Shown here one piece after another: positions 1 to 64,000 of a stretch of DNA of 64,000 nucleotides. Within the stretch, counting starts at the first letter, position 1, and each line of letters begins with the position of its first letter. The stretch covers positions 62,001-126,000 of the forward strand of contig JAJDDI010000052.1 in the NCBI GenBank assembly GCA_029260375.1. Direction: 5' to 3'. The notes under the pieces are model-generated. The model made no database searches. It was not told where the DNA came from and was given only the letters and a program-made list of their open reading frames with translations. This DNA comes from Phycisphaerales bacterium. GTDB taxonomy: Bacteria > Planctomycetota > Phycisphaerae > Phycisphaerales > UBA1924. Made by a program: the position numbers and the translations under genes.

Positions 1-3000
1 ACAGCCCGGCCCGCTCGCGCGCGATCGCTTCTTCCTGAAGATACCCAGAGCTGAGCGCTGCGCTGATGGCCTCGTCGAACAACTCGGCGGCGCGCCACGA
101 ATCGCCCTTGAGGCGTGCCACCTCGGCTTCCACGAGCAGCAGCTTGTGCAGGAAGTTCTCCGGGCAACTCTTGGCCCACCGGCGCATGCTCGTCTGGTTG
201 CGCTCGATCCGCTCGAGCAGATGAGGTGTGGATTCGTCCCCTGCCGCGGCGACATCGATGAGCGACTCGTAGAACGCCTGCACCGCGACGCTCATGTGCC
301 CGGCGACGAACGAGATCCCGTCCGCCGCCAGCGCGGCGCACGCCCGCGCTTCGTCCAGGCGCCCGTACAGGTAGAGCGCTTGGCTCTTGATGACGTTGTA
401 GTGGGTCAGCGCGGGCTGGCCGTTGCGGGAGAGGACGTCGTCGAGGAACGCCGAGTCGTCCCCGCCGTCGGGCGCGAACGACGCGATCTCGGGCGTCAGC
501 CCGCTCAGGTCCATCGCGACGCGCTGGACCGCCGAGATCGGGTCCGTCGCGTGCTGGTTGCGCGTGCGTCGTCCGAACCGCGCCCACTCGTCCAGATCCG
601 GGAGCAGGTCTCCCAGGCGGCGTCCCTGATGGAACTGACAGAGCGAACGGTTGTACCGGTGGTATCCCGCGAACTGGAGCTCACCGGCCTGAAGGCCGAC
701 CTGGAACGCGCGGCTGTTGATCACCTGGAAGTCCTGCAGCGGCTGTGACCAGTGGTTGATGAAGGCGCAAAATATATGGCCCGTCCGGCAGACCTGCTGG
801 GCATTGCCGAGCGAGCCAGCAAGGTCCATCGCCAACTGTCCAAACTCGTAGGCACGCTCGTAGTCGTGCAAGACGGAGCTGTGCATGAGCCCGAAGAAGG
901 CGTATCCGACCGGCGAATCGGCTGTGTGACCGTGGTTGAGCGAAATGTTGACCATCATGGTGGCTGTTACGCGGCACATCGCGGGGTTCGCGATGTAGCA
1001 CATCGGGCACAGGCTGCCGAGGAGTGTCATCGCAACCCGCATCTCCGGGGAGGTCATTGCGCTGACGGTCGCGAGTTCCTGCGGGCGTCGGGCGTTCATC
1101 GCCGCCCGGTACGCGCTCAGCTCTCTCTCAAGGGCGTCGTCCAGGTCATCCCCGGGCAGCCCGATGCCGAGCATGGCCAGACCACGCAGGCCGGTCTCCA
1201 GTGCTCCGGCGTAGTCTCCGCTGAGGGTCTGTTGGATGATGAGCGTGTTGTGCAGCTCCGCTCTTTCCGTAGGCGATTGCAGCTTGGCGAGCATCGTCTC
1301 GATGATCTCTTGGGATCGCTCGAAGTCTCCCCGGAGATAGGCGGCGTCAACGTCTGCCCGGTTCAGGTCGCGCGTCAGTTGATAGTCAGTCTGCCAGGCG
1401 TCAGCGGAGAGGCACGAGAGCCCGGCCACGGCGTACGCCCGGGCCGCCTCATAGGCCGCGGTCGAGATGGCCCTGCGGGCCGCACGGAGATTCATCTGCG
1501 CGAGGGCGTGGCGCTCGTCCTCAGCGCGGATCAGCCCGATCGCCTGGTTGAGATGATCGGTCACTTCGAAGAGCCGCTCCTCGCTGGCTTGCGGCGAGAG
1601 CTCAGAGACGAGCGCACGCCCAATGCGCAGATGCGCCTCGCGCCGACGTTCTTCACTGAGCAGCGAGTACGCCGCCTGCTGCACACGGTCGTGCAAGAAG
1701 CGGAGACGCGACTGGGCGGCGGAGCCATCGCGGGTTTCCCCCAACCTCGTTCCGGCGCCACCCGAGATGACCAGGCCGAGCTCGATCGCCGGCGCCAGGC
1801 ACTCGTCGGGTTCATCGTCGGAAAGCAATCCCAGCGTGCCGATGTCGAACTGGTTCCCGATGCACGCCGCGAGGCGGAGCGCGTTCTGCGTGTTGCCGGG
1901 GAGGAGCTCGAGTCGGCGCACCATCAGGTCGACGACGTTCTCGGTGAAGTTCATCCGCTCGATCGCGGGCAGGTCCCAGGTCCATCGATTCTCGGCGTCG
2001 TCAAACTCCAAGGCGCCGCTGTGGTGCAGCGTCTCGAGAAACTGCTGCAGGAAGAACGGGTTCCCTTCGGTCTTGTCGATCACCAGTGATAGGAGATCGT
2101 CCAGGTCTCCTGGGTCTCTGTTGAGGGTATCGGTGAGCAGCTGGCGGACGTCATCTCTCCCGAGCGGGCCGAGCGCGATGGTGTTGACCGGGACTCCGTC
2201 AGAGCCGAGAGCCTCGATCATGCCGACGAGCGGATGGGACGCATCGACCTCGTTCTCGCGGTAGGCCCCGATGATGAGCAGGCGCCCGGCGTCTTCGTCC
2301 GCCAGCACGGATCTGACGAGATCGAGCGACGCCGGGTCTGCCCACTGGAGGTCGTCGAGGAAGACGACAAGTGGATGGTCTCGGCGGCACAACGCGTGCA
2401 CAAAGTCGCGCAGGACGGTTTGGAATCGGTTCCGGGCGGCCTCGACCCCGATTGCCGCCGGCGGCTCTTGAGGTCCGATGATGAGCTCGACCTCGGGTAC
2501 CACATCGATCACCAGTTGTCCGTTCGGCCCGACCGCTTCGAGGAGCAGTCGGCTCCAGGATTGAAGCGACGCCTCTGGCTCAGTGAGCAGCTGGCGGGAA
2601 AACTCGGCAAGCGCGGAAACGACCGCGCTGTAGGGGACGGTGCGCTGGAGCTGATCGAACTTGCCAGAGACGAAGTGCCCCCGGCGGCGTGTGATGGGGA
2701 CGTGCAACGCGTTGACGAGGGCGGATTTACCCACGCCCGAGTACCCGGCGGCCAGCACGAGCTCGGCGCCTTGACGCCCAACGCGCTCGAACGCTCGCAG
2801 CAACTCGTCGAGCTCGTCACCGCGTCCGTACAGCTTCTTGGCGACGCGGAATCTGTCCCGCACGTCCGCGCTGCCGGCGAGGAACGGCTCGGAACCGTCC
2901 CCGTCGTGAAGGCGATCTCGACAGGCGCGGAGGTCGTGCTGGATCCCCGCGGCGCTCTGGTACCGGTCCTCGGGGGCCTTCTCCATCAGCTTCCGGACGA

Positions 3001-3721
3001 CCCGGCAGATGGACTCGGGCAGATCCCCGTTGACGTCTCCTGCGTAGGGAGCGGGCGCCGCGAGGTGACAGTGGACCAGTTCCATCGGATCGCTCGCGGT
3101 AAACGGTAGCGAGCCGGTGAACAGCTCGAAGAGCGTCACACCGAGTGAGTAGTAATCACTCCGGTAGTCGACCGGTCGGTTCATCCGCCCAGTCTGCTCC
3201 GGCGCGAGGTACGCGAGTGTGCCCTCAAGCACGGTCGGGTGAGACACCGGGTGACGCTCCTCCGTGTCGCGCGACGAGATGCTGAAGTCGATGAGCGTGA
3301 CGGCGCCGCACTCCGGATTGATGAGCACGTTCGTCGGGTTGATATCCTTGTGGAGCACGCCGTGGCTGTGGACCGCCGCGATGATCCGGATGAGCTCGAT
3401 CGCGATGTCCAGGCGAGCAGCGATATCGACACTGTCGCGGCAGGAGTACACTGCGAGCGTCTCGCCGCAATGGTCCTCGAGCAGAAGGTGAACCCCACCG
3501 GCGTTGGACCGGAGCTCGAGCGCTCGGATCACGCCGTCGATGGAGAGCGTCGAGAGGATGTTGAACTCTCGTTCGAGCTCTGTGACCTCTTCATCGACGG
3601 ACAGGCCGACAGTAACACTCTTGATAATGACCGACGCGTTGTCCGCTTCGCGGAGCGCGCGGTGAACCGTGCGCCTGCGGCCGCTGTAGATCTCCTCCCG
3701 GAGTTGGAAGCCATCAATCAT
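1..3721 (-). CDS. Ser/Thr protein kinase - AAA ATPase - TPR signalling protein (C-terminus beyond window)
   Basis: The reading frame is open from an ATG at 3721 to the window edge (about 1240 residues, no stop), so the C-terminus is missing. Residues 1-270 are a protein-kinase domain: VIIK (Lys about 34), catalytic HKDINPTN near 125, DFS in place of DFG, then APEQTGR. A second NTPase module follows, with P-loop GYSGVGKS near 325 and Walker B FLDDLQWAD near 455. The rest is helical repeats typical of PknK-like regulators. Family knowledge: planctomycete homologues are often 'trifunctional kinase/ATP-binding/sensor histidine kinase' proteins of about 1700-1800 residues, so GAF and HisKA domains may lie outside the window. 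An in-frame GTG at 3733 is an alternative start; GAGG just before the ATG favours 3721. Role in signalling is sure; the signal is unknown. Confidence 0.9.
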   Translation of the reverse strand, partial: MIDGFQLREEIYSGRRRTVHRALREADNASVIIKSVTVGLSVDEEVTELEREFNILSTLSIDGVIRALELRSNAGGVHLLLEDHCGETLAVYSCRDSVDIAARLDIAIELIRIIAAVHSHGVLHKDINPTNVLINPECGAVTLIDFSISSRDTEERHPVSHPTVLEGTLAYLAPEQTGRMNRPVDYRSDYYSLGVTLFELFTGSLPFTASDPMELVHCHLAAPAPYAGDVNGDLPESICRVVRKLMEKAPEDRYQSAAGIQHDLRACRDRLHDGDGSEPFLAGSADVRDRFRVAKKLYGRGDELDELLRAFERVGRQGAELVLAAGYSGVGKSALVNALHVPITRRRGHFVSGKFDQLQRTVPYSAVVSALAEFSRQLLTEPEASLQSWSRLLLEAVGPNGQLVIDVVPEVELIIGPQEPPAAIGVEAARNRFQTVLRDFVHALCRRDHPLVVFLDDLQWADPASLDLVRSVLADEDAGRLLIIGAYRENEVDASHPLVGMIEALGSDGVPVNTIALGPLGRDDVRQLLTDTLNRDPGDLDDLLSLVIDKTEGNPFFLQQFLETLHHSGALEFDDAENRWTWDLPAIERMNFTENVVDLMVRRLELLPGNTQNALRLAACIGNQFDIGTLGLLSDDEPDECLAPAIELGLVISGGAGTRLGETRDGSAAQSRLRFLHDRVQQAAYSLLSEERRREAHLRIGRALVSELSPQASEERLFEVTDHLNQAIGLIRAEDERHALAQMNLRAARRAISTAAYEAARAYAVAGLSCLSADAWQTDYQLTRDLNRADVDAAYLRGDFERSQEIIETMLAKLQSPTERAELHNTLIIQQTLSGDYAGALETGLRGLAMLGIGLPGDDLDDALERELSAYRAAMNARRPQELATVSAMTSPEMRVAMTLLGSLCPMCYIANPAMCRVTATMMVNISLNHGHTADSPVGYAFFGLMHSSVLHDYERAYEFGQLAMDLAGSLGNAQQVCRTGHIFCAFINHWSQPLQDFQVINSRAFQVGLQAGELQFAGYHRYNRSLCQFHQGRRLGDLLPDLDEWARFGRRTRNQHATDPISAVQRVAMDLSGLTPEIASFAPDGGDDSAFLDDVLSRNGQPALTHYNVIKSQALYLYGRLDEARACAALAADGISFVAGHMSVAVQAFYESLIDVAAAGDESTPHLLERIERNQTSMRRWAKSCPENFLHKLLLVEAEVARLKGDSWRAAELFDEAISAALSSGYLQEEAIARERAGL

Positions 3722-4083
3722 GCCCTCACTCACTCGCTGTGGCTGAATCGCACCCTGTCCATTTTCATTCCGAGGCCTCCAGCTCCGTGGATAGATGAGC
3801 CTGCAACGCGCGGCCCATCTTCTTACGCCGGAAACCGAGCGGACCAGGGTATTCGGTCAGCATACGGGCTCAAGAGGCGCCTGATTCCTCGCAGAGAAAT
3901 CGAACGAGGCGAAACTCAAACCTCCTGCAGCACAACTGAAAACCGGGCCGCTGATGTAGTGAATACCCATCTGGCAGCGCCGATTGCGACCCGCGCGAAC
4001 CGAACACCAACCTAGCACGCCTCGAAGGGTCTGCGACGTCGTCCCGTCCCCCGTGCCCAAGCCCCAGGGCAGGACTCGGCCTG

Positions 4084-4194
4084 TCACCGGCGAATCCATG
4101 CAAACGGGCTAGAGACGGAACCGATCGTTGCGGCGCACATGAACAGGGTCGCGACCCCATCCGCCACCGCCCACACCGACAGCTCCGGGTCCAT
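4084..4194 (-). other. possible 36-residue membrane peptide ORF
   Basis: A short frame begins with ATG at 4194, with GGGGAGG about seven bases upstream, and stops at 4084. The predicted peptide starts MDPELSVWAV and has one hydrophobic stretch (about residues 8-30) followed by two arginines, like a tiny membrane peptide. It lies in the 680-bp space between the end of nadB and the start of the kinase. I know no family for it. Good ribosome-binding site and composition are the only support; chance is possible. Confidence 0.25.
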
Positions 4195-4214
4195 CGAAAG
4201 ACCTCCCCAGGATC

Positions 4215-4242
4215 AATGTCCGGCCATCTGCGGCTGGACATT
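4215..4242. terminator. hairpin, terminator-like, no clear U-tract
   Basis: AATGTCCGGCC and GGCTGGACATT form an 11-base stem with one G-T pair around a six-base loop. There is no T-run directly after it on either strand, so intrinsic termination is uncertain. It sits between nadB and the kinase gene. The remainder of 3722-4399 shows only weak short frames and the repeat copy at 4349-4399. Confidence 0.4.
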
Positions 4243-4348
4243 GCTAACCGCTTTGCCCCACGCACTTTAGTGCGCTTTGCCGCTGCGTGTCCCTAGACAC
4301 ATCGGACACCGAGAAGGCGGCGCACAGACTCCTGGCCCACCACAGAGC

Positions 4349-4399
4349 GGGGAGATCGCAGGGCGCCCAGACCGATCCGCTGACAGACCCTCATCATTG
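4349..4399 (-). repeat. 3'-flanking repeat element, copy 1
   Basis: Immediately after the nadB stop. Its core (4363-4390) is identical over 28 bases to a stretch at 21994-22021, and flanking bases on both sides are partly conserved (ATGATG / TAGTGG before, CGATCT after). On the minus strand both copies lie downstream of the 3' end of a minus-strand gene in the same orientation. A 28-base exact match in a 64-kb window is very unlikely by chance. Confidence 0.6.
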
Positions 4400-6052
4400 T
4401 CACAAGGAACGACGCCATGTGTCGTGAACGGCAAACGCCGTATCTGACTTCAGTGTGTCGCTCCGATAATGGCACCCGCGCGACTCACGGCGCCACAGCG
4501 CGGCCTGGACAATCACACTCGCGACGAGCAAGATGTTCTGGAGTTGCCAACCCGGTGCGTGCTTCGCGGTTCGATGCGTCAATCTCGCTTGCCAAACGTT
4601 GATTCGCGCCGCCGTTGCCGCCAGTGCTTTCTCCTCACGCACGATGCCCACGTGGTCCCACATCGCCGAGCGAAGCGCGGGAAGAGTCAGATTTGGGTCG
4701 GCGCTCTCGCCGCGGCGCCCATGTGAATCGTCCGCGTTTCGGGGAGACTTATTCTGGGGTGGAATATCGGTTCCGCCACGAGCCCGTAGATCTTCGGACT
4801 CTCTGCGCGGCTGCTCCCCCGCGGAGCGACCGGCGGCCTCACCCATGACGAGCCCCTCGAGAAGTGAGTTGCTCGCCAGACGATTCGCTCCGTGGAGGCC
4901 GGTGGAGGCGACCTCGCCCGCGGCGTACAGACCCGGAATAGTCGTACGACCGGCGAGATCTGTCGCGACGCCGCCGATCAGATAATGTGCCGCAGGTGTG
5001 ATGGGCACAAGATCAATGGTGGGATCCAGCCCATATCGCGCGAGCATCGCCGTGATACCAGGAAACCGAGCCGCGAAGCGTCGCACATGGCGAGCGTCGA
5101 GGAACACTCGCCCTCGATCGCCGGAGCACTGCACGCTCACGATGGCCCTGCTCACCACGTCTCTGGGAGCCAGCTCGGCCAAGGGGTGCGTGTCGGCCAT
5201 GAATCGTCGTCCACGCCAGTCCACGAGATGAGCGCCCTCCCCCCGGACAGCCTCGCTGATCAGGTGTCGCGGCGATCCCGGCAGATCGAGCGTCGTGGGG
5301 TGAAACTGGATAAAGGCCATGTCGCTGAGCTGCGCGCCGGCCCGGTAGGCCATGGCAACGCCGTCACCAGTCGCGCCACAGGTATTCGTGCTCTCCTCAT
5401 ATGCCATCGAGGCCCCGCCGCAGGCGAGAACTGTCGCGCGAGCCCGGATGATGCGAAGCCCCTGATTCGGGTCGTGGACGATGACGCCGAGCACGGGCCC
5501 CAACAATTCAGGGTCATCGGGCGTCAGCAGATCGAGCACGAAACAAGAGCGGTAGACGGAAATCGACGGGTCGGAACGCACCTTCCCGATGAGGCAGTCG
5601 ATCAATGCCCTTCCGGTGGCGTCGCCATGCGCATGAACGATACGACGCCGCGAGTGTCCCCCCTCCAGGCCCAATGCGATGCCGTCATCACTGTCTCGAT
5701 CGACACACATCCCCCAGGCGATGAGCTCTTGCAGGCGCTGCGGACCCGTCTCTACGATGTGCCGCACGACATCCGGGTTGCACAAGCCCGCGCCTGTGGT
5801 CAGAGTGTCGGCGATGTGTCGAGCGGCAGAATCGCCACGGCCGATGGCTACGGCGACCCCTCCTTGAGCTCGGAATGTGTTTGTTTGCGAGCGCGAAGAT
5901 TTCGCGAGCAGCATGACTCTTCCGTGTGAGGCCGCCGCGATGGCCGCACGCAGCCCCGCAACACCCGCTCCGATGACGAGTGTATCCGTGGAATCCTCCG
6001 GCAACCGGTGCGAATCGACCGGGACCAAGTAGCGTTGCGCATCGACAATCAT
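4400..6052 (-). CDS. nadB: L-aspartate oxidase
   Basis: FAD enzyme that oxidises L-aspartate to iminoaspartate, the first step of de novo NAD synthesis; its product feeds quinolinate synthase (nadA, same strand upstream). About 550 residues. The N-terminal FAD motif is GAGVAG at residues 28-33; further family landmarks are RAQGGVAVA, HAHGDATGRAL, AAGEVASTGLHGANRLASNS, MWDHVGIVRE and the C-terminal RESRGCHYR. The frame stays open upstream to 6577, but that part overlaps the panE-like gene and has no protein character, so I place the start at ATG 6052. A hydrophilic linker of roughly 40 residues before the C-terminal helical domain is a little long. The 148-bp gap to the preceding gene is the largest in the run. 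Confidence 0.93.
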   Translation of the reverse strand: MIVDAQRYLVPVDSHRLPEDSTDTLVIGAGVAGLRAAIAAASHGRVMLLAKSSRSQTNTFRAQGGVAVAIGRGDSAARHIADTLTTGAGLCNPDVVRHIVETGPQRLQELIAWGMCVDRDSDDGIALGLEGGHSRRRIVHAHGDATGRALIDCLIGKVRSDPSISVYRSCFVLDLLTPDDPELLGPVLGVIVHDPNQGLRIIRARATVLACGGASMAYEESTNTCGATGDGVAMAYRAGAQLSDMAFIQFHPTTLDLPGSPRHLISEAVRGEGAHLVDWRGRRFMADTHPLAELAPRDVVSRAIVSVQCSGDRGRVFLDARHVRRFAARFPGITAMLARYGLDPTIDLVPITPAAHYLIGGVATDLAGRTTIPGLYAAGEVASTGLHGANRLASNSLLEGLVMGEAAGRSAGEQPRRESEDLRARGGTDIPPQNKSPRNADDSHGRRGESADPNLTLPALRSAMWDHVGIVREEKALAATAARINVWQARLTHRTAKHAPGWQLQNILLVASVIVQAALWRRESRGCHYRSDTLKSDTAFAVHDTWRRSL

Positions 6053-6200
6053 GTTGATTGCTTGCGCGTCGCGCCGGTGCCCGATCGACCCGGCGCCGTT
6101 GCTTCGCCAGCGACACATCGCACGACAACCGGGGCCGCTCCGACGGGTGGGCTGGCCAATGCGGGCGGGAATCGAATCGGCCGCTGGCTTGGGGGCGTGG

Positions 6201-7277
6201 TCACGAGTCAAGCGTCCTGCCGTGAGCGCCGACGAAGCCGGGCCGATGAACTGTGGGTCCGGGTACACAGTCCATTTCATGACGCAAGAAAACGCGCCAG
6301 TCGAACGAATCGATGAGCGATGCAATAATTTCGTGCGAGGGAACGGGCACGCCGATGCGGAGGGCGTGCGCGATGATCTGGCGGTTAAGCTGACCGATCT
6401 CACTCTGCCGCCCGCTCCGGATATCGCCGACCATGCTTGGCGTGTGCCTGCGTGCCGATTCGAGTACAGCCCACATCCGCTCGGCGATGGCGGGATCGAG
6501 TCCGACGCCCTCCGCATGGGCCACGGCGAGTCCCTCTCGCATGAGGCTGTCCACGATCGCCCGCGCGGGAGAATCAAGCACCTCGCCGATGGAGCTATCC
6601 GTCAGAGCTGCAACCGGGTTCATCGAGGCGTTGAGAACCCCCTTCTCCCAAACGTGCGTCTCGATCTGCTCCGTGGCACAGGTCTGCAGGCCGCTCCCGG
6701 TGAGGACCGCCGCCAGCGCACGGGCCGCGGGCAGATCGTCTGGATGTGGGCTGCCGATGAAGTGAGGCGGGCTGTTGAGCATCACCTCCGCGGTGTTGGC
6801 CGTCTTCCGGGACGCACCGAAGTTGAGCACCATGCGGAGCACCCGAGAGCACGCGAGCCGCTCCATCAGCTCCCGCCCCGATTCAATCCCGTTCTGAAAG
6901 CTCACGATGCAGGGGCGTGCTGTGGGCCCGGCCAGCTCATGCAGAATCGGACGCAACTCATCGGCCACGGCCCCGATTGCAGTCGTCTTGGTCGCCACAA
7001 ATACTGCATCGTAAGGCGCATGCTGCACGAGCATGTTGCAACTCGCCACGATACGCGGGTGGGAGGCTCCCCGGAGCAGACCTCTGACGACCGCGCCGTT
7101 CCGTCGCATGACCGCCGCCTGACCGGCATCACGAACGACGATCGTCACCGGCAGCTCTCGCCCGAGCATCGCGGCCAGGCTCAGGCCCATGGCCCCGGCG
7201 CCGATCACGGCGACGCCCAGGGCAGGGATTCCGATGCGGTCCGGGGAGCTCACTGCCATACCCCATCGGAGGAGCAC
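6201..7277 (-). CDS. panE: 2-dehydropantoate 2-reductase family (ketopantoate reductase-like)
   Basis: NADPH-dependent reductase family of the coenzyme A pathway (ketopantoate to pantoate). Rossmann motif VAVIGAGAMG near residues 22-31; KTTA after the sheet; catalytic-type Lys and Asn in WEKGVLNAS followed by NPVAAL; substrate-side Ser in GDIRSGRQSE. 358 residues, slightly longer than usual (about 300-330) because of a C-terminal tail. The GTG at 7277 has GAGGGTGG upstream and overlaps the end of nadA by 28 bases; ATG 7259 is the alternative. Placed between nadA and nadB, it could act on another 2-oxo acid in this organism; the exact substrate is an inference. Confidence 0.82.
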   Translation of the reverse strand: MLLRWGMAVSSPDRIGIPALGVAVIGAGAMGLSLAAMLGRELPVTIVVRDAGQAAVMRRNGAVVRGLLRGASHPRIVASCNMLVQHAPYDAVFVATKTTAIGAVADELRPILHELAGPTARPCIVSFQNGIESGRELMERLACSRVLRMVLNFGASRKTANTAEVMLNSPPHFIGSPHPDDLPAARALAAVLTGSGLQTCATEQIETHVWEKGVLNASMNPVAALTDSSIGEVLDSPARAIVDSLMREGLAVAHAEGVGLDPAIAERMWAVLESARRHTPSMVGDIRSGRQSEIGQLNRQIIAHALRIGVPVPSHEIIASLIDSFDWRVFLRHEMDCVPGPTVHRPGFVGAHGRTLDS

Positions 7278-8587
7278 GGACTGCCACCCTCGACGATCTC
7301 GATCATCCTCCGCATCGCGGCCCGAGCGTGACGCACCAGTTCCGTCCGCTCTTCCGTATCGAGCCGGTCGCGTGCCGCGGTGCTTTCATTGACGACATCC
7401 CCGGGCAGAACGCGATTGATGTCGGGCGGCGTGCCGCGTCGCAGAAGGTCGAGCACCCCGGCCAGGTGGGGCGGATCGTTCCGGCTCATCGTCGCGCACC
7501 CGCATCCTGCCACGCGCAGCAATCCCGGCTCGTCCACCGCGGCAAGGTGTTCGACCCGTATCTCGTGCAGCGCCGCCTGCTCGCGCAGATTGCGGACGAA
7601 ATGCCCTTCTGTGCCGATCGCGAAGCGTGATCCGGGCTCGGCGCCCATCACGGCTCCCCACAAGTAACTCGTGCTACCGCATCCGTCGGCCGCTCGCACG
7701 ACCTCAAGCGAGGACTCCGGATGCACGAGCACGGTCCAGCCACGATCGTGCCAATACCGGACATGCTCGGGTCGAAAAACCGAATGCACACCGCAATACG
7801 CGCCCCACAGAAGCAGCTCGGCGCGGTCGATGCGGCGCCAATCGTCGGCCAGGGACTCCGCTTGGCCGATCCCGGGCAAAATAGCAACGCGATCGGGGGA
7901 GATCCCGATCCGATCAGCGGCGTTCTCGCCCAGACGCCTATCCGGCACGAAGAGGACTCTCTCGGATCGCTTGCGGGCCCAGTCGAGCACCAGGGCGGCG
8001 TTCGAACTCGTGCATGTCGCCCCGCCGGATCGGCCCGCCATCGCTTTGATGCGCCCGGAGGTGTTCATGTACGCGACCACAACGAACTCGTCGCCGTACC
8101 GCTCGGAGAGCTGGTCGATGATGGGGGCAACGGCGTCCTCCTTGGCCATCATCTCCATCGTGCATCCCGCCTTGGGATTGGTGATCCAGACTTCCTGGTG
8201 CGGTTGGGCGAGGATGGCTACGGCCTCGGCCATGAAGTGAACGGCCGATTGGACGATGATCGATGCCCGCGGGGACCGTTCGCCGAGCAGTGCGAGGGAA
8301 TAGCTGTCCCCTATCGAGCCGCCGTAGCGTTCGACGAGCTTGACGATCTCGCCGCCCATGTAGTAGTGGGCCATCAGGAGCAATGAGTCGCCGAAGTGAC
8401 TGACGGCGGGCTTGACGTACCGATCGAGCCAGGGCAGGACGGTCTCGGGCTTGCGATCCGGCAGGGCGAGGTATTCCTCGGCGTATGACCGGAACTCGGG
8501 CTGGTACCAATCGAGCGGCAAGTCCGACTGGCACAGGTCGATCCCCGGTCTGATGGTGATGCCGGAACTCGGCAGACAAACTGACAT
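7250..8587 (-). CDS. nadA: quinolinate synthase
   Basis: [4Fe-4S] enzyme that condenses iminoaspartate with dihydroxyacetone phosphate to quinolinate. Motifs: AHYYMGGEIVKL near the N-terminus, VHFMAEAVAIL, then three conserved cysteine sites AGCTMEMMA, TCTSSNA and the C-terminal GCGCATMSRNDP that ligate the cluster; VHPESS is also typical. 445 residues, longer than the short bacterial form. Start ATG 8587 has GAGG eight bases upstream. It lies on the same strand as RIC-type Fe-S repair, which fits the oxygen- and NO-sensitive cluster. No nadC is present in the window. Confidence 0.93.
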   Translation of the reverse strand: MSVCLPSSGITIRPGIDLCQSDLPLDWYQPEFRSYAEEYLALPDRKPETVLPWLDRYVKPAVSHFGDSLLLMAHYYMGGEIVKLVERYGGSIGDSYSLALLGERSPRASIIVQSAVHFMAEAVAILAQPHQEVWITNPKAGCTMEMMAKEDAVAPIIDQLSERYGDEFVVVAYMNTSGRIKAMAGRSGGATCTSSNAALVLDWARKRSERVLFVPDRRLGENAADRIGISPDRVAILPGIGQAESLADDWRRIDRAELLLWGAYCGVHSVFRPEHVRYWHDRGWTVLVHPESSLEVVRAADGCGSTSYLWGAVMGAEPGSRFAIGTEGHFVRNLREQAALHEIRVEHLAAVDEPGLLRVAGCGCATMSRNDPPHLAGVLDLLRRGTPPDINRVLPGDVVNESTAARDRLDTEERTELVRHARAAMRRMIEIVEGGSPCSSDGVWQ

Positions 8588-8644
8588 GCTGCGACCTCAC
8601 TGGTAGACCTGGATCACGCTTCGCTTCCACGGCGCCCGCCGCGG

Positions 8645-10392
<1,748 letters not shown>

Positions 10393-10956
10393 TCACCCTT
10401 CCCGACTGGCACGTAGTCCGCGCCGGGCGGCCATCTCCTGCCCGATCTCTCGAATCTGCGAAGCGTCCAGGGCGCCCTCCGCGGCAGGGAACAGCGTCTC
10501 GTCCTCGAAGGCGATGTGACGCGCATACAGGCGATCGAGTGCATCGAGGTCTCTCAAGATGAACTCCCCTTCACCCTTGCGCAGGCGCCCCTCGAGCAGC
10601 CAGGCATCGATGCGTTCATCGATCGCCGCGTACAACCGCTCCGCCTCGTCATGCTCCCGCTCCAACCGCTCCGCCTCACGGAGCAGCCCGCCCAGAGACT
10701 CACCCCCGACCGCGCGAAGACGCGGGAAGAGCGACTCCTCTTCGTCTTCCGTGTGCCGCGGCGCCGCCTCGCGGAAGTACCGCTGCGCCGCCCGCAGCGC
10801 CGCCCCCGCCTCGTCGTCGAGTGGCCCGGTGGAACACCGCTCCAGAGCGCGCCGGATGACAGCGAGAAACCCCTCGATACGCCGATGACAGTCGCTCATC
10901 AACGCGAACGGGGTGTCGAATCCCGGTTGACCCTGTGTGCCCAATGACACCGGCAT
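10393..10956 (-). CDS. hemerythrin (HHE) domain protein
   Basis: 187 residues forming a four-helix hemerythrin-like fold. Di-iron ligand-type residues are spread as expected: SDCHRRIEG, PRHTEDEEESLFPRL, EREHDEAERLY and YARHIAFEDETLFP. Such proteins bind O2 or NO, or store iron. The start overlaps the stop of the RIC gene (TGATG), so the two are probably translated together and act in the same stress response. Partner and ligand cannot be told from sequence. Confidence 0.88.
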   Translation of the reverse strand: MPVSLGTQGQPGFDTPFALMSDCHRRIEGFLAVIRRALERCSTGPLDDEAGAALRAAQRYFREAAPRHTEDEEESLFPRLRAVGGESLGGLLREAERLEREHDEAERLYAAIDERIDAWLLEGRLRKGEGEFILRDLDALDRLYARHIAFEDETLFPAAEGALDASQIREIGQEMAARRGLRASREG

Positions 10957-11684
10957 CAGACGCTCTCACCTTTGGCGCCCGCCAACTCGAGTTCGATCGC
11001 GCGCGGAAACAGGATGCTGTTCTCCTTGTGCACGTGCTCGTGCGTGTCACGCTCGAGCCCGGCGAGCGCATCGAGCATTGCCAGGTATGTGTTGCAAGCG
11101 CCCGCGGGCGCCACGAATCCGTCGGTGAGCTCCCGCATGCTCGCAAGGTCTTCGCCGCTGCCCTCGTGCTCCGCTTCCATCTGCCGGATCGGGTCGGCGA
11201 CGGATCCGCAGTGGGACAGCGATTGCCCCGTGCCCGAATCCAACGCACGGATCATCGGAAATAGGATCCGCTCCTCCTTGAGCATGTGAGCGCTCATATC
11301 CGAGGCGAACGAGGCGACGACATCTCGCACCCGCAGCAGCCGCGGGTCACGCTCCCCGTGGGCCGACGCGACCTTGTTGGACAGCAGCACAAGCCGCGGC
11401 AACTCGGCCCTCAGGTAGGCGTGATGCGACTGCTCGATCTTGTCGGCAAGCGCCGTGAGGCTCATCCCGGCGGGGCTTGCATCTCCATCCGTGCCACCGA
11501 GATCACATTCGCGCAACCGCTCCATGATCACCGAGAGGTCCAGCCCCTTCTCTCGGCACGCGTTTCCGAGTGGCGTCTTCCCCCCACAGCAGTAGTCGAT
11601 CCCCACCGACTCAAAGACACGAGCCCGAGCGGGGTTATCGCGGACAAGTTCTCCAACGGATTTACCATGCTTGATTGTGGACAT
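10956..11684 (-). CDS. ric: iron-sulfur cluster repair di-iron protein (RIC/ScdA/YtfE family)
   Basis: Repairs Fe-S clusters damaged by nitric oxide or oxidants. The N-terminal ScdA_N-type segment is GKSVGELVRDNP...YCCGGKTPL with the paired cysteines; the C-terminal hemerythrin-like domain has the histidine/glutamate set SHHAYL, SAHGER, SAHMLKEERILFP, EAEHEGSG and HEHVHKENSILFP. ATG 11684 is chosen because AGAAAGG lies nine bases upstream and the protein then begins MSTIKHGKSV; the frame extends 12 codons further upstream without a good start. First gene of the minus-strand operon, behind the promoter at 11731-11760. Confidence 0.92.
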   Translation of the reverse strand: MSTIKHGKSVGELVRDNPARARVFESVGIDYCCGGKTPLGNACREKGLDLSVIMERLRECDLGGTDGDASPAGMSLTALADKIEQSHHAYLRAELPRLVLLSNKVASAHGERDPRLLRVRDVVASFASDMSAHMLKEERILFPMIRALDSGTGQSLSHCGSVADPIRQMEAEHEGSGEDLASMRELTDGFVAPAGACNTYLAMLDALAGLERDTHEHVHKENSILFPRAIELELAGAKGESV

Positions 11685-11705
11685 CGTGGGGACCTTTCTG
11701 TATAC

Positions 11706-11760
11706 AAGGCATTCATGCACACTTGCTTTGATTGTACCCCCGAGATACTATCAGCGTCAA
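11706..11760 (-). promoter_or_regulatory. ric operon promoter with dyad operator over the start site
   Basis: Read on the minus strand: TTGACG (11755-11760) as -35, 18 bases, TACAAT (11731-11736) as -10. Just downstream, over the expected +1, lies the dyad AAG-GCAT-tc-ATGC-aca-CTT (11706-11724). The element fits an Rrf2-type repressor (NsrR-like sites are AT-rich dyads around an ATGC/GCAT core) and sits between ric and the divergent Rrf2 gene. Binding is inference; the promoter hexamers and dyad are visible. Confidence 0.65.
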
Positions 11761-11781
11761 AGGACAGGGAGATTTGCCGCC

Positions 11782-12252
11782 ATGAGGCTCTTTAACGACG
11801 CGACCGAGTACGCCCTTCGAGCGACGGTCTGGCTCGCGCATCAACCGCCGGGGCCTTACAAACACCAGACGATTGCGGACGCGACACGCGCGGCCCCCGG
11901 GTATCTCATCAAGGTGCTCCAGGCGCTCGCGAAGGCCGGGATCGTCTCGGCCCAGCGCGGGAGCGCGGGGGGATTCACCCTGGATCGGGACCCGGGAACA
12001 CTGAGCGTGCTCGAAGTCATCTCGGCGATCGATCCGATCGAACGGATCCGTTCTTGCCCCCTTGATCTTCCCGAGCACGCGGCGTCGCTCTGTCCGCTGC
12101 ATCAGCGCATGGACGAGTCCCTGGCGAGTCTCGAGCGCGACTTCGCCCGGACCACGATCGCGGAGCTCGCCCAACACGGGGCGTTCCCGACCAACGTCTG
12201 CAATGCGCTCTCGTCGTGCTGTAAACCCGGTTCAGGCCGTGATCTACCGTAA
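11782..12252 (+). CDS. Rrf2-family transcriptional regulator (NsrR/IscR-like)
   Basis: 156 residues. Begins MRLFNDATEYALRA as in IscR/NsrR; winged helix with recognition region around residues 28-48 (TIADATRAAPGYLIKVLQAL) and wing RGSAGGF. Cysteines at 92 and 104 and a His at 107 correspond to IscR cluster ligands, but the middle cysteine (98) is Glu98/His99, so cluster ligation must differ from E. coli IscR or NsrR. Three further cysteines lie near the C-terminus (140, 146, 147). Divergent from ric and followed by hemerythrin and nnrS genes, so an NO- or Fe-S-sensing repressor is the likely role. Confidence 0.85.
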   Translation: MRLFNDATEYALRATVWLAHQPPGPYKHQTIADATRAAPGYLIKVLQALAKAGIVSAQRGSAGGFTLDRDPGTLSVLEVISAIDPIERIRSCPLDLPEHAASLCPLHQRMDESLASLERDFARTTIAELAQHGAFPTNVCNALSSCCKPGSGRDLP

Positions 12253-12262
12253 GGGGATGGTC

Positions 12263-12802
12263 ATGAACGAACACCCGCACCCACCGATCAAGCGACACGC
12301 CGCCCTGGCTCCGCTGAGCCGCGACCACTATGTAGGGCTCGTCCACGCCCACCGGCTCATGAAAGCGGCACAGAAAGGCCGGGTCGCACGCCACAAGGCA
12401 CTCGCCGATTTCATCGACGCGTGGACCACCGAGATCGCACCACACTTCCAGGATGAGGAACGCCTCCTGCTGCCGCTGATCTCTCTGGCCGAAGACCGCC
12501 GCCGACTTCTCGAGGAACACGCCAGCATCGAGCGAGCGGTTGAGCACGCGCGGACGCTCCGCAAGAGCGTGGACCCGGACCCCGCGTCCGTATCGGACAT
12601 GGGGCGCCTGCTGGAGGGCCACATCCGCTGGGAGGAACGCGTGCTCTTCAACCGTGTGCAGGACGGGGCGAGCTCCGAGCAACTGTCGGGTCTTCAGGAA
12701 TGCACGAGCCAGGTCGAGCGCTCGCGCTCGCGCAGCGGGTCACGCTCGGGGCCACCAACGAGGACCAGCACCGGAGGGTCGCCCGCAGGTGGCAATGCGT
12801 GA
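12263..12802 (+). CDS. hemerythrin (HHE) domain protein
   Basis: About 179 residues. HHE-type sites: LSRDHYVGLVHAHRL, PHFQDEERLLLPLI, EEHASIERAV, GHIRWEERVLFNRV. The last 40 residues are a Ser/Arg-rich low-complexity tail. ATG 12263 is preferred over 12257 because AAGGGG is then six bases upstream. It follows the regulator stop by ten bases and its own stop overlaps the GTG of the nnrS gene, so it is the second gene of a regulator-hemerythrin-nnrS operon. Probable O2/NO binding protein. Confidence 0.83.
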   Translation: MNEHPHPPIKRHAALAPLSRDHYVGLVHAHRLMKAAQKGRVARHKALADFIDAWTTEIAPHFQDEERLLLPLISLAEDRRRLLEEHASIERAVEHARTLRKSVDPDPASVSDMGRLLEGHIRWEERVLFNRVQDGASSEQLSGLQECTSQVERSRSRSGSRSGPPTRTSTGGSPAGGNA

Positions 12803-14457
12803 GCGGCCTTCGGAACAATCCCGGGATGTTGCCGCCCGGTTGCTTTCGAGCCACCCCTCAGACGCGGGCCATTCTGAATCGCTATGGGCTCCGCGTGGCC
12901 ACCTGCCCGCCCGAGACCGACGCCCGCTTCGCGCGAGTTCATTGTGTCGCGCCGCAGAACCTGACCGGGCAGATCCGGGCGATATCCGACCACCCCGGAA
13001 GCCGCGATCGCGCCCGTCGTCAGCCCGATGGTGATCCGCGCCCCCGTCTCACCGATGCCATCTACCGCCCGTTCTTCCTCGCGGGCATGGCGGTCGTGCT
13101 GACCGCCGGCGCCGCCTGGGGTGTTCTGCTGCTCTGGAAGATCGGGGCCGCGGGCTCCTTTACGGGTGTTCGCGTGCGGGAGGTCAATGCGCACGGTCAA
13201 GCACAGGTGATGGGCTGGGTTGGCTTGTTTATTATGGGATTCGCGTACCAGGCCTTTCCACGTATGTGGCGGGTCGGCCTGCCGGCCCCGAGATTGGCGC
13301 TCGCCGTGTGGCTGGCGACGCTCTTGGGGATCGCATCACGCAGCACCGCGATGCTGTTCGGGGCGGATCCCTGGGCGCCGCCGGTGCACACCGCCGGGGT
13401 CGTGATTCAGGTCGGATCGGTCGGAGTATTCGTCACGCAGATCTCGCTCGCGTTCCGCCGAAGCCGCCAACCCCTCAAGCCGTATGTCGGGTTCATCTTC
13501 GCCGCGATGGCGTTCATGCTGATACAGGCGATCTACAGCGGATGGCACAGCGCCATGCTCATGAGCGCCGCCGACCGGGATTCGCTGCTGGCACAGATCG
13601 GGACTTTTCAGGCCCCGCTACGCGATCTTCAGATTCACGGCATGGCGATGCTCATGATCTTCGGTGTCGCTCTGCGCATGTTCCCGGTGTTCTTCGGGGT
13701 CCCCGAGGTGAGCGATCGGCGGGGCTGGTGGGCGCTCGCCATCCTGATCGCAGGCGTCGTCCTCGAGATCGCCGTGTTCCTGGCTTTCCGGCTCACCGGC
13801 GTTCAGTCTATCGCTGCGGGGATGTTGCTGCCCTGGCTCGCGCTACCGATCGGCGCCGGCTTGCTCGTTGTGCCGTGGCGGTTGTGGCGACCAATCCCCG
13901 AGCCCTGGGATCGTAACCGCAGCGGGAAGTTCGTCCGAGTCGCGTTCGCGTGGCTCTTCGTTTCCCTGACGATGCTGCTGCTGTTGCCTCTCTACCAGAT
14001 CATCAGCGGGCTGCCATTCAGCCACGCGTACCACGGGGCCGTCCGCCACGCGATCACGGTGGGGTTCGTCTCGATGATGATCGTGGGCATGAGCTCGAAG
14101 GTTGTGCCGACGCTGCGCGACATCGATCGTGAGAGACTGCCCGCGCTGTGGACGCCCTTCGTGCTCATCAACGCCGGATGCCTGCTGCGGGTTTTCTTGC
14201 AGATCCTGACCGATTGGCACGCGGGAGCCTTCCTGCTGGTGGGGATCAGCGGTCTGCTGGAGTGGTTGGGGTTGGCCGTCTGGGCCGCACACCTCTCCGC
14301 GGTCATGCTGGGCATCGGTCGATACAGGCCCGGAGCGCCGGGGCACGCGGGATCTGCGCCGAGCCCCAGCGTGTGCGCTTGTTCATCGTCCATCCCCGCG
14401 ACAGCCCGCGCCGACCTCGAACACCTCAACCAGTCCACGGCCGGGGCTCGAGCATGA
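12799..14457 (+). CDS. nnrS: NnrS-family membrane protein with N-terminal extension
   Basis: Heme- and copper-containing polytopic membrane protein linked to NO tolerance. Residues after about 85 carry the family pattern: IYRPFFLAG, REVNAHGQAQVMGWVGLFIMGFAYQAFPRMW, LQIHGMAMLMIFGVALRMFPVFFG, AVRHAITVGFVSMMIVGMSSKVVPTL, with about 12 hydrophobic helices. The cytoplasmic N-terminal part (TPQTRAILNRYGLRVATCPPE) resembles the short ScdA_N/DUF542-type segment, though it lacks the CC pair. The GTG at 12799 overlaps the previous stop (GTGA) and has AGGTGG upstream; ATG 12826 is an alternative. The stop overlaps the next ATG. Confidence 0.85.
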   Translation: MSGLRNNPGMLPPGCFRATPQTRAILNRYGLRVATCPPETDARFARVHCVAPQNLTGQIRAISDHPGSRDRARRQPDGDPRPRLTDAIYRPFFLAGMAVVLTAGAAWGVLLLWKIGAAGSFTGVRVREVNAHGQAQVMGWVGLFIMGFAYQAFPRMWRVGLPAPRLALAVWLATLLGIASRSTAMLFGADPWAPPVHTAGVVIQVGSVGVFVTQISLAFRRSRQPLKPYVGFIFAAMAFMLIQAIYSGWHSAMLMSAADRDSLLAQIGTFQAPLRDLQIHGMAMLMIFGVALRMFPVFFGVPEVSDRRGWWALAILIAGVVLEIAVFLAFRLTGVQSIAAGMLLPWLALPIGAGLLVVPWRLWRPIPEPWDRNRSGKFVRVAFAWLFVSLTMLLLLPLYQIISGLPFSHAYHGAVRHAITVGFVSMMIVGMSSKVVPTLRDIDRERLPALWTPFVLINAGCLLRVFLQILTDWHAGAFLLVGISGLLEWLGLAVWAAHLSAVMLGIGRYRPGAPGHAGSAPSPSVCACSSSIPATARADLEHLNQSTAGARA

Positions 14458-16589
14458 ATCGCCGCGCCGAAGACCCCGGCCCGAGGCGAGTCCCGCTTCC
14501 CCAGGTGAAGCCCCCGAGCTCCGAACCACCACGGCGCAACCGCTTCGCGCGCCGCCGGGCCGCAACTCTCCTGGGCGTCCACGTCCTGGCCGCCGCCCAC
14601 ATCGCGCACTGGCGTATCAGCGGCAAGACTCTCGCGCCGCTCGAGTTCAACGAGGTGATGCATACGCTGGAGCTGGGAATCGTTACCGCCGGGTTCACGT
14701 TGATGGCACTCGCGGTTCTCTCCGTCGGGGTGTTCGGTCGTTTCTTCTGCTCTTGGGGATGCCATATATTGGCGCTTCAGGACCTGTCCGCCTGGGTGCT
14801 GGCGAAGCTTCGGATCCGTGCCAAAGCCGTGCGATCGCGGGTTCTCTTGCTCGTTGCCCCGGGCGCGATGCTTTATATGTTTGTCTGGCCACAGGTGAGC
14901 CGGATCGCAGAAGGCCGGGCGATGCCCGCCTTCCACCTTCGCGATGACGCGGGCGGCTGGGCGTCGTTTGTCACCGACGACTTCTGGCGAAACCTCCCCG
15001 ATCCGCTCGTCGCCCTCATCACCTTTGGTGTGTGCGGGTTCGCGATCGTGTACGTCCTCGGGACTCGCTCCTTCTGCCTCTACGCCTGCCCGTACGGTGT
15101 CATCTTTGGGATCATGGACCGCCTGGCCCCCGGACGCATCAAAGTCGATCCGGACAAGTGCACGAGTTGCGGCGTATGCACGGGGGTCTGCGAGTCCCAC
15201 GTCCGCGTCCATTCAGAGATTGCGCTCCACGGCTCGGTCGTGGATCCTGCCTGTCTGAAGGATCTTGACTGTGTGAGCGCCTGCCCTGAGCAAGCGCTGT
15301 CTTTCGGCTGGACCCGCCCGTCTCTCCTTCGTTCTCTGCGCCCGGGCCGACGGAACCTCCCATACGACTTCACGCTATTCGAAGACATGCTCATGGCGGC
15401 GGTATTCCTCGGGTCCCTCGCGGTTTTCCGCGGACTCTACGGGGCAGTTCCGTTTCTTCTAACGCTTGCAATCGGCGGTATTCTTGCCTACCTCTCGGTA
15501 CTGGCGCTGCGCCTGCCTCGCAATCAGAATGTCCGGTTCAACCAGTTTCAACTCAAGCTCAAGGGTCGCATCACTCGCGCGGGCGTGGTGTTCGGTGTCT
15601 TGGCTATCGGCGCTGGCGGGTTCGTGGGGCACTCGGCGTTTATCAGATATCACGAGTTGATGGGCCAGCATGCGCTCGACAGAGCAACAACGCTCTACCA
15701 ACGTGGTGACGACGCCGATAGAGTTGAACGGCTCGCCCGTGAAGCCCGCCGGCATCTCGAGTTGTGCGAGCGGTGGGGCCTGATAACCGCTCCTGGGCAT
15801 CACACTCGCATGGCTTCGGCGTGTTGGGCGAGCGGTGACATCGGGGCCGCAGAATCAAGCTGGCGTTTCGCGTACGAGCGATTCCCTGAGAACTACGACG
15901 CCCGGCTCGACCTCGCTGCCTCGTTCATGCGCCGAGGTAGAGCGGACCTGGCGTCGTCCGTGCTGCACGAGGTGACACAAGCAAGAGAGCATTCTACGAA
16001 GGACCGGGCGCGTTTCGCGCACTACCGGGGTTCCGCGTGGATGAGTCTGGGGGCGATCGCTGTTGCAGAGAATGACCCGGCCTCGGCGGCGGCCGCCTTC
16101 GAGGCGGCGAGCCGCGAGCAACCTCGCGATGGAGCGCCGCTCCTCGCCCTGGGTGAACTCCGGATGATGTCCGCCGATATCGAGGGCGCCGCGGAATGCC
16201 TCAGAGCCGTGGTTGACATCGATCCCCACAACTCGCAGGTGCTCGTGAACCTCGGCCTCCTTGAAGCCCGCCTCGGGAGCCCCCAGGATGCTGCTCGCCT
16301 GTTTCGCCAGGCCGCGGAGCTGACCCGGGACAATCCTGCCATCTGGACCGATCTGGGGGCGATGCTCCGAGACCTTGGTGAGCGCCATGAGGCCGAGCAG
16401 TTCTTTGAAGCCGCCCTACTGGCCGACCCGGACTTCGTATCGGCGCACCGTCAGCTGGGACGCCTGCTCTCTGAGATCGGGCACGGCGATGAGGGCGCCG
16501 AACATCTCCATCGTGCGGCGGCGTTGGAGGGCTCGCTGTCGCCGAGCAATCGCGAATCACCTGTCGGAGCGGCGCCGTCGGGGCCGTAG
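14454..16589 (+). CDS. polytopic 4Fe-4S polyferredoxin (NapH/NosR-like) fused to TPR domain
   Basis: 711 residues. Membrane part with two NapH/NosR-type motifs, C99-S-W-G-C103 and C208-L-Y-A-C212-P; then a ferredoxin-like pair of clusters: C236-x2-C239-x2-C242-x3-C246 and the incomplete-looking C267-x5-C273-x3-C277-P. Two more hydrophobic segments follow near 310-345 and one near 385. From about residue 405 to 690 there are TPR-like helix pairs. Family knowledge: NapH/NosR proteins move electrons from quinol or flavoprotein to nitrogen-oxide reductases. ATGA overlap with nnrS marks one transcription unit. The TPR fusion suggests a scaffold for a partner; the partner is not in the window. Confidence 0.8.
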   Translation: MNRRAEDPGPRRVPLPQVKPPSSEPPRRNRFARRRAATLLGVHVLAAAHIAHWRISGKTLAPLEFNEVMHTLELGIVTAGFTLMALAVLSVGVFGRFFCSWGCHILALQDLSAWVLAKLRIRAKAVRSRVLLLVAPGAMLYMFVWPQVSRIAEGRAMPAFHLRDDAGGWASFVTDDFWRNLPDPLVALITFGVCGFAIVYVLGTRSFCLYACPYGVIFGIMDRLAPGRIKVDPDKCTSCGVCTGVCESHVRVHSEIALHGSVVDPACLKDLDCVSACPEQALSFGWTRPSLLRSLRPGRRNLPYDFTLFEDMLMAAVFLGSLAVFRGLYGAVPFLLTLAIGGILAYLSVLALRLPRNQNVRFNQFQLKLKGRITRAGVVFGVLAIGAGGFVGHSAFIRYHELMGQHALDRATTLYQRGDDADRVERLAREARRHLELCERWGLITAPGHHTRMASACWASGDIGAAESSWRFAYERFPENYDARLDLAASFMRRGRADLASSVLHEVTQAREHSTKDRARFAHYRGSAWMSLGAIAVAENDPASAAAAFEAASREQPRDGAPLLALGELRMMSADIEGAAECLRAVVDIDPHNSQVLVNLGLLEARLGSPQDAARLFRQAAELTRDNPAIWTDLGAMLRDLGERHEAEQFFEAALLADPDFVSAHRQLGRLLSEIGHGDEGAEHLHRAAALEGSLSPSNRESPVGAAPSGP

Positions 16590-16704
16590 GTCACCGCGGG
16601 TTTCGAGCGCCGGCCGCGAGCATGCTTTCAAGGATCCTCTGGAGCACGTGGCTTCGAACGGGCTCGGAACTGAACGCAGTTAGACATACCAGGAGCAAGA
16701 ATCG

Positions 16705-18180
16705 GTGAAACAACTCCACAACTCGGATCGCCGCCCAGTCATCATTCAGGGCGGCATGGGCGTGGGCGTCTCGGGCTGGCGTTTGGCCAGGGCGGTCTCG
16801 ACCGTGGGTCAGCTCGGGGTGATCTCCGGCACGGCCATCGACGTCGTCATGGTTCGGCGCCTCCAGTCGGGTGACATCGGTGGGCACATGCGCCGGGCTC
16901 TCGAGAACTTCCCCATTCCCGGTGTCGCGGCCAGGATTCTCAAACGGTACTTCGTGCCCGGCGGAAAGCCCGCTCACGTGCCGTTCAAGTCCAAGCCCTT
17001 GCCTTCGGAGGCCCCGTCCCAGACGGCCGTCGAGCTCTTGGTCGCGAGCAACTTCGCCGAAGTCTTCCTCGCCAGAGAAGGGCACGATTCGCCGGTGGGC
17101 ATCAACCTGCTCGAGAAGATTCAGGCGCCCACGCTTCCCTCGCTCTACGGCGCCATGCTCGCCGGCGTGGCGGTGGTGCTGATGGGCGCGGGTATCCCCC
17201 GCGCGATCCCGGGCGCGCTCGATCGCCTCTCCAGGGGCGAGCCGGTGGAGCTCGTGCTGGATGTCCACGGCGCCGACCCTGACGACAAGTTCATCACCCG
17301 CTTCGATCCCGCGACAGTTTGGCCCGAGGGCATCGCGAGCCCAACGGGCTTGCGCAGACCTGATTTTTTTGCGATCGTCTCATCCGCGACGTTGGCAAGC
17401 ATGCTGGCGAAGAAATCGAGTGGCCGGGTAGACGGATTCATCATCGAGGGGCCGACGGCCGGGGGACACAACGCCCCACCACGCGGGCCGATGCAACTCA
17501 GCGCTGAGGGTGAACCGATATACGGCGAACGAGATCTCCCCAAGCTGGATGCCATCCGGGCGATCGGGCTCCCATTCTGGCTCGCGGGCTCGTTCACCAG
17601 CGCGGAGCGAGTCGCCGAGGCGATCGCTCTGGGCGCAACGGGCGTGCAGGTCGGAACCGCGTTTGCCTACTGCGAGGAGTCAGGACTGGACCCTGGGCTC
17701 AAAGACCAGGTGCTCTCGCTCAGCCGCGCGGGGATGGCACGTATCTTCACCGACCCGGTGGCCTCACCCACAGGCTTCCCCTTCAAAGTGGCGCCGCTGG
17801 CTGGAACTATCGCCGACCCCGCGACACCACCGCGGACCGCACGGATCTGCGACCTCGGCTACCTCCGCCATGCGTACAAGAAGCCCGACGGGACGCTGGG
17901 GTGGCGCTGTCCCGCCGAGCCCGTGAAGGACTACGTCGCCAAGGGCGGCAATGAGGCAGATACGAACGGCCGCCAGTGTTTGTGCAACGGTCTGATGGCC
18001 AATATCGGTCTGGGCCAGCTCCGAGGCGCCAACGGCGAGCAGGCCGAGTTGCCGCTGGTGACCTCTGGCGATGACGTCGCCGATATTGCCAGGTTCTTGA
18101 GTCCGTCCGCCACGTCGTACACGGCATCGCAGGTCGTGGATGAACTCTTGAAAGGTGTCGCCGGGAATACCGTGGCCTAA
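16705..18180 (+). CDS. nitronate monooxygenase-like FMN TIM-barrel protein
   Basis: 491 residues. FMN-dependent oxidoreductases of this family oxidise nitronates. N-terminal IIQGGMGVGVSGWRLA, SGTAIDVVM, the loop EGPTAGGHNAP containing the family's catalytic-type histidine, WLAGSFTSAERVAEAIALGATGVQVGTAFAY near the FMN phosphate site, and a C-terminal region with several cysteines (ICDLGYL, WRCPAEP, QCLCNGL). Longer than the classical 320-350-residue NMO, matching the long bacterial subgroup. GTG start with AGGAG about nine bases upstream. Placed after NO-response genes, so detoxification of nitro compounds is plausible; the substrate is unproven. Confidence 0.82.
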   Translation: MKQLHNSDRRPVIIQGGMGVGVSGWRLARAVSTVGQLGVISGTAIDVVMVRRLQSGDIGGHMRRALENFPIPGVAARILKRYFVPGGKPAHVPFKSKPLPSEAPSQTAVELLVASNFAEVFLAREGHDSPVGINLLEKIQAPTLPSLYGAMLAGVAVVLMGAGIPRAIPGALDRLSRGEPVELVLDVHGADPDDKFITRFDPATVWPEGIASPTGLRRPDFFAIVSSATLASMLAKKSSGRVDGFIIEGPTAGGHNAPPRGPMQLSAEGEPIYGERDLPKLDAIRAIGLPFWLAGSFTSAERVAEAIALGATGVQVGTAFAYCEESGLDPGLKDQVLSLSRAGMARIFTDPVASPTGFPFKVAPLAGTIADPATPPRTARICDLGYLRHAYKKPDGTLGWRCPAEPVKDYVAKGGNEADTNGRQCLCNGLMANIGLGQLRGANGEQAELPLVTSGDDVADIARFLSPSATSYTASQVVDELLKGVAGNTVA

Positions 18181-18567
18181 CTGCGCGGAGGCCGGATTCC
18201 TTGTCCAGCCTGAGCGAGAGTAGCCGGAAGAGTTCGAGAGATGATCGTCCGTTCCGACATCGCCGCCGCGGCCTCAAACGCTCGCTTGCCCGCGACCCCG
18301 GCGCCAGACGCAGCGACGACGCGGCCGACACCGATCACCCAAACGAACGCCCGCGGTACCGGTGCGCCCTGTGTGCTCATGGGGCATGCTGAATAGATTG
18401 GCGCCGAGGGCGCTGTCGATCTCAAAGGACAGGGAGCCGTCGTCCCGGCGCCGCACCCACTCTCCGCGACAGTCTCGGGATTGACGGGACCATCAAGGCG
18501 TGCTGAAGTTGGTGTCGATCGCGCTCGCGGGTGTTCAAGTGTAGCGAAGCGCGCTAAGATTCACGCC
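18181..18567. other. 387-bp intergenic region, possible gene remnant
   Basis: No convincing gene. On the minus strand 18350-18470 a short frame reads GEWVRRRDDGSLSFEID before losing protein character, which may be the debris of a small gene. The last part upstream of the adaptor gene must hold its promoter; I see no clear hexamers. Confidence 0.3.
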
Positions 18568-19785
18568 ATGAGCAATCCGACGAAAGCTCCCGATTCCGAG
18601 ATGAACGAACAGCCTGCCCGGTGGTGGCGACGCCACGCGCGGCGGGCACGGCTGGTGGTACAGCTCGTCGTTGTGCTCGCCGTAGCTGCGGCGGGTACAT
18701 GGTGGGCGATGCTCTCGCCGGTGACGGTCACAACACACCAGGTCGCCATCGGAACGGTCAATGCTGAGGTGTTGGGCACCGGAACGCTTGAGGCTCGGGT
18801 CGGCGCGACAGTCGGCCCGAAGATGGCTGGCCTGATCGCACGGGTGACGGCGGATCAGGGGGATCGGGTCAAGGCGGGTGACACGCTCATCTACCTCGAG
18901 GATGCCGACTACAAGCAACAGGTGGGTGTCGCCGAAGCGGATGTGGCGGCCGCGGCCGCAGCGATCGACAGACTGAGGGCCGAGCAGCAACGGGCCGAGG
19001 CAGTGCGTTCACAAGCGGCCTTGACCCACCAGCGGCAGGAGCAGGCCGCCGCCGCCAATGCCTCCTCACAGCAGGAACTCGCCAAGACCGCCGAAGCGTT
19101 GGCCATCGCCGATGCGGAACTGGCGCGTGCCGTGGCGGCGCTCGTCGAGGGGCAGAGGGCGCTGACAACAGCCGAGCGTTTGCTCGACTACCAGCGGGTC
19201 CGCCTGCACGACACCACCATTGAGGCGCCGTTCGATGCGTTGGTGGTGCGGCGTGACCGCGACGCCGGGGATGTTGTGACGGCGGGTTCGTCGGTGCTGC
19301 GCCTCGCCTCGCTTGATGAGATGTGGATTACGGCGTGGGTGGATGAGACAGAGCTCTCTCGCCTCGCCGAGGGGCAGCCCGCTCGTGTGGTCTTTCGGTC
19401 CGAGCCTGAGGTCGAGTACCGCGGCGTCGTGGCGCGCCTTGGGCGGGAGGCCGACCGCGAGACTCGCGAGATCGTCGTGGATGTGCGCGTCGATCGGCTG
19501 CCCGACACCTGGGCACTCGGGCAGCGGGCCGAGGTATATATCGGCGTGGATCGGAGAGAGGATGTAACTGTTCTCCCTGCGGGCCTCGTGCTACAGCGCA
19601 ACGGCAGGACCGGCGTCTTGGTGAACGATGATGGCAAGGCTCGCTGGCGAGCGGTTGACGTGGGCTTGCATGGGCGTGATGAGGTAGAAATCACGAGCGG
19701 GCTTGCGCCCGGTGAGATCGTCGTGAGCCCGGCCGCGTCAGGCAGCGGGAAACTCCGAGAAGGGCGGAGGATCGCCACGAAATGA
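18568..19785 (+). CDS. HlyD/RND-type periplasmic adaptor of an ABC exporter
   Basis: 405 residues: short cytoplasmic start, one membrane anchor (about residues 27-50), biotinyl-lipoyl-like half motifs (GPKMAGLIARV ... GDRVKAGDTLIYLED and TTIEAPFDALVV), a long Ala/Glu/Gln-rich coiled coil (about 115-215), and a beta-barrel part (DEMWITAWVDE, AEVYIGVDR). Start ATG 18568 begins MSNPTKAP; an upstream extension of the frame has no protein character. The stop overlaps the permease start (ATGA). Membrane-fusion subunit that links the inner-membrane pump to the outer envelope; the cargo is unknown. Confidence 0.88.
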   Translation: MSNPTKAPDSEMNEQPARWWRRHARRARLVVQLVVVLAVAAAGTWWAMLSPVTVTTHQVAIGTVNAEVLGTGTLEARVGATVGPKMAGLIARVTADQGDRVKAGDTLIYLEDADYKQQVGVAEADVAAAAAAIDRLRAEQQRAEAVRSQAALTHQRQEQAAAANASSQQELAKTAEALAIADAELARAVAALVEGQRALTTAERLLDYQRVRLHDTTIEAPFDALVVRRDRDAGDVVTAGSSVLRLASLDEMWITAWVDETELSRLAEGQPARVVFRSEPEVEYRGVVARLGREADRETREIVVDVRVDRLPDTWALGQRAEVYIGVDRREDVTVLPAGLVLQRNGRTGVLVNDDGKARWRAVDVGLHGRDEVEITSGLAPGEIVVSPAASGSGKLREGRRIATK

Positions 19786-20993
19786 ACCTCGCTGTCCGTG
19801 ATATCCGGCACAGCCTTGGCCGCTTTACACTGACGACGATTGGTGTTGGGATGCTGCTCATGGTCGTGATGGGCATGGGCGGCATCTACCGCGGGCTCGT
19901 GGATGATGCGCTGGTCGTGACGCGCGGCGTTGGCGCCGATCTCTGGGTTGTGCAGCACGACACCCGTGGTCCATTCGCTGAGGTCTCGCGCCTGCCCCGG
20001 AGCCTGGTGGACCGCGTGGCCACCGTCCCGGGCGTGCAGGAAGCCCGGGAGTTCGTATTCCACACGATCCAGCGTGAGCACCGGGGCAAGCCGCTGCGCA
20101 TGGGCATCCTCGGGCTGGGCTGGCCCATCGACAAGGGCCAGGGGTTGCCGCTGATTGCCGGCCGCCCGCTCGCCCAGAACCACTTCGAGATGATCGCCGA
20201 TGAGTCGTTGGGGTTGGCGATCGGCGAGAAGATCAGCCTCGGCAAGGAGACCTACACGGTCGTCGGGATAACACGGTGGCTGGTGACATCGGGCGGCGAC
20301 GGCATCGCGTGCTTCACCAGCCGCGATGCCCAGGCCATCCAGTTCGATGAACCGGGCGAGTCCGTTCGGTTGGAGCGGCAAGCCCGGCGAGGGCGTGCGG
20401 GGGAGATCGACTTCGGCCGGACGCAGCCTTCTGTTTTGGAGCGCGCCTCGAGCGTGTCGGGCAACATCGCCGCGCTCCCGGGCCCGGCGATCAGCGCGGT
20501 GATCGCCAGGCTCGCGCCCGGGGCCGACGCGAACGAGGTGCAGACGCTCATGGGCGGCTGGAGTGACGTGACCACCTACACCCAAGCCCAGCAGGAGGAA
20601 CTGCTCCTCAAGGGGAGCGTGGACCGCGCCCGCCGGCAGATCCTGCTCTTCCGCGTCTTGCTGACGGTGATCTCCGCGGTGATCATGGCCCTCATCATCT
20701 ACACGCTCACGCTCGACAAGCTCCACCCCATCGCACTCCTCAAGCTGATCGGCGCTCCCAACCGAACCATCGTCGGTCTGATCCTCCAGCAATCACTCAT
20801 CATGGGCGTACTGGCTTTCGGTGTGGGGTACATCATCGGGCTGAGGCTCTTCCCGATGTTCCCGCGGCGCGTGCTGGTCACCAACGACGACCTGATCCGC
20901 GTTGCAGGGATCGTGGTCGTGATCTCGGTATTTGCGAGCTTGCTGGGTATCTGGAAGGCGATGCGCGTCGCGCCGAACGAGGCGATCGGCTGA
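19782..20993 (+). CDS. ABC transporter permease (DevC/MacB-like, FtsX fold)
   Basis: 403 residues with one N-terminal helix (FTLTTIGVGMLLMVVMGMGG), a large extracytoplasmic MacB_PCD-like domain, and three C-terminal helices (ILLFRVLLTVISAVIMALIIY; LILQQSLIMGVLAFGVGYIIGL; IVVVISVFASLLGIW) ending in the typical RVAPNEAIG. Overlaps the adaptor gene by four bases and is followed 27 bp later by its ATPase, so the three genes form an exporter of the DevBCA/MacAB type. Confidence 0.87.
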   Translation: MNLAVRDIRHSLGRFTLTTIGVGMLLMVVMGMGGIYRGLVDDALVVTRGVGADLWVVQHDTRGPFAEVSRLPRSLVDRVATVPGVQEAREFVFHTIQREHRGKPLRMGILGLGWPIDKGQGLPLIAGRPLAQNHFEMIADESLGLAIGEKISLGKETYTVVGITRWLVTSGGDGIACFTSRDAQAIQFDEPGESVRLERQARRGRAGEIDFGRTQPSVLERASSVSGNIAALPGPAISAVIARLAPGADANEVQTLMGGWSDVTTYTQAQQEELLLKGSVDRARRQILLFRVLLTVISAVIMALIIYTLTLDKLHPIALLKLIGAPNRTIVGLILQQSLIMGVLAFGVGYIIGLRLFPMFPRRVLVTNDDLIRVAGIVVVISVFASLLGIWKAMRVAPNEAIG

Positions 20994-21020
20994 TACGTCA
21001 CCGAGGAGGGCACGCGAGGC

Positions 21021-21740
21021 ATGGACGGACCACTGGCGCTCGAAACAAACGGTCTGACCAAGGTGTACGGCAGCGGCCACACCGAGGTCGTCGCGATGCG
21101 CGACGCGACCATGCGGGTGCGCCGCGGCGAGGTCGTGGCCCTGCTCGGGCCCAGCGGTGCGGGCAAATCCACGTTTCTCCTGTGCGTCGGGCTGATCAAC
21201 CCTCCCACGCGGGGGCGGGTCTCCATCGGCGGGCGGCTGATGCAGGACGGCCCGCGATCACTCGGCGATCTGCGTCGATTCCGCCGCGAGAATATCGGCT
21301 TTGTCTTCCAGAAATCCAACCTGATCCCGTTCCTCAACGCGGTTGACAATGTGCAGATCGTGGGCGAACTGATCGGGCGGCCCGCGTCTCAAGCCCGCCG
21401 CCGCGCCATGGAACTGCTCGACGAGCTTGGCGTGGGCCCTCGGGCCCGCAACATGCCGACGCAACTCTCCGGCGGCGAGCAGCAACGCGTGACTATCGCC
21501 AGGGCGCTGGCGAACCAGCCCAGCCTCATCCTCGCCGACGAGCCTACCGCTGCTCTGGACGGTGTGCGCGGGCGGCAGGTCATGGAGCTGTTCCGCAACG
21601 TTGCCCACGATCGCGGCACCGGCGTGATCGTCGTGACCCATGACCATCGTGCGCTTGACGTCTTCGATACGGTGTACGAGATGGAGGACGGCTCGCTCAG
21701 ACCCGCTTCTCGCCCTGAGACCAGTGCCGTAGGCGAGTAG
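21021..21740 (+). CDS. ABC transporter ATP-binding protein (DevA/LolD-like)
   Basis: 239 residues, the usual length. Walker A GPSGAGKST at 43-51, Q-loop FVFQKSNLIPF, signature LSGGEQQRV, Walker B LILADEPTAALDG, H-loop VTHDHR. Powers the FtsX-fold permease encoded just upstream. Last gene of the adaptor-permease-ATPase unit. Confidence 0.92.
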   Translation: MDGPLALETNGLTKVYGSGHTEVVAMRDATMRVRRGEVVALLGPSGAGKSTFLLCVGLINPPTRGRVSIGGRLMQDGPRSLGDLRRFRRENIGFVFQKSNLIPFLNAVDNVQIVGELIGRPASQARRRAMELLDELGVGPRARNMPTQLSGGEQQRVTIARALANQPSLILADEPTAALDGVRGRQVMELFRNVAHDRGTGVIVVTHDHRALDVFDTVYEMEDGSLRPASRPETSAVGE

Positions 21741-22118
21741 AGCCGCTCAACCGGAAACGTCCCGAAGTTCTCGGTGCCGTAGCGGGCGGACACGACGGAT
21801 AGCGATAGAAACAGCCAGGCACTTCGCCTCGCCGTTCGATACAGCCTCGGGCAGTAGCGGGCGAGCTCGATGCGTAGTAAGAAGAACAGCAAGGCTCGCA
21901 AACCCGCCGTTTGCCACGGCGCTCAGTCGGATGTCACCGCCTCGGTCGATTTCCACTCGCTTCCAACACCTCCTTCTGGGGTGGAAGATCGGAGTGCGCC
22001 CAGACCGATCCGCTGACAGACCCCCACTACTGTGAATGACACACGCCGCCCGGCGGCGGCGCGAGAGACTGTTCGACATATCCCGGTTCGCCCACCTCTT
22101 AATCTGGAAATCCGCCCG
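21741..22118. other. 378-bp intergenic region between convergent genes
   Basis: Lies between the 3' ends of the ABC exporter operon (plus) and the formylglycine-enzyme-like gene (minus). The only structure I see is the repeat copy at 21979-22035. No gene and no clear terminator with a T-run were found. Confidence 0.5.
21979..22035 (-). repeat. 3'-flanking repeat element, copy 2
   Basis: The 28 bases at 21994-22021 are identical to 4363-4390 near the end of nadB, in the same orientation and again downstream of a minus-strand gene. Similarity fades on either side. In one minus-strand frame both copies read VCQRIGLGALRS, a string that can be mistaken for a protein. Confidence 0.6.
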
Positions 22119-24878
22119 CTACTCGCATCCCGCTGCGAAACTCGTAAGGAACGCGAGCACGTCATCGAAGTTCAACGTCGCCGCAGGCAAAGCCTGATCT
22201 GCGGACGGATCGCCTGTGCTGAACGCCCCGAGGAACGCGAGCACGTCATCGAAGTTCAAGACGGCGTATGGCGGGGCGAGATCCGCGGCAGCGCACGGTC
22301 CCGGCTCGCACGAGCGGGTTGCGACACGGATGCCAAAGTTGGCGGCGGCGGCCTGGAGATTGACGTCGATGTCGAGCGAGCTTCGCAGCAGCGGGAGCGG
22401 GTTGGCGAAGTCACCGCCGCGGGCGACGCGTGTCGGGAGCGGGTCCGGGCGTGAGGGAGGATCTGCGGGGATCGTGTTGCCGGGCGTATCGGTCCACTCG
22501 TTGGCGTTGCCGCCCATGTCGAAACAGCCCCAGGGGCTGACGGCGCCGGCGCTGCCGACGGTCGAGAGATTGCCGCAAGGCTTTGAGGGGTTATCGCAGT
22601 CCGTGCCGTTCCAGTCCACGCCGCGCTCGAAGTTGGCCACGTTCGGACCGGGATTGATCACATCACCGTTCTCGTCAGATTCGGCCTGCGTTGGCGCGTC
22701 GTCTGAGCGCGTGGGGTAGAGCCAGAAATCCTGCGAGCCCTGGGCGTCCGCCCCGGCGCTGAAAGGGTCGAAGTAAGCGGCCTTGTACCACTCGTCGTGC
22801 GAGGGCAGGAACCAGCGGGCGTCGGGCTTTCTGACGATGTCCTCAGGCCCCAGCGACATGTCGTACGCGCCGTCTTCGGTGGTGGAGGGATCTTGACTTC
22901 CCGAGGGTCGTGCGTTGTGCATCCAGTTGCAGAAACGGGCGGCCCCGAGCCAGGAATACCCGACGGCCGGCTTGTCGGCGAAGCCCGGTTTCACGGCGTA
23001 CCCGTACGCGCCCGGGCTCCCCGTCCGCACGATCCCGCCGCGCAGGCTCGTGGTCATGACCTCGTCGTACACGCCGTTCGGGTCGTCGGCCGCGATTGCG
23101 TTGAGGAACTCGACGTACTGCGTGTTGGTCACCTCGTGGTGGCCGATCCGGTACTCGGCCGCCACCGCCCCGCGCCCGTTGGTGTCCGGCGCGTTTCCCG
23201 GGAAGGAGACCGGCACGGTCAGCATCCAGCCGTCGTCGTCGCAGCTCGTCACATCGGGCGAGACGAGGTAGATGCCCGTATCGCCGCCCTCGAATGTGGC
23301 GCGGAACACGAGCTGTCCCGCGTCGTTGAGCGCTGAGATCTTGCCGTCCTGTCCCCCCGATCCGCCGGTGCCGAGCATCAGGTCGAGGTTGGTCGGGCGA
23401 CGACCGAAGAGATCCTGAGATTCATCGATCACGCGCTCGAGCGACGACCCATCCCACATGTACAGTCCCTCGTCGCCCGCGTCGGCGACACCCGAATAGC
23501 GCACGGCGACCGCGATCTGGGCGGACGCGTTGAGCGCGATCGACCCCATCAGTGTGAACGAGGCCCCGGGTTGACCGGGAACCCCATCCGCGAGATCGAA
23601 CACCCGCACCGTCCCTCTCTCTGTTGCGAGAAAGACGCCGACATCATCGGGTCCCGACCCGAACTCGGCGAGGAAGGCGACATCGCCGTGTTCGTTCATC
23701 ACGGGCGGGCCGAACAGCGAGAAGGTCGCCGCGGGATGGCCGGGAACCGGGAAGGCGCCGGAGGTGTCGGCGATGGTCGTGAGTGTGCCGTCCGGCTCCG
23801 CGCGGTAGACCCCACGAAACCCGGAGCCCCCGGAGTAGACGGCTGTGAAGGCGACCTGACCCGCGTCGTTCATCGACGGGAACTGATCGAATGAAAGGAA
23901 CCTGGCCGAGACGGGCTGGCCCGACGGCATCGTGGAGCCGTCGGCGAGACGGTTCAGCATCCCGGCTGACGAGTCGTACCGGTAGATCCCGCTCGACCCG
24001 ATACCGCCGGCGTAGTTTCCGATAAACACGAGGTCGCCTGGGCCGTTCATCGCCATGAACGGATTGAACAACGAGAACAGGGCCGCGGCCTGACCCGGGG
24101 GCGCGCTGGACTCGTCGGCGACCAAGACCGCGCCGGACGCCGGGTCCGCGATGTAAACGCCCTCGTGCTCAACGAACCCCGCGTCGCGGTAGCGCGCGAT
24201 GGTCGCGCTTCGCCCATTGCCCGACAGAAACGGGATGATCCCCGCAGTGAAGGGGAACGTGGACCAGGCAGACCCTGCGGGCTGACCCGGGACGGGAACG
24301 AGCGGATTGTTGTCGAACTGCCTCTCGACGCCAGAACCCCGCCAGACGTAGAGCCCCTGGTTCCCGTCGGCGAAGCTGAGCCCGCCCTGGAACGCCACGT
24401 GCCCGGCGTGGTTCACCACGGGCGGTCCGAAGCCGGTGAACGACGAGGCGCCGCTCTGACCCGGGGGCGTGAAGTCAAATCCATCGTCAAGGACGCGCTC
24501 AAGGAGACCGCCCTGGAACCGGTAAACCCCTTCGTTGCCCGACGAGACGCCCGTGTAGTCGCCCTTGAACGCCACGGCGCCCGAATCGCCGATGGAGGGC
24601 CAGCGCAGCTGCGTGAACGTCGCCCCCGATCGCCCCGGCGGCTCGTCCCCCGTCTCGGCGATCCGGGTGATCTCGATCGTTCCGGCACGCATCGAATGCG
24701 GCGCCGGAACCGCGTGCGTGTCGGCGGATTGTCTCAGGCTCGGTGAGGCCGGCGTGACGAGTTCCGCGTCGTGCTGTTCCCCAGAACTCATCTGACTGGC
24801 AAGGGCGGCGCCGCCGGTCGCAACGTGACCTATCACAAGCATCGCGATACCGCCCGGGTGTCTGAGAACACTGTTCAT
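22119..24878 (-). CDS. secreted protein: beta-propeller-like repeats + formylglycine-generating-enzyme-like domain + dockerin-like C-terminus
   Basis: 919 residues. N-terminal hydrophobic leader (about 8-30). Residues 80-540 hold about eight repeats built on 'PxMNxxGxVAFxGxY ... GIYR', like the planctomycete tandem repeats with an NxxGxxAF core. Residues about 560-850 form a SUMF1/FGE-sulfatase fold: HHEVTNTQYVEFLNA, RFCNWMHNARP, RWFLPSHDEWYKAAY, GCFDMGGNANEWTD, RVARGGDF, FGIRVAT. The end has two dockerin-like repeats (LNFDDVLAFLGAF, LNFDDVLAFLTSF) and AAGCE. Start ATG 24878 has AAGGGGC upstream. Exported; the FGE fold is probably non-catalytic binding, but that is inference. Confidence 0.85.
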   Translation of the reverse strand: MNSVLRHPGGIAMLVIGHVATGGAALASQMSSGEQHDAELVTPASPSLRQSADTHAVPAPHSMRAGTIEITRIAETGDEPPGRSGATFTQLRWPSIGDSGAVAFKGDYTGVSSGNEGVYRFQGGLLERVLDDGFDFTPPGQSGASSFTGFGPPVVNHAGHVAFQGGLSFADGNQGLYVWRGSGVERQFDNNPLVPVPGQPAGSAWSTFPFTAGIIPFLSGNGRSATIARYRDAGFVEHEGVYIADPASGAVLVADESSAPPGQAAALFSLFNPFMAMNGPGDLVFIGNYAGGIGSSGIYRYDSSAGMLNRLADGSTMPSGQPVSARFLSFDQFPSMNDAGQVAFTAVYSGGSGFRGVYRAEPDGTLTTIADTSGAFPVPGHPAATFSLFGPPVMNEHGDVAFLAEFGSGPDDVGVFLATERGTVRVFDLADGVPGQPGASFTLMGSIALNASAQIAVAVRYSGVADAGDEGLYMWDGSSLERVIDESQDLFGRRPTNLDLMLGTGGSGGQDGKISALNDAGQLVFRATFEGGDTGIYLVSPDVTSCDDDGWMLTVPVSFPGNAPDTNGRGAVAAEYRIGHHEVTNTQYVEFLNAIAADDPNGVYDEVMTTSLRGGIVRTGSPGAYGYAVKPGFADKPAVGYSWLGAARFCNWMHNARPSGSQDPSTTEDGAYDMSLGPEDIVRKPDARWFLPSHDEWYKAAYFDPFSAGADAQGSQDFWLYPTRSDDAPTQAESDENGDVINPGPNVANFERGVDWNGTDCDNPSKPCGNLSTVGSAGAVSPWGCFDMGGNANEWTDTPGNTIPADPPSRPDPLPTRVARGGDFANPLPLLRSSLDIDVNLQAAAANFGIRVATRSCEPGPCAAADLAPPYAVLNFDDVLAFLGAFSTGDPSADQALPAATLNFDDVLAFLTSFAAGCE

Positions 24879-24911
24879 GCCTGCCCCTTAAGGGAATTGC
24901 CAGTCCAGCGT

Positions 24912-26408
24912 CTACGGGCAACCAGCCGCGAAAGCGCCGAGGTACGCGACGATATCGGAGAAATCATGCGTGCCGATCGGCAGCGCGAGATCGGCCTCCG
25001 GAGCCGCTTCTGCGAACGCGACCAGGAATGCCACGACATCCGAGAAATCCAGCACGCCGGCAGGCTCGGCCAGATCCGCCAGGCACCCCGGGTCCAGGAA
25101 GAAGACGTAGGCGCGCCCCGCTTCGGCGCCGTTCGCGTCGTTGTCGCGGGCGCCGACGATGATGTCCGGCACGCCGTCGCCGTTGATATCTCGCCCACCA
25201 GAGATCGGGCGCCCGAGGTGATCGAGGCTGGCCTCGCCGGTGAACGAGTTGAGCACGCCGCCGTTCCGCCCGGAGTAGATGTAGGCCCGCCCACGATTAT
25301 CGCCGCTGGCGCCGGTGTCGGCGTCGTTCCACCAGGCGCCGGCGAGCACATCGTCGAACCCGTCACCGTCCACGTCGCCCGCGCCACCAACGGACAGGCC
25401 GAGCTTGTCGACGGCGGCCTCACCCGTGAACATGTGCAGCAACTCGCCGGTCGGTCCCGAGTAGACGTACACGCGTCCGGTGTTGCTGCCGAGGGCGTCG
25501 TTGAGCGGAGCGCCGACCACGAAGTCCGGGTCGCCGTCTCCGTTCACATCGCCCGCGGGTGAGACCTCCCAGCCGAAGTTGTCGCCCGAGCCCTGGCCGG
25601 TCTTGGTGTAGAGCAGCGTCCCTGTCTTGCCTGAGTAGACGTAGACACGCCCACGGTTGTCGAGGATGCCGTTCCCGTCGTCGAACAGGTGGGCGCCCGC
25701 GGCGAAGTCGTCGTGCCCGTCGGCGTTGATGTCGCCGATCCCCGCGACGCTCACCCCAAGACGGTCGTTCTCGTTCTGCCCGTTGACGGTCCAGATGACG
25801 GAGCCATCGAGCCCGGAAAGAACTGTCACCTGCCCGGTGTTCGAGACCCCCACATCGCGGGTCGGGGCGCCGATGATCAGGTCGTCGTGCCCGTCGTTGT
25901 TGACGTCGCCAGCGCCATTGACCGAGTCGCCCAGCGTATCGCCAGGAGACAGCCCGGTGAATGTGTACAACGGCGAACCCTGGGCGGCGGAGAAGACGTA
26001 CGCCCGACCGGCCGTGGACCCGCCGGCCCCGTTGGCCCACGCGCCCACGATCAGATCGGCCTTCCCGTCGCTGTTCACGTCACCCGCCGGCGCAAGCGCC
26101 TCGCCGAAATGATCGCTCGGCGATTCGCCATCGAGCGTCGCAATGACCGACCCGTCAGCGCCGGAATAAACGATCACCCGCCCGGCACTGGTCTCATCGG
26201 GGTCGTTCCCGCGGGAGCCGATCGCGTAGTCAGCCATGCCGTCCTCGTTGACGTCGCCGATCACGACAACCGATCGCCCGAGCTGGTCACCCGGAACGGG
26301 GCCGTCGTAGACACGGTTCGCGTCGGACGCGAGGATGTCATCGCAGGCAAGGGTGTGCGCCGCGGACATCGCTGCCAGCATGATTCCAAGCCAAACGCGG
26401 CCTCGCAT
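24912..26408 (-). CDS. secreted FG-GAP/integrin-like beta-propeller protein with dockerin-like C-terminus
   Basis: 498 residues with signal peptide (residues 1-22, ending HTLAC). Seven FG-GAP blades, each with a calcium-type loop such as GDVNEDGMADYAIG, GDVNSDGKADLIVG, GDVNGDGDPDFVVG and GDVDGDGFDDVLAG, enough for one seven-bladed propeller. C-terminus: two dockerin-like repeats (LDFSDVVAFLVAF, HDFSDIVAYLGAF) and AAGCP. ATG 26408 has GGAGG five bases upstream. Probable Ca-binding surface or matrix protein. Encoded head-to-tail with related proteins. Confidence 0.87.
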   Translation of the reverse strand: MRGRVWLGIMLAAMSAAHTLACDDILASDANRVYDGPVPGDQLGRSVVVIGDVNEDGMADYAIGSRGNDPDETSAGRVIVYSGADGSVIATLDGESPSDHFGEALAPAGDVNSDGKADLIVGAWANGAGGSTAGRAYVFSAAQGSPLYTFTGLSPGDTLGDSVNGAGDVNNDGHDDLIIGAPTRDVGVSNTGQVTVLSGLDGSVIWTVNGQNENDRLGVSVAGIGDINADGHDDFAAGAHLFDDGNGILDNRGRVYVYSGKTGTLLYTKTGQGSGDNFGWEVSPAGDVNGDGDPDFVVGAPLNDALGSNTGRVYVYSGPTGELLHMFTGEAAVDKLGLSVGGAGDVDGDGFDDVLAGAWWNDADTGASGDNRGRAYIYSGRNGGVLNSFTGEASLDHLGRPISGGRDINGDGVPDIIVGARDNDANGAEAGRAYVFFLDPGCLADLAEPAGVLDFSDVVAFLVAFAEAAPEADLALPIGTHDFSDIVAYLGAFAAGCP

Positions 26409-26431
26409 CCGGACCTCCGAGGGCTTCTGGG

Positions 26432-27709
26432 TTACGGGCAGCCTACCCCGAACGCGCCGAGGAACGCGACAACATCGGAGAAATCGAACACACCGATCGG
26501 TGGCGCCAGGTCCGCGGCGGCGTCCATCGAGCCGAAGGCCGTGAGGAACGCGACGACATCGGAGAAATCGAGCGAGCCGAACGGCTCGGCCAGATCCGCC
26601 GTGTTGCAGCCGCCGGCTTCAATGATGAACGCCTGCAGCGCCATGCCCGGATCGGAATCAGCGCCGATCATGGCCCGAAACGCCTGCAGCTCCTCTTGCG
26701 TGTCGAGCACATCGAGGTCGAGCATCTCCGCGCTCGTGGTATCGATCGTCTGGAAGAACAGCTCACCGGGGTACACGAGGGTGATGTCGAACGTCACGGG
26801 GTCGATCAGCCCGACATCCCACCGATCGAGCAGGATGTCGATGCCCGTGTCCGCGTCGTTGGGGTAGTTGTACGTGTCGCTCACCCCGATGAGCACACCG
26901 CCGTCGGCGAGCACCTCCACCGCTCGTCCCTGCCCGTTGATAAACGTCGGGAACACGAATCCTGGCGGGGACACGTTGCTGCCATAGAACAGCGTGTCGC
27001 CGATGTTCCGGGGTGAGCCAACAGGCGAGGCGAAGCCTTCCGTGTGCACGAACTCGTTGGAGGCCTTGTTGATCGTCCCGCCGGTCGTGGTCTCGAGCGA
27101 AGCCGAGCCCGACGCCCAGTAGAAGGTCCCGTCCGGCGCCACGCCGAACCCGTACAGATCGCCGTCGGAGAAATCTCCGGAAACGCCGTTCACGCCTTCT
27201 TGCAGCTCGGTGGCGAGCAAGAAGTCCTGCATCTGGCCGTTGGAGAACGGACCGGCGGGGCTGACGCGGATCAGGTTGCCGTCGGGGATGGCGGTCTCGG
27301 CGGTGAAGCCCGTGGTGGTGGTGTCGTCATAGCTAATGAGGAACGACCCCCCGTCCGCCGGATCGAAGTGCAGCCCGCGCATCTCGTTGTCCTCGTCGTC
27401 GTTCCCGCCGAGGGCGACATTGTTCGGTGAGCCACCGGTGCTGCCGCTGTCCCAGATGAGGAAGAACTGGCCGGTGACACCAAGATCAACATCGCCGTTG
27501 ACATCGACCGCCGGGACCCAGAGATAGATCTCATCGGTCGTGGCGATCGTCCCGTCACGCAGGGCGGCGTTCAGATGCCCCTGTGAAAAGATGAGTGGCG
27601 CCTGCCCGAGGAGCAGCTCGGACGCGTTTCCCCCTCCCGCCAGTGCATTGCTCGGCACAGCGCCCAATCCGACCAGGAACAACGCTCTCAGTGTGTATCG
27701 CAAGGGCAT
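26432..27709 (-). CDS. secreted protein of unknown function with dockerin-like C-terminus
   Basis: 425 residues from ATG 27709, chosen because GAGAGGTG lies about six bases upstream and the product then starts with a signal peptide (MPLRYTLRALFLVGLG...ALAG). The frame extends 15 codons further but without need. The body (GGNDDEDNEMRGLHFDPADGGSFLISYDDTT region and later strands) looks like a beta-rich extracellular domain with several Asp-rich loops. C-terminal repeats LDFSDVVAFLTAF and FDFSDVVAFLGAF end in VGCP. No family recognised for the main domain. Confidence 0.8.
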   Translation of the reverse strand: MPLRYTLRALFLVGLGAVPSNALAGGGNASELLLGQAPLIFSQGHLNAALRDGTIATTDEIYLWVPAVDVNGDVDLGVTGQFFLIWDSGSTGGSPNNVALGGNDDEDNEMRGLHFDPADGGSFLISYDDTTTTGFTAETAIPDGNLIRVSPAGPFSNGQMQDFLLATELQEGVNGVSGDFSDGDLYGFGVAPDGTFYWASGSASLETTTGGTINKASNEFVHTEGFASPVGSPRNIGDTLFYGSNVSPPGFVFPTFINGQGRAVEVLADGGVLIGVSDTYNYPNDADTGIDILLDRWDVGLIDPVTFDITLVYPGELFFQTIDTTSAEMLDLDVLDTQEELQAFRAMIGADSDPGMALQAFIIEAGGCNTADLAEPFGSLDFSDVVAFLTAFGSMDAAADLAPPIGVFDFSDVVAFLGAFGVGCP

Positions 27710-27793
27710 GACATCACCTCTCTTCGTTCGCTCGAAACTCGTTCGGTCATTCACGTCTAAAGCCTCCGACCCACGAGGGCTTACTTCATCTAG

Positions 27794-28912
27794 CTACGGG
27801 CAGCCGGCGCCGAATGCCACCAGAAACGCGAGGACATCGTCAAAGTCAAACACGGCGGATGGCAGCGCCAGGTCCGCCGCTGGCTCCATCGCCCCGAATG
27901 CTGTCAGAAACGCGAGCACATCATCAAAGTCGTGCGTCCCAAAGGGAACGGCCAGGTCCGCCTCGTTGCACCCGCCATCGATGAGGGAGACAAGTTCGAT
28001 GGCGCCGTAGCTCCTGGTGTCATCGATCGTTTCAAGAATGGCGCCCGCCGCCGAAACCCGGAACAGCCCCCTGCCCTGCCCGAACGCCGAACTGCTGGTG
28101 ACGAGGTACTCGCCCGAGGGGAGACGGTGAACGCCATCGGGATCGGTAAACGTAAACACTTCAAGGAGCGTCCCGGTCGCGGAGAACACTCGGATCCGGT
28201 CGCCGCTCCCGTCTTCGGACGTGATGACCGTGCCGTCGGGCTGGAGATCGATGTCGGTGATCGAGCCGGTCATGGCGACGGCCGAGAAATCACCGATGAG
28301 AGCGCCGGTCTGTGCGTCGAAACGCACGAGGCGTTGACGGTCGATATCACCCACGAGCAGGTCCCCGTCGGCGAGAATCTCGATCGCCTGAGGGCGATCG
28401 AGCCCGGGCTCCGCCTGTGAGCCGGAGATAAACGTGCCGAGCGGATCGCCGCCGTCCCCTGCAGGCGCAGCGCTTGCCAGCGTAAAGCGGTGGATGTCGT
28501 CCGTGTCGTCCCAGTCGGACGTATAGAGGAATCCGTCCACCGACACGGCCATCCCGCGGATGTTGTCAACAGGGTTCGGGTCCGGCGTGCCGCCGAGATA
28601 GACCCCGATGAAGGCGCCGTTCTCGTCGTATTGTGAGATCACCCCGTCCCCGCCCGGCTGCCCGAGCAGCACCGAGCGATTGGGTCCCGGCGCGATCGCT
28701 TCGACGGGCAGCAGCATGCCATTATTCGGGAAGTCCGGGACGACAAAGTCGCGCTGAACTGCGCCCGTCTTCGGGTCCAACTGGCGCACGCCGGTCGGGA
28801 GAGCGTCGAACTCGATCACCGCGAGGAGAAGATCATCGCCCTGCGCCGGCGTCGATCCCGCCGCGAGCCCCGCGGTGATGACCAGCAAGCCTCTTCTGAT
28901 CGTGCGATCCAT
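27794..28912 (-). CDS. secreted NHL/SMP-30-like beta-propeller protein with dockerin-like C-terminus
   Basis: 372 residues from ATG 28912 (AAAGAGG nine bases upstream; signal peptide MDRTIRRGLLVITAGLAAG...AQG). The body has repeated strands of the type 'GVISQYDENGAFIGVY', 'RQRLVRFDAQTGALIGDF', 'DRIRVFSATGTLLEVF', as in NHL or vgb/SMP-30-like propellers. C-terminal repeats HDFDDVLAFLTAF and FDFDDVLAFLVAF end in AGCP. First gene of the four-gene minus-strand group; ligand unknown. Confidence 0.8.
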   Translation of the reverse strand: MDRTIRRGLLVITAGLAAGSTPAQGDDLLLAVIEFDALPTGVRQLDPKTGAVQRDFVVPDFPNNGMLLPVEAIAPGPNRSVLLGQPGGDGVISQYDENGAFIGVYLGGTPDPNPVDNIRGMAVSVDGFLYTSDWDDTDDIHRFTLASAAPAGDGGDPLGTFISGSQAEPGLDRPQAIEILADGDLLVGDIDRQRLVRFDAQTGALIGDFSAVAMTGSITDIDLQPDGTVITSEDGSGDRIRVFSATGTLLEVFTFTDPDGVHRLPSGEYLVTSSSAFGQGRGLFRVSAAGAILETIDDTRSYGAIELVSLIDGGCNEADLAVPFGTHDFDDVLAFLTAFGAMEPAADLALPSAVFDFDDVLAFLVAFGAGCP

Positions 28913-29184
28913 GTCGAGGTCCTCTTTTCGTCTGTGGGTGGGTCTACGTCCTCTGACGCAAGCCGCAGGAGAGCGACCGGCGCCCCCGATCAGCGTTGTG
29001 AACGCACGGTACCGGGGGAGGATTGTAGAATCAAGGATTATTCCTTGCACCTGCAATGCTTTTTACTCGCACTCACCAGCACCTTCTCCTACGATGCCAG
29101 GCGCCAGTCCTTCGCGCCTCCGGGTGGCGGGAGGGATTCACGGTGGGATTCCCAATCATCTGCCGTACTTGAAGTGGGGACTGC

Positions 29185-30429
29185 ATGTCTGCTGGAGGAT
29201 CAACACAGGGAGCGTCGGCGCAGGCCGGGGGGGCACTGCTGGAGCAGATCGGCGCTCAGACCCAGAGCGCCTGGGGCGCCCTGTTCGCGCCCGACTGCGC
29301 GGACATCGCACGCCCAACGGATCTTGCCAACCTCTGGGGGGTGGAATCCACCCTGGCAATCCGCCTCTTCCAGGCGATCCGAGAGCCGGACGCGGTCGTG
29401 TCGCTCCAGCGCCTGCCATCGCCGAGCGCACTTCGAACGGTCATCAGTACCGCGCGACGTCATCACGCCTCTGAGACACGAGTGAGCGATGCCGAGACGG
29501 CGACGGACGCGTATGAGGCTCTCATCACGCGTCTCGGAGGGAACAAGGCGAATCTCGACACGCACGCCGCCCGCTTCGGGCAGGACGCACGCGAGAAGAT
29601 CGAGCGAACTGCGAAGCAGAGTATCTTCAAAGGGATGGCGCATCTTCTCGGTGTTGAAGCTCGCGCGTCAGTCCTCCTGTGCTTCGCATTCCCGGGGCGG
29701 GATCCCGATCTTGTCGATGAGCTCGTCGTCCACGGGTATCACGGGCTCCGTCGCCACAGACCCGAGCTGCCGCTCGTGCTCGGCAGCCGCGAGATGCTCG
29801 ACGCCGAGGACGCTGATGTGCACGATTACCTCGAGCAGCTGCGCGGCGGAGCCGTCTCAGAAGACGGGCAGATCACCATGCTCCGCGAGTTTTCGAGTTC
29901 CCCACCGCCACCGATCGAAGCAATCCCGGAAGGCCGACGCATCCTGTACGTCCTCCGGGCGTTGCCAGACGAACTCCCGGGTGAGGATGATCTGTTCTTC
30001 GCATCGCTGCACCGCGGCGCTGATCCGCGTTTCGCAAGCCCTGAACATCCGCGCGCGCGCTATGCGTTCATCCCGCACAACCCGAGCCGGCACATGATCT
30101 GCGATGTGTACGTCCACCGGGAGCTTTGGCAGGGGTCCAACCCCGAGCTCGTGATTGCTCGGACGGGCAACCCCGGGGCGCCCGATCTTCTCGCGCACCA
30201 GTTCGACCGAGCCGACTTCATCGAGACCCTCCGGCCTCTTGGTGAGTTACCCACGCGCTGGTCTTCCCCGGCTTACTTGCGACAGCGGGAACTGCTCATA
30301 CATATCCACAAGGAGATGGGCTGGACGCCTGGCGACTTCCGCCTGTACCGCTGCTCGATCCGGTACCCCGTGCCGGGTGTATGGTACACGGTCCAGTTCC
30401 CACTCCCAACCAAACCTGGCGATGAGTAG
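29185..30429 (+). CDS. conserved-looking protein of unknown function
   Basis: 414 residues, no signal peptide or membrane segment, coding character throughout. The N-terminal 100 residues (LANLWGVESTLAIRLFQAIREPD, then LPSPSALRTVI) resemble the helix-turn-helix-like start of several planctomycete proteins that I cannot name with certainty; the C-terminal 300 residues are soluble mixed alpha/beta. ATG 29185. Its 3' end meets the truncated RHS remnant on the opposite strand, so the RHS array has expanded right up to it. Function unknown. Confidence 0.7.
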   Translation: MSAGGSTQGASAQAGGALLEQIGAQTQSAWGALFAPDCADIARPTDLANLWGVESTLAIRLFQAIREPDAVVSLQRLPSPSALRTVISTARRHHASETRVSDAETATDAYEALITRLGGNKANLDTHAARFGQDAREKIERTAKQSIFKGMAHLLGVEARASVLLCFAFPGRDPDLVDELVVHGYHGLRRHRPELPLVLGSREMLDAEDADVHDYLEQLRGGAVSEDGQITMLREFSSSPPPPIEAIPEGRRILYVLRALPDELPGEDDLFFASLHRGADPRFASPEHPRARYAFIPHNPSRHMICDVYVHRELWQGSNPELVIARTGNPGAPDLLAHQFDRADFIETLRPLGELPTRWSSPAYLRQRELLIHIHKEMGWTPGDFRLYRCSIRYPVPGVWYTVQFPLPTKPGDE

Positions 30430-30431
30430 CC

Positions 30432-30775
30432 GGCGAGCCCCACGGCGTCCGTGTGCCCCGTGAGTGAAGTGTTGTGCGCGTCCTGGATCGGCCACGCCTC
30501 GCGGTCGAACCAGCCGATCGCCACGTGCAGCTCGTTGACACCGGCCATCTCGTGCGCGGCCCAGATGTATTCCCGCTCCATCCGCGTCTGCGGCGTTTGA
30601 GCCGGCGGCGGCGTCCCGAACGGGTCCGCCCACGGCGTCTCCGCGTGGACAGGATCCGTGAAGACCTCCTGGATCCGGCGGACGCCGTCGTGGTAATAGG
30701 TTTCCACACGCGACAGCGACGCCTGCGTCGGCCACGGGGCGCTGCGCTTGCACAGCCGCCTCAACGCGCCAGAAT
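30432..30775 (-). pseudogene. RHS tip remnant (core fragment without toxin)
   Basis: About 330 bp matching the RHS core of the full-length gene (main-gene 36785-37110): RLCKRSAPWPTQASLSRVETYYHDGVRR, PFGTPPPAQTPQT, EREYIWAAHE, GWFDREAW. It starts abruptly inside the core near 30765 and loses similarity after GHTDAVG near 30445, then runs antisense into the neighbouring gene. It lacks the RGSWMQRDP segment and any toxin. Fourth and most decayed copy in the array. Confidence 0.8.
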
Positions 30776-30785
30776 GAGTGGATCG

Positions 30786-31403
30786 CTATTCTTGAGTCAG
30801 ACGCACTTCTTCGAGAAATGCATCAGGCAACTCTGTCCAGTCGATCTCCCTTACCAATGACGGGCGAAGCCAGAGGTTCCAGAATATGTCCTGAACAACG
30901 GATTGTTTTGGTATCGATTCTCGAGCGATCACAATGCCGTCAACCCACTGGTAGAGCCATCGAGAGCATGCCGCGCAACGCTCATCAGGCATCCCATTCC
31001 CATGGTAGATGATCTCAGTCCCTGGCAACGGGTAGCAAGTTCGGTACTCTGAACATTGTACTACACCTGAACCCGAGTTAATGCTCACAGATCCAAGTAC
31101 ATAATTGCTCATGTGTGGAAGCATTTTTTGTAGGAACGGCCAGTAAAAGATCTTTAGAAATCCATCCGACAGTGAGATCCCTGTTGGCACTGTATTGAGC
31201 ACAATGTTCACAGGAGTTGGCGCATAGGCTGGCGCAATGCAATCGCATCCTGGGCACATACCCTCCGGGGCAAACTCCTCGTACCAGCCGGGATCGATCT
31301 CCGGAGCCAGGCCGAGTCTCGACCAGACGACGTACAGAGCCTCACCATCCTCGAGATAGGTTGCTTTCCCGTCTACCTTCTTCTGCCCGCTGCCTTCAGC
31401 CAT
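30786..31403 (-). CDS. probable immunity protein for the HNH-like RHS toxin
   Basis: 205 residues, overlapping the end of the RHS tip-2 gene by about 30 bases, the standard toxin-immunity order. Lower G+C than the RHS cores. Six or more cysteines in paired settings (MCPGCDC, CSEYRTC, CAACSRW), acidic overall, no signal peptide. I do not recognise a known immunity family; the role is inferred from position. Confidence 0.6.
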   Translation of the reverse strand: MAEGSGQKKVDGKATYLEDGEALYVVWSRLGLAPEIDPGWYEEFAPEGMCPGCDCIAPAYAPTPVNIVLNTVPTGISLSDGFLKIFYWPFLQKMLPHMSNYVLGSVSINSGSGVVQCSEYRTCYPLPGTEIIYHGNGMPDERCAACSRWLYQWVDGIVIARESIPKQSVVQDIFWNLWLRPSLVREIDWTELPDAFLEEVRLTQE

Positions 31404-32965
31404 CGTGGTGTCCAGCTCGCTCTGAGGACCCGGTTCGTCTCACGCACCAGATTGTACCCGGGATACGCCCTGTCGTACCTTCGCGCCGTTGTACGCAACG
31501 CGTCTCGAACTTTGTCCGCTACTGCCGGATCCTTTCTGATCATTCGACGCACTTCCTGTCGCCATTTTTCACCAGTGTTCCCTCGCCCACCGAGCGCTGG
31601 CAGACCCCTGCCCCGGAGTTCTTGGTTCATCCACTTGTGCAGCGGCTGCGGGTGTCCCGGGAGTTTGCCGCCCGGGTCCTGGAGCACGTTCACCGCCTTA
31701 TTGATTCCCCCCATCGCCAGTGGCAGGATGTGGTGGCCCGGCAGGCGGCGCCCCCCGGCGCCGATCGCTGCGAGTCCGCCCGCTGAAAAGAACATCCCGT
31801 CCTCGAGCTCGCCCCCGGTCTCGGTCGCAATGTCAATCGCCGCCGAGTGACCAACGGACCAGCCATTGAGAACGTCACTGAGCTGATCGACAAGCCCGAG
31901 CCCGAACTCACCCATCTCCTGGTTGAGATCCGTGCTCAGACCCGCCGCGCTGGAAACGTCTGGTAGCAGGAAAAGGCCAAGCGGATCCGGGTGCTCGTTC
32001 GGGTTCGATCCGAACGCGTTGTAAATGTTTGCCCCGTCGATGTAGTTCTGGCGGATGTTCGCGACGCGCAGCCCTGGCATCATGCTCATGCCGCTGTGGT
32101 ACGGATTTGTCAGCATCACTTGGGCGGTCTCATACGGATCCCGCTGCATCCAGCTCCCGCGCGTCGGCACGTACACCCGGGTGTTCGTCAGGCAGATCAC
32201 CCGCGCGTCGGCGTGCCGCAGCACCGGCTGCGTCGTGTCCGCGTCGAGCCGGTCGGCGAACAGGCCGTGGTGCCCCAGCCGCAGCCGGAAGTCGTTGTAC
32301 ACCCCGCTCGGGTTCGCCAGCGGCGTCTTGTCCGCACTGAGGATTTGCCCGAACGGCGTGTACACACGCTGCTCGACAAGATCGCCGACGGCGTCCGTGT
32401 ACCCCATCACTGTCTGGTTATGAACGTCCTGGATCGCCCACGCTTCTCGATCGAACCAGTCGATCGCCACGTGCAGCTCGTTCACCCCGGCCGTCTCGTG
32501 CGCGGCCCAGATGTACTCGCGCTCCATCCGCGTCTGCGGTGTTTGCGCCGGCGGCGGCGTGCCGTACGGGTCCGCCCACGGCGTCTCCGCATGAACAGGA
32601 TCCGTGAACACCTCCTGGATCCGGCGGACGCCGTCGTGGTAATAGGTTTCCACACGCGACAGCGACGCCTGCGTCGGCCACGGCGCCGATCGCCTGCACA
32701 GACGACCCAGCCCGTCGTACTGGTAGAACCCCGCGTTGACCGACGGCGGGCTCGCCGCGAAATCAACGTGCGACCACACCCCCAGACGCCCCCACGCGTC
32801 GTAATACCCCTGCAGCCCGTCGCTGTCGGACGTCAGCGACCCGATCTCGTCACGCGTGAGCGTGACCGTCGGCTCGCCCACCCCCGTGATCGTGGTGACC
32901 TCGTTCCGTGCGTTAAGTAAAGCGTCAAGACGGCCGAACGCTAAATCGCGAGAACAGGGAGGCAT
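31373..32965 (-). CDS. 5'-truncated RHS tip with HNH/EndoVII-like nuclease toxin (tip 2)
   Basis: 530 residues in frame. RHS core similarity to the full-length gene begins at LNARNEVTTITGVGEPTV (about 32915) and continues through RGSWMQRDP (about residue 272), after which sequence diverges. The variable end has GHHILPLAMGG (about residue 410) with later histidines in QPLHKW, like the HNH/EndoVII (AHH-type) superfamily of polymorphic toxins. No signal peptide and no N-terminal shaft, so it cannot be exported as it stands; likely a silent or orphan cassette. The first 20 residues (MPPCSRDLAFGRLDAL) are not RHS-like. The next gene is the immunity candidate. Confidence 0.8.
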   Translation of the reverse strand: MPPCSRDLAFGRLDALLNARNEVTTITGVGEPTVTLTRDEIGSLTSDSDGLQGYYDAWGRLGVWSHVDFAASPPSVNAGFYQYDGLGRLCRRSAPWPTQASLSRVETYYHDGVRRIQEVFTDPVHAETPWADPYGTPPPAQTPQTRMEREYIWAAHETAGVNELHVAIDWFDREAWAIQDVHNQTVMGYTDAVGDLVEQRVYTPFGQILSADKTPLANPSGVYNDFRLRLGHHGLFADRLDADTTQPVLRHADARVICLTNTRVYVPTRGSWMQRDPYETAQVMLTNPYHSGMSMMPGLRVANIRQNYIDGANIYNAFGSNPNEHPDPLGLFLLPDVSSAAGLSTDLNQEMGEFGLGLVDQLSDVLNGWSVGHSAAIDIATETGGELEDGMFFSAGGLAAIGAGGRRLPGHHILPLAMGGINKAVNVLQDPGGKLPGHPQPLHKWMNQELRGRGLPALGGRGNTGEKWRQEVRRMIRKDPAVADKVRDALRTTARRYDRAYPGYNLVRETNRVLRASWTPRWLKAAGRRR

Positions 32966-32985
32966 CCTCCTACTGCAATAAAGTA

Positions 32986-33474
32986 CTACTCCTCGCCAGC
33001 GGTCTCCAGTGATAAGCCAAGCGACTTGCTTACCATGATGTCGATAGTCCTGTAATTGTCGAGCCCAGCCAAGTCAACTGCGGGAGTACCTTCTGGAAGA
33101 GGATTGAAGTACTCGTCAATCAACCCCGTTGGGCTCAAGAATGGCTGCCGGAAGCAATGCAACTCCAAAGCATCGTCTTCACCCAACGGCGATGATTGAA
33201 TCGTTTGAAAATACCCCTTTCGCCATCCCAACAGATTCGAGAAAACAGGAGCTATGATTAGCTCATTCTTCGACAACACTGGAATTGAATCAATCTTCGT
33301 TGAATGAGCATCATAAACATATAATAACAAACACGGTCCACCATCAGGCCCCAGAGGGAGCGCGTCATCCCGAATAACGCGACCGAAATAGTACGGGTGG
33401 CCGACCGGCTTGATCGCGAAGATATCGCCGGCGCGCGGCTTCTTCCGTGACGGCTTGAGCTTCTCCAGGTTCAT
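32986..33474 (-). CDS. Imm26-like immunity protein
   Basis: 162 residues beginning nine bases after the stop of RHS tip 1. The N-terminal pattern RKKPRAGDIFAIKP, HPYYFGRVI and LLYVYDAH matches the Imm26 family of polymorphic-toxin immunity proteins as I know it (GD-F, FGRV, YVY). The central part is AT-rich compared with the RHS cores. It would neutralise the GIY-YIG nuclease of tip 1, judging by position. Confidence 0.75.
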   Translation of the reverse strand: MNLEKLKPSRKKPRAGDIFAIKPVGHPYYFGRVIRDDALPLGPDGGPCLLLYVYDAHSTKIDSIPVLSKNELIIAPVFSNLLGWRKGYFQTIQSSPLGEDDALELHCFRQPFLSPTGLIDEYFNPLPEGTPAVDLAGLDNYRTIDIMVSKSLGLSLETAGEE

Positions 33475-33482
33475 GATCCAAT

Positions 33483-35180
33483 CTAGGGGATCTGGCTCAT
33501 GTAGTCCAGCGCCCAGTCCATTGCGCCCTCGTACCAGTCATGCGACGGGCTGATCTCGTTCCGCTTGTTGTCCAGCGATGTTAAGCCGCGTCCCGCGATC
33601 AATGCCTGCTCCAAGACACGCGCCGCCTGTCTCGGAATCGGCCCAGCTACTGGAACAAGTCGGTACTTTCCGCCGTGCTCGCGCCTGCGGCGTTTTAGGT
33701 CATTTGTAATCCCCACATAGACTGCTTCGCTAGACTTAGTGTCCATACCAATGTACACAAACGAATCCGCCGGTCCGGCCTCGATGTCGCGCGGCATCTT
33801 CTTGCCGCGCGGCCCGTTCTTGCTCATCTGACGCTGCAGCGAGCGGAACTTCGTCAGAGATTTGTCGAACAGCTTCCCACCCGCCTTGTCGAACACCACA
33901 TCCGCCGCGATCATCAGCAGCATCTGCTGCGCTCCCATCCCCGACTGGAGCGCCTTGGCCATGCCCACGATCCCATCGACCGTGTCGTACGCCTGATACC
34001 CCTTGCCCGCCGCGCGCCCGGCGCTGGTCACCGACACATCGATCAGCGCAAACAGACCCGCCGGATCAGTGAACTCCACGGCGTTGCCACGCACCCCCGG
34101 GAACGGATTCAGTCCGTCCGTGTAATGGAAACCGGTGTTAAACGCATCAAGCCCTGATCCCGATGTAACGCCTCCCCAGCCCATGTTGGTCGCACTGAGA
34201 ATGCCCGTTGCAAACGGATCCCGCTGCATCCAGCTCCCGCGCAGCGGCTCGTACACCCGGTTGTCCGTCAGGCAGATCACACGCGCATCCGCGTGGCGCA
34301 GCACCGGCTGAGTCGTGTCCGCGTCCAGCCGGTCGGCGAACAGGCCGTGGTGCCCCAGCCGCAGCCGGAAGTCGTTGTACAAACCACCCGGGTTGGCCAG
34401 CGCTGTCTTGTCCGCGTTGAGCACCTGCCCGAACGGCGTGTACACACGCTGCTCCACCAGATCGCCCGCCGCGTCGGCGTACCCCATCACCGTCTGGTTG
34501 TGTGCGTCCTGGATCGCCCACGCCTCGCGGTCGAACCAGTCGATCGCCACGTGCAGCTCGTTCACCCCGGCCGTCTCGTGCGCGGCCCAGATGTATTCAC
34601 GCTCCATCCGCGTCTGCGGCGTTTGAGCTGGCGGCGGTGTGCCAAACGGGTCGGCCCACGGCGTCTCCCCGTGGACAGGATCCGTGAAGACCTCCTGGAT
34701 TCGGCGGACGCCGTCGTGGTAGTACGTCTCGACGCGTGACAGGCTCGGCTGCGTCGGCCACGGGGCGTTGCGTTTGTACAGCCTCCCCAGGGCGTCGTAG
34801 TTGTACTGGCCGAAGTGCGGGCCGCCGCCCGCGCCCGGGTCGTAGTAGCTCCACAACGCCAGCCGGCCCCACGCGTCGTAGGCCTGCGTCCGCGTTTCGG
34901 CGCCGCCGGATTCCATGGTGACCGACCCGATCTCGTCTCGGGTGAGCGTGATCAGCGACTGCCCCGGACTGTCCTCCTCCGCAATCTCGTTCCGCGCGTT
35001 GACCGCGCGGTCGTACCGACCCGCGATCTGCAGCCAGCCCGACAGCCCGTCCGGGTCCACCAGATGCTCGTACCTGTACGCCATCCCGGCGCCGACACGA
35101 CTGCCCACGCTGTCCAGCCCGTACCCGAAACGCTCGCGCCGGCTCCCCGCCAGCGTCGTCTCGTACGTGCTCGTATCCAA
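33483..35180 (-). CDS. 5'-truncated RHS tip with GIY-YIG nuclease toxin (tip 1)
   Basis: 565 residues. Core similarity to the full-length RHS gene starts at its first codons (DTSTYETTL, matching main-gene DNA near 37497) and runs to RGSWMQRDP (about residue 320); DNA in 34210-34420 is almost identical to 36530-36740. After a DPAGL linker the variable tip contains FVYIGMDTKSSEAVYVGIT, NDLKRRRREHG and LEQALIAG (about residues 470-520), a GIY-YIG nuclease with the catalytic-type Arg and Glu in place. An internal Ala-rich 'pre-toxin' region lies between. No signal peptide, so it depends on recombination or internal expression. Confidence 0.85.
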   Translation of the reverse strand: MDTSTYETTLAGSRRERFGYGLDSVGSRVGAGMAYRYEHLVDPDGLSGWLQIAGRYDRAVNARNEIAEEDSPGQSLITLTRDEIGSVTMESGGAETRTQAYDAWGRLALWSYYDPGAGGGPHFGQYNYDALGRLYKRNAPWPTQPSLSRVETYYHDGVRRIQEVFTDPVHGETPWADPFGTPPPAQTPQTRMEREYIWAAHETAGVNELHVAIDWFDREAWAIQDAHNQTVMGYADAAGDLVEQRVYTPFGQVLNADKTALANPGGLYNDFRLRLGHHGLFADRLDADTTQPVLRHADARVICLTDNRVYEPLRGSWMQRDPFATGILSATNMGWGGVTSGSGLDAFNTGFHYTDGLNPFPGVRGNAVEFTDPAGLFALIDVSVTSAGRAAGKGYQAYDTVDGIVGMAKALQSGMGAQQMLLMIAADVVFDKAGGKLFDKSLTKFRSLQRQMSKNGPRGKKMPRDIEAGPADSFVYIGMDTKSSEAVYVGITNDLKRRRREHGGKYRLVPVAGPIPRQAARVLEQALIAGRGLTSLDNKRNEISPSHDWYEGAMDWALDYMSQIP

Positions 35181-35220
35181 CGCCGAATCCCGCGTCCTTC
35201 AGACACCTATTTGCATTAAA

Positions 35221-35763
35221 TTATTTAAACATATTCAATAGATTTAGATACTGACGTGCCGCGCGATCACGATCATGATCCCAATAGATAGCGTGCGCCA
35301 TGACACGCCCACTACTCAACGGCGAGTAGTCAACAATTCCTGGAAATCCAGTCAACACGGGATGCTGATACAACGCGTATGGCGGGCTGCCATTGTCATC
35401 CGGAAGATCATCCATCAGCCGCCACTCGACCTCGTCGATTTGATTCGCGATACTCTCAGCAATATACAAACACGTATCAATGCATATTGATATCAATTCA
35501 TAAGAAACAGATAATCCAACAGTACCGATTGCTTTTTGGCTGTACCCCCCCAATTCAGCTATTTCCACGCAAGAGTTCCCTACATAGCGAAGCGTGTCGT
35601 CAACAGCAGAGTTCGCCTGGCCAAAATGTCGAAGCAAATGAGCAACGCGTTCTTGTTTGACATCCATTAACCAAGTGAATAACCGCTCAGCCTCCACTCG
35701 AGGCCACTCCGCGATGAACTGCAAATCCCGCCTGAACGGCGGTCGAAATTCTGAATACGTCAT
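35221..35763 (-). CDS. probable immunity protein for the main RHS toxin
   Basis: 180 residues; its ATG overlaps the stop of the 2974-residue RHS gene (ATGA, 35760-35763). Acidic, helical, AT-rich DNA unlike the GC-rich RHS core, no signal peptide. Begins MTYSEFRPPFRRDLQF. I know no family. Position and composition make it the cognate immunity protein of the PD-(D/E)XK toxin. Confidence 0.65.
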   Translation of the reverse strand: MTYSEFRPPFRRDLQFIAEWPRVEAERLFTWLMDVKQERVAHLLRHFGQANSAVDDTLRYVGNSCVEIAELGGYSQKAIGTVGLSVSYELISICIDTCLYIAESIANQIDEVEWRLMDDLPDDNGSPPYALYQHPVLTGFPGIVDYSPLSSGRVMAHAIYWDHDRDRAARQYLNLLNMFK

Positions 35764-38700
35764 GGTGTCGGGATTGTATCAAGCATTCGCACCACAATCC
35801 CATTTTCCCGAAGCATGTTAAGCAAGGCGTCATCGGCCCCGAAGTTCTGAGTTCGGCCTTGAAAGAAATGCCACTCGACACGTCGAACTTCCCGACCAGC
35901 CTTTAACAGCTCAATATCTTTGAGAACTTGCTCCTTAACTTTTGCAAGGGATTGATATCCCGTCTTGACTTCAATCGCCAAACCATCCGGTGATAAACTG
36001 TCGATCTTCCTGCCGCCTCGGGATGTTCGGAGCACTGTTTCCTTACCACCATAGATCTTTCGAACCGACTCTTCAACAGCAGTTGCAAAGGCCCTATTTG
36101 CAGGGCCTGTCGCCGTGCTCGGCGTAGCCCGCCGAGCGCTCCGCGCGGCGCGCAATGCGCGTATACCATCGACCGCAAGATCAAGCAGTTTCCCGCCGCT
36201 AACTGTGAGGATTACATCGGCCGCAATCGCCAGCCAGCTCTGCTCGCCCTGTGTAGCGCGAACGATGTCCTTTGCGAGCATGATCGCCCCGGCGCCCTGG
36301 AGCGCGGTTCCCCCGATGCCAAGAGCCGCGGCGCCTGTCCCGCCCGCTTGTACGGACAGGTAACTGAGCAGGCCGGTTGGGTCGGACGAGGCAACCGCAT
36401 TGCCTTGATATGCGGCGAAGATGTTCAGCCCATCGGCGTAGTTCGTATGAACATTATGCGATGACAGGGCTGGACTGAAGAGAGACCCTCCGCGCTGCAG
36501 CGTATCCAGCGTCAACGCCCCAGTCCCATTCGGATCCCGCTGCATCCAGCTCCCGCGCAGCGGCTCGTACACCCGGTTGTCCGTCAGGCAGATCACACGC
36601 GCATCCGCGTGCCGCAGCACCGGCTGCGTCGTGTCCGCGTCGAGCCGGTCGGCGAACAGGCCGTGGTGCCCCAGCCGCAGGCGGAAGTCGTTGTACAGCC
36701 CGCCCGGGTTCGCCAGCGCCGTCTTGTCCGCATTGAGGATTTGCCCGAACGGCGTGTACACACGCTGCTCGACAAGATCGCCGACGGCGTCCGTGTACCC
36801 CATCACCGTCTGGTTATGAACATCCTGGATCGGCCACGCCTCACGGTCGAACCAGTCGATCGCCACGTGCAGCTCGTTCACCCCGGCCGTCTCGTGCGCG
36901 GCCCAGATGTATTCACGCTCCATCCGCGTCTGCGGCGTTTGAGCTGGCGGCGGTGTGCCGAACGGGTCGGCCCACGGCGTCTCCGCGTGGACCGGGTCCG
37001 TGAAGACCGCCTGGATCCGGCGGACGCCGTCGTGGTAGTACGTCTCAACCCGCGACAGGCTCGGCTGCGTCGGCCACGGCGCCGATCGCTTGCACAGGCG
37101 CCCCAGGGCGTCGTACTGGTAGAACCCCGCGTTGACCGACGGCGGGCTCGCCGCGAAATCAACGTGCGACCACACCCCCAGACGCCCCCACGCGTCGTAG
37201 TACCCCTGCAGCCCGTCGCTGTCGGACGACAGCGAACCGATCTCGTCACGCGTGAGCGTGACCGTCGGCTCGCCCACCCCCGTGATCGCGGTGACCTCGT
37301 TCCGCGCGTTGACCGTGTCGTCACGCTGCGCCACGATCTGCTGCCACCCCGACAGACCGTCCGGGTCCAGCGCGTGCTCGAACCCGTAGGCCGATCCGGC
37401 GCCGATACGATTCCCCACGCTGTCCAGCCCGTACCCGAAACGCTCACGCCGGAACGCCGGCAGCGTCGTCTCGTACGTGCTCGTGTCGAGCGCCCCCACC
37501 TCGGCGTCGAGCAGCCGCCCCAGCGGGTCCAGCGTGTATACCGCCGAGTGGACGTTGTCCCGCGACGACGCCCCGATATCTCGCTGCGTCACACGCGTGT
37601 GACGCCGGGAGCCCCCCTCGTCGTACCCGTGCTCGTACCGGTGGATCTGCCCGTACACCGGGCTCGCGCACGTCGAGCTGTCGTCGAAGCTCGCTATCTC
37701 GTGCGTCCGCACGCGGCCGAACGCGTCGAGCGACCGCGTGTCGCGCAGTGCCTCGATCAGCGTCCCCGGGGCGCACTCCACCGAGCCCAGCAGCGTCCCG
37801 ATCAGGCGTGATCGCCCGTGGTAGCTGTACGTCGCCACGTGCCCGATCTCGCCGCCCGCCGGCCCCCCGCTGGCCGTCAGCGTCCGCACACGGCTGAGCA
37901 GATCATCAACCGAGCCGGACGCGCCGTAGCCGTACGTCACCGTCCGCCCCGGGACCGGCCCCGAGCCCCCCCACGTCCCCATCGATCCCCGGTCCGGGTA
38001 GGTGATCGAGGACAGGCGGGCGAAGTTCCCCGAGTCATCCCCCGAGGCCAGCGTGTCCACCTCCCACGCGTACGAGACCGTCGGCGTCGAAGCGTCCACG
38101 GATCCCTCGCGGGACTGCGCCTCGTACAGCAGCGCCCCCCAGACGTCGTACGCGAACTCCGACTCGGTCTGGACCGTCCCGCCGGGCGGGGCGTCCAGGC
38201 CGTCCTGGCGGTAGGTCGTCGCCCGGGTCATGGCGCCGCGCTCGTCGTGGTCAAACTCGATGCGGTTGTGCGGGCGAGACTCGTCGCTGGTCACCAGCCC
38301 CAGGATCGGCAGGCCCGTGTCATCCACGCGCACGCGCGTTAGGTTCCCGTCGTCGTCGTAGCTGTACAGGAACACCACACCCCGCGCGTCGGCCCGCGTC
38401 GCCACCTTGCCGTCGGCGAAGTACGTGAACCGCAGATCCGGGAACGCCTGCGAGTCATACTCGCCGGTCGCCGGGTCCGGGTACCACACCGCCAGCGGGA
38501 GGTCAGTACGGTGCGAGATCACGACACCCGGCTCGGACACGTACGGGTGCAGAGCCGGGTTGTCGGTCTTGAAGTGCGCCACGGCCTGCGCCATCGTGAT
38601 CCGCGGCGACACCACCGGGGCGCCGTACATGATGTGCGTCACCTGCAGCGTCCCGTCGGTCGCGCTCCAGTCCGCCCGCCACTCGCCCGTCGGCTCGGCG

Positions 38701-41700
38701 GACTCGTCGTTGGGCGTCTCCGGATCGTCCTCGTAGGCGAACTCCGTGAGCTGGTGCCCGCCCAGCACCGCGGCGATGTCCGTGACGCGGCTGCCGTCGT
38801 ACCGGTACGCGGTGGCGCGCTGACGGCCCAGATAGGTAACACCGGCGAGCGTCCCGTCCCCCGTGTAGCCGTCCTCGACCGTCAGGACGAGGCGCCCGTA
38901 CGCGTCGTGGTAGGAGCGCGTCACGAGGTACTCCTGCGCGAGTACAGGCGTGCCGCTGCCCCCGGACGTATCCACGCAACTGCGCACCGAGAGCGTCGCG
39001 GCCATGTTCCCGCGCGCGTCATAGGCGTAGCACCGGATCTGCGCGCGCGCCCGCCCGAACCCGTCAAACTCAAACTCCTCCGGGTAGCTGAAGCCTACAA
39101 GCACCTCTCGGCTTTTCTCGGGGATATCGTCCTCGTCCCCGGCGCCACCCTCATCCGCCGCGACAAGGATGAGGTCATCAAGAATCACCGGTGGCGTGTC
39201 CGGCCGGAACCCGAGGACCCCGCCCTGAACACCGGGTTGGGCCGCCGGGTCTCTCTCGGCCTCAAGAGACCCATCCTCGGCCCACGAGCCGAGGTCGGCC
39301 GTCGCGATCAGACGCCCGTTCGAGTTGTACCAGTTGAAAGTCGTTGAGAGCGTCTTGTACTCATCCCCGAGTGCATCCAGCTCCTCAGGCATCGCCGGGG
39401 CGCCATCCAGGCGCTCCCAGGTCTGCACCGCGTCCAGCGTTCCCAGGGGGCCATAGCTGTTCTCGGTGCGCACAATCTCGAGACTGCCCGCCAGCACCAC
39501 CGATCGCACCAAGCGTCCCTTGGCGTCGTACACGCTCTGGGTCACGTCCCCGTTGGGCGCTTCCGTGCGCACGGGCTTGCCCTGGTGGTTGTACCAGCTC
39601 CGCGTCGCCAGCCACTGGGGATAGCTTGAGCTCACGTCGTAGCGCCGCTGCTCCTGAACCTGGCCCGCGTCGTTGTAGATCGTCTCATCCAGCGAGATGA
39701 GCGCGACGCCGTCCACCGGGGCGATACCCGCGCTCAGGATGGCTCCGATCGTGGTGTTCCAATAGTCCGCCTCGCCGTTGGAGCTGAGTGCCACGTCCTC
39801 AGGGAGAACGTCAGCGTCCGGCACGCCCGAGGGCGTAGGCCCGGCGAAGACAGCGCGCAGGCGTACACGGTCCTGGTTGTCCATCCATGTGCGCACGGAC
39901 CGGTGCAGTTCAGGTGAATCCGGGTCGGCGATCCGCTCGATATCCGTGTGGATCCGGCGCATGCGCCAGTCGTGCGCATAGACCTCGCCCTGTCCCGTCG
40001 CCGAGTCCTGTTCCGCCGAGTACGCGACACCGATAAAGCCGGGGTTGTTGCCCTCCGAGGGCTCGCTGAAATCGGCGTCGTACTGGTCATCGTTCTGCGA
40101 GATCTCGCTGAACATCCAGCGGCGGGAGACCTCGCCCGCGTCGTGGACGCCGCGCCCGTAGTGGAGTTTCTCGACGAGCAGCATGTCGTCATTGTCCTGG
40201 CCTACGTCGGCTGTACCCCATTGGTGATGAAGATCCGTTGTGCCGCGGAACGTTTTGTGGAGGCGCCCGAGCAGGTCGTGCTTGTTGCGGGTGACCTGGC
40301 CGTCGGCGGTGCGTTCGCGGATGACGCTGCCGTAGGCGTCCATGAAGACAGAACTGGCGAGTTGCTCGCCCGGCTGCTCCGGGTTCGTGACGGAAACCCC
40401 CGAGAGCCGACCCGAGGTGTCGTACCCGGGCTCGACCTCGGCGACGATCTGGAGGCCGCCGTTGGAGAAGACCTTGTCAAGCTCTGCAGGATCGCCGTTC
40501 CACTCGCCGCTGTTGAGCTGCTCGAGGAGGGCGAGCTGAGACTTGACGTAGCTGGCGCCCGAGAAGTCGCTCATCCAGCCGGGCGAGAGGAAGGTCCAGT
40601 CTGTGCCGTCAAACTCAACGCCCATCGCGCGGAGTTCCTGGAGGCGCTGGCTGGAGAAGCTGTACTTGATGACGTCACGCCGTCCGTCGGGGTGGACGAC
40701 CTTGGTGGGGCCGAACTGGCCGTACTCGCGGAACGTGGTTTCCTGGAGTGGGGGCGCCTCGGCCTTGCGAGCAAGACCATCGAGCATCCCGACCGCATTA
40801 AGGATCGGTTGACGGAATGCAGCGTAGTCTGCAAAGTCATCTTGCACAGTGCCCGAATCGATGATGAGATTGGGCGGCTTGAAGTTGCCAACTCCCGCGG
40901 TGTCAAGGTCAACGATCTCGATATTGACGCGACCCTGGCTGTCATACCCGGTGTAGTCGATGAAGATCTCATCGTCTGGATCGGGACTCCCGAACGGGTC
41001 TTGCATCGAGCCGTACGAGCGCCAGACCAGCTTCCCTTCCGTGTCGTAGTCCTCGCGGACAAACGAGCGGTAGAGGGAGCCATTGCTCTCCTTGAGATAT
41101 CTGGGACCGGCTGAGATTTTCCTCTCCAGTGGAGGCTTCTCATCGGCGTCAGGTGTTCCGCTGCCGTTTGCGTCGTGATCCGCCGCGTTCCAGTTGTGGA
41201 ACTCATACCGATAGTCGTTCGCGCCGACTCTTTCACGGGCGTAATCGTACTGAGATACCTGCTCAAGCAGACCATCACGAAAGAGCTCATCATCCTCTGC
41301 GCCATCTGCGGCTTCGAAGTAACTCAGTTTGTTCAGCAGGACATCACCCTCGACTCCGCCGCCGGGATCTGCGGACCCGCGCTTGAGCCAGAGCTCGGCC
41401 ACTTCTGTGCCGATCTCCTTGATCGGTTCGTCCGGGTCGAATGGGGTCTGATCCGAATAGACGTAGCGATAGCAGAGGCCCTCTTCACCGGCGTCAACGC
41501 CGGTGTCCGGGTCATCGGTTGCGGCAGCTGCCCAGCCGAGTGTGCGCCGTTCAATCAGCCTGCCCCATTCGTCGTACTTATACGCCTCGGCCAGGTGGGG
41601 CGAGTTCTCTTCGAAGCCGCCGCCCGACCATGTTCGATCGGTCAGCACAAGCCCGGCAGGATTCATGGAGACAACACGCCGGCTGATCCACGGCTCCGGG

Positions 41701-44684
41701 TTCGCGTAGTCGATCCCGCGCCCCGGTTCGATCGAGTTCTTGAGCACGGCGTCCTCGATGGATTCGTACTCGTCGATGACCGTGAACCACATCGGCATGC
41801 CAAGCGGGATGGTCTGCGCCCGCGCGGACTCGTTCGTGAGCGTTATCGAGGGGTCAAGATAAATTCCGTCATACTGGGTGGACGTGAACCGGAACGGATG
41901 GTGGTAGATCGATCGGGACACGGAGGTTTCCAGCATGTTGGCCGATTCGATCACCACCTCCGGGCCGGGATTGGCGCCGATTATCGGGTTGCCTTCGTAT
42001 TCGAGATCGGCTGTGGACATCTGACGCCAGGAGTTCGGGTTGCCCGCCGGGTATGTCTCGCCGTCAGGGACCCGGATGTACCGGTACACGCGGTAGACGC
42101 GTTTGGAGTCGTCGGGACCAACCCCGCAGTACAGGGCGGCCCCGTCGGGCAGGAATCCGGTCTGATAGGGCGCGATGGAGCCGCAGTCATCCTCGAACGC
42201 AAGCGTCTCGGACGGCGTGCCGGCGCCGAAGTAGGCGTTTCTCAGTCGTTCTCGGAATGGGCTTACACCGTTCGAGTCACTGTGGTAGGCGGCCCAGCTG
42301 ATAGGGTATGCGGCGTTTGGATAGGCGCCCGATCCGGCGGCGTCATTGAAGCGATACGGCTGGTTCCACTGCAGCAAGGACGTATCAAAGAGCGACCACA
42401 GGGAGCGGTTCATGATCTGTGTCTGGCCGGTCTGTGGATCCTGCTCGCGGACGGGCAGCTCGTCCCAGTCGGCCCTTCCGACCAGGGAGTTGACGTAGGC
42501 GTTGACGCCGACCTGATGATCGGGGCGCGCCTCGACGAGGCGCCCGACCGTGTCGGGCCGAAGCGCCGCCTTGAGTCGGCGGTGTACGAACCGCGCGATG
42601 TCCAGAGTCCCGAAATAGGGTGTGTGGATATAGCCGCTGGGCGTATGCGAGCCGCTGGCGAGCCGCGTGTAGTCCGTTTCCTGGTACCGATAGAGCCAGT
42701 AACGGGTGTCCATGCCCTGCATGAGATCCTCGGGATCGACCGCCGTGGAAACCGCCGCTTTGACGAGATACGGAGCCATGCGATCGCGGAATCTCGCCTG
42801 CCGAGGAGCCCACCCGGTGTCGTAGAGCGGGATTGAGCCGGCGGCATATCGGTAGTAATCTTCCGCATTGGAATACACGACCGTGTCGACCCCGTTCGAC
42901 GCCGTATATTCGCCGTAGCACTCGGGTTCCGAGTAGCTATAGCGAAGAACATGCGACCAGTCAGACGGTACGTTGGCCCAACCCTGGGGATCTCCGCCGT
43001 GGGCGGTTGGGCCGATGACGTCATCCTGCCAGTCGAGCGGGGTGGGCGGCAACGACGGATCACCCACAGCCTCCAGCGGGCGGGCCACGATCACTGAGTA
43101 CTGGTTGTTAATCGTTTCATCCGTATCCGGCGCCGCGAAGATAAAGAACGGTTCGATTGTATTCTCGTCGATCGCATGCGTTGGCAGGATGAGGTCACGG
43201 GTCACATCTTGCGCGACGAAAGTACTGCCCTCGTACACCAAAACTGAGTGCACCATCGGCGCAAACGACTCGTGCCCCCAATAGTCAAGGTCGTCGGCGT
43301 CGTCCCCAGAAACCAGACCCTTATTGCCCTGCGTGAAAGCACGGTACGTATACAGCAGCGTCCATGCCGGGTCGGTCTGCCCCGCGGCGAAGAGCTGGAC
43401 CCGTTCGATCATGCCTTTGAGATGGCACTTCTGCTCGCACTCGAGGCAGCCCGCAGTGTTCTGATCCGCCGGATCACGCTCACGCGGCGCGTGCCCGTCG
43501 GCGTATGTCATTTTTACGGTGTTGCCAGCGCGATCCTCGATTGAGGTGACAAGTCCATAGTACGGTGCTCCCCGACCGACCGGCATACTCGCTTGTGGAT
43601 CCCAGTACGGTGCTGCGTGCTGGGACGGGGGATAGTCCTCGTAGTACGGCCTGATGGTGTAGATCACGGAGCGGTTGTGCAGCAGCACCTTGAACTCGCT
43701 CGGGGGTGTAATCCACGTCGTGTTCAAGCTGTCCCACGTCCCACCGCTGTGGAGCAGCACCGCGTCGAACTGAGGCGGCGCGATGTAGGCCACTTGGCCG
43801 GGTCCGAGTTCTACTTGTTCGAATGGGATCGCGTGGTGGGCGTCCGGTAGGAAATAGCAGCGAGGAGGGCTCCCGTCGGTATTGAGCGCATCCGCCGCAG
43901 ACACCACCCCCAGCCACGCGGCGTCGAAGAGGAACAGCGGGTTCTCCCCCGCCACCCAGCCCTGCCCGTACCAGTCCCAGTAGGTCCGATCAAGCGTTGG
44001 ACTCCTGAACCCATCCCCGACAGACGAGTACCCGACCGTAGGATGCTCCGAATACGTGCGCACTTGGCGATACACCGCGCCGCCGAACGGGAGCTCGAGG
44101 TCGACCTCGCGCACGAGCGGCTGGCCCGTGATCAGATCGAGTTCCCCGACCGCCGGGCGTTCGGGGTAGTACCGGCCCTCGACCTGCGGGCTTCCGGCCG
44201 GGACGAGCGGCGAGGTCGAAGCGTGAACATTCGTGGAAATCGGCGGGTAGTCGCCCGGCCCCACACCCCAGCCGAGGTCGATTCCTCGCGCGAATCCGAT
44301 GTCCCCATACCAAGGCTCGGCTGGTATAGACCCGTCCGAGGGCTCATACGCGTTCGCGTAACACCTAGACAGATACGCTCCGAAATACTCGCAGCAGTCA
44401 CCGATGCCCGTGCCCTGCATGTCGCATGGGAACTGCCCCCATGAGTTTGCCCAGTCATCGTCGTCTTCGCTGAGTCCGTGGTACTCACTGGCAATCTGAT
44501 GCCCAGAGTCGTCACAGATTGCGCCCTCATCAGACGTGCTTGGTCCCAGTTGCGGCCAGTTGTAATCCGTCCCGGTTGGCCATGGCTGCGCGGCAGTTGC
44601 CGACAGAGCAGACCACGCGCACGCCGCGCTAACCGCGATCAGTGATGAGTATTTGGCTGCAACTCCCATCGACGTATGGCGCAT
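35760..44684 (-). CDS. rhs: giant secreted RHS/YD-repeat protein with PD-(D/E)XK-type toxin tip
   Basis: 2974 residues. Sec signal peptide (residues 1-32, cut after ATAA). Residues 160-260 match the RHS N-terminal DUF6531 type (GELDLITGQPLV, DLELPFGGAVYRQVRTYS). A long YD-repeat shell follows (about 1050-2710) with many 'YDAxGRL/ YDxWGRL' units, ending in the RHS core RGSWMQRDP (about 2711). After DPTGL (2771) comes the variable tip, with GGRKIDSLSPDG and AIEVKTG (about 2893-2911), the D...ExK pattern of restriction-endonuclease-like toxins. Overlaps its immunity gene. No PAAR or VgrG domain is seen, so it resembles Sec-dependent wall- or surface-type RHS proteins, not T6SS effectors. A second ATG at 44669 is possible. 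Confidence 0.9.
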   Translation of the reverse strand: MRHTSMGVAAKYSSLIAVSAACAWSALSATAAQPWPTGTDYNWPQLGPSTSDEGAICDDSGHQIASEYHGLSEDDDDWANSWGQFPCDMQGTGIGDCCEYFGAYLSRCYANAYEPSDGSIPAEPWYGDIGFARGIDLGWGVGPGDYPPISTNVHASTSPLVPAGSPQVEGRYYPERPAVGELDLITGQPLVREVDLELPFGGAVYRQVRTYSEHPTVGYSSVGDGFRSPTLDRTYWDWYGQGWVAGENPLFLFDAAWLGVVSAADALNTDGSPPRCYFLPDAHHAIPFEQVELGPGQVAYIAPPQFDAVLLHSGGTWDSLNTTWITPPSEFKVLLHNRSVIYTIRPYYEDYPPSQHAAPYWDPQASMPVGRGAPYYGLVTSIEDRAGNTVKMTYADGHAPRERDPADQNTAGCLECEQKCHLKGMIERVQLFAAGQTDPAWTLLYTYRAFTQGNKGLVSGDDADDLDYWGHESFAPMVHSVLVYEGSTFVAQDVTRDLILPTHAIDENTIEPFFIFAAPDTDETINNQYSVIVARPLEAVGDPSLPPTPLDWQDDVIGPTAHGGDPQGWANVPSDWSHVLRYSYSEPECYGEYTASNGVDTVVYSNAEDYYRYAAGSIPLYDTGWAPRQARFRDRMAPYLVKAAVSTAVDPEDLMQGMDTRYWLYRYQETDYTRLASGSHTPSGYIHTPYFGTLDIARFVHRRLKAALRPDTVGRLVEARPDHQVGVNAYVNSLVGRADWDELPVREQDPQTGQTQIMNRSLWSLFDTSLLQWNQPYRFNDAAGSGAYPNAAYPISWAAYHSDSNGVSPFRERLRNAYFGAGTPSETLAFEDDCGSIAPYQTGFLPDGAALYCGVGPDDSKRVYRVYRYIRVPDGETYPAGNPNSWRQMSTADLEYEGNPIIGANPGPEVVIESANMLETSVSRSIYHHPFRFTSTQYDGIYLDPSITLTNESARAQTIPLGMPMWFTVIDEYESIEDAVLKNSIEPGRGIDYANPEPWISRRVVSMNPAGLVLTDRTWSGGGFEENSPHLAEAYKYDEWGRLIERRTLGWAAAATDDPDTGVDAGEEGLCYRYVYSDQTPFDPDEPIKEIGTEVAELWLKRGSADPGGGVEGDVLLNKLSYFEAADGAEDDELFRDGLLEQVSQYDYARERVGANDYRYEFHNWNAADHDANGSGTPDADEKPPLERKISAGPRYLKESNGSLYRSFVREDYDTEGKLVWRSYGSMQDPFGSPDPDDEIFIDYTGYDSQGRVNIEIVDLDTAGVGNFKPPNLIIDSGTVQDDFADYAAFRQPILNAVGMLDGLARKAEAPPLQETTFREYGQFGPTKVVHPDGRRDVIKYSFSSQRLQELRAMGVEFDGTDWTFLSPGWMSDFSGASYVKSQLALLEQLNSGEWNGDPAELDKVFSNGGLQIVAEVEPGYDTSGRLSGVSVTNPEQPGEQLASSVFMDAYGSVIRERTADGQVTRNKHDLLGRLHKTFRGTTDLHHQWGTADVGQDNDDMLLVEKLHYGRGVHDAGEVSRRWMFSEISQNDDQYDADFSEPSEGNNPGFIGVAYSAEQDSATGQGEVYAHDWRMRRIHTDIERIADPDSPELHRSVRTWMDNQDRVRLRAVFAGPTPSGVPDADVLPEDVALSSNGEADYWNTTIGAILSAGIAPVDGVALISLDETIYNDAGQVQEQRRYDVSSSYPQWLATRSWYNHQGKPVRTEAPNGDVTQSVYDAKGRLVRSVVLAGSLEIVRTENSYGPLGTLDAVQTWERLDGAPAMPEELDALGDEYKTLSTTFNWYNSNGRLIATADLGSWAEDGSLEAERDPAAQPGVQGGVLGFRPDTPPVILDDLILVAADEGGAGDEDDIPEKSREVLVGFSYPEEFEFDGFGRARAQIRCYAYDARGNMAATLSVRSCVDTSGGSGTPVLAQEYLVTRSYHDAYGRLVLTVEDGYTGDGTLAGVTYLGRQRATAYRYDGSRVTDIAAVLGGHQLTEFAYEDDPETPNDESAEPTGEWRADWSATDGTLQVTHIMYGAPVVSPRITMAQAVAHFKTDNPALHPYVSEPGVVISHRTDLPLAVWYPDPATGEYDSQAFPDLRFTYFADGKVATRADARGVVFLYSYDDDGNLTRVRVDDTGLPILGLVTSDESRPHNRIEFDHDERGAMTRATTYRQDGLDAPPGGTVQTESEFAYDVWGALLYEAQSREGSVDASTPTVSYAWEVDTLASGDDSGNFARLSSITYPDRGSMGTWGGSGPVPGRTVTYGYGASGSVDDLLSRVRTLTASGGPAGGEIGHVATYSYHGRSRLIGTLLGSVECAPGTLIEALRDTRSLDAFGRVRTHEIASFDDSSTCASPVYGQIHRYEHGYDEGGSRRHTRVTQRDIGASSRDNVHSAVYTLDPLGRLLDAEVGALDTSTYETTLPAFRRERFGYGLDSVGNRIGAGSAYGFEHALDPDGLSGWQQIVAQRDDTVNARNEVTAITGVGEPTVTLTRDEIGSLSSDSDGLQGYYDAWGRLGVWSHVDFAASPPSVNAGFYQYDALGRLCKRSAPWPTQPSLSRVETYYHDGVRRIQAVFTDPVHAETPWADPFGTPPPAQTPQTRMEREYIWAAHETAGVNELHVAIDWFDREAWPIQDVHNQTVMGYTDAVGDLVEQRVYTPFGQILNADKTALANPGGLYNDFRLRLGHHGLFADRLDADTTQPVLRHADARVICLTDNRVYEPLRGSWMQRDPNGTGALTLDTLQRGGSLFSPALSSHNVHTNYADGLNIFAAYQGNAVASSDPTGLLSYLSVQAGGTGAAALGIGGTALQGAGAIMLAKDIVRATQGEQSWLAIAADVILTVSGGKLLDLAVDGIRALRAARSARRATPSTATGPANRAFATAVEESVRKIYGGKETVLRTSRGGRKIDSLSPDGLAIEVKTGYQSLAKVKEQVLKDIELLKAGREVRRVEWHFFQGRTQNFGADDALLNMLRENGIVVRMLDTIPTP

Positions 44685-45130
44685 CAGGAATCCCTCTCGC
44701 TAAGCAGATCGGATCGGCAATTGTCAACGTAGCCCGGCGAACGTCTGTGCAATGCAGCACGGTGATACTGAACTTTTTTCTCAAGGTCAATCCGCACGAT
44801 CGCTGTGGAAACACACACCCCCCAAACGGAAAGGGGGTTTGAGAGACAACGGTCACCCACGGCGCTGGCCCTCGCCGGGGCACTATTCTCGATCCAATCT
44901 GCAGGTCTGATGACGTGAGCTGCCAAGCAACGTCTGCACAGACAGAACCGCGTTCGCCGGGATCCGAAGTCGAGATCGGCTTGCCTGAGTTCCTGAGCAG
45001 AATCCACATTGAGGCCCGTGTTGCATTTGGCGAAGCCCCCGGTAGTCTGTCCTGCTTTGAGCCGTGACGCAGACCCGGCGTCACTGCCGAGTCGGATGCG
45101 GTGAGGTACACAGACGCAACGGGGGTCTCC
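44685..45130. other. 446-bp divergent intergenic region (rhs / type II secretion)
   Basis: Upstream of rhs on one strand and gspD on the other, so it must hold both promoters; no clear hexamers were picked out by eye. A run of C, then GGAAA, then a run of G (44818-44837) can form a short five-base stem with alternatives, too weak to call a terminator. G+C is lower than in the flanking genes. Confidence 0.45.
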
Positions 45131-47269
45131 ATGATTCCGCGCAAACTGCCCTTGCTTGTCCTCTGCTCAGCGCTTCTGGCGTCGCTTTCTCTCGCGAACC
45201 AGCCTTCGGGGTCTGCCAGGGTCCAGGTCCAAGGCAATCTCTCTCTTGCACGCCTTGTTGATCTTGTGTCTGAGCAGCTCTCGCTCACCATTGCCTACGA
45301 GCCAGGCCCGCTTGAGCGTGTCCAGTTGCGGGTTCACACTCCCGAGAATATTGGCAGCGCAGAGCTGTGGTTTCTCACGAACGAGCTTCTTGTTGCGAAT
45401 GGATACACGAGCGTACGAAGAGACCGGGACGAGAGCCTGGCGCTTGTACGACTCCAAGACGCCGCGAGCGCAGCCCGTGTAGAGTCTTACACACGTCAAG
45501 AACTTCCCCCAGGGTTCCAGAAGGTTGCCGTGCCGGTGCAGCATGTTCAGGTTGACCGAGTCATAGACGCTGTGAGACCGTTCCTTTCTGAGCACGGAAC
45601 CGTGTCCGTGTTTGACACGACGTCGATCGTTGTGGCGGACCTGACGGAGCGCCTTGACGCGCTGGGACCGATTCTCGAGCGTGCCGACGCGCCCACGCAA
45701 GCACCTAGCTCACGAGTCGTTCGCCTTGCTCACGTCGGAGCGGCAGACGCGATCCGGCTCGTCCAGAGCATCCGCGCGAGCTTCGTAAGAGTCGGCGCCG
45801 GATCGACGCCCGGCGAACTCGTCCACTTGGCCGACAGTCGAACGGTGCTCATTATCGCTCCAGAGCGAGAACTCGACGGCTGGGAGGCGCTGCTTCGGTC
45901 TGTCGATCAGATCGAGACGGCCGAGACTCATCACTACACGCCCCGCCATTTCGGGCTTGACGAAGTCGCTGACCTGCTCGGTCAGACCTTCGGCTCCAAT
46001 GAGGAGGCGCCCTGGGATATGGTGGTCGACCGTCTGACCGGCTCGCTGTTGATCACGACGACAGCATCTGAGCATGGACGTGTACAGGCGCTGCTTGATC
46101 GTCTCGCAAATGCGCCAATCGAGGCCCGCCGTCCCATGCGTTCATTCGTGATCCGTAATCGCAGTGTACTCGATGTCAGAGGCGTTCTCGACAAACTCCT
46201 TGATGCGGGAATTACGGAGGATGGCGTATCGGATGCGACTATCGATGTGCGTTCCGTCGGTGCGCAGCGGACACCTCGCTCATCTGCTCGGGGCGTCGTG
46301 CAGCATGGGAACGGCGCTGGAGTTTCTGCGCCTGCCGGGCACGATCTCGTTATGACAGTCGATGAGGGTACGAACACACTCATCGCCATCGGCCCACAGC
46401 GTCAGCTCGATCAGATCGCGGCCTTGCTTGAGATCATCGATGTTCGCCAGTCCCAGGTTATGCTTGAAGTGCTGCTGGTATCGCTGACGGAGGGGCAATC
46501 CCAGGACCTTGGCATTGAACTCGCTGGGCTCATCTCGGCACAAGGCACTCAGATTGCTCTCGCGTCTCTCTTTGGGATCTCAGGCATCCTGCCGTCTGAC
46601 ACGACCGCGGCCGTTGGTGGTGGATCGGGCGGTACGGCGGTGATCCTGGATCCGGGGGATTTCAGCGCAGTCATTCGAGCTCTTGAGACCGTAAACGACG
46701 GGCGATCGCTGTCGATACCACGCATCCTCGTCAACAACAACGAGAGTGGCAGTTTCAACTCTGTCATCCAAGAGCCGTTTTCGAGTACAAACGCATCGGA
46801 CACCGTGGCGACGACGAGCTTCGGTGGAACCCAGGACGCGGGCACAACTGTCTCAATCCGCCCGCAGATCGCGGAGGGGGATCATCTGGTGCTTGAGTAT
46901 TCGGTCTCCCTCAGCTCGTTCACGGGCGAATCGGCCGATCCCTCTCTTCCGCCGCCGCGTCAGCAGAACAACCTCTCGAGCGTGGCAACGATCCCGGACG
47001 GGTACACGATCGCCGTGGGGGGCATCGAGCTCACCACCGAGGCGGAAGCGGTCAGCAAGACGCCGATTTTGGGTGACATCCCAGGCCTCGGGGCGCTGTT
47101 CCGCAGCACTTCAACCTCCGCGAGCAGATCTCGGTTCTATGTGTTTATTCGGGCATCCGTGCTCCGCCACCAGGACTTCGAAGATCTCAAGTACGCCAGT
47201 GATCAGAACGCCGCGGAAGCAGGGATCGACGCCGGTTGGCCGGAGGTTCAGCCGCGGGTGATTCGTTGA
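45131..47269 (+). CDS. gspD: type II secretion secretin
   Basis: 712 residues from ATG 45131 (the frame starts ten codons earlier without a better site). Signal peptide MIPRKLPLLVLCSALLASLSLA. Several secretin N-domains with the repeated pattern 'hDxRTxxhIhAP' (about 120-430), then the C-terminal secretin domain: VMLEVLLVSLTEGQSQDLGIE, SIPRILVNNNESG, VSIRPQIAEGDHLVLEYSVSLSSF, and the typical GGIELTTEAEAVSKTPILGDIPGLGALFRS. Forms the outer-membrane gate. First gene of the gsp operon. Confidence 0.92.
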   Translation: MIPRKLPLLVLCSALLASLSLANQPSGSARVQVQGNLSLARLVDLVSEQLSLTIAYEPGPLERVQLRVHTPENIGSAELWFLTNELLVANGYTSVRRDRDESLALVRLQDAASAARVESYTRQELPPGFQKVAVPVQHVQVDRVIDAVRPFLSEHGTVSVFDTTSIVVADLTERLDALGPILERADAPTQAPSSRVVRLAHVGAADAIRLVQSIRASFVRVGAGSTPGELVHLADSRTVLIIAPERELDGWEALLRSVDQIETAETHHYTPRHFGLDEVADLLGQTFGSNEEAPWDMVVDRLTGSLLITTTASEHGRVQALLDRLANAPIEARRPMRSFVIRNRSVLDVRGVLDKLLDAGITEDGVSDATIDVRSVGAQRTPRSSARGVVQHGNGAGVSAPAGHDLVMTVDEGTNTLIAIGPQRQLDQIAALLEIIDVRQSQVMLEVLLVSLTEGQSQDLGIELAGLISAQGTQIALASLFGISGILPSDTTAAVGGGSGGTAVILDPGDFSAVIRALETVNDGRSLSIPRILVNNNESGSFNSVIQEPFSSTNASDTVATTSFGGTQDAGTTVSIRPQIAEGDHLVLEYSVSLSSFTGESADPSLPPPRQQNNLSSVATIPDGYTIAVGGIELTTEAEAVSKTPILGDIPGLGALFRSTSTSASRSRFYVFIRASVLRHQDFEDLKYASDQNAAEAGIDAGWPEVQPRVIR

Positions 47270-48813
47270 GCGTTCTCGGCAAGCCAGTTCGTTTCGCGTC
47301 GATCACGGACGAGGCGAACGCAGGTCCGTCCGAGGAGTTTCTCAGCTCCATTCCTCGGGACTTCGCTCGACAGCACCTCCTGCTCTCAGCGGGACGGAAC
47401 GGTGAAGTCGAGCAGCTCTTGATCACGCAGCGGAGCAGCCCAGCGGCCATCTGGAATGTCGGCGTGAGACTCGGAGTTGACATCGCGACCAGTCTGGTGG
47501 ACCCCGAAAGCCTTGCGCGCCGGATCGACGATGCGTACGCCGCATCGGCAGGGCACGCGCATCAAAGCAAAGTCGCTGACGAACAGAACACGGCGCCGGC
47601 TGACCTCGATAGCCTGCTTGCGGAAGCGGATCGTGATCTTCTCAGCACGGAGGGCAAGGGGCCCATCGTCAAACTGGTTGACGCACTGCTCTTCGAGGCT
47701 CAGGGACAGCGCGCAAGCGATCTGCACATCCAGCCGCTCGCGGATCGCACGCTCGTTCGTTATCGAGTCGATGGCGTGCTTCACGTCGCTCGGGAGTTGC
47801 CGCCATCGATCACGCAAGCGGTGACAAGCCGTGTGAAGGTGATGGGGCGGATGGATATCGCCGAGCGGCGCATGGCTCAGGACGGGCGGGCAACCGTAAA
47901 GATTGGCGCGGGCGACTCAGCTCGATCGATTGATCTTCGCATCAGCACCCTGCCGACCAGCTATGGGGAACGTGTGGTTCTCCGGTTACTCGATACTGAT
48001 CGAGGACTTCGCCTGGCGCGCCTCGACCAGATTGGAATGCCTTCTTCCGTTCGCACCGCGTACGAGCTCGCGACCAGCCGCGCCAACGGAATCGTGCTGC
48101 TGACAGGGCCGACAGGATCCGGGAAGACGACCACGCTGTATGCCACGCTCCGCTGGCTCGCCGCTCGGGGGCTCGCAGGCGGCGAGCTGAACGTGATGAC
48201 GATTGAGGACCCGATCGAATACGAGCTGTCAACCACCGGGGTTGCGATCAGCCAAGCCCAGGTCAACACGAAGAAGGGTGTGACATTCGCGACCGGTCTA
48301 CGCCACATCCTCCGGCAAGACCCGGACGTAGTTATGGTCGGTGAGATCCGAGATTCCGAGACCGCACGGACAGCGATCCAGGCCTCACTCACGGGCCACC
48401 TCGTGTTCTCGACCCTCCACACGAATGACGCCGCGAGCGCCGTCACCAGGCTCGTTGATCTCGGGGTAGAGCCTTATCTCGTCGGCTCATCTTTGACGGC
48501 CGTCCTGGCTCAGCGGCTGGTTCGCCTCATCCACGCCGAGTGCTCCGGAAACGGATGTGCCGGGTGCCTCGAGTCCGGTTTCAGAGGCCGCACAGGCCTC
48601 TTTGAGCTGCTCACGCTCGATGATCACATGCGTGCACTGGTCACCTCAGGCGCTTTGGCTTCGGATCTCCGTCGGGCCGCCAAGCAGCGCGGTATGCGGT
48701 CTCTGCATAATGAGGGTGAGAGGCTTGTCGATGAGCACATCACATCGCGCCTTGAAGTTGAGCGTGTTACCACGGACTTTGAGACCAATCTCGTTGGGGG
48801 ATCGCAGTTATGA
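47266..48813 (+). CDS. gspE: type II secretion ATPase
   Basis: About 515 residues. ATP hydrolysis drives pseudopilus assembly. Walker A GPTGSGKTTT, Asp box MTIEDPIEYE, Walker B LRQDPDVVMVGEIRDSET, His box TGHLVFSTLHTND. The zinc-binding tetracysteine region is short here: CSGNGCAGCLESGFRGRTGLFEL, lacking the usual insertion of about 30-40 residues and one Cys pair. The start codon is probably TTG 47266, overlapping the gspD stop (TTGA); TTG 47236 is possible. No ATG suits. Confidence 0.9.
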   Translation: MSVLGKPVRFASITDEANAGPSEEFLSSIPRDFARQHLLLSAGRNGEVEQLLITQRSSPAAIWNVGVRLGVDIATSLVDPESLARRIDDAYAASAGHAHQSKVADEQNTAPADLDSLLAEADRDLLSTEGKGPIVKLVDALLFEAQGQRASDLHIQPLADRTLVRYRVDGVLHVARELPPSITQAVTSRVKVMGRMDIAERRMAQDGRATVKIGAGDSARSIDLRISTLPTSYGERVVLRLLDTDRGLRLARLDQIGMPSSVRTAYELATSRANGIVLLTGPTGSGKTTTLYATLRWLAARGLAGGELNVMTIEDPIEYELSTTGVAISQAQVNTKKGVTFATGLRHILRQDPDVVMVGEIRDSETARTAIQASLTGHLVFSTLHTNDAASAVTRLVDLGVEPYLVGSSLTAVLAQRLVRLIHAECSGNGCAGCLESGFRGRTGLFELLTLDDHMRALVTSGALASDLRRAAKQRGMRSLHNEGERLVDEHITSRLEVERVTTDFETNLVGGSQL

Positions 48814-50072
48814 CCGTCTGGCGATACACGGCGATCCCGATGGAGGGCGCCGGCGCATCTCGACAGCGGGGAGAGCTGGCCGGGGAGACGCCAGCCGATG
48901 TCCGTGCCGCGTTGCGCCGGATCGGTCTGCAGGTAGTTGATCTCCGCCCGGTTCGGCGCCCGGCGAGAGGTGATCAGTCCAAGCAGCTTGCTTCTGCGCA
49001 AAGTGCATGGCATCGACATCTCCGCTCTCGGCGCCGCCCGGCAGTTGGTGAGCTGTACGACTCGCTGGCAACGATGCTCGACGCAGGGATCCCGTTACTG
49101 GAGGCGGTCTCGGCGGTTTCTGGAGGAACGGCGTCTCGCTCATCGAAACTGCGGGCGATGCTGTTGGAGCTTCGCGAGACTCTCCGGGCTGGGGCCTCGC
49201 TCGCGAATGCAATGCGAGATCATCCTTCGTGGTTCAGCGCCGTTGAGATCGAGATGGTGCGATCTGGACAGCATTCGGGGGAACTGGCATCAGTTCTCCG
49301 GGTGCTGGCCGAACGAAATGAGCGGTCTGGCGAGCTCTCGGGAAAGCTTGCCGCCGCCCTCGCCTACCCGGCGATTGTCTCGGCTGTGGGCGTCGGTGTG
49401 GTGATCTTCCTGAGCACGAAGACCCTTCCCGACCTCGTATCCATCCTCGATGACGCTGAGATTTCGACCCCGGCACTAACCGCCGGTGTTATGGCGGTCG
49501 GCCAGTCGCTCATCAAGTACGGCTGGGTCGGGATCCTGGCGGTCCTCTTGATCATTGTGCTCTGCATGTACGCGTGGGTTTGTGGTCAGAGGCAAGGGTC
49601 ATTGAGCCTGCCCTGGATACACCGCGTCATACCGCGAGTCATGAGACAGGGGGCCGTGGCTGAACTGATGCTCGCGTTGGCTGAAATGGCCCGGACCGGA
49701 GTACCGATCGTCGAGTCGCTCCGGGTTCTCGCGCCGGCCAGCAATGGGTTCGGACGCAGCGTACTGCGGCCAATGCTCGAGACCGCCGCTGACCGAATCG
49801 AACGCGGGGAGTCGCTCTCCGCATCGCTCGACAGTCCAAGATGGTTTGACGAGGAACTGCAGCGTCTAATCGAGATCGGGGAGACAAGTGGTGAGCTGCC
49901 CGAGGTTCTCGAGAGAGTCGGTCAACGGCAGCGCCGGGCAGCGAGAAGGGCAATCGACCGATTGGCAACCATGCTCGAACCCGCGGTCATCCTGATCCTC
50001 GCTGTTCTGGTTGGGCTCGTCGTGCTCTCGGCCATCCTGCCGCTGGTCCGTCTGCAGGAGGTGATTGGATGA
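48810..50072 (+). CDS. gspF: type II secretion inner-membrane platform protein
   Basis: 420 residues with two T2SSF domains (about 75-200 and 280-400), each starting with the pattern LYDSLATMLDAGIPLLEAV / LMLALAEMARTGVPIVESL, and three membrane helices (IVSAVGVGVVIFLSTKTLP; GILAVLLIIVLCMYAWV; VILILAVLVGLVVLSAILP). ATGA overlap with gspE and with gspG. Confidence 0.92.
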   Translation: MTVWRYTAIPMEGAGASRQRGELAGETPADVRAALRRIGLQVVDLRPVRRPARGDQSKQLASAQSAWHRHLRSRRRPAVGELYDSLATMLDAGIPLLEAVSAVSGGTASRSSKLRAMLLELRETLRAGASLANAMRDHPSWFSAVEIEMVRSGQHSGELASVLRVLAERNERSGELSGKLAAALAYPAIVSAVGVGVVIFLSTKTLPDLVSILDDAEISTPALTAGVMAVGQSLIKYGWVGILAVLLIIVLCMYAWVCGQRQGSLSLPWIHRVIPRVMRQGAVAELMLALAEMARTGVPIVESLRVLAPASNGFGRSVLRPMLETAADRIERGESLSASLDSPRWFDEELQRLIEIGETSGELPEVLERVGQRQRRAARRAIDRLATMLEPAVILILAVLVGLVVLSAILPLVRLQEVIG

Positions 50073-50527
50073 CACAACGAACCCGTTCTCGGCCAAGACC
50101 CGATGGCTTCAGTGCCAGGGGGATGACGCTCGTTGAGGTGCTTGCCGTCGTGGTCATCCTCGGGCTCATTGCTGGCACGCTCGCCGTCGGATTCTCCGGC
50201 GCTTTCGGGAAGGGCAAGCGAGAGCTGGCGAAGACGAGCATCGGCATCTGCGCCCAGCATGTCGAGGCGTACCGCATCGAGCACGACGCCTGGCCTGACG
50301 CCTCGATCGGGCTCGCGGCGCTCTCCGATGGACACGCGGCGCCGACCGACGCCTATTACCTCAAGCCCGATCAGCTGCTCGATCCCTGGAACAATCCTCT
50401 GGTCATTGTCGTGCCCGGCCCGAACGGACATCCCTATGAGATCCTCACCTACGGCGCCGACGGCCAGCCGGGGGGGCAGGGAGAGGCCGCCGATCTCACC
50501 TCGATCAACCTGCGCAAGAACGACTAG
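50069..50527 (+). CDS. gspG: major pseudopilin
   Basis: 152 residues. Prepilin cleavage site G-MTLVEVLAVVVILGL (Glu5 present) after a basic leader, and the C-terminal Ca site DPWNNPLV ... YGADGQPGGQGEAAD that defines GspG. Forms the body of the pseudopilus. Overlaps gspF by four bases. Confidence 0.93.
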   Translation: MTQRTRSRPRPDGFSARGMTLVEVLAVVVILGLIAGTLAVGFSGAFGKGKRELAKTSIGICAQHVEAYRIEHDAWPDASIGLAALSDGHAAPTDAYYLKPDQLLDPWNNPLVIVVPGPNGHPYEILTYGADGQPGGQGEAADLTSINLRKND

Positions 50528-50529
50528 CT

Positions 50530-50997
50530 ATGGGCGACCATCGCAATACACTTCGGGCCTTCACGCTCATTGAACTCATGGCATCGATTGCGCTGCTGGC
50601 GTTGATTGCGTCAATATGCGCGATTGGCCTTGCCTCGACTGGAGACGCGGCTGCAACCGAGCGTGCCATCGCGGCCGTGCTGGACGCTGACCGGTCAGCT
50701 CGCCAAATCGCCAACGAGTCTGGACCAGTTCGCCTCACGGTGACAGATGGGCATACGCGGCTCACACTGGCTTTGGTTGTCGAGGAATCCGGCGTTCAGG
50801 AGATCGACCTGCCCCCCGGGATACTCGTCGACCTTCTCAGTTCCGATGCGGAGCTGCCTCTCCAAGCTGTCGCGTATGACGGCCGGGGCCGGTGCACTGA
50901 TTTCCGCGTCCGGGTTCGGTCTGGCGAGCGTATGCGAGCCTTGCAGATCGCCGGCCTCACTGGCTGGGCTGAGCAACTGGGGAGCCCCATCCGATGA
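50530..50997 (+). CDS. gspH: GspH-like minor pseudopilin
   Basis: 155 residues. Short leader, AFTLIELMASIALLALI membrane stretch with Glu5, then a small soluble domain (EIDLPPGILVDLL, YDGRGRCTDFRVRV) like GspH/FimT. Starts two bases after gspG and overlaps gspI. Confidence 0.8.
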   Translation: MGDHRNTLRAFTLIELMASIALLALIASICAIGLASTGDAAATERAIAAVLDADRSARQIANESGPVRLTVTDGHTRLTLALVVEESGVQEIDLPPGILVDLLSSDAELPLQAVAYDGRGRCTDFRVRVRSGERMRALQIAGLTGWAEQLGSPIR

Positions 50998-51380
50998 GGC
51001 GATCTCAAGGTATGACCCTGATCGAGGTCCTCGCGGCAACCGTCCTGCTCGCCATGATCGTAGCCGTGTGCCTTCCCATGCTCATCGGAAAGGCTCGCTC
51101 CGACGCGACTCAGACAGACATCACCCTTGAAGAACTCGCGCTTATCGCAGACCGTGCGCTCAGTGACCCCGCCGCATATGGTCTCGGCCCTGCGAATGGG
51201 ACAGTATTGATAAACGGCCCACGCCTACAGGTGATCTCGCCATCGACACCCGCCGACATTCACCTGTGTGTGCTTCACCCGACATCGCCTGAGACTGGCC
51301 ATGTTTGGGTGGTCTTTCTGTCCGGGGCCACATCAGTGTCCCGGTGGCTGAGCATTGAATCGATCGGAGTTGCACCTTGA
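50994..51380 (+). CDS. gspI: GspI-like minor pseudopilin
   Basis: 128 residues; G-MTLIEVLAATVLLAMI leader and Glu5. The soluble domain is divergent. Named GspI by length and gene order (G-H-I-J-K), not by specific motifs. Confidence 0.68.
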   Translation: MRRSQGMTLIEVLAATVLLAMIVAVCLPMLIGKARSDATQTDITLEELALIADRALSDPAAYGLGPANGTVLINGPRLQVISPSTPADIHLCVLHPTSPETGHVWVVFLSGATSVSRWLSIESIGVAP

Positions 51381-51910
51381 ATCGGCGCGGTCTCACACTC
51401 TTGGAACTTCTTCTCTCCTTGGCCTTGCTCAGCAGCGTTACGCTTGCGTCTGTCGGCTGGACAACGACAAGCGTTGACGCGAGCCGGGAGATCGATGCTC
51501 GGGCTCGCTGGGAAACGGCCGCGAGAGCGACGCTTGAGATCATCGCTCAAGACCTCGCTGCAGGCGACCGCTCGCGTCGACGGATCGACGGAGAACGGAA
51601 TCCAACCTGGATCACTTCTGAAGGCTCGAGTCTCGCTGTAGTTGTGCGGGCGGCGCCATTCTCTGAGGATGTGCTTGCCATCTACACTCTCAACCAGGGG
51701 GCGAGCCAGCTAAGCCGGTCTCAGCCTTCACAGAGCAGAACCTCCGAGAATGACCGCCTGCTGCTGGGCGATGTAGCGGCGTTCGAAGCTCATCTGACAC
51801 CAGCATCACTCGAATCAGACATGCCGGCGCATCTCGACTCCCGAATCGAGTCTCACGCTGGCTGGACGGTATCCCGAGTGTTCTGGATCCGCGATCGGCG
51901 CCAGCCATGA
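51377..51910 (+). CDS. gspJ: GspJ-like minor pseudopilin
   Basis: 177 residues; leader RR-G-LTLLELLLSLALLSS with Glu5 and ARATLEIIAQDLAAGDR typical of GspJ/PilW. TTG start at 51377 within the gspI stop (TTGA). Confidence 0.75.
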   Translation: MNRRGLTLLELLLSLALLSSVTLASVGWTTTSVDASREIDARARWETAARATLEIIAQDLAAGDRSRRRIDGERNPTWITSEGSSLAVVVRAAPFSEDVLAIYTLNQGASQLSRSQPSQSRTSENDRLLLGDVAAFEAHLTPASLESDMPAHLDSRIESHAGWTVSRVFWIRDRRQP

Positions 51911-52839
51911 CCCCCACGCAACCATATCCTCGCGGAGCCGCGATGTTAGTCGTGCTCACGGCCCTCGTGCTCACGACGACGGCGGCGACTGTTGCCGTGC
52001 GAGCCAGGATCTCCTCACGACTCTCTGCTTCAGTTGATCACCGTAGTCGCATCGCTGCCGATCTGCTTGATGCAAGCCAACCGCCAATCGAGCACTGGCT
52101 CGCCCACCGGTCGGCGCGGCTCGTTCTTTCCCCTGACACGATCGAGCCGAGCACAACTGTGCTCCATGACCAGTGGACTGCCGGCGCGAACTCCTGCGAA
52201 CTCCGCATCACTGCGTGGGACCAGTGCGGAATGATCCCAATATCAGCTCTCGCGCAGGGACACCGATTGGGCCATACGGCGTCGTCTAGAGCAATCGAGC
52301 GCGCTCGCGATATTCCTCGCGAATGGCTAGATCATCCAGGCCTTGACATGCTCCAGAATGATGACGATCTCATCTTTCCAGTACCGAGAGCGACTACGCC
52401 AACCCTGTACGGATCCGACAACCCCGTTCCCCAACGGATCCGACCTCTAAACCAGAAAGAGGTCATTGCCTTGGGCGCTCTCCTGGCGACGCACAACCCA
52501 CCGACCCAGGTCCGCTCGCGACGCGGGGCACCTCCGATCTGGCTCAATGTCAACACAACTCCGGCTCCCCTTCTGCAAGAAGCCTTGCGGCTCGCCGGGC
52601 TTGGCGGTCTGGACGCGGCCCTTGCCGCCCGCGCGGACGGAACTGGCGTCGCGCTCAACGCGCTCATCCCGATCGGCGACGCGCCCAGTACCGCCCCGAT
52701 CCGCTTTGTCACCTCGAGTCCATCATGGGCATTCCGAATCGACATCCGCGTCGGTACCTTGAGACGGAGCTGGTGGGAGGTTTGGACAAACACATCGAGC
52801 AACTGGGAGGCGGTGCAACGCCTTGCGATCATCGACTGA
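51907..52839 (+). CDS. gspK: GspK-like minor pseudopilin
   Basis: 310 residues. N-terminal RGAAMLVVLTALVLTT lacks Glu5, as is usual for GspK. Contains INVNTAPx-like WLNVNTTPAPLLQ and the helix-hairpin segment ALAARADGTG of the GspK large domain. It is the tip pseudopilin. Overlaps gspJ by four bases. Confidence 0.8.
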   Translation: MTPTQPYPRGAAMLVVLTALVLTTTAATVAVRARISSRLSASVDHRSRIAADLLDASQPPIEHWLAHRSARLVLSPDTIEPSTTVLHDQWTAGANSCELRITAWDQCGMIPISALAQGHRLGHTASSRAIERARDIPREWLDHPGLDMLQNDDDLIFPVPRATTPTLYGSDNPVPQRIRPLNQKEVIALGALLATHNPPTQVRSRRGAPPIWLNVNTTPAPLLQEALRLAGLGGLDAALAARADGTGVALNALIPIGDAPSTAPIRFVTSSPSWAFRIDIRVGTLRRSWWEVWTNTSSNWEAVQRLAIID

Positions 52840-53359
52840 TCCAATCAAGATTCTTCAACGCCTTTTGCGCATCACATGGGCGGTCGGCTGCGCTGCTCTT
52901 GCACTTTGCGCATGGTTTGCTCTCTCCGCCCCGAGTCCGTCCGAGATCCAGATCTCGAACATCCAACCAGTACTGGACATTGGTCTCGAACAAGCACCGC
53001 CCCCCGTACTCAGTATGACGGGGTTTGAGCGGGCGGTATTGTGGGCCGAGCCTGAGACGACTGCGGATTCGCTGCCCGAGAGTCCAGAAGAGCAGAAGTC
53101 TGTGGCTCCACCTGTTCACCTAGAACTTCTCGCCTTGATCACCGAGTCCGATCCTGAGAGCGGAGAGATGATCCGGTCAGCCGCGATCTACGACCCGCAG
53201 GCGGATCGCGTCTGGATCGTCAACTCGGGCGAGCGAGCCGGGCGGCACCGCGTTACCACCATCGAGCATGATCGTGTGCTTGTTGATTCCGATGGACAGC
53301 AGACGGCCCTGCCGCTTTCCCCCGATCGGTCCGATGGCTCCGAGGCGCCTGACGCGTGA
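52823..53359 (+). CDS. gspC: GspC-like inner-membrane protein
   Basis: 178 residues from TTG 52823, overlapping gspK by 17 bases. One membrane helix (about 15-37) and a homology-region-like domain: HLELLALITE, SAAIYDPQADRVWIVNSGERAG, TIEHDRVLVD. GspC HR domains contact the secretin. Order K-C-L is unusual: gspC normally starts the operon. No PDZ domain. Confidence 0.65.
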   Translation: MRSSTDPIKILQRLLRITWAVGCAALALCAWFALSAPSPSEIQISNIQPVLDIGLEQAPPPVLSMTGFERAVLWAEPETTADSLPESPEEQKSVAPPVHLELLALITESDPESGEMIRSAAIYDPQADRVWIVNSGERAGRHRVTTIEHDRVLVDSDGQQTALPLSPDRSDGSEAPDA

Positions 53360-54267
53360 AGCAAGTCCACACCCATCCCGAGCATTGTGATACTCGGCTC
53401 CCGCCCAACATGTTCTATTGGGCTATCCTCGACACCTCAGGCCTCCCGGCACCGGGGATTCGCCCCTCGACCCGTGTCCAGCGACTTGGATACTTGTTTG
53501 AATCGATACTGCCAGAGCCGACTGAGTCCGTCCACGCCGTCTATCTTCCGATTGCTGCCGGGCATGTGCTCGCGTGCGCTTTGCCGCGCGATCGGCTTTC
53601 CGACCGGCATGAGGATGCGATCTCGCTCGGACCTTTAGAGGCGCCTCCGTTCATCCTGGAATCGCTGGCGAACGAGCACAGAGCCCTCGATGCAAGTGGA
53701 TTCATTCGATCGATAAACCTGCTCACTGGCGAATACGAACCGCCGGCGGTTCTCAGGGCAAAGTCCCGCTGCTCACTGCATGTCGTCATGATCCTCACAC
53801 TATGCACCCTGCTCATCACGATCGGCCTTGAACGACGCACGCAATCCTCTCGCTCCTCTGTCATGGATATGAATAGTCATATTCAGACTCTGTACGATCT
53901 GGCTCTGGGGGATGCCACTTCCAATGGCCAGGATCCAGCCGCTCGGCTCCTCTCGGAACTGCGCCGCATGCGGGCCGCTTCCGACTCCCGAAATCAACTG
54001 CAGACCCCACCAGACGTTTCGATCGCGCTTGCCTCCATTCTTGAGCGCTGGCCCTCCGTGGTGGCTGCGCAGACGAGCAACGTCCATCTCACGGGTGATC
54101 GGGTCATGATCACGGCTCTTCTCCCCAATACCACCCAGGCAGAACAACTCGAACGCTCGATGAGTGAGGTTGACGGGTGGACGATCGGCCAACGCACGTT
54201 CCGACCGGCTCGTGATGGCGTTGAACTCCGACTCCCTCTCGTGCCAATCGAGGAGGGCACGCCTTGA
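53356..54267 (+). CDS. gspL: GspL-like assembly protein
   Basis: 303 residues, GTG start in the gspC stop. A short cytoplasmic part, one membrane helix (CSLHVVMILTLCTLLITIGL, about 140-160) and a periplasmic ferredoxin-like region. Much shorter cytoplasmic domain than proteobacterial GspL. Named from place and topology. Confidence 0.6.
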   Translation: MKQVHTHPEHCDTRLPPNMFYWAILDTSGLPAPGIRPSTRVQRLGYLFESILPEPTESVHAVYLPIAAGHVLACALPRDRLSDRHEDAISLGPLEAPPFILESLANEHRALDASGFIRSINLLTGEYEPPAVLRAKSRCSLHVVMILTLCTLLITIGLERRTQSSRSSVMDMNSHIQTLYDLALGDATSNGQDPAARLLSELRRMRAASDSRNQLQTPPDVSIALASILERWPSVVAAQTSNVHLTGDRVMITALLPNTTQAEQLERSMSEVDGWTIGQRTFRPARDGVELRLPLVPIEEGTP

Positions 54268-54815
54268 GATTCCGACCCTCAAGCGCGATCGCCGGCACGG
54301 CCGCTCTCTGCTTTGTCGCCCTGCTTCTTGCGTGGGGCCGGTTCAAGGCGGCCGATCAAAGTGCGAGCTCTGCCAGAGCCCGACTCAGCAGAGTCTCTGC
54401 AAACGTCATTGAACTCGAGACTCTTCGGGCCGAACTTCCACCGGTAATGCCGAGCGACAAACCGCATGGCTTCTTGGTCACACATCTCCGAGAGTCGCTT
54501 CAGCGTGCAGACTTGGCCGGAGTGCAGATTAAGCAGATCACCCGCCCTGGTGACCGGGTCGCTCAGCGACCGGGAACATCCGGTGACAACGCTCTTGTCT
54601 CTCTACGATCTGAAGTGATCGTGCTTGAGTCGCTTACCACATCCGAGCTGGGGCAATGGCTTCAGGACTGGCGGCAGCATCATGCAGAATGGACGCCGTC
54701 ACAGATCAGCATGAACGCGATCAGAGGCCGGACTCAGTTGAGCGGAGGTTACTCCGTGACCATCCACATGACAACGCTGTTTAGTAACCACCAACCGCCG
54801 GGGCTCAATCCGTGA
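54264..54815 (+). CDS. gspM: GspM-like assembly protein
   Basis: 183 residues, TTG start overlapping gspL. One N-terminal helix (AIAGTAALCFVALLLAW) and a small periplasmic domain with coiled coil. Position and topology agree with GspM/PilO; no unique motif. Confidence 0.6.
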   Translation: MRFRPSSAIAGTAALCFVALLLAWGRFKAADQSASSARARLSRVSANVIELETLRAELPPVMPSDKPHGFLVTHLRESLQRADLAGVQIKQITRPGDRVAQRPGTSGDNALVSLRSEVIVLESLTTSELGQWLQDWRQHHAEWTPSQISMNAIRGRTQLSGGYSVTIHMTTLFSNHQPPGLNP

Positions 54816-55387
54816 TCACCACCACGCAAACATTCCTATTATTGCTCGTCGTGTTCGCGGCTGGATGTCGGCCCGATGTCAGACACGACGGTCCCTACCG
54901 TCCTCAATCTGTTCAATCTCGAGACTCACTCGAAGCGCAGCGTCTGACTCAGATCGCCGCTGATCTCGTAGAGTCGGATCCGACCGAGGCCGAGCGAGTC
55001 CTTCGGCAGGCCCTGGACCACGACCTGCACCACGGGCCGGCGCACAATAATCTTGGGATCATCTACCTCAGCCAGGGCCGTTTGTACGACGCCGCGGGTG
55101 AGTTCGAGTGGGCGCGAAAGCTGATGCCCGGCCATCCTGATCCGAGAGTTAATCTCGGGCTCACGCTGGAGCGGGCGGGCAGGATGGGCGAAGCGATTGA
55201 CGCCTATGAAGCGGCGATCGAATCGCGCCCGGCACACCTCCCGGCGATCCAAGCTCTCGCCCGATGCCAGCTCAGACATAATCGAGTCGATTCTCAAACT
55301 CCCGCTCTCCTGGGCGACATCGCGTTACGCGGAGACCCAGGATGGCAGATGTGGGCGCGCAAGCAACTGGCCAGAATGGCCGAGTGA
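54812..55387 (+). CDS. TPR lipoprotein at the end of the gsp operon
   Basis: 191 residues, GTG start overlapping gspM. Lipobox LLLVVFAAGC then about three TPR units (PAHNNLGIIYLSQGRLYDAA, DPRVNLGLTLERAGRMGEAI). Could act as a pilotin or secretin scaffold in the type II system; that role is inference from position. Confidence 0.75.
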   Translation: MITTTQTFLLLLVVFAAGCRPDVRHDGPYRPQSVQSRDSLEAQRLTQIAADLVESDPTEAERVLRQALDHDLHHGPAHNNLGIIYLSQGRLYDAAGEFEWARKLMPGHPDPRVNLGLTLERAGRMGEAIDAYEAAIESRPAHLPAIQALARCQLRHNRVDSQTPALLGDIALRGDPGWQMWARKQLARMAE

Positions 55388-55499
55388 TGCAACTGATTCT
55401 TGGTTGCCTCAGCTTGGAGCTGAGCGACGGGCCAGCAGTTTGTTGGGCTCCGCCAGACGCTGTTTGCAATGCCGCGGAACAATGCCGCGGCCTCACTGC

Positions 55500-55876
55500 G
55501 ATCACCGGCGAGAGCAACTGCGGGTCTCCGCCGAGAGAACGGCGCCTGATCGCGATCCTGGGCTCAGTCTCATCGGCCTCCATACATCGAGTTGGCATGA
55601 GAGAGCATGTACCCCGGGCCGCCTCCCCCCGCTCCAGTTCCGATCGCTCGTCATCCAGAATGCGATCGCGCGGGGACAAACGCCATCGTCGGAATAGAAC
55701 GCTCGCAAGTCTTGGACTCGAGATGCCAGATCCAGCAGCACGATGAACCCGATCGCGATCCTGAACACCGCGAGTGATCGGAGGTCGGGGGTGAACGGGT
55801 AAGCAACGGCTCGCGCAACTTTGCGGGGAATACGAAGCGCAGTTGTGCTGCTTGCTCTTACGACGAGAACTCTCAT
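55500..55876 (-). pseudogene. 5' remnant of an HTTM-domain membrane protein
   Basis: The minus-strand frame from ATG 55876 reads YPFTPDLRSLAVFRIAIGF, VLLDLASRVQDLRAFYSDDGVCPRA, the hallmark N-terminus of HTTM (vitamin K-dependent carboxylase-like) membrane proteins, then loses all similarity after about 75 residues. HTTM proteins normally have over 250 residues. Another frame carries YMLSHANSMYGG close by, consistent with a frameshift. Broken gene. Confidence 0.6.
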
Positions 55877-55892
55877 TGTCTCGAGCTAGCTC

Positions 55893-56065
55893 GTCTTCTG
55901 AGATGCCGAGATGAGTAGTCATCTGCGCTACCGATTCTGTTGCCCAGGTGCGTATGGCAGCATGTACATACTTCGAGGGAGGCAAGCGCAATCTCGAGTG
56001 GCTGCGGACTAAACCCTGTCCATATGAACCCACAGACCGGGCAAACCGCCACAGTTCTTTGGTAG
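55893..56065 (-). pseudogene. possible CxxC (zinc-ribbon-like) protein fragment
   Basis: One minus-strand frame gives VCPVCGF, LEVCTCCHTHLGN, two Cys pairs 22 residues apart, like CPCC zinc-ribbon small proteins. No start with a ribosome-binding site and no proper ends were found. The rest of the 840-bp stretch 55388-56226 holds the HTTM remnant and nothing else I can name. Confidence 0.3.
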
Positions 56066-56226
56066 TGCGAAGGCGCGTCTGCTCCTCAGAAAGCGTGCCT
56101 CAACGACGTGCTCAATAAACTCAGTCGATTGCATCCGCCGGCTTGTCCCAAACTCCAGCATCACCGAGCGCATCCCGCGTTACCCGCGGATTACACCAGA
56201 CCCGCTCGTGTCCGGGCGCCGCGAAG

Positions 56227-57699
56227 TTACGGGCACCCAGCCCCGAACGCGCTCAGGTACGCGATGACATCGCTGAAGTCGAGCGCCCCGAACGGGGCGG
56301 CCAGATCCGCGGCCGCGCCCGACTCACCGAACGCGACGAGGAACGCGACGACATCCGAGAAATCCAGCGTGCCGAACGGCTCGGCCAGGTCCGCGTCGCC
56401 GCAGCCCGTCGCCAGAGCCTCGAGCTCGAACCAGTTGTAGTTGAACCCGTCGCCCGCGGCGCCGGCGTTGATCGACCGGATGATCTGCGGGCCGGGCGCC
56501 AGTTCGACCTGCGTCTCGATGGTGGTCCAGTTCTGCCAGCCCCCGGTGGCGCCAAAGCTGAGCACGCCGCTGATGTCGGCGCCGTCGGACTCGAAGCGGA
56601 GGGCGCCGCCGGTGGTTGGTGAGGCGACGCGCGCGCGCAGGGTGTAGGTCCCCGGGCTGGCGACATCGACGCTGTACTCGAGCCATTCGCCCTCGCACAA
56701 CCAGCCGATGTTAAACCCGCCCTCGGTCGAAGCCTCGATATCGACGTCCGAGTCGGGGCGGTAGGCGCCGCCGTTGTTGCCCGCGTCACAGTCGTTGAAC
56801 GCCTCGCCCGGGTAGCCCTCGTCGAAGTCCTCGGCCTCGACGCGTCCGGGGACGGCGTGCGCGGCTCCGGCGTACGCCGTCTGCCGCTCGCGGTAGACAC
56901 GGACCCAGTCCACGACCATCTGCTGCGGGAAGGACGCGGTCCCGTCCGGATCGCCCGGGAACTGCCCGCCGACCGCGACGTTGAGCAGGATGTGGAACGG
57001 AGAATCGAACGGGGCGCGGGGGTTGCCCGTGGCTTCGGAGCTGAACCAGGCGCCGCTGGTGACGGTCCGGTAGACCTGCCCGTCCACGGACCAGCTGAAG
57101 GAATCCGGGTTCCAATCGACGCTGTAGATGTGGAAGTCCTGCGAGAAATCCGTGCCGTCCTGGAGCGTGCCGCCAGCGCTGGTGTTGTTGGGCCAGGGCG
57201 ATCCGAAGTGGAGCGTGCCGTGGATGCGGTTCATCTGGTTGACCGACTCCATGATGTCAATCTCGCCGCTGGAGGCCCATCCGCCGTAGGGCGAGTTGGT
57301 GGGCAGCATCCAGAACGCGGGCCAGAGGCCCTGCCCCTTGGGGAGCTTCATGCGGGCCTCGATGCGCCCGTAACGGACATCGAAGCTGCCCAGCGTCCGG
57401 ATCCGCGCGGAGCTGTATGGGGCGCCGCCGAACGGGATCTGCTGCGCGACGATGTGGAGCTGGCCACTGTTGGTAAACGAGTTGAATATCTGGTCGGTGT
57501 AGTACTGCTGCTCGTTGTTGCCCCATCCGGCGGGGAGGCCGTACGCCTCGCCCCTGCCGATCTGGTGCTCCCAGATGTTTGTGTTCAGCGGGGCATCGAA
57601 CTCGTCAGCCCAGACCAGCTCGAGCTGAGCGTGGGCTGCGGGCGCGATCGTCAATGACGTGAACGCGATCAGGCTGCGGAATCGGGCGGCGTGAGTCAT
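56227..57699 (-). CDS. secreted GH16 beta-glucanase with carbohydrate-binding and dockerin-like modules
   Basis: 490 residues. Signal peptide 1-24 (AHA-Q). GH16 domain to about 275 with catalytic GEIDIMES (Glu146, Asp148, Glu151), upstream WPAFWMLP and downstream FHILLNVAVGG; typical of laminarinase/endo-beta-1,3-glucanase. A CBM6/CBM35-like domain (about 285-420: VEAEDFDEGYPGEAFND, GEWLEYSVDV, GPQIIRSIN) follows, then two dockerin-like repeats (LDFSDVVAFLVAF, LDFSDVIAYLSAF) and AGCP. Hydrolyses beta-1,3(4)-glucan outside the cell; substrate inferred from family. Followed by a second glycosidase gene. Confidence 0.9.
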   Translation of the reverse strand: MTHAARFRSLIAFTSLTIAPAAHAQLELVWADEFDAPLNTNIWEHQIGRGEAYGLPAGWGNNEQQYYTDQIFNSFTNSGQLHIVAQQIPFGGAPYSSARIRTLGSFDVRYGRIEARMKLPKGQGLWPAFWMLPTNSPYGGWASSGEIDIMESVNQMNRIHGTLHFGSPWPNNTSAGGTLQDGTDFSQDFHIYSVDWNPDSFSWSVDGQVYRTVTSGAWFSSEATGNPRAPFDSPFHILLNVAVGGQFPGDPDGTASFPQQMVVDWVRVYRERQTAYAGAAHAVPGRVEAEDFDEGYPGEAFNDCDAGNNGGAYRPDSDVDIEASTEGGFNIGWLCEGEWLEYSVDVASPGTYTLRARVASPTTGGALRFESDGADISGVLSFGATGGWQNWTTIETQVELAPGPQIIRSINAGAAGDGFNYNWFELEALATGCGDADLAEPFGTLDFSDVVAFLVAFGESGAAADLAAPFGALDFSDVIAYLSAFGAGCP

Positions 57700-57729
57700 G
57701 GTCCGGGTCCTTGGTCTGGCCTGTGCTGC

Positions 57730-59019
57730 TCAGTCGTTCTTGAGCACTCGGAAGGGAAGGTTGGCGGTCCCGACGCCCCCGGCGTCGTCGTACGCGAAGA
57801 CAAAGACGCGGTACGCGCCGGGCTCTCTGGGCGCCTCGATCACGGCGCTGTTCTCGCTCGCGGAGATCAGGCGGTCAGGGATCGCCTGGGGTGCTCGTTC
57901 GGAATCGCCGCCGGAGCGGCGGTCTGTTGTCTCGGGGATGACGCGCCACTCGATCCGCACGGGGTCGCCGTCGGGTTCGGTGATGTCCGCCTCGAGCGTG
58001 ATCTGCGCTCCCGGACGGACACGATCGGGCTTGACGGTGGATCGGATGGCGCCCACGAGCGGCGCAGAGTTCGCAGGCGCAACACCGGTCCACATCCGGT
58101 GCATGACGTCCACGGTGGGCAGCGCCTGACCCGTGTCGAGGAACATGCCAAACCAGGTCGCCGTCGTTTCCTGCTTCTGTCCCCAGAGGAACACGTAGGA
58201 CCCGAGGCATCGACCCGGGATCTCCGCGGCGACGCCCTCGGCGTAGTGCCGCTCGTACATCTCGGCCTTCTCGAGGCTTGTCGGCTCGACCGGCGCTCCC
58301 CATGATGTCACCGGGCCTTCCCAGTGCCCGCGCGGGCCGAACTCGGTGATCAGGTACGGGTGGTTGACACCCTGCGCGGTCAGACGCTGCGGGATTGTCG
58401 TCACGCCCGCGTACGAGTTGATGCCCAGCAGATCAATGCTCGGGCATGCCTCAAGCATGCGAGCCGCCTTGTTCGAGCCGATCTCCGCGATCACGCCCAT
58501 CGTCGGGTGGTTGGGGTCGAGCTCTTTGATCAGGCTCGCCGCGTCCTCCACGGCTCGGAAGGCCTTGTCCATGTCCCCGCCGATCTCGACCTCGTTGCCC
58601 ACGCCCCAGATCAGCACCGCCGGGTGGTCGCGGTAGGCCTTGACGATGCGCTCGACCTTGGCCAACTGGGCGCTCTTCACTGCGGGGTCGTCGTAGTCGT
58701 GCCCGTGGCGCTCGTGCTCCAGCCAGATGCCGACGGTCACGCTCAGACGCAGCGAGTGGGCCTTGTCGAGCAGGTCGTCGATGCCCTCGCCGTCCCACGT
58801 GCGGATCGAGTTTCCCCCGGCCTCGACCAGGCGCTCCAGGTTGTCGTGCCCCCCGGCGCCCTTGACGATGTACGCCTGCCCACCGCGGAGCAGCGTCCAC
58901 CCCTGCTCGGTCCGAGCGACCTCGACACGCACCGAATCGGCGTCGCTGGCTTTGCTCATGAGGCACGCCGGCATCGCGAACGCGGCGACCAGAAGTGCGG
59001 CAATGACGGCAATATCCAT
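57730..59019 (-). CDS. TIM-barrel glycoside hydrolase (GH2/GH5-like), probable lipoprotein
   Basis: 429 residues from ATG 59019 with GGAGG eight bases upstream. Lipobox-like FAMPAC (Cys19). Clan-A barrel landmarks: AGGNSIRTWD, WLEHERHGHD, HPAVLIWGVGNEVE (acid/base Glu) and LITEFGPRGHW (nucleophile-like Glu). A C-terminal immunoglobulin-like domain (about 325-425, ITEPDGDPVRIEW...) follows. Probably acts on oligosaccharides released by the GH16 enzyme. Family assignment between GH2 and GH5 is unsure. Confidence 0.78.
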   Translation of the reverse strand: MDIAVIAALLVAAFAMPACLMSKASDADSVRVEVARTEQGWTLLRGGQAYIVKGAGGHDNLERLVEAGGNSIRTWDGEGIDDLLDKAHSLRLSVTVGIWLEHERHGHDYDDPAVKSAQLAKVERIVKAYRDHPAVLIWGVGNEVEIGGDMDKAFRAVEDAASLIKELDPNHPTMGVIAEIGSNKAARMLEACPSIDLLGINSYAGVTTIPQRLTAQGVNHPYLITEFGPRGHWEGPVTSWGAPVEPTSLEKAEMYERHYAEGVAAEIPGRCLGSYVFLWGQKQETTATWFGMFLDTGQALPTVDVMHRMWTGVAPANSAPLVGAIRSTVKPDRVRPGAQITLEADITEPDGDPVRIEWRVIPETTDRRSGGDSERAPQAIPDRLISASENSAVIEAPREPGAYRVFVFAYDDAGGVGTANLPFRVLKND

Positions 59020-59289
59020 GGACGGCGCCTCCAACCTGGCCTCTTGGCCTCGGTGAAGGGAGCATCGTAACAGTTGCAGGCCAGAGCTTGTACCGCCCAG
59101 ACAGCAAAATGGCGGATAACTTGTTTGTACTCTGTTCCAAAGATCGCGTTTCAGTCCAAAAACGGGGGCTTTCTCGTGGTCCTGAACTCGGCATATCAGG
59201 GTTGCGTGAACCGACCCAGGTCGTCATACTGCCGGAACTGTTCCGGCTTGACCCCTTGGCAAGCTTCAGCATGGAACCAGGAGCCCGGC
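59020..59289. promoter_or_regulatory. divergent control region with perfect palindrome
   Basis: 270 bp between divergent glycosidase and prepilin-like genes. It holds GCCGGAA-ctg-TTCCGGC at 59231-59247, a perfect 7-base inverted repeat with 3-base spacer, about 45 bp upstream of the prepilin-like start. With a LacI-type gene next in line this is a candidate operator, though LacI sites usually have a central CpG and even symmetry. Confidence 0.4.
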
Positions 59290-60261
59290 ATGAAGACCCG
59301 CACCGCGTTCACACTCATCGAACTGCTCGTTGTGATCGCCATCATCGCGCTGCTCATCGGCATCCTCCTGCCCGCGCTGGGATCCGCGCGTCAGACCGGG
59401 CGCGACGTCGTCTGCAAGTCCCGCATCCGCCAGGTCACACTCGCCGCCATCACCTACTCCACTGATTTCGGGGACGCGTTCCCGACCAATATCGGCGGGC
59501 CGTACGTCATCGATCCGCAGAACGGCAAGCGGAATATGGTCTGGCACGATGTGAACCGCATCGGCCAGTACCTCCCCCAGCAGGACTACAGCAACCTCGC
59601 GCTCGACAACCTCGACAATCAGACCGTCGGCGGGGGCGTGATCATCTGCCCGAACCACCCGCAGGCGGGGCGTTCATACTCAATGAACTACTGGGCCTCG
59701 GCGGTGGGCGAGTACGAGCCGAACTTCTCGACCGGGACGCTGAAGCTCTACAAGCCCGGGGAGTACTCCGGCAATCCGAACACCTACCGCAACGGACGTT
59801 CGTTTGATAACGCGGTCGATGAGTCGTCGAAGATGATGCTCTTCGGCGAGTCCTGGGGCGTGTGGCGGAGCCAGATCGAGTCCGAGGCGGGCCAGATCAA
59901 CTGGTTCACGAGCGCCGCGATCGGGGGCGTCGAGCTGCCCGGCCGACGCTTCGGCGCTGGCGACGGTCTTCCTGACTTTGTCTGGAACATCGGCAACTGG
60001 CTCAACGGGACGCCTCCCGACGAGTTCGAGGCCAGTGGGCGCCCGACCTCATATGTGCCCTACTACCGCCACCCCAAGGCCCGCAAAGACACGTTCGATA
60101 CGACCGAGGGGCGTGCAAACTTCGGCTTCGCCGACGGACACGTCGAGGGGTTCGGACCGGAAGAGTTGTACAACCCGCAGACCGAGCGGAGCACCTACGA
60201 GGTGCTCTGGTCCCCCATGGATCGGCGCCAGGAGCGTGACCTGGAGCCCGATGGCGGCTGA
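59290..60261 (+). CDS. prepilin-type N-terminal methylation/DUF1559-like protein
   Basis: 323 residues from ATG 59290 (AGGAG eight bases upstream). Type IV-like leader RTAFTLIELLVVIAIIALLIGILLPALGSAR; then a soluble domain ending with GRANFGFADGHVEGF, the planctomycete hallmark H-x9-DG. These pseudopilin-like proteins are abundant in Planctomycetota, often next to sugar-uptake genes. Exact role unknown; here it is the first gene of a sugar-use cluster. Confidence 0.85.
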   Translation: MKTRTAFTLIELLVVIAIIALLIGILLPALGSARQTGRDVVCKSRIRQVTLAAITYSTDFGDAFPTNIGGPYVIDPQNGKRNMVWHDVNRIGQYLPQQDYSNLALDNLDNQTVGGGVIICPNHPQAGRSYSMNYWASAVGEYEPNFSTGTLKLYKPGEYSGNPNTYRNGRSFDNAVDESSKMMLFGESWGVWRSQIESEAGQINWFTSAAIGGVELPGRRFGAGDGLPDFVWNIGNWLNGTPPDEFEASGRPTSYVPYYRHPKARKDTFDTTEGRANFGFADGHVEGFGPEELYNPQTERSTYEVLWSPMDRRQERDLEPDGG

Positions 60262-60288
60262 TCCGCCCCGCGAAGGAGATTCGACGCG

Positions 60289-61338
60289 ATGTCCTCAGTC
60301 AGGAAGATCGCCAACTCGGTCGGGGTGTCTGTCGCGACGGTGTCGCGCGCGCTCAACAACCACCCCGACGTCAGCGCCGAGACACGCCAGCGTGTGCTCG
60401 AGGCGGCGCGATCGACCGGCTACAACCCCTCTGTCGGCAAACGCCCGACCAATGTCATCGGGCTGGTCTACCCCACGGGCCCGGTCCAGGCAGGGTACGG
60501 CGACTTCGATTCGCTCATGCTCTCTGGCGTCGTCCGCGGCGCCAACGAGCAGCGGTTCGACGTCACGATCATCAACCTCGATCGAGACAAGGACGAGTTC
60601 GAGAGCTATACGCAGTTCTTCCACCGCAAGGGCGTGCGCGGGGTCGTGATCCGTGCGTTGGAGGCGACGTCGGTCCTGGCGAGCGAGATCGCCGCGGAGG
60701 GGTTCCCGTCGATCATGATCGCGGACCGCTCCGAGGATCCGAGGGTGAACTTCGTGGACAGCGAGTCGAAATCGACGAGCCGCAAGGCCGTGGAGCACCT
60801 GATCGATATCGGGCACAAGCGCATCGCGCTGGCGATCCACAACGTGCAGGACTCGGACCACCAGGACCGCGAGGACGGCTACTGCCAGGCGCTCGCGGAA
60901 GCCGGGCTCGAGCGGGACGAGGATCTGACGGTCCGCGCGCCCGCGGGCCCCGAGGGCGGCGCGATGATGCTCGACCACCTGCTCCAGCACGAGGACCCCC
61001 CCACCGCGATCTTCTTTACGAACCCGCTCTCGACCGTCGGCGCCCTGCACCGCTGCCTCCAGCTCGGAGTCCGCGTTCCCAAGGACCTGTCGGTCATCGG
61101 GTTTGATGATGGCGACGTGCGCCTCCGCACCTTCCCGAACTTCACGGCCGTATGTCAGGACGCCCAGGGCCTCGGGCTCGAGGCGGCCCGCTGGCTCACG
61201 CGTTCGCTCACCGGCAACGCGCACCACAGCTGCCGAGAGCTTCACCGAACCACGCTCAACGTCCACGGGAGCACAAGCCTCTGCCCGATCACCGGGGTCA
61301 GGCTGATGGCCGGAAATCAGATTGTGAGGCAGGTGTAG
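60289..61338 (+). CDS. LacI-family transcriptional regulator
   Basis: 349 residues. HTH VRKIANSVGVSVATVSRALNN (3-23) and hinge region SAETRQRVLEAARSTGYNPS; then the periplasmic-binding-like effector domain with GVRGVVIRALE, DIGHKRIALAIHN, PTAIFFTN, LSVIGFDDGDVRL. ATG 60289 has AAGGAG upstream. Likely senses a sugar released by the two glycosidases and controls the flanking genes. Confidence 0.9.
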   Translation: MSSVRKIANSVGVSVATVSRALNNHPDVSAETRQRVLEAARSTGYNPSVGKRPTNVIGLVYPTGPVQAGYGDFDSLMLSGVVRGANEQRFDVTIINLDRDKDEFESYTQFFHRKGVRGVVIRALEATSVLASEIAAEGFPSIMIADRSEDPRVNFVDSESKSTSRKAVEHLIDIGHKRIALAIHNVQDSDHQDREDGYCQALAEAGLERDEDLTVRAPAGPEGGAMMLDHLLQHEDPPTAIFFTNPLSTVGALHRCLQLGVRVPKDLSVIGFDDGDVRLRTFPNFTAVCQDAQGLGLEAARWLTRSLTGNAHHSCRELHRTTLNVHGSTSLCPITGVRLMAGNQIVRQV

Positions 61339-61468
61339 TCACCCGCCAACGCGTCCGGCATGGAGAGGCCGGGCCTGTGTCAAGAATGCCGGGTTGCCTG
61401 GATGGCGAGCCGGAACAACGAAGAGAGCACCGCCCAGTCGGGGCGTGCAAAGAGAGAGAGGGATCATC

Positions 61469-62110
61469 ATGCGTCGTACCAGCATTGCAGTCGCGTCGGG
61501 CATCGCGCTCATGTGCGCCACGGGGGCCAACGCCCAGAACCTGCTCATGAACTCCGGCTTCGAGGTCCAGGTGAACTTTGACGGCAACGATGTCGGCAAC
61601 TGGAACAGCTTCTTCGGGGGCGCCGATTTCCAGATGTCTGAGCAGGTCGATCCCGTCGGCCCCACGATCGACGGAGACTTTGTCCTCCAGATCGGCACCT
61701 TCAACACGCCCAACACGTTCGTGGGCGTGACCCAGCGCGTCGGCGTCGCGGAGGGCATGGAGTACGAGTTCTCCATGTTCGCCCGCGAGATCGTCCAGAA
61801 CGGCATCTTCGCCGAGTTCCGGATCGAGTGGGTTGACGCTGGCGGCGCCATCATCGGCGACCAGTTCGGCCTGAACACCGCGATCCACGACTCGCTGACC
61901 GCCGACTTCCAGGAGTTCAGCATCACCGCCGAGGCGCCCACGGGAGCCGTGACGGCTGTCGCCGTTATCGCCGTCCAGACCTTTGGCTCGGCTGCCCCGT
62001 ACGAGGGGTTCATCCAGATCGACGGCACGTCGTTCTCCAAGGTCCCCGCGCCGGGTACGCTGGCGCTGCTGGGACTGGGCGCCATGGGCGCCGCCCGCCG
62101 CCGGCGCTAA
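61469..62110 (+). CDS. PEP-CTERM-type secreted protein
   Basis: 213 residues from ATG 61469 (AGAGAGGG upstream). Signal peptide MRRTSIAVASGIALMCATGANAQ, a beta-sandwich-like domain beginning NLLMNSGFE (common in carbohydrate-associated secreted proteins), and a C-terminal sorting signal VPAPGTLALLGLGAMGAARRRR. Expected to be processed by an exosortase-like enzyme and displayed or released at the surface. Followed by a terminator. Confidence 0.85.
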   Translation: MRRTSIAVASGIALMCATGANAQNLLMNSGFEVQVNFDGNDVGNWNSFFGGADFQMSEQVDPVGPTIDGDFVLQIGTFNTPNTFVGVTQRVGVAEGMEYEFSMFAREIVQNGIFAEFRIEWVDAGGAIIGDQFGLNTAIHDSLTADFQEFSITAEAPTGAVTAVAVIAVQTFGSAAPYEGFIQIDGTSFSKVPAPGTLALLGLGAMGAARRRR

Positions 62111-62158
62111 ACCGCGCCCCCCTCCGGCATGTCGGTCACCCGGCGTGCCGTACCCTTT

Positions 62159-62195
62159 GGGCCGGTGTCCGTTCACGCGTGACCCCGGCCCTTTT
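62159..62195 (+). terminator. intrinsic terminator
   Basis: GGGCCGG (62159-62165) pairs with CCGGCCC (62185-62191), inner bases GTC/GAC extend the stem, and TTTT follows. It ends the PEP-CTERM gene before the ABC sugar genes. Confidence 0.75.
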
Positions 62196-62231
62196 CGTCT
62201 CCGCTTCACCCTCGCGAGATACGCTCACGCC

Positions 62232-63617
62232 ATGCGCACCGCCATCGAGTCCATGCTCAGCAGCGTGTCGCTGGGCATCGGTGTGATCCTCACGCTCGCC
62301 ATCGGTTCGAGCCTCGCCCTGCTCGCCTGGCCCGCCCGCAACAGCCCCGGGCTGGAGATGTGGATCTTCTCCCCCGAGCACAAGCTGCTCTATGAGCCCG
62401 CGCTCGAACAGCGCGCGGCGCAGGATGAGCCCAACGTCAACATGCGCGTCATCGGCATCCCCGCGCTCAAGTCCCGCATGATGTCGGGTTTCTTCGCGGG
62501 CCTGCCCACGGCCGACCTGATCGAGATCGAACGCCAGATGGCGGGACAGGCGTTCACGGGGCCGATCGACAGCGTCGGCTTCACCGACCTGACCGATCTG
62601 ATCGAACGCGAAGGACTGCTCGAGCAGATCAACGCCCCGTCGTTCGGTCCCTGGACCTCGCGCGGGCGGATCTTCGGGCTTCCCCACGACGTCCACCCCG
62701 TCCTGCTGGCGTACCGGGCGGACATCGTCGAGGGCGCCGGGATCGACGTCACCCAGATCGAGACCTGGGACGATTTCGCCCGCGTGATGCGCCCGCTCAT
62801 GGCTGACAACGACGGCGATGGCAACCCCGATCGCTACCTGCTCGGGCTCTGGGAGACCGACGCGGACCGCATGGAGACGCTCATGCTCCAGGGCGGCGGG
62901 CGGTTCTTCGACGAGCAGGGGCAGATCGCCATGGACACCGATCTCAACGCGCAACTGCTGGCGAAACTTGTATCGTGGTGCGTCGGCCCCGACCGCATCG
63001 CCGCGGACGTCCCCGACTTCACGGGCGCGGGCAACAAGCTCAAGCTCGAAGGGTACGCCGTCGCGTTCGTGATGCCCGACTGGATGTGCAACATCTGGCG
63101 CCTGCAGCTCCCGCAGCTCGCGGGCAAGGTCAAGGTCATGCCCCTGCCCGCGTGGGAGCCGGGCGGGCGGCGGACGAGCGTGTGGGGCGGCACCATGCTG
63201 GGCGTGCCCAAGACCACGCAGCGGTTCGACGAGAGCTGGGCGCTGGCGCGGGACCTGTACTTCTCCGAGTCGATCGCGCGTGAGCTCTACACCCGCAACG
63301 ACATCGTGACCCCGATCAAACTCTACTGGGACGACCCGATGTTCGACCAGCCCGACGCGTACTTCTCCGGGCAGGCCAAGGGGCGGATGTACGTGCAGCA
63401 GGCGCCGCTGATCCCGGCGCGGACCTCGTCGCCGTACTACAAGCAGGCCATGGACCGCCTGCGCGACGCGGCGGTCGCCGTCGCCGAGTGGTCCCGCTCA
63501 ACGCGGACGTACGAGTACGACGCGATCCAGGCCCGGTGCCGCAACGAGCTGGCCAGGGCGGAGGTCGCGGTCAAACGCCAGATGGACCGGAACGTGTTCC
63601 TGGAGGCGTCGCCATGA
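62232..63617 (+). CDS. ABC sugar-binding protein (family 1), membrane-anchored
   Basis: 461 residues from ATG 62232 (MRTAIESM). N-terminal helix GIGVILTLAIGSSLALLAW, probably an uncleaved anchor or signal. Family-1 binding-protein pattern: FFAGLPTADLIEIE, FGLPHDVHPVLLAYRADI, ETWDDFARVMRPL, GYAVAFVMPDWM, WGGTMLGVPKTT. Overlaps the permease gene by four bases. Captures an oligosaccharide, probably a beta-glucan product, judged by neighbours. Confidence 0.87.
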   Translation: MRTAIESMLSSVSLGIGVILTLAIGSSLALLAWPARNSPGLEMWIFSPEHKLLYEPALEQRAAQDEPNVNMRVIGIPALKSRMMSGFFAGLPTADLIEIERQMAGQAFTGPIDSVGFTDLTDLIEREGLLEQINAPSFGPWTSRGRIFGLPHDVHPVLLAYRADIVEGAGIDVTQIETWDDFARVMRPLMADNDGDGNPDRYLLGLWETDADRMETLMLQGGGRFFDEQGQIAMDTDLNAQLLAKLVSWCVGPDRIAADVPDFTGAGNKLKLEGYAVAFVMPDWMCNIWRLQLPQLAGKVKVMPLPAWEPGGRRTSVWGGTMLGVPKTTQRFDESWALARDLYFSESIARELYTRNDIVTPIKLYWDDPMFDQPDAYFSGQAKGRMYVQQAPLIPARTSSPYYKQAMDRLRDAAVAVAEWSRSTRTYEYDAIQARCRNELARAEVAVKRQMDRNVFLEASP

Positions 63618-64000
63618 GCGCCGGGCGTCCCCAGGGCCGTTCGCTGGCGCCGTACGCGCTGGCCGGCCCGTTTGTCATCGTGTTCATCATCTTCGTGGTC
63701 GTGCCGCTCGCGCGGGCGGGCGTGCTGGCGCTGCAGCAGACCTACGGCCCCCAGGCCGCGGAGTTTGTGCTCTTTGGCAACTTCGCCCAGCTCGCGCGCG
63801 ACCCGCTGTTCTGGCGCGCAATCGCCAACACGCTCGTCTTCACCGCCGCCTCGGTCTTCATCCAGCTCCCGCTCGCCCTCGGGCTGGCGATGCTGCTCAA
63901 CCGCCCCGGGCTTCGCGGGCGCGGGATCTACCGCCTGATCTTCTTCAGCCCGCAGCTCATGGGCATGGTCTTCGTCGCGACGCTGGCGAGCATCGTGTTC
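63614..64000 (+). CDS. ABC sugar permease (MalF-like), C-terminus beyond window
   Basis: 129 residues are visible. First helix ALAGPFVIVFIIFVVVPLARAG, second region WRAIANTLVFTAASVFIQLPLALGLAMLLNRPG, third beginning IYRLIFFSPQLMG: the normal start of a MalF/UgpA-type permease. ATGA overlap with the binding protein shows co-translation. The EAA loop and the rest are outside the window. Confidence 0.87.
   Translation, partial: MSAGRPQGRSLAPYALAGPFVIVFIIFVVVPLARAGVLALQQTYGPQAAEFVLFGNFAQLARDPLFWRAIANTLVFTAASVFIQLPLALGLAMLLNRPGLRGRGIYRLIFFSPQLMGMVFVATLASIVF

Follow-up and report, generated by a model that had tools for sequence, protein, structure and literature searches.

Three gene types, dnrN/ytfE (ric), nnrS and norB, are recurrent members of nitric oxide (NO) regulons and are targets of the regulator NsrR (PMC1274295). 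NsrR, as described in Escherichia coli and Streptomyces coelicolor, has an Rrf2 fold and an operator placed at the promoter. Crystal work on ScNsrR showed a dimer on a site of 23 bp, in which bases are contacted about 4-8 bp from the centre and the wings touch the DNA at about 10 bp (PMC9338935). In Thermus thermophilus, an Rrf2-family NsrR lies beside nsrS, a ric-like gene with a ScdA domain, and its operator, CTTGACCNNGGTCATGG, is unlike the proteobacterial one; it is thus already known that an Rrf2/NsrR protein next to a ric-like gene can have an operator of its own (PMC5748679). RsrR of Streptomyces venezuelae, a [2Fe-2S] redox sensor, recognizes an 11-3-11 inverted repeat at hundreds of sites, and sites in one intergenic region are proposed to control both rsrR and the divergent gene (PMC5015018). 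NsrR homologues have been listed by BLAST in magnetotactic bacteria, including Planctomycetota (PMC11014258). In the mats of PMC10866078, other phyla are reported to be without nsrR. PMC1274295 mentions neither planctomycetes nor Verrucomicrobia, and the titles and abstract openings of the open-licence PMC literature describe no Rrf2/NsrR operator for Planctomycetota or Verrucomicrobiota.

The locus described here lies in a 64-kb stretch of DNA from a Phycisphaerales bacterium, which was analysed as a whole and is called the window. A 97-bp intergenic gap (11685-11781) separates ric, which starts at ATG 11684 on the minus strand, from an Rrf2-family gene, which starts at ATG 11782 on the plus strand. 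The ric gene (10956-11684) encodes an iron-sulfur cluster repair di-iron protein of the RIC (ScdA/YtfE/DnrN) family (TIGR03652 228.4 bits, cut-off 204.7). Its stop is overlapped by a hemerythrin-domain gene (10393-10956, minus strand; PF01814), and 3 bp after this follows a tyrosine phenol-lyase-like gene (8911-10389, minus strand; TIGR02618 767.7 bits, cut-off 720.7), which may belong to the same NO-type operon as ric. On the plus strand, the Rrf2 gene (11782-12252) is followed by a second hemerythrin-domain gene (12263-12802; PF01814), by nnrS (12799-14457; PF05940 56.2 bits, cut-off 28), which overlaps the stop of the preceding gene, and by a gene for a 4Fe-4S ferredoxin-type protein with TPR repeats (14454-16589; a presumed start, the domains having been found in the longer reading frame 14148-16589). 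The organism's own genome (G000; 3.39 Mb in 99 contigs) has one ric, one nnrS and no norB with a PF22085 domain, and three more of its genes match Rrf2 at E ≤ 0.001.

The Rrf2 protein is assigned to its superfamily by PF02082 (85 bits, cut-off 30), by TIGR00738 (92 bits, cut-off 73.3) and by an Rrf2 fold. Its AF2 model has a pLDDT of 90.4, and Rrf2 structures lead the fold matches. The nearest named relatives come from Phycisphaerales and other Planctomycetota, and then from Verrucomicrobiota; one of the near relatives, L036, is filed as a cyanobacterial MAG. In a tree of 86 proteins, which included E. coli IscR and NsrR, both on very long branches, 31 Rrf2 rows including the window protein are monophyletic with support of 100/97. 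We call this group clade A.

Several features of the neighbourhood were seen in passing. Beside the ric operon, the minus strand at 4400-8587 carries a set for quinolinate synthesis: nadB (TIGR00551 over its cut-off), a gene for a PanE-like reductase, and one resembling nadA that stays below its cut-offs. After the ferredoxin-type gene lies a gene for a nitronate monooxygenase-family protein (16705-18180, plus strand; PF03060), which is weakly FabK-like, and a second weakly FabK-like gene (7167-8669) is found near the clade-A regulator of L038. Tyrosine phenol-lyase homologues also occur near ric in L035 and near the rrf2 arm in L055.

The gap contains two predicted promoters. The one that faces ric, TTGACG (-35, 11755-11760) with an 18-bp spacer to TACAAT (-10, 11731-11736) on the minus strand, is present as the initial annotation gave it. 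The other was overlooked there: on the plus strand, TTGCTT (-35, 11723-11728) and TACTAT (-10, 11746-11751) are separated by 17 bp and face the Rrf2 gene. The two overlap on 38 bp (11723-11760), and the -35 of each adjoins the -10 of the other. Since the second promoter would drive the Rrf2 arm, autoregulation is expected. GTG 11720 was rejected as the ric start codon because the homology of relatives starts at ATG 11684. An RNA hairpin in the ric leader was rejected by inspection: the core has a loop of 2 nt, and the gap holds no inverted repeat with arms of at least 8.

The dyad with a GCAT-tc-ATGC core, which had also been noticed, was confirmed as GCATTCATGC at 11709-11718, the sole exact copy in the 64 kb. 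We read it as the core of an operator, GC-ATTCAT-GC, centred at 11713.5 and ending 4 bp before the -35 of the Rrf2-gene promoter. The dyad had been thought to cover the predicted start site of ric. With 7 nt assumed between the -10 and the start, this site falls near 11724 and the 10-bp dyad itself at +7 to +16, so the statement does not hold for the dyad. It would hold for the fuller operator, which probably extends over about 11698-11729, somewhat beyond the sequence-model matches at 11702-11727 (R1, a model trained on this very site) and 11705-11727 (R2, from which the site was held out). Taken singly, these elements are near chance. A promoter scan of 6 kb of the single sequence found two against 0.8 (sd 1.1) in shuffles, and the gap has three perfect 4+4 dyads against a shuffle mean of 2.5, with 42% of 2000 shuffles reaching three. 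The case therefore rests on conservation.

Inspection of the region upstream of the clade-A rrf2 genes showed a shared block of GC-N6-GC, 4 bp, a TTGAC-like element, 17 bp and TAnnnT. The pattern GC-N6-GC-N4-TT[GT], which had been defined by eye from these loci before they were counted, is found in 26 of the 30 testable clade-A members, against 1 of 50 Rrf2 genes outside the clade, and in 4.4% of shuffled upstreams. Member 31, L051, with no more than 28 bp upstream, was left out of this count. Among the 26 matches, L061 is off register and L048, L049 and L062 lie one 8-bp repeat downstream; the pattern is missing in L038, L052, L057 and L059. In a MAFFT alignment of 28 loci that was not steered by the pattern, and in which L061 and L038 are aligned at the core by their second half only, C 11718 is invariant, and T 11712, A 11715, G 11717, T 11724 and G 11725 are conserved at 90% or above. 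The core also stands at the standard place in G263 (L121), which is in no model. The clade member G043 (L007) has neither the operator nor a divergent NO gene. From their sequence, we take the conserved patterns to be an operator and both promoters.

The 8-bp period of the repeats creates rival symmetry centres, and the block can also be read as three GC steps of period 8 with a centre elsewhere; the symmetry values behind this reading are approximate, L062 and L038 having been out of register. Six of the eight loci that matched on both strands favour the centre at 11713.5, that of the dyad first noticed, and L037 and L040 are symmetric 4 bp away from it. In L061 the operator consists of two arms of 14 bp that mirror each other perfectly about the centre corresponding to 11713.5.

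Model R1 was built from 23 sites, including that of the window; L040 and L054 were omitted as near copies, and L038, L051, L052, L057, L059 and L061 are also outside it. Of 31 clade-A sources R1 matches 26, of which 23 are rows that it was trained on; of the 19 other-clade sources tested (out of 50 other-clade loci) it matches none. Outside the training rows it matches three of eight clade-A sources (L040, L052 and L054, two of which are near copies of training rows). Since R1 includes the window site, a second model, R2, was trained on 19 sites that exclude the window and the three relatives closest to it (L034-L036). At E ≤ 10 over the 3.39-Mb genome, following a loose first pass with 77 candidates, R2 gave a single match, which is the window site (16.6 bits, E 0.0325). 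It matches five of 11 sources (the window, L040, L052, L054 and, weakly and on the other strand, L059) and misses L034, L035, L036, L038, L057 and L061; the sites of the nearest relatives are thus divergent. A scan of 397 genomes of the class with R1, under strict filters that lose weak sites, gave 12 genomes at E ≤ 0.05. The four best, G066, G046, G062 and G000, carry clade-A Rrf2 genes; the rest are G143 (E 0.006) and seven weaker matches. Four of the ten genomes with a close clade-A match are among the twelve, and G018, G035, G043, G064, G093 and G263 are not.

The divergent Rrf2 protein had been named as the natural candidate for the binder, and the distribution of the motif supports this. 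Where ric is the adjacent divergent gene, the core is present in 16 of 17 clade-A loci and in none of nine from other clades, and the element GGAYRTC in 3 of 17 and 9 of 9, respectively (Fisher 3e-6 and 7e-5). These values ignore relatedness and use a pattern picked by eye, and the held-out model R2 is therefore the firmer evidence. By inspection, GGAYRTC is part of a ACCTGGAYRTCCAGGT-like dyad that abuts the -35 in the other Rrf2 clades. Within clade A, the core is kept opposite norB (L037, L040, L048) or nnrS (L049), and also where no NO gene lies opposite (L056, L058, L060 and, one repeat on, L062). Since the motif stays with clade A whatever the divergent gene is, it goes with the regulator. 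At L071, L074, L081, L092, L103 and L105, which belong to other clades and have a divergent ric, the ACCTGGAYRTCCAGGT-like dyad, seen by eye, often has a second copy past the -10.

The expectation that the same dyad would recur at other NO genes was borne out in relatives, at norB, nnrS and ric. The organism's own genome has one ric, one nnrS, no PF22085 norB and one operator match, so a single site would serve both arms. The NO genes were called by BLAST to the window proteins, with Pfam for L037, L038, L040, L048 and L049, and the rest by eye from translations; the divergent genes of L038 are merely a cytochrome c and COX1-like pair. In seven clade-A members the operator is not faced by any NO gene; NO is thus not its sole context. 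In the subclade of L058 and L060-L062, the same operator may be put to another use. At L058 (5608-8864), a chorismatase/RidA-like gene and a DUF1549/DUF1553 gene follow the regulator, with no NO gene opposite, and the neighbours of L060-L062 look similar by eye. The divergent ric of L036 (4638-4880) is matched by the window ric in two pieces only, as if diverged or broken.

The two promoters differ in their distribution. Of 22 loci with an NO-type gene opposite, 17 have a minus-strand -35 (GTCAA or GTCCA) 29-35 bp after the plus-strand TTG, as against none of the seven loci without such a gene (Fisher 5e-4, relatedness uncorrected; L045, at a contig edge with its divergent gene unknown, and L051 were left out). 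This -35 tracks the NO-type divergent gene and would therefore belong to it. The operator core and the plus-strand promoter, to judge from their persistence where that gene is missing, belong to the Rrf2 gene. The strict minus-strand -35 was not found in L034, L035, L036, L038 and L076 despite the divergent gene there.

The Rrf2 protein is not a canonical NsrR. Its context is NsrR-like, and it shares with NsrR the fold, the acidic residue at position 9 and two of the three cluster cysteines. It differs in three tested features. The NsrR equivalog NF008240 gives 47 bits against a cut-off of 182. The NsrR operator gATGyAT-N5-ATrCATc (PMC1274295) is found in 0 of 30 clade-A upstreams. The middle cysteine, at position 98, is absent from the alignment of all 31 clade members, in which S, A, T, E, K and D are the commonest residues there (30 of 31 shown) and conserved His99 and His107 are present instead. 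C92 and C104 are kept in all 31. Across 84 aligned proteins, C92, C104 and H107 occur in every one, H99 in 83, and E9 in 83 with D once. T. thermophilus NsrR, unlike clade A, has three cysteines (PMC5748679), and the core of its operator was not found in the 30 clade-A upstreams.

RsrR is the closest solved protein by sequence (E 1e-17) and also the best Foldseek match. In VIA-align, CymR, RsrR, IscR and NsrR lie within 1.6 Z of one another, and the fold therefore does not choose between them. The RsrR cluster reportedly has ligation of a Cys/Glu/His type. Its first-helix ligand, which we take to be a His, aligns with Arg13 of the window protein; Glu9 is kept there, and the RsrR ligand set as a whole is not. 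The ligands of IscR are C92, C98, C104 and H107; the window protein has three of these four, C92, C104 and H107, aligned with E. coli IscR, and lacks C98. The IscR model gives 34.4 bits against a cut-off of 207.55, and the neighbouring genes differ. The hundreds of 11-3-11 sites of RsrR (PMC5015018) also differ from the one GC-N6-GC model match in the window genome. It is possible, although we hold it to be rather unlikely, that clade A and its sister clades are a sensor type of their own. In such a sensor, C-X6-H-X4-C-X2-H together with Glu9, a set that 83 or 84 of the 84 aligned proteins retain (most of them from Planctomycetota, Verrucomicrobiota and Acidobacteriota), would coordinate a Rieske-like two-Cys/two-His cluster, or some other metal, for sensing NO or the redox state, and the operators at the shared ric/nor/nnrS promoters would have evolved separately in each clade.

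Our preferred reading, which we regard as probably correct, has one Rrf2 dimer on one operator that two opposed promoters share; the dimer would keep both arms repressed as long as its cofactor is not attacked by NO or a related signal. The Rrf2 protein (11782-12252) would bind as a dimer centred at 11713.5. By analogy with ScNsrR, its helices would contact both GC steps and its wings the A/T to either side. It would cover the predicted ric start (near 11724; the core lies at +7 to +16) and extend as far as the rrf2 -35 (11723-11728). Occlusion of both promoters would be the simplest outcome, giving a self-limiting repressor that holds down the ric-hemerythrin-tyrosine phenol-lyase arm and the rrf2-hemerythrin-nnrS-ferredoxin arm and releases them together. 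NO or a related redox signal would damage the metal cofactor and free the DNA; NO handling and Fe-S repair would be turned on, more repressor would be made, and the system would be reset. Binding, repression and the metal cofactor are what we infer for this protein. The sign of control and NO as the signal are suggested by geometry and gene content: ric, nnrS and norB, the gene types targeted by NsrR, are positioned at the clade-A operator.

Among the alternatives, the one that fares best, though we consider it improbable, keeps the switch as described with general redox or Fe-S status as the signal in place of NO. The kinship with RsrR, a redox sensor, the ligand candidates unlike those of NsrR and the seven clade members without an NO gene opposite would all agree with this. 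The RIC family repairs Fe-S clusters damaged by several stresses, which counts in the same direction. Against it speaks the repeated presence at the operator of ric, norB and nnrS, the gene content of an NO regulon (PMC1274295).

Slightly less likely again is a dual sign of control, in which Rrf2 would be a repressor of ric and, from a position immediately before the -35, a class II-like activator of its own arm. For Thermus NsrR, activation of some promoters and repression of another have been reported (PMC5748679). An operator centred at -44.5 relative to the predicted rrf2 start suits an activator, and in the unsteered alignment the -35 stands at a fixed short step from the core. However, the conserved block extends into the -35 (the second T and the G of TTG at 90% or above), which fits occlusion, and the dyad of the other Rrf2 clades, as seen by inspection, adjoins the -35 with another spacing.

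Boxes for FNR/DNR (at two stringencies), NnrR, HcpR, NorR, NsrR (at two stringencies) and Thermus NsrR each gave 0 matches in the 30 clade-A upstreams, and a loose RirA-like pattern gave one (L052), the HcpR, NorR and RirA patterns being those we presume for these proteins. That a regulator of the FNR/DNR, NnrR, NorR, HcpR or canonical NsrR type binds the conserved block is thus hard to credit: the neighbourhood is of the kind they control (PMC1274295), but the motif changes with the Rrf2 clade while the target is constant. A chance dyad beside an ordinary promoter would agree with the chance-level count in the single sequence, but it can practically be dismissed, since the held-out R2 picks only the window site from the genome and position and spacing are conserved in relatives (26 of 30 in clade A versus 1 of 50).

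The reading of one Rrf2 dimer on a shared operator would provide a concrete and testable operator and regulator for NO handling in Planctomycetota and Verrucomicrobiota. The Rrf2 clades would form a natural series in which the regulator and the operator change together and the targets stay. The comparison also brings out a conserved Cys/His set of an unusual kind in the sensor domain of these regulators.
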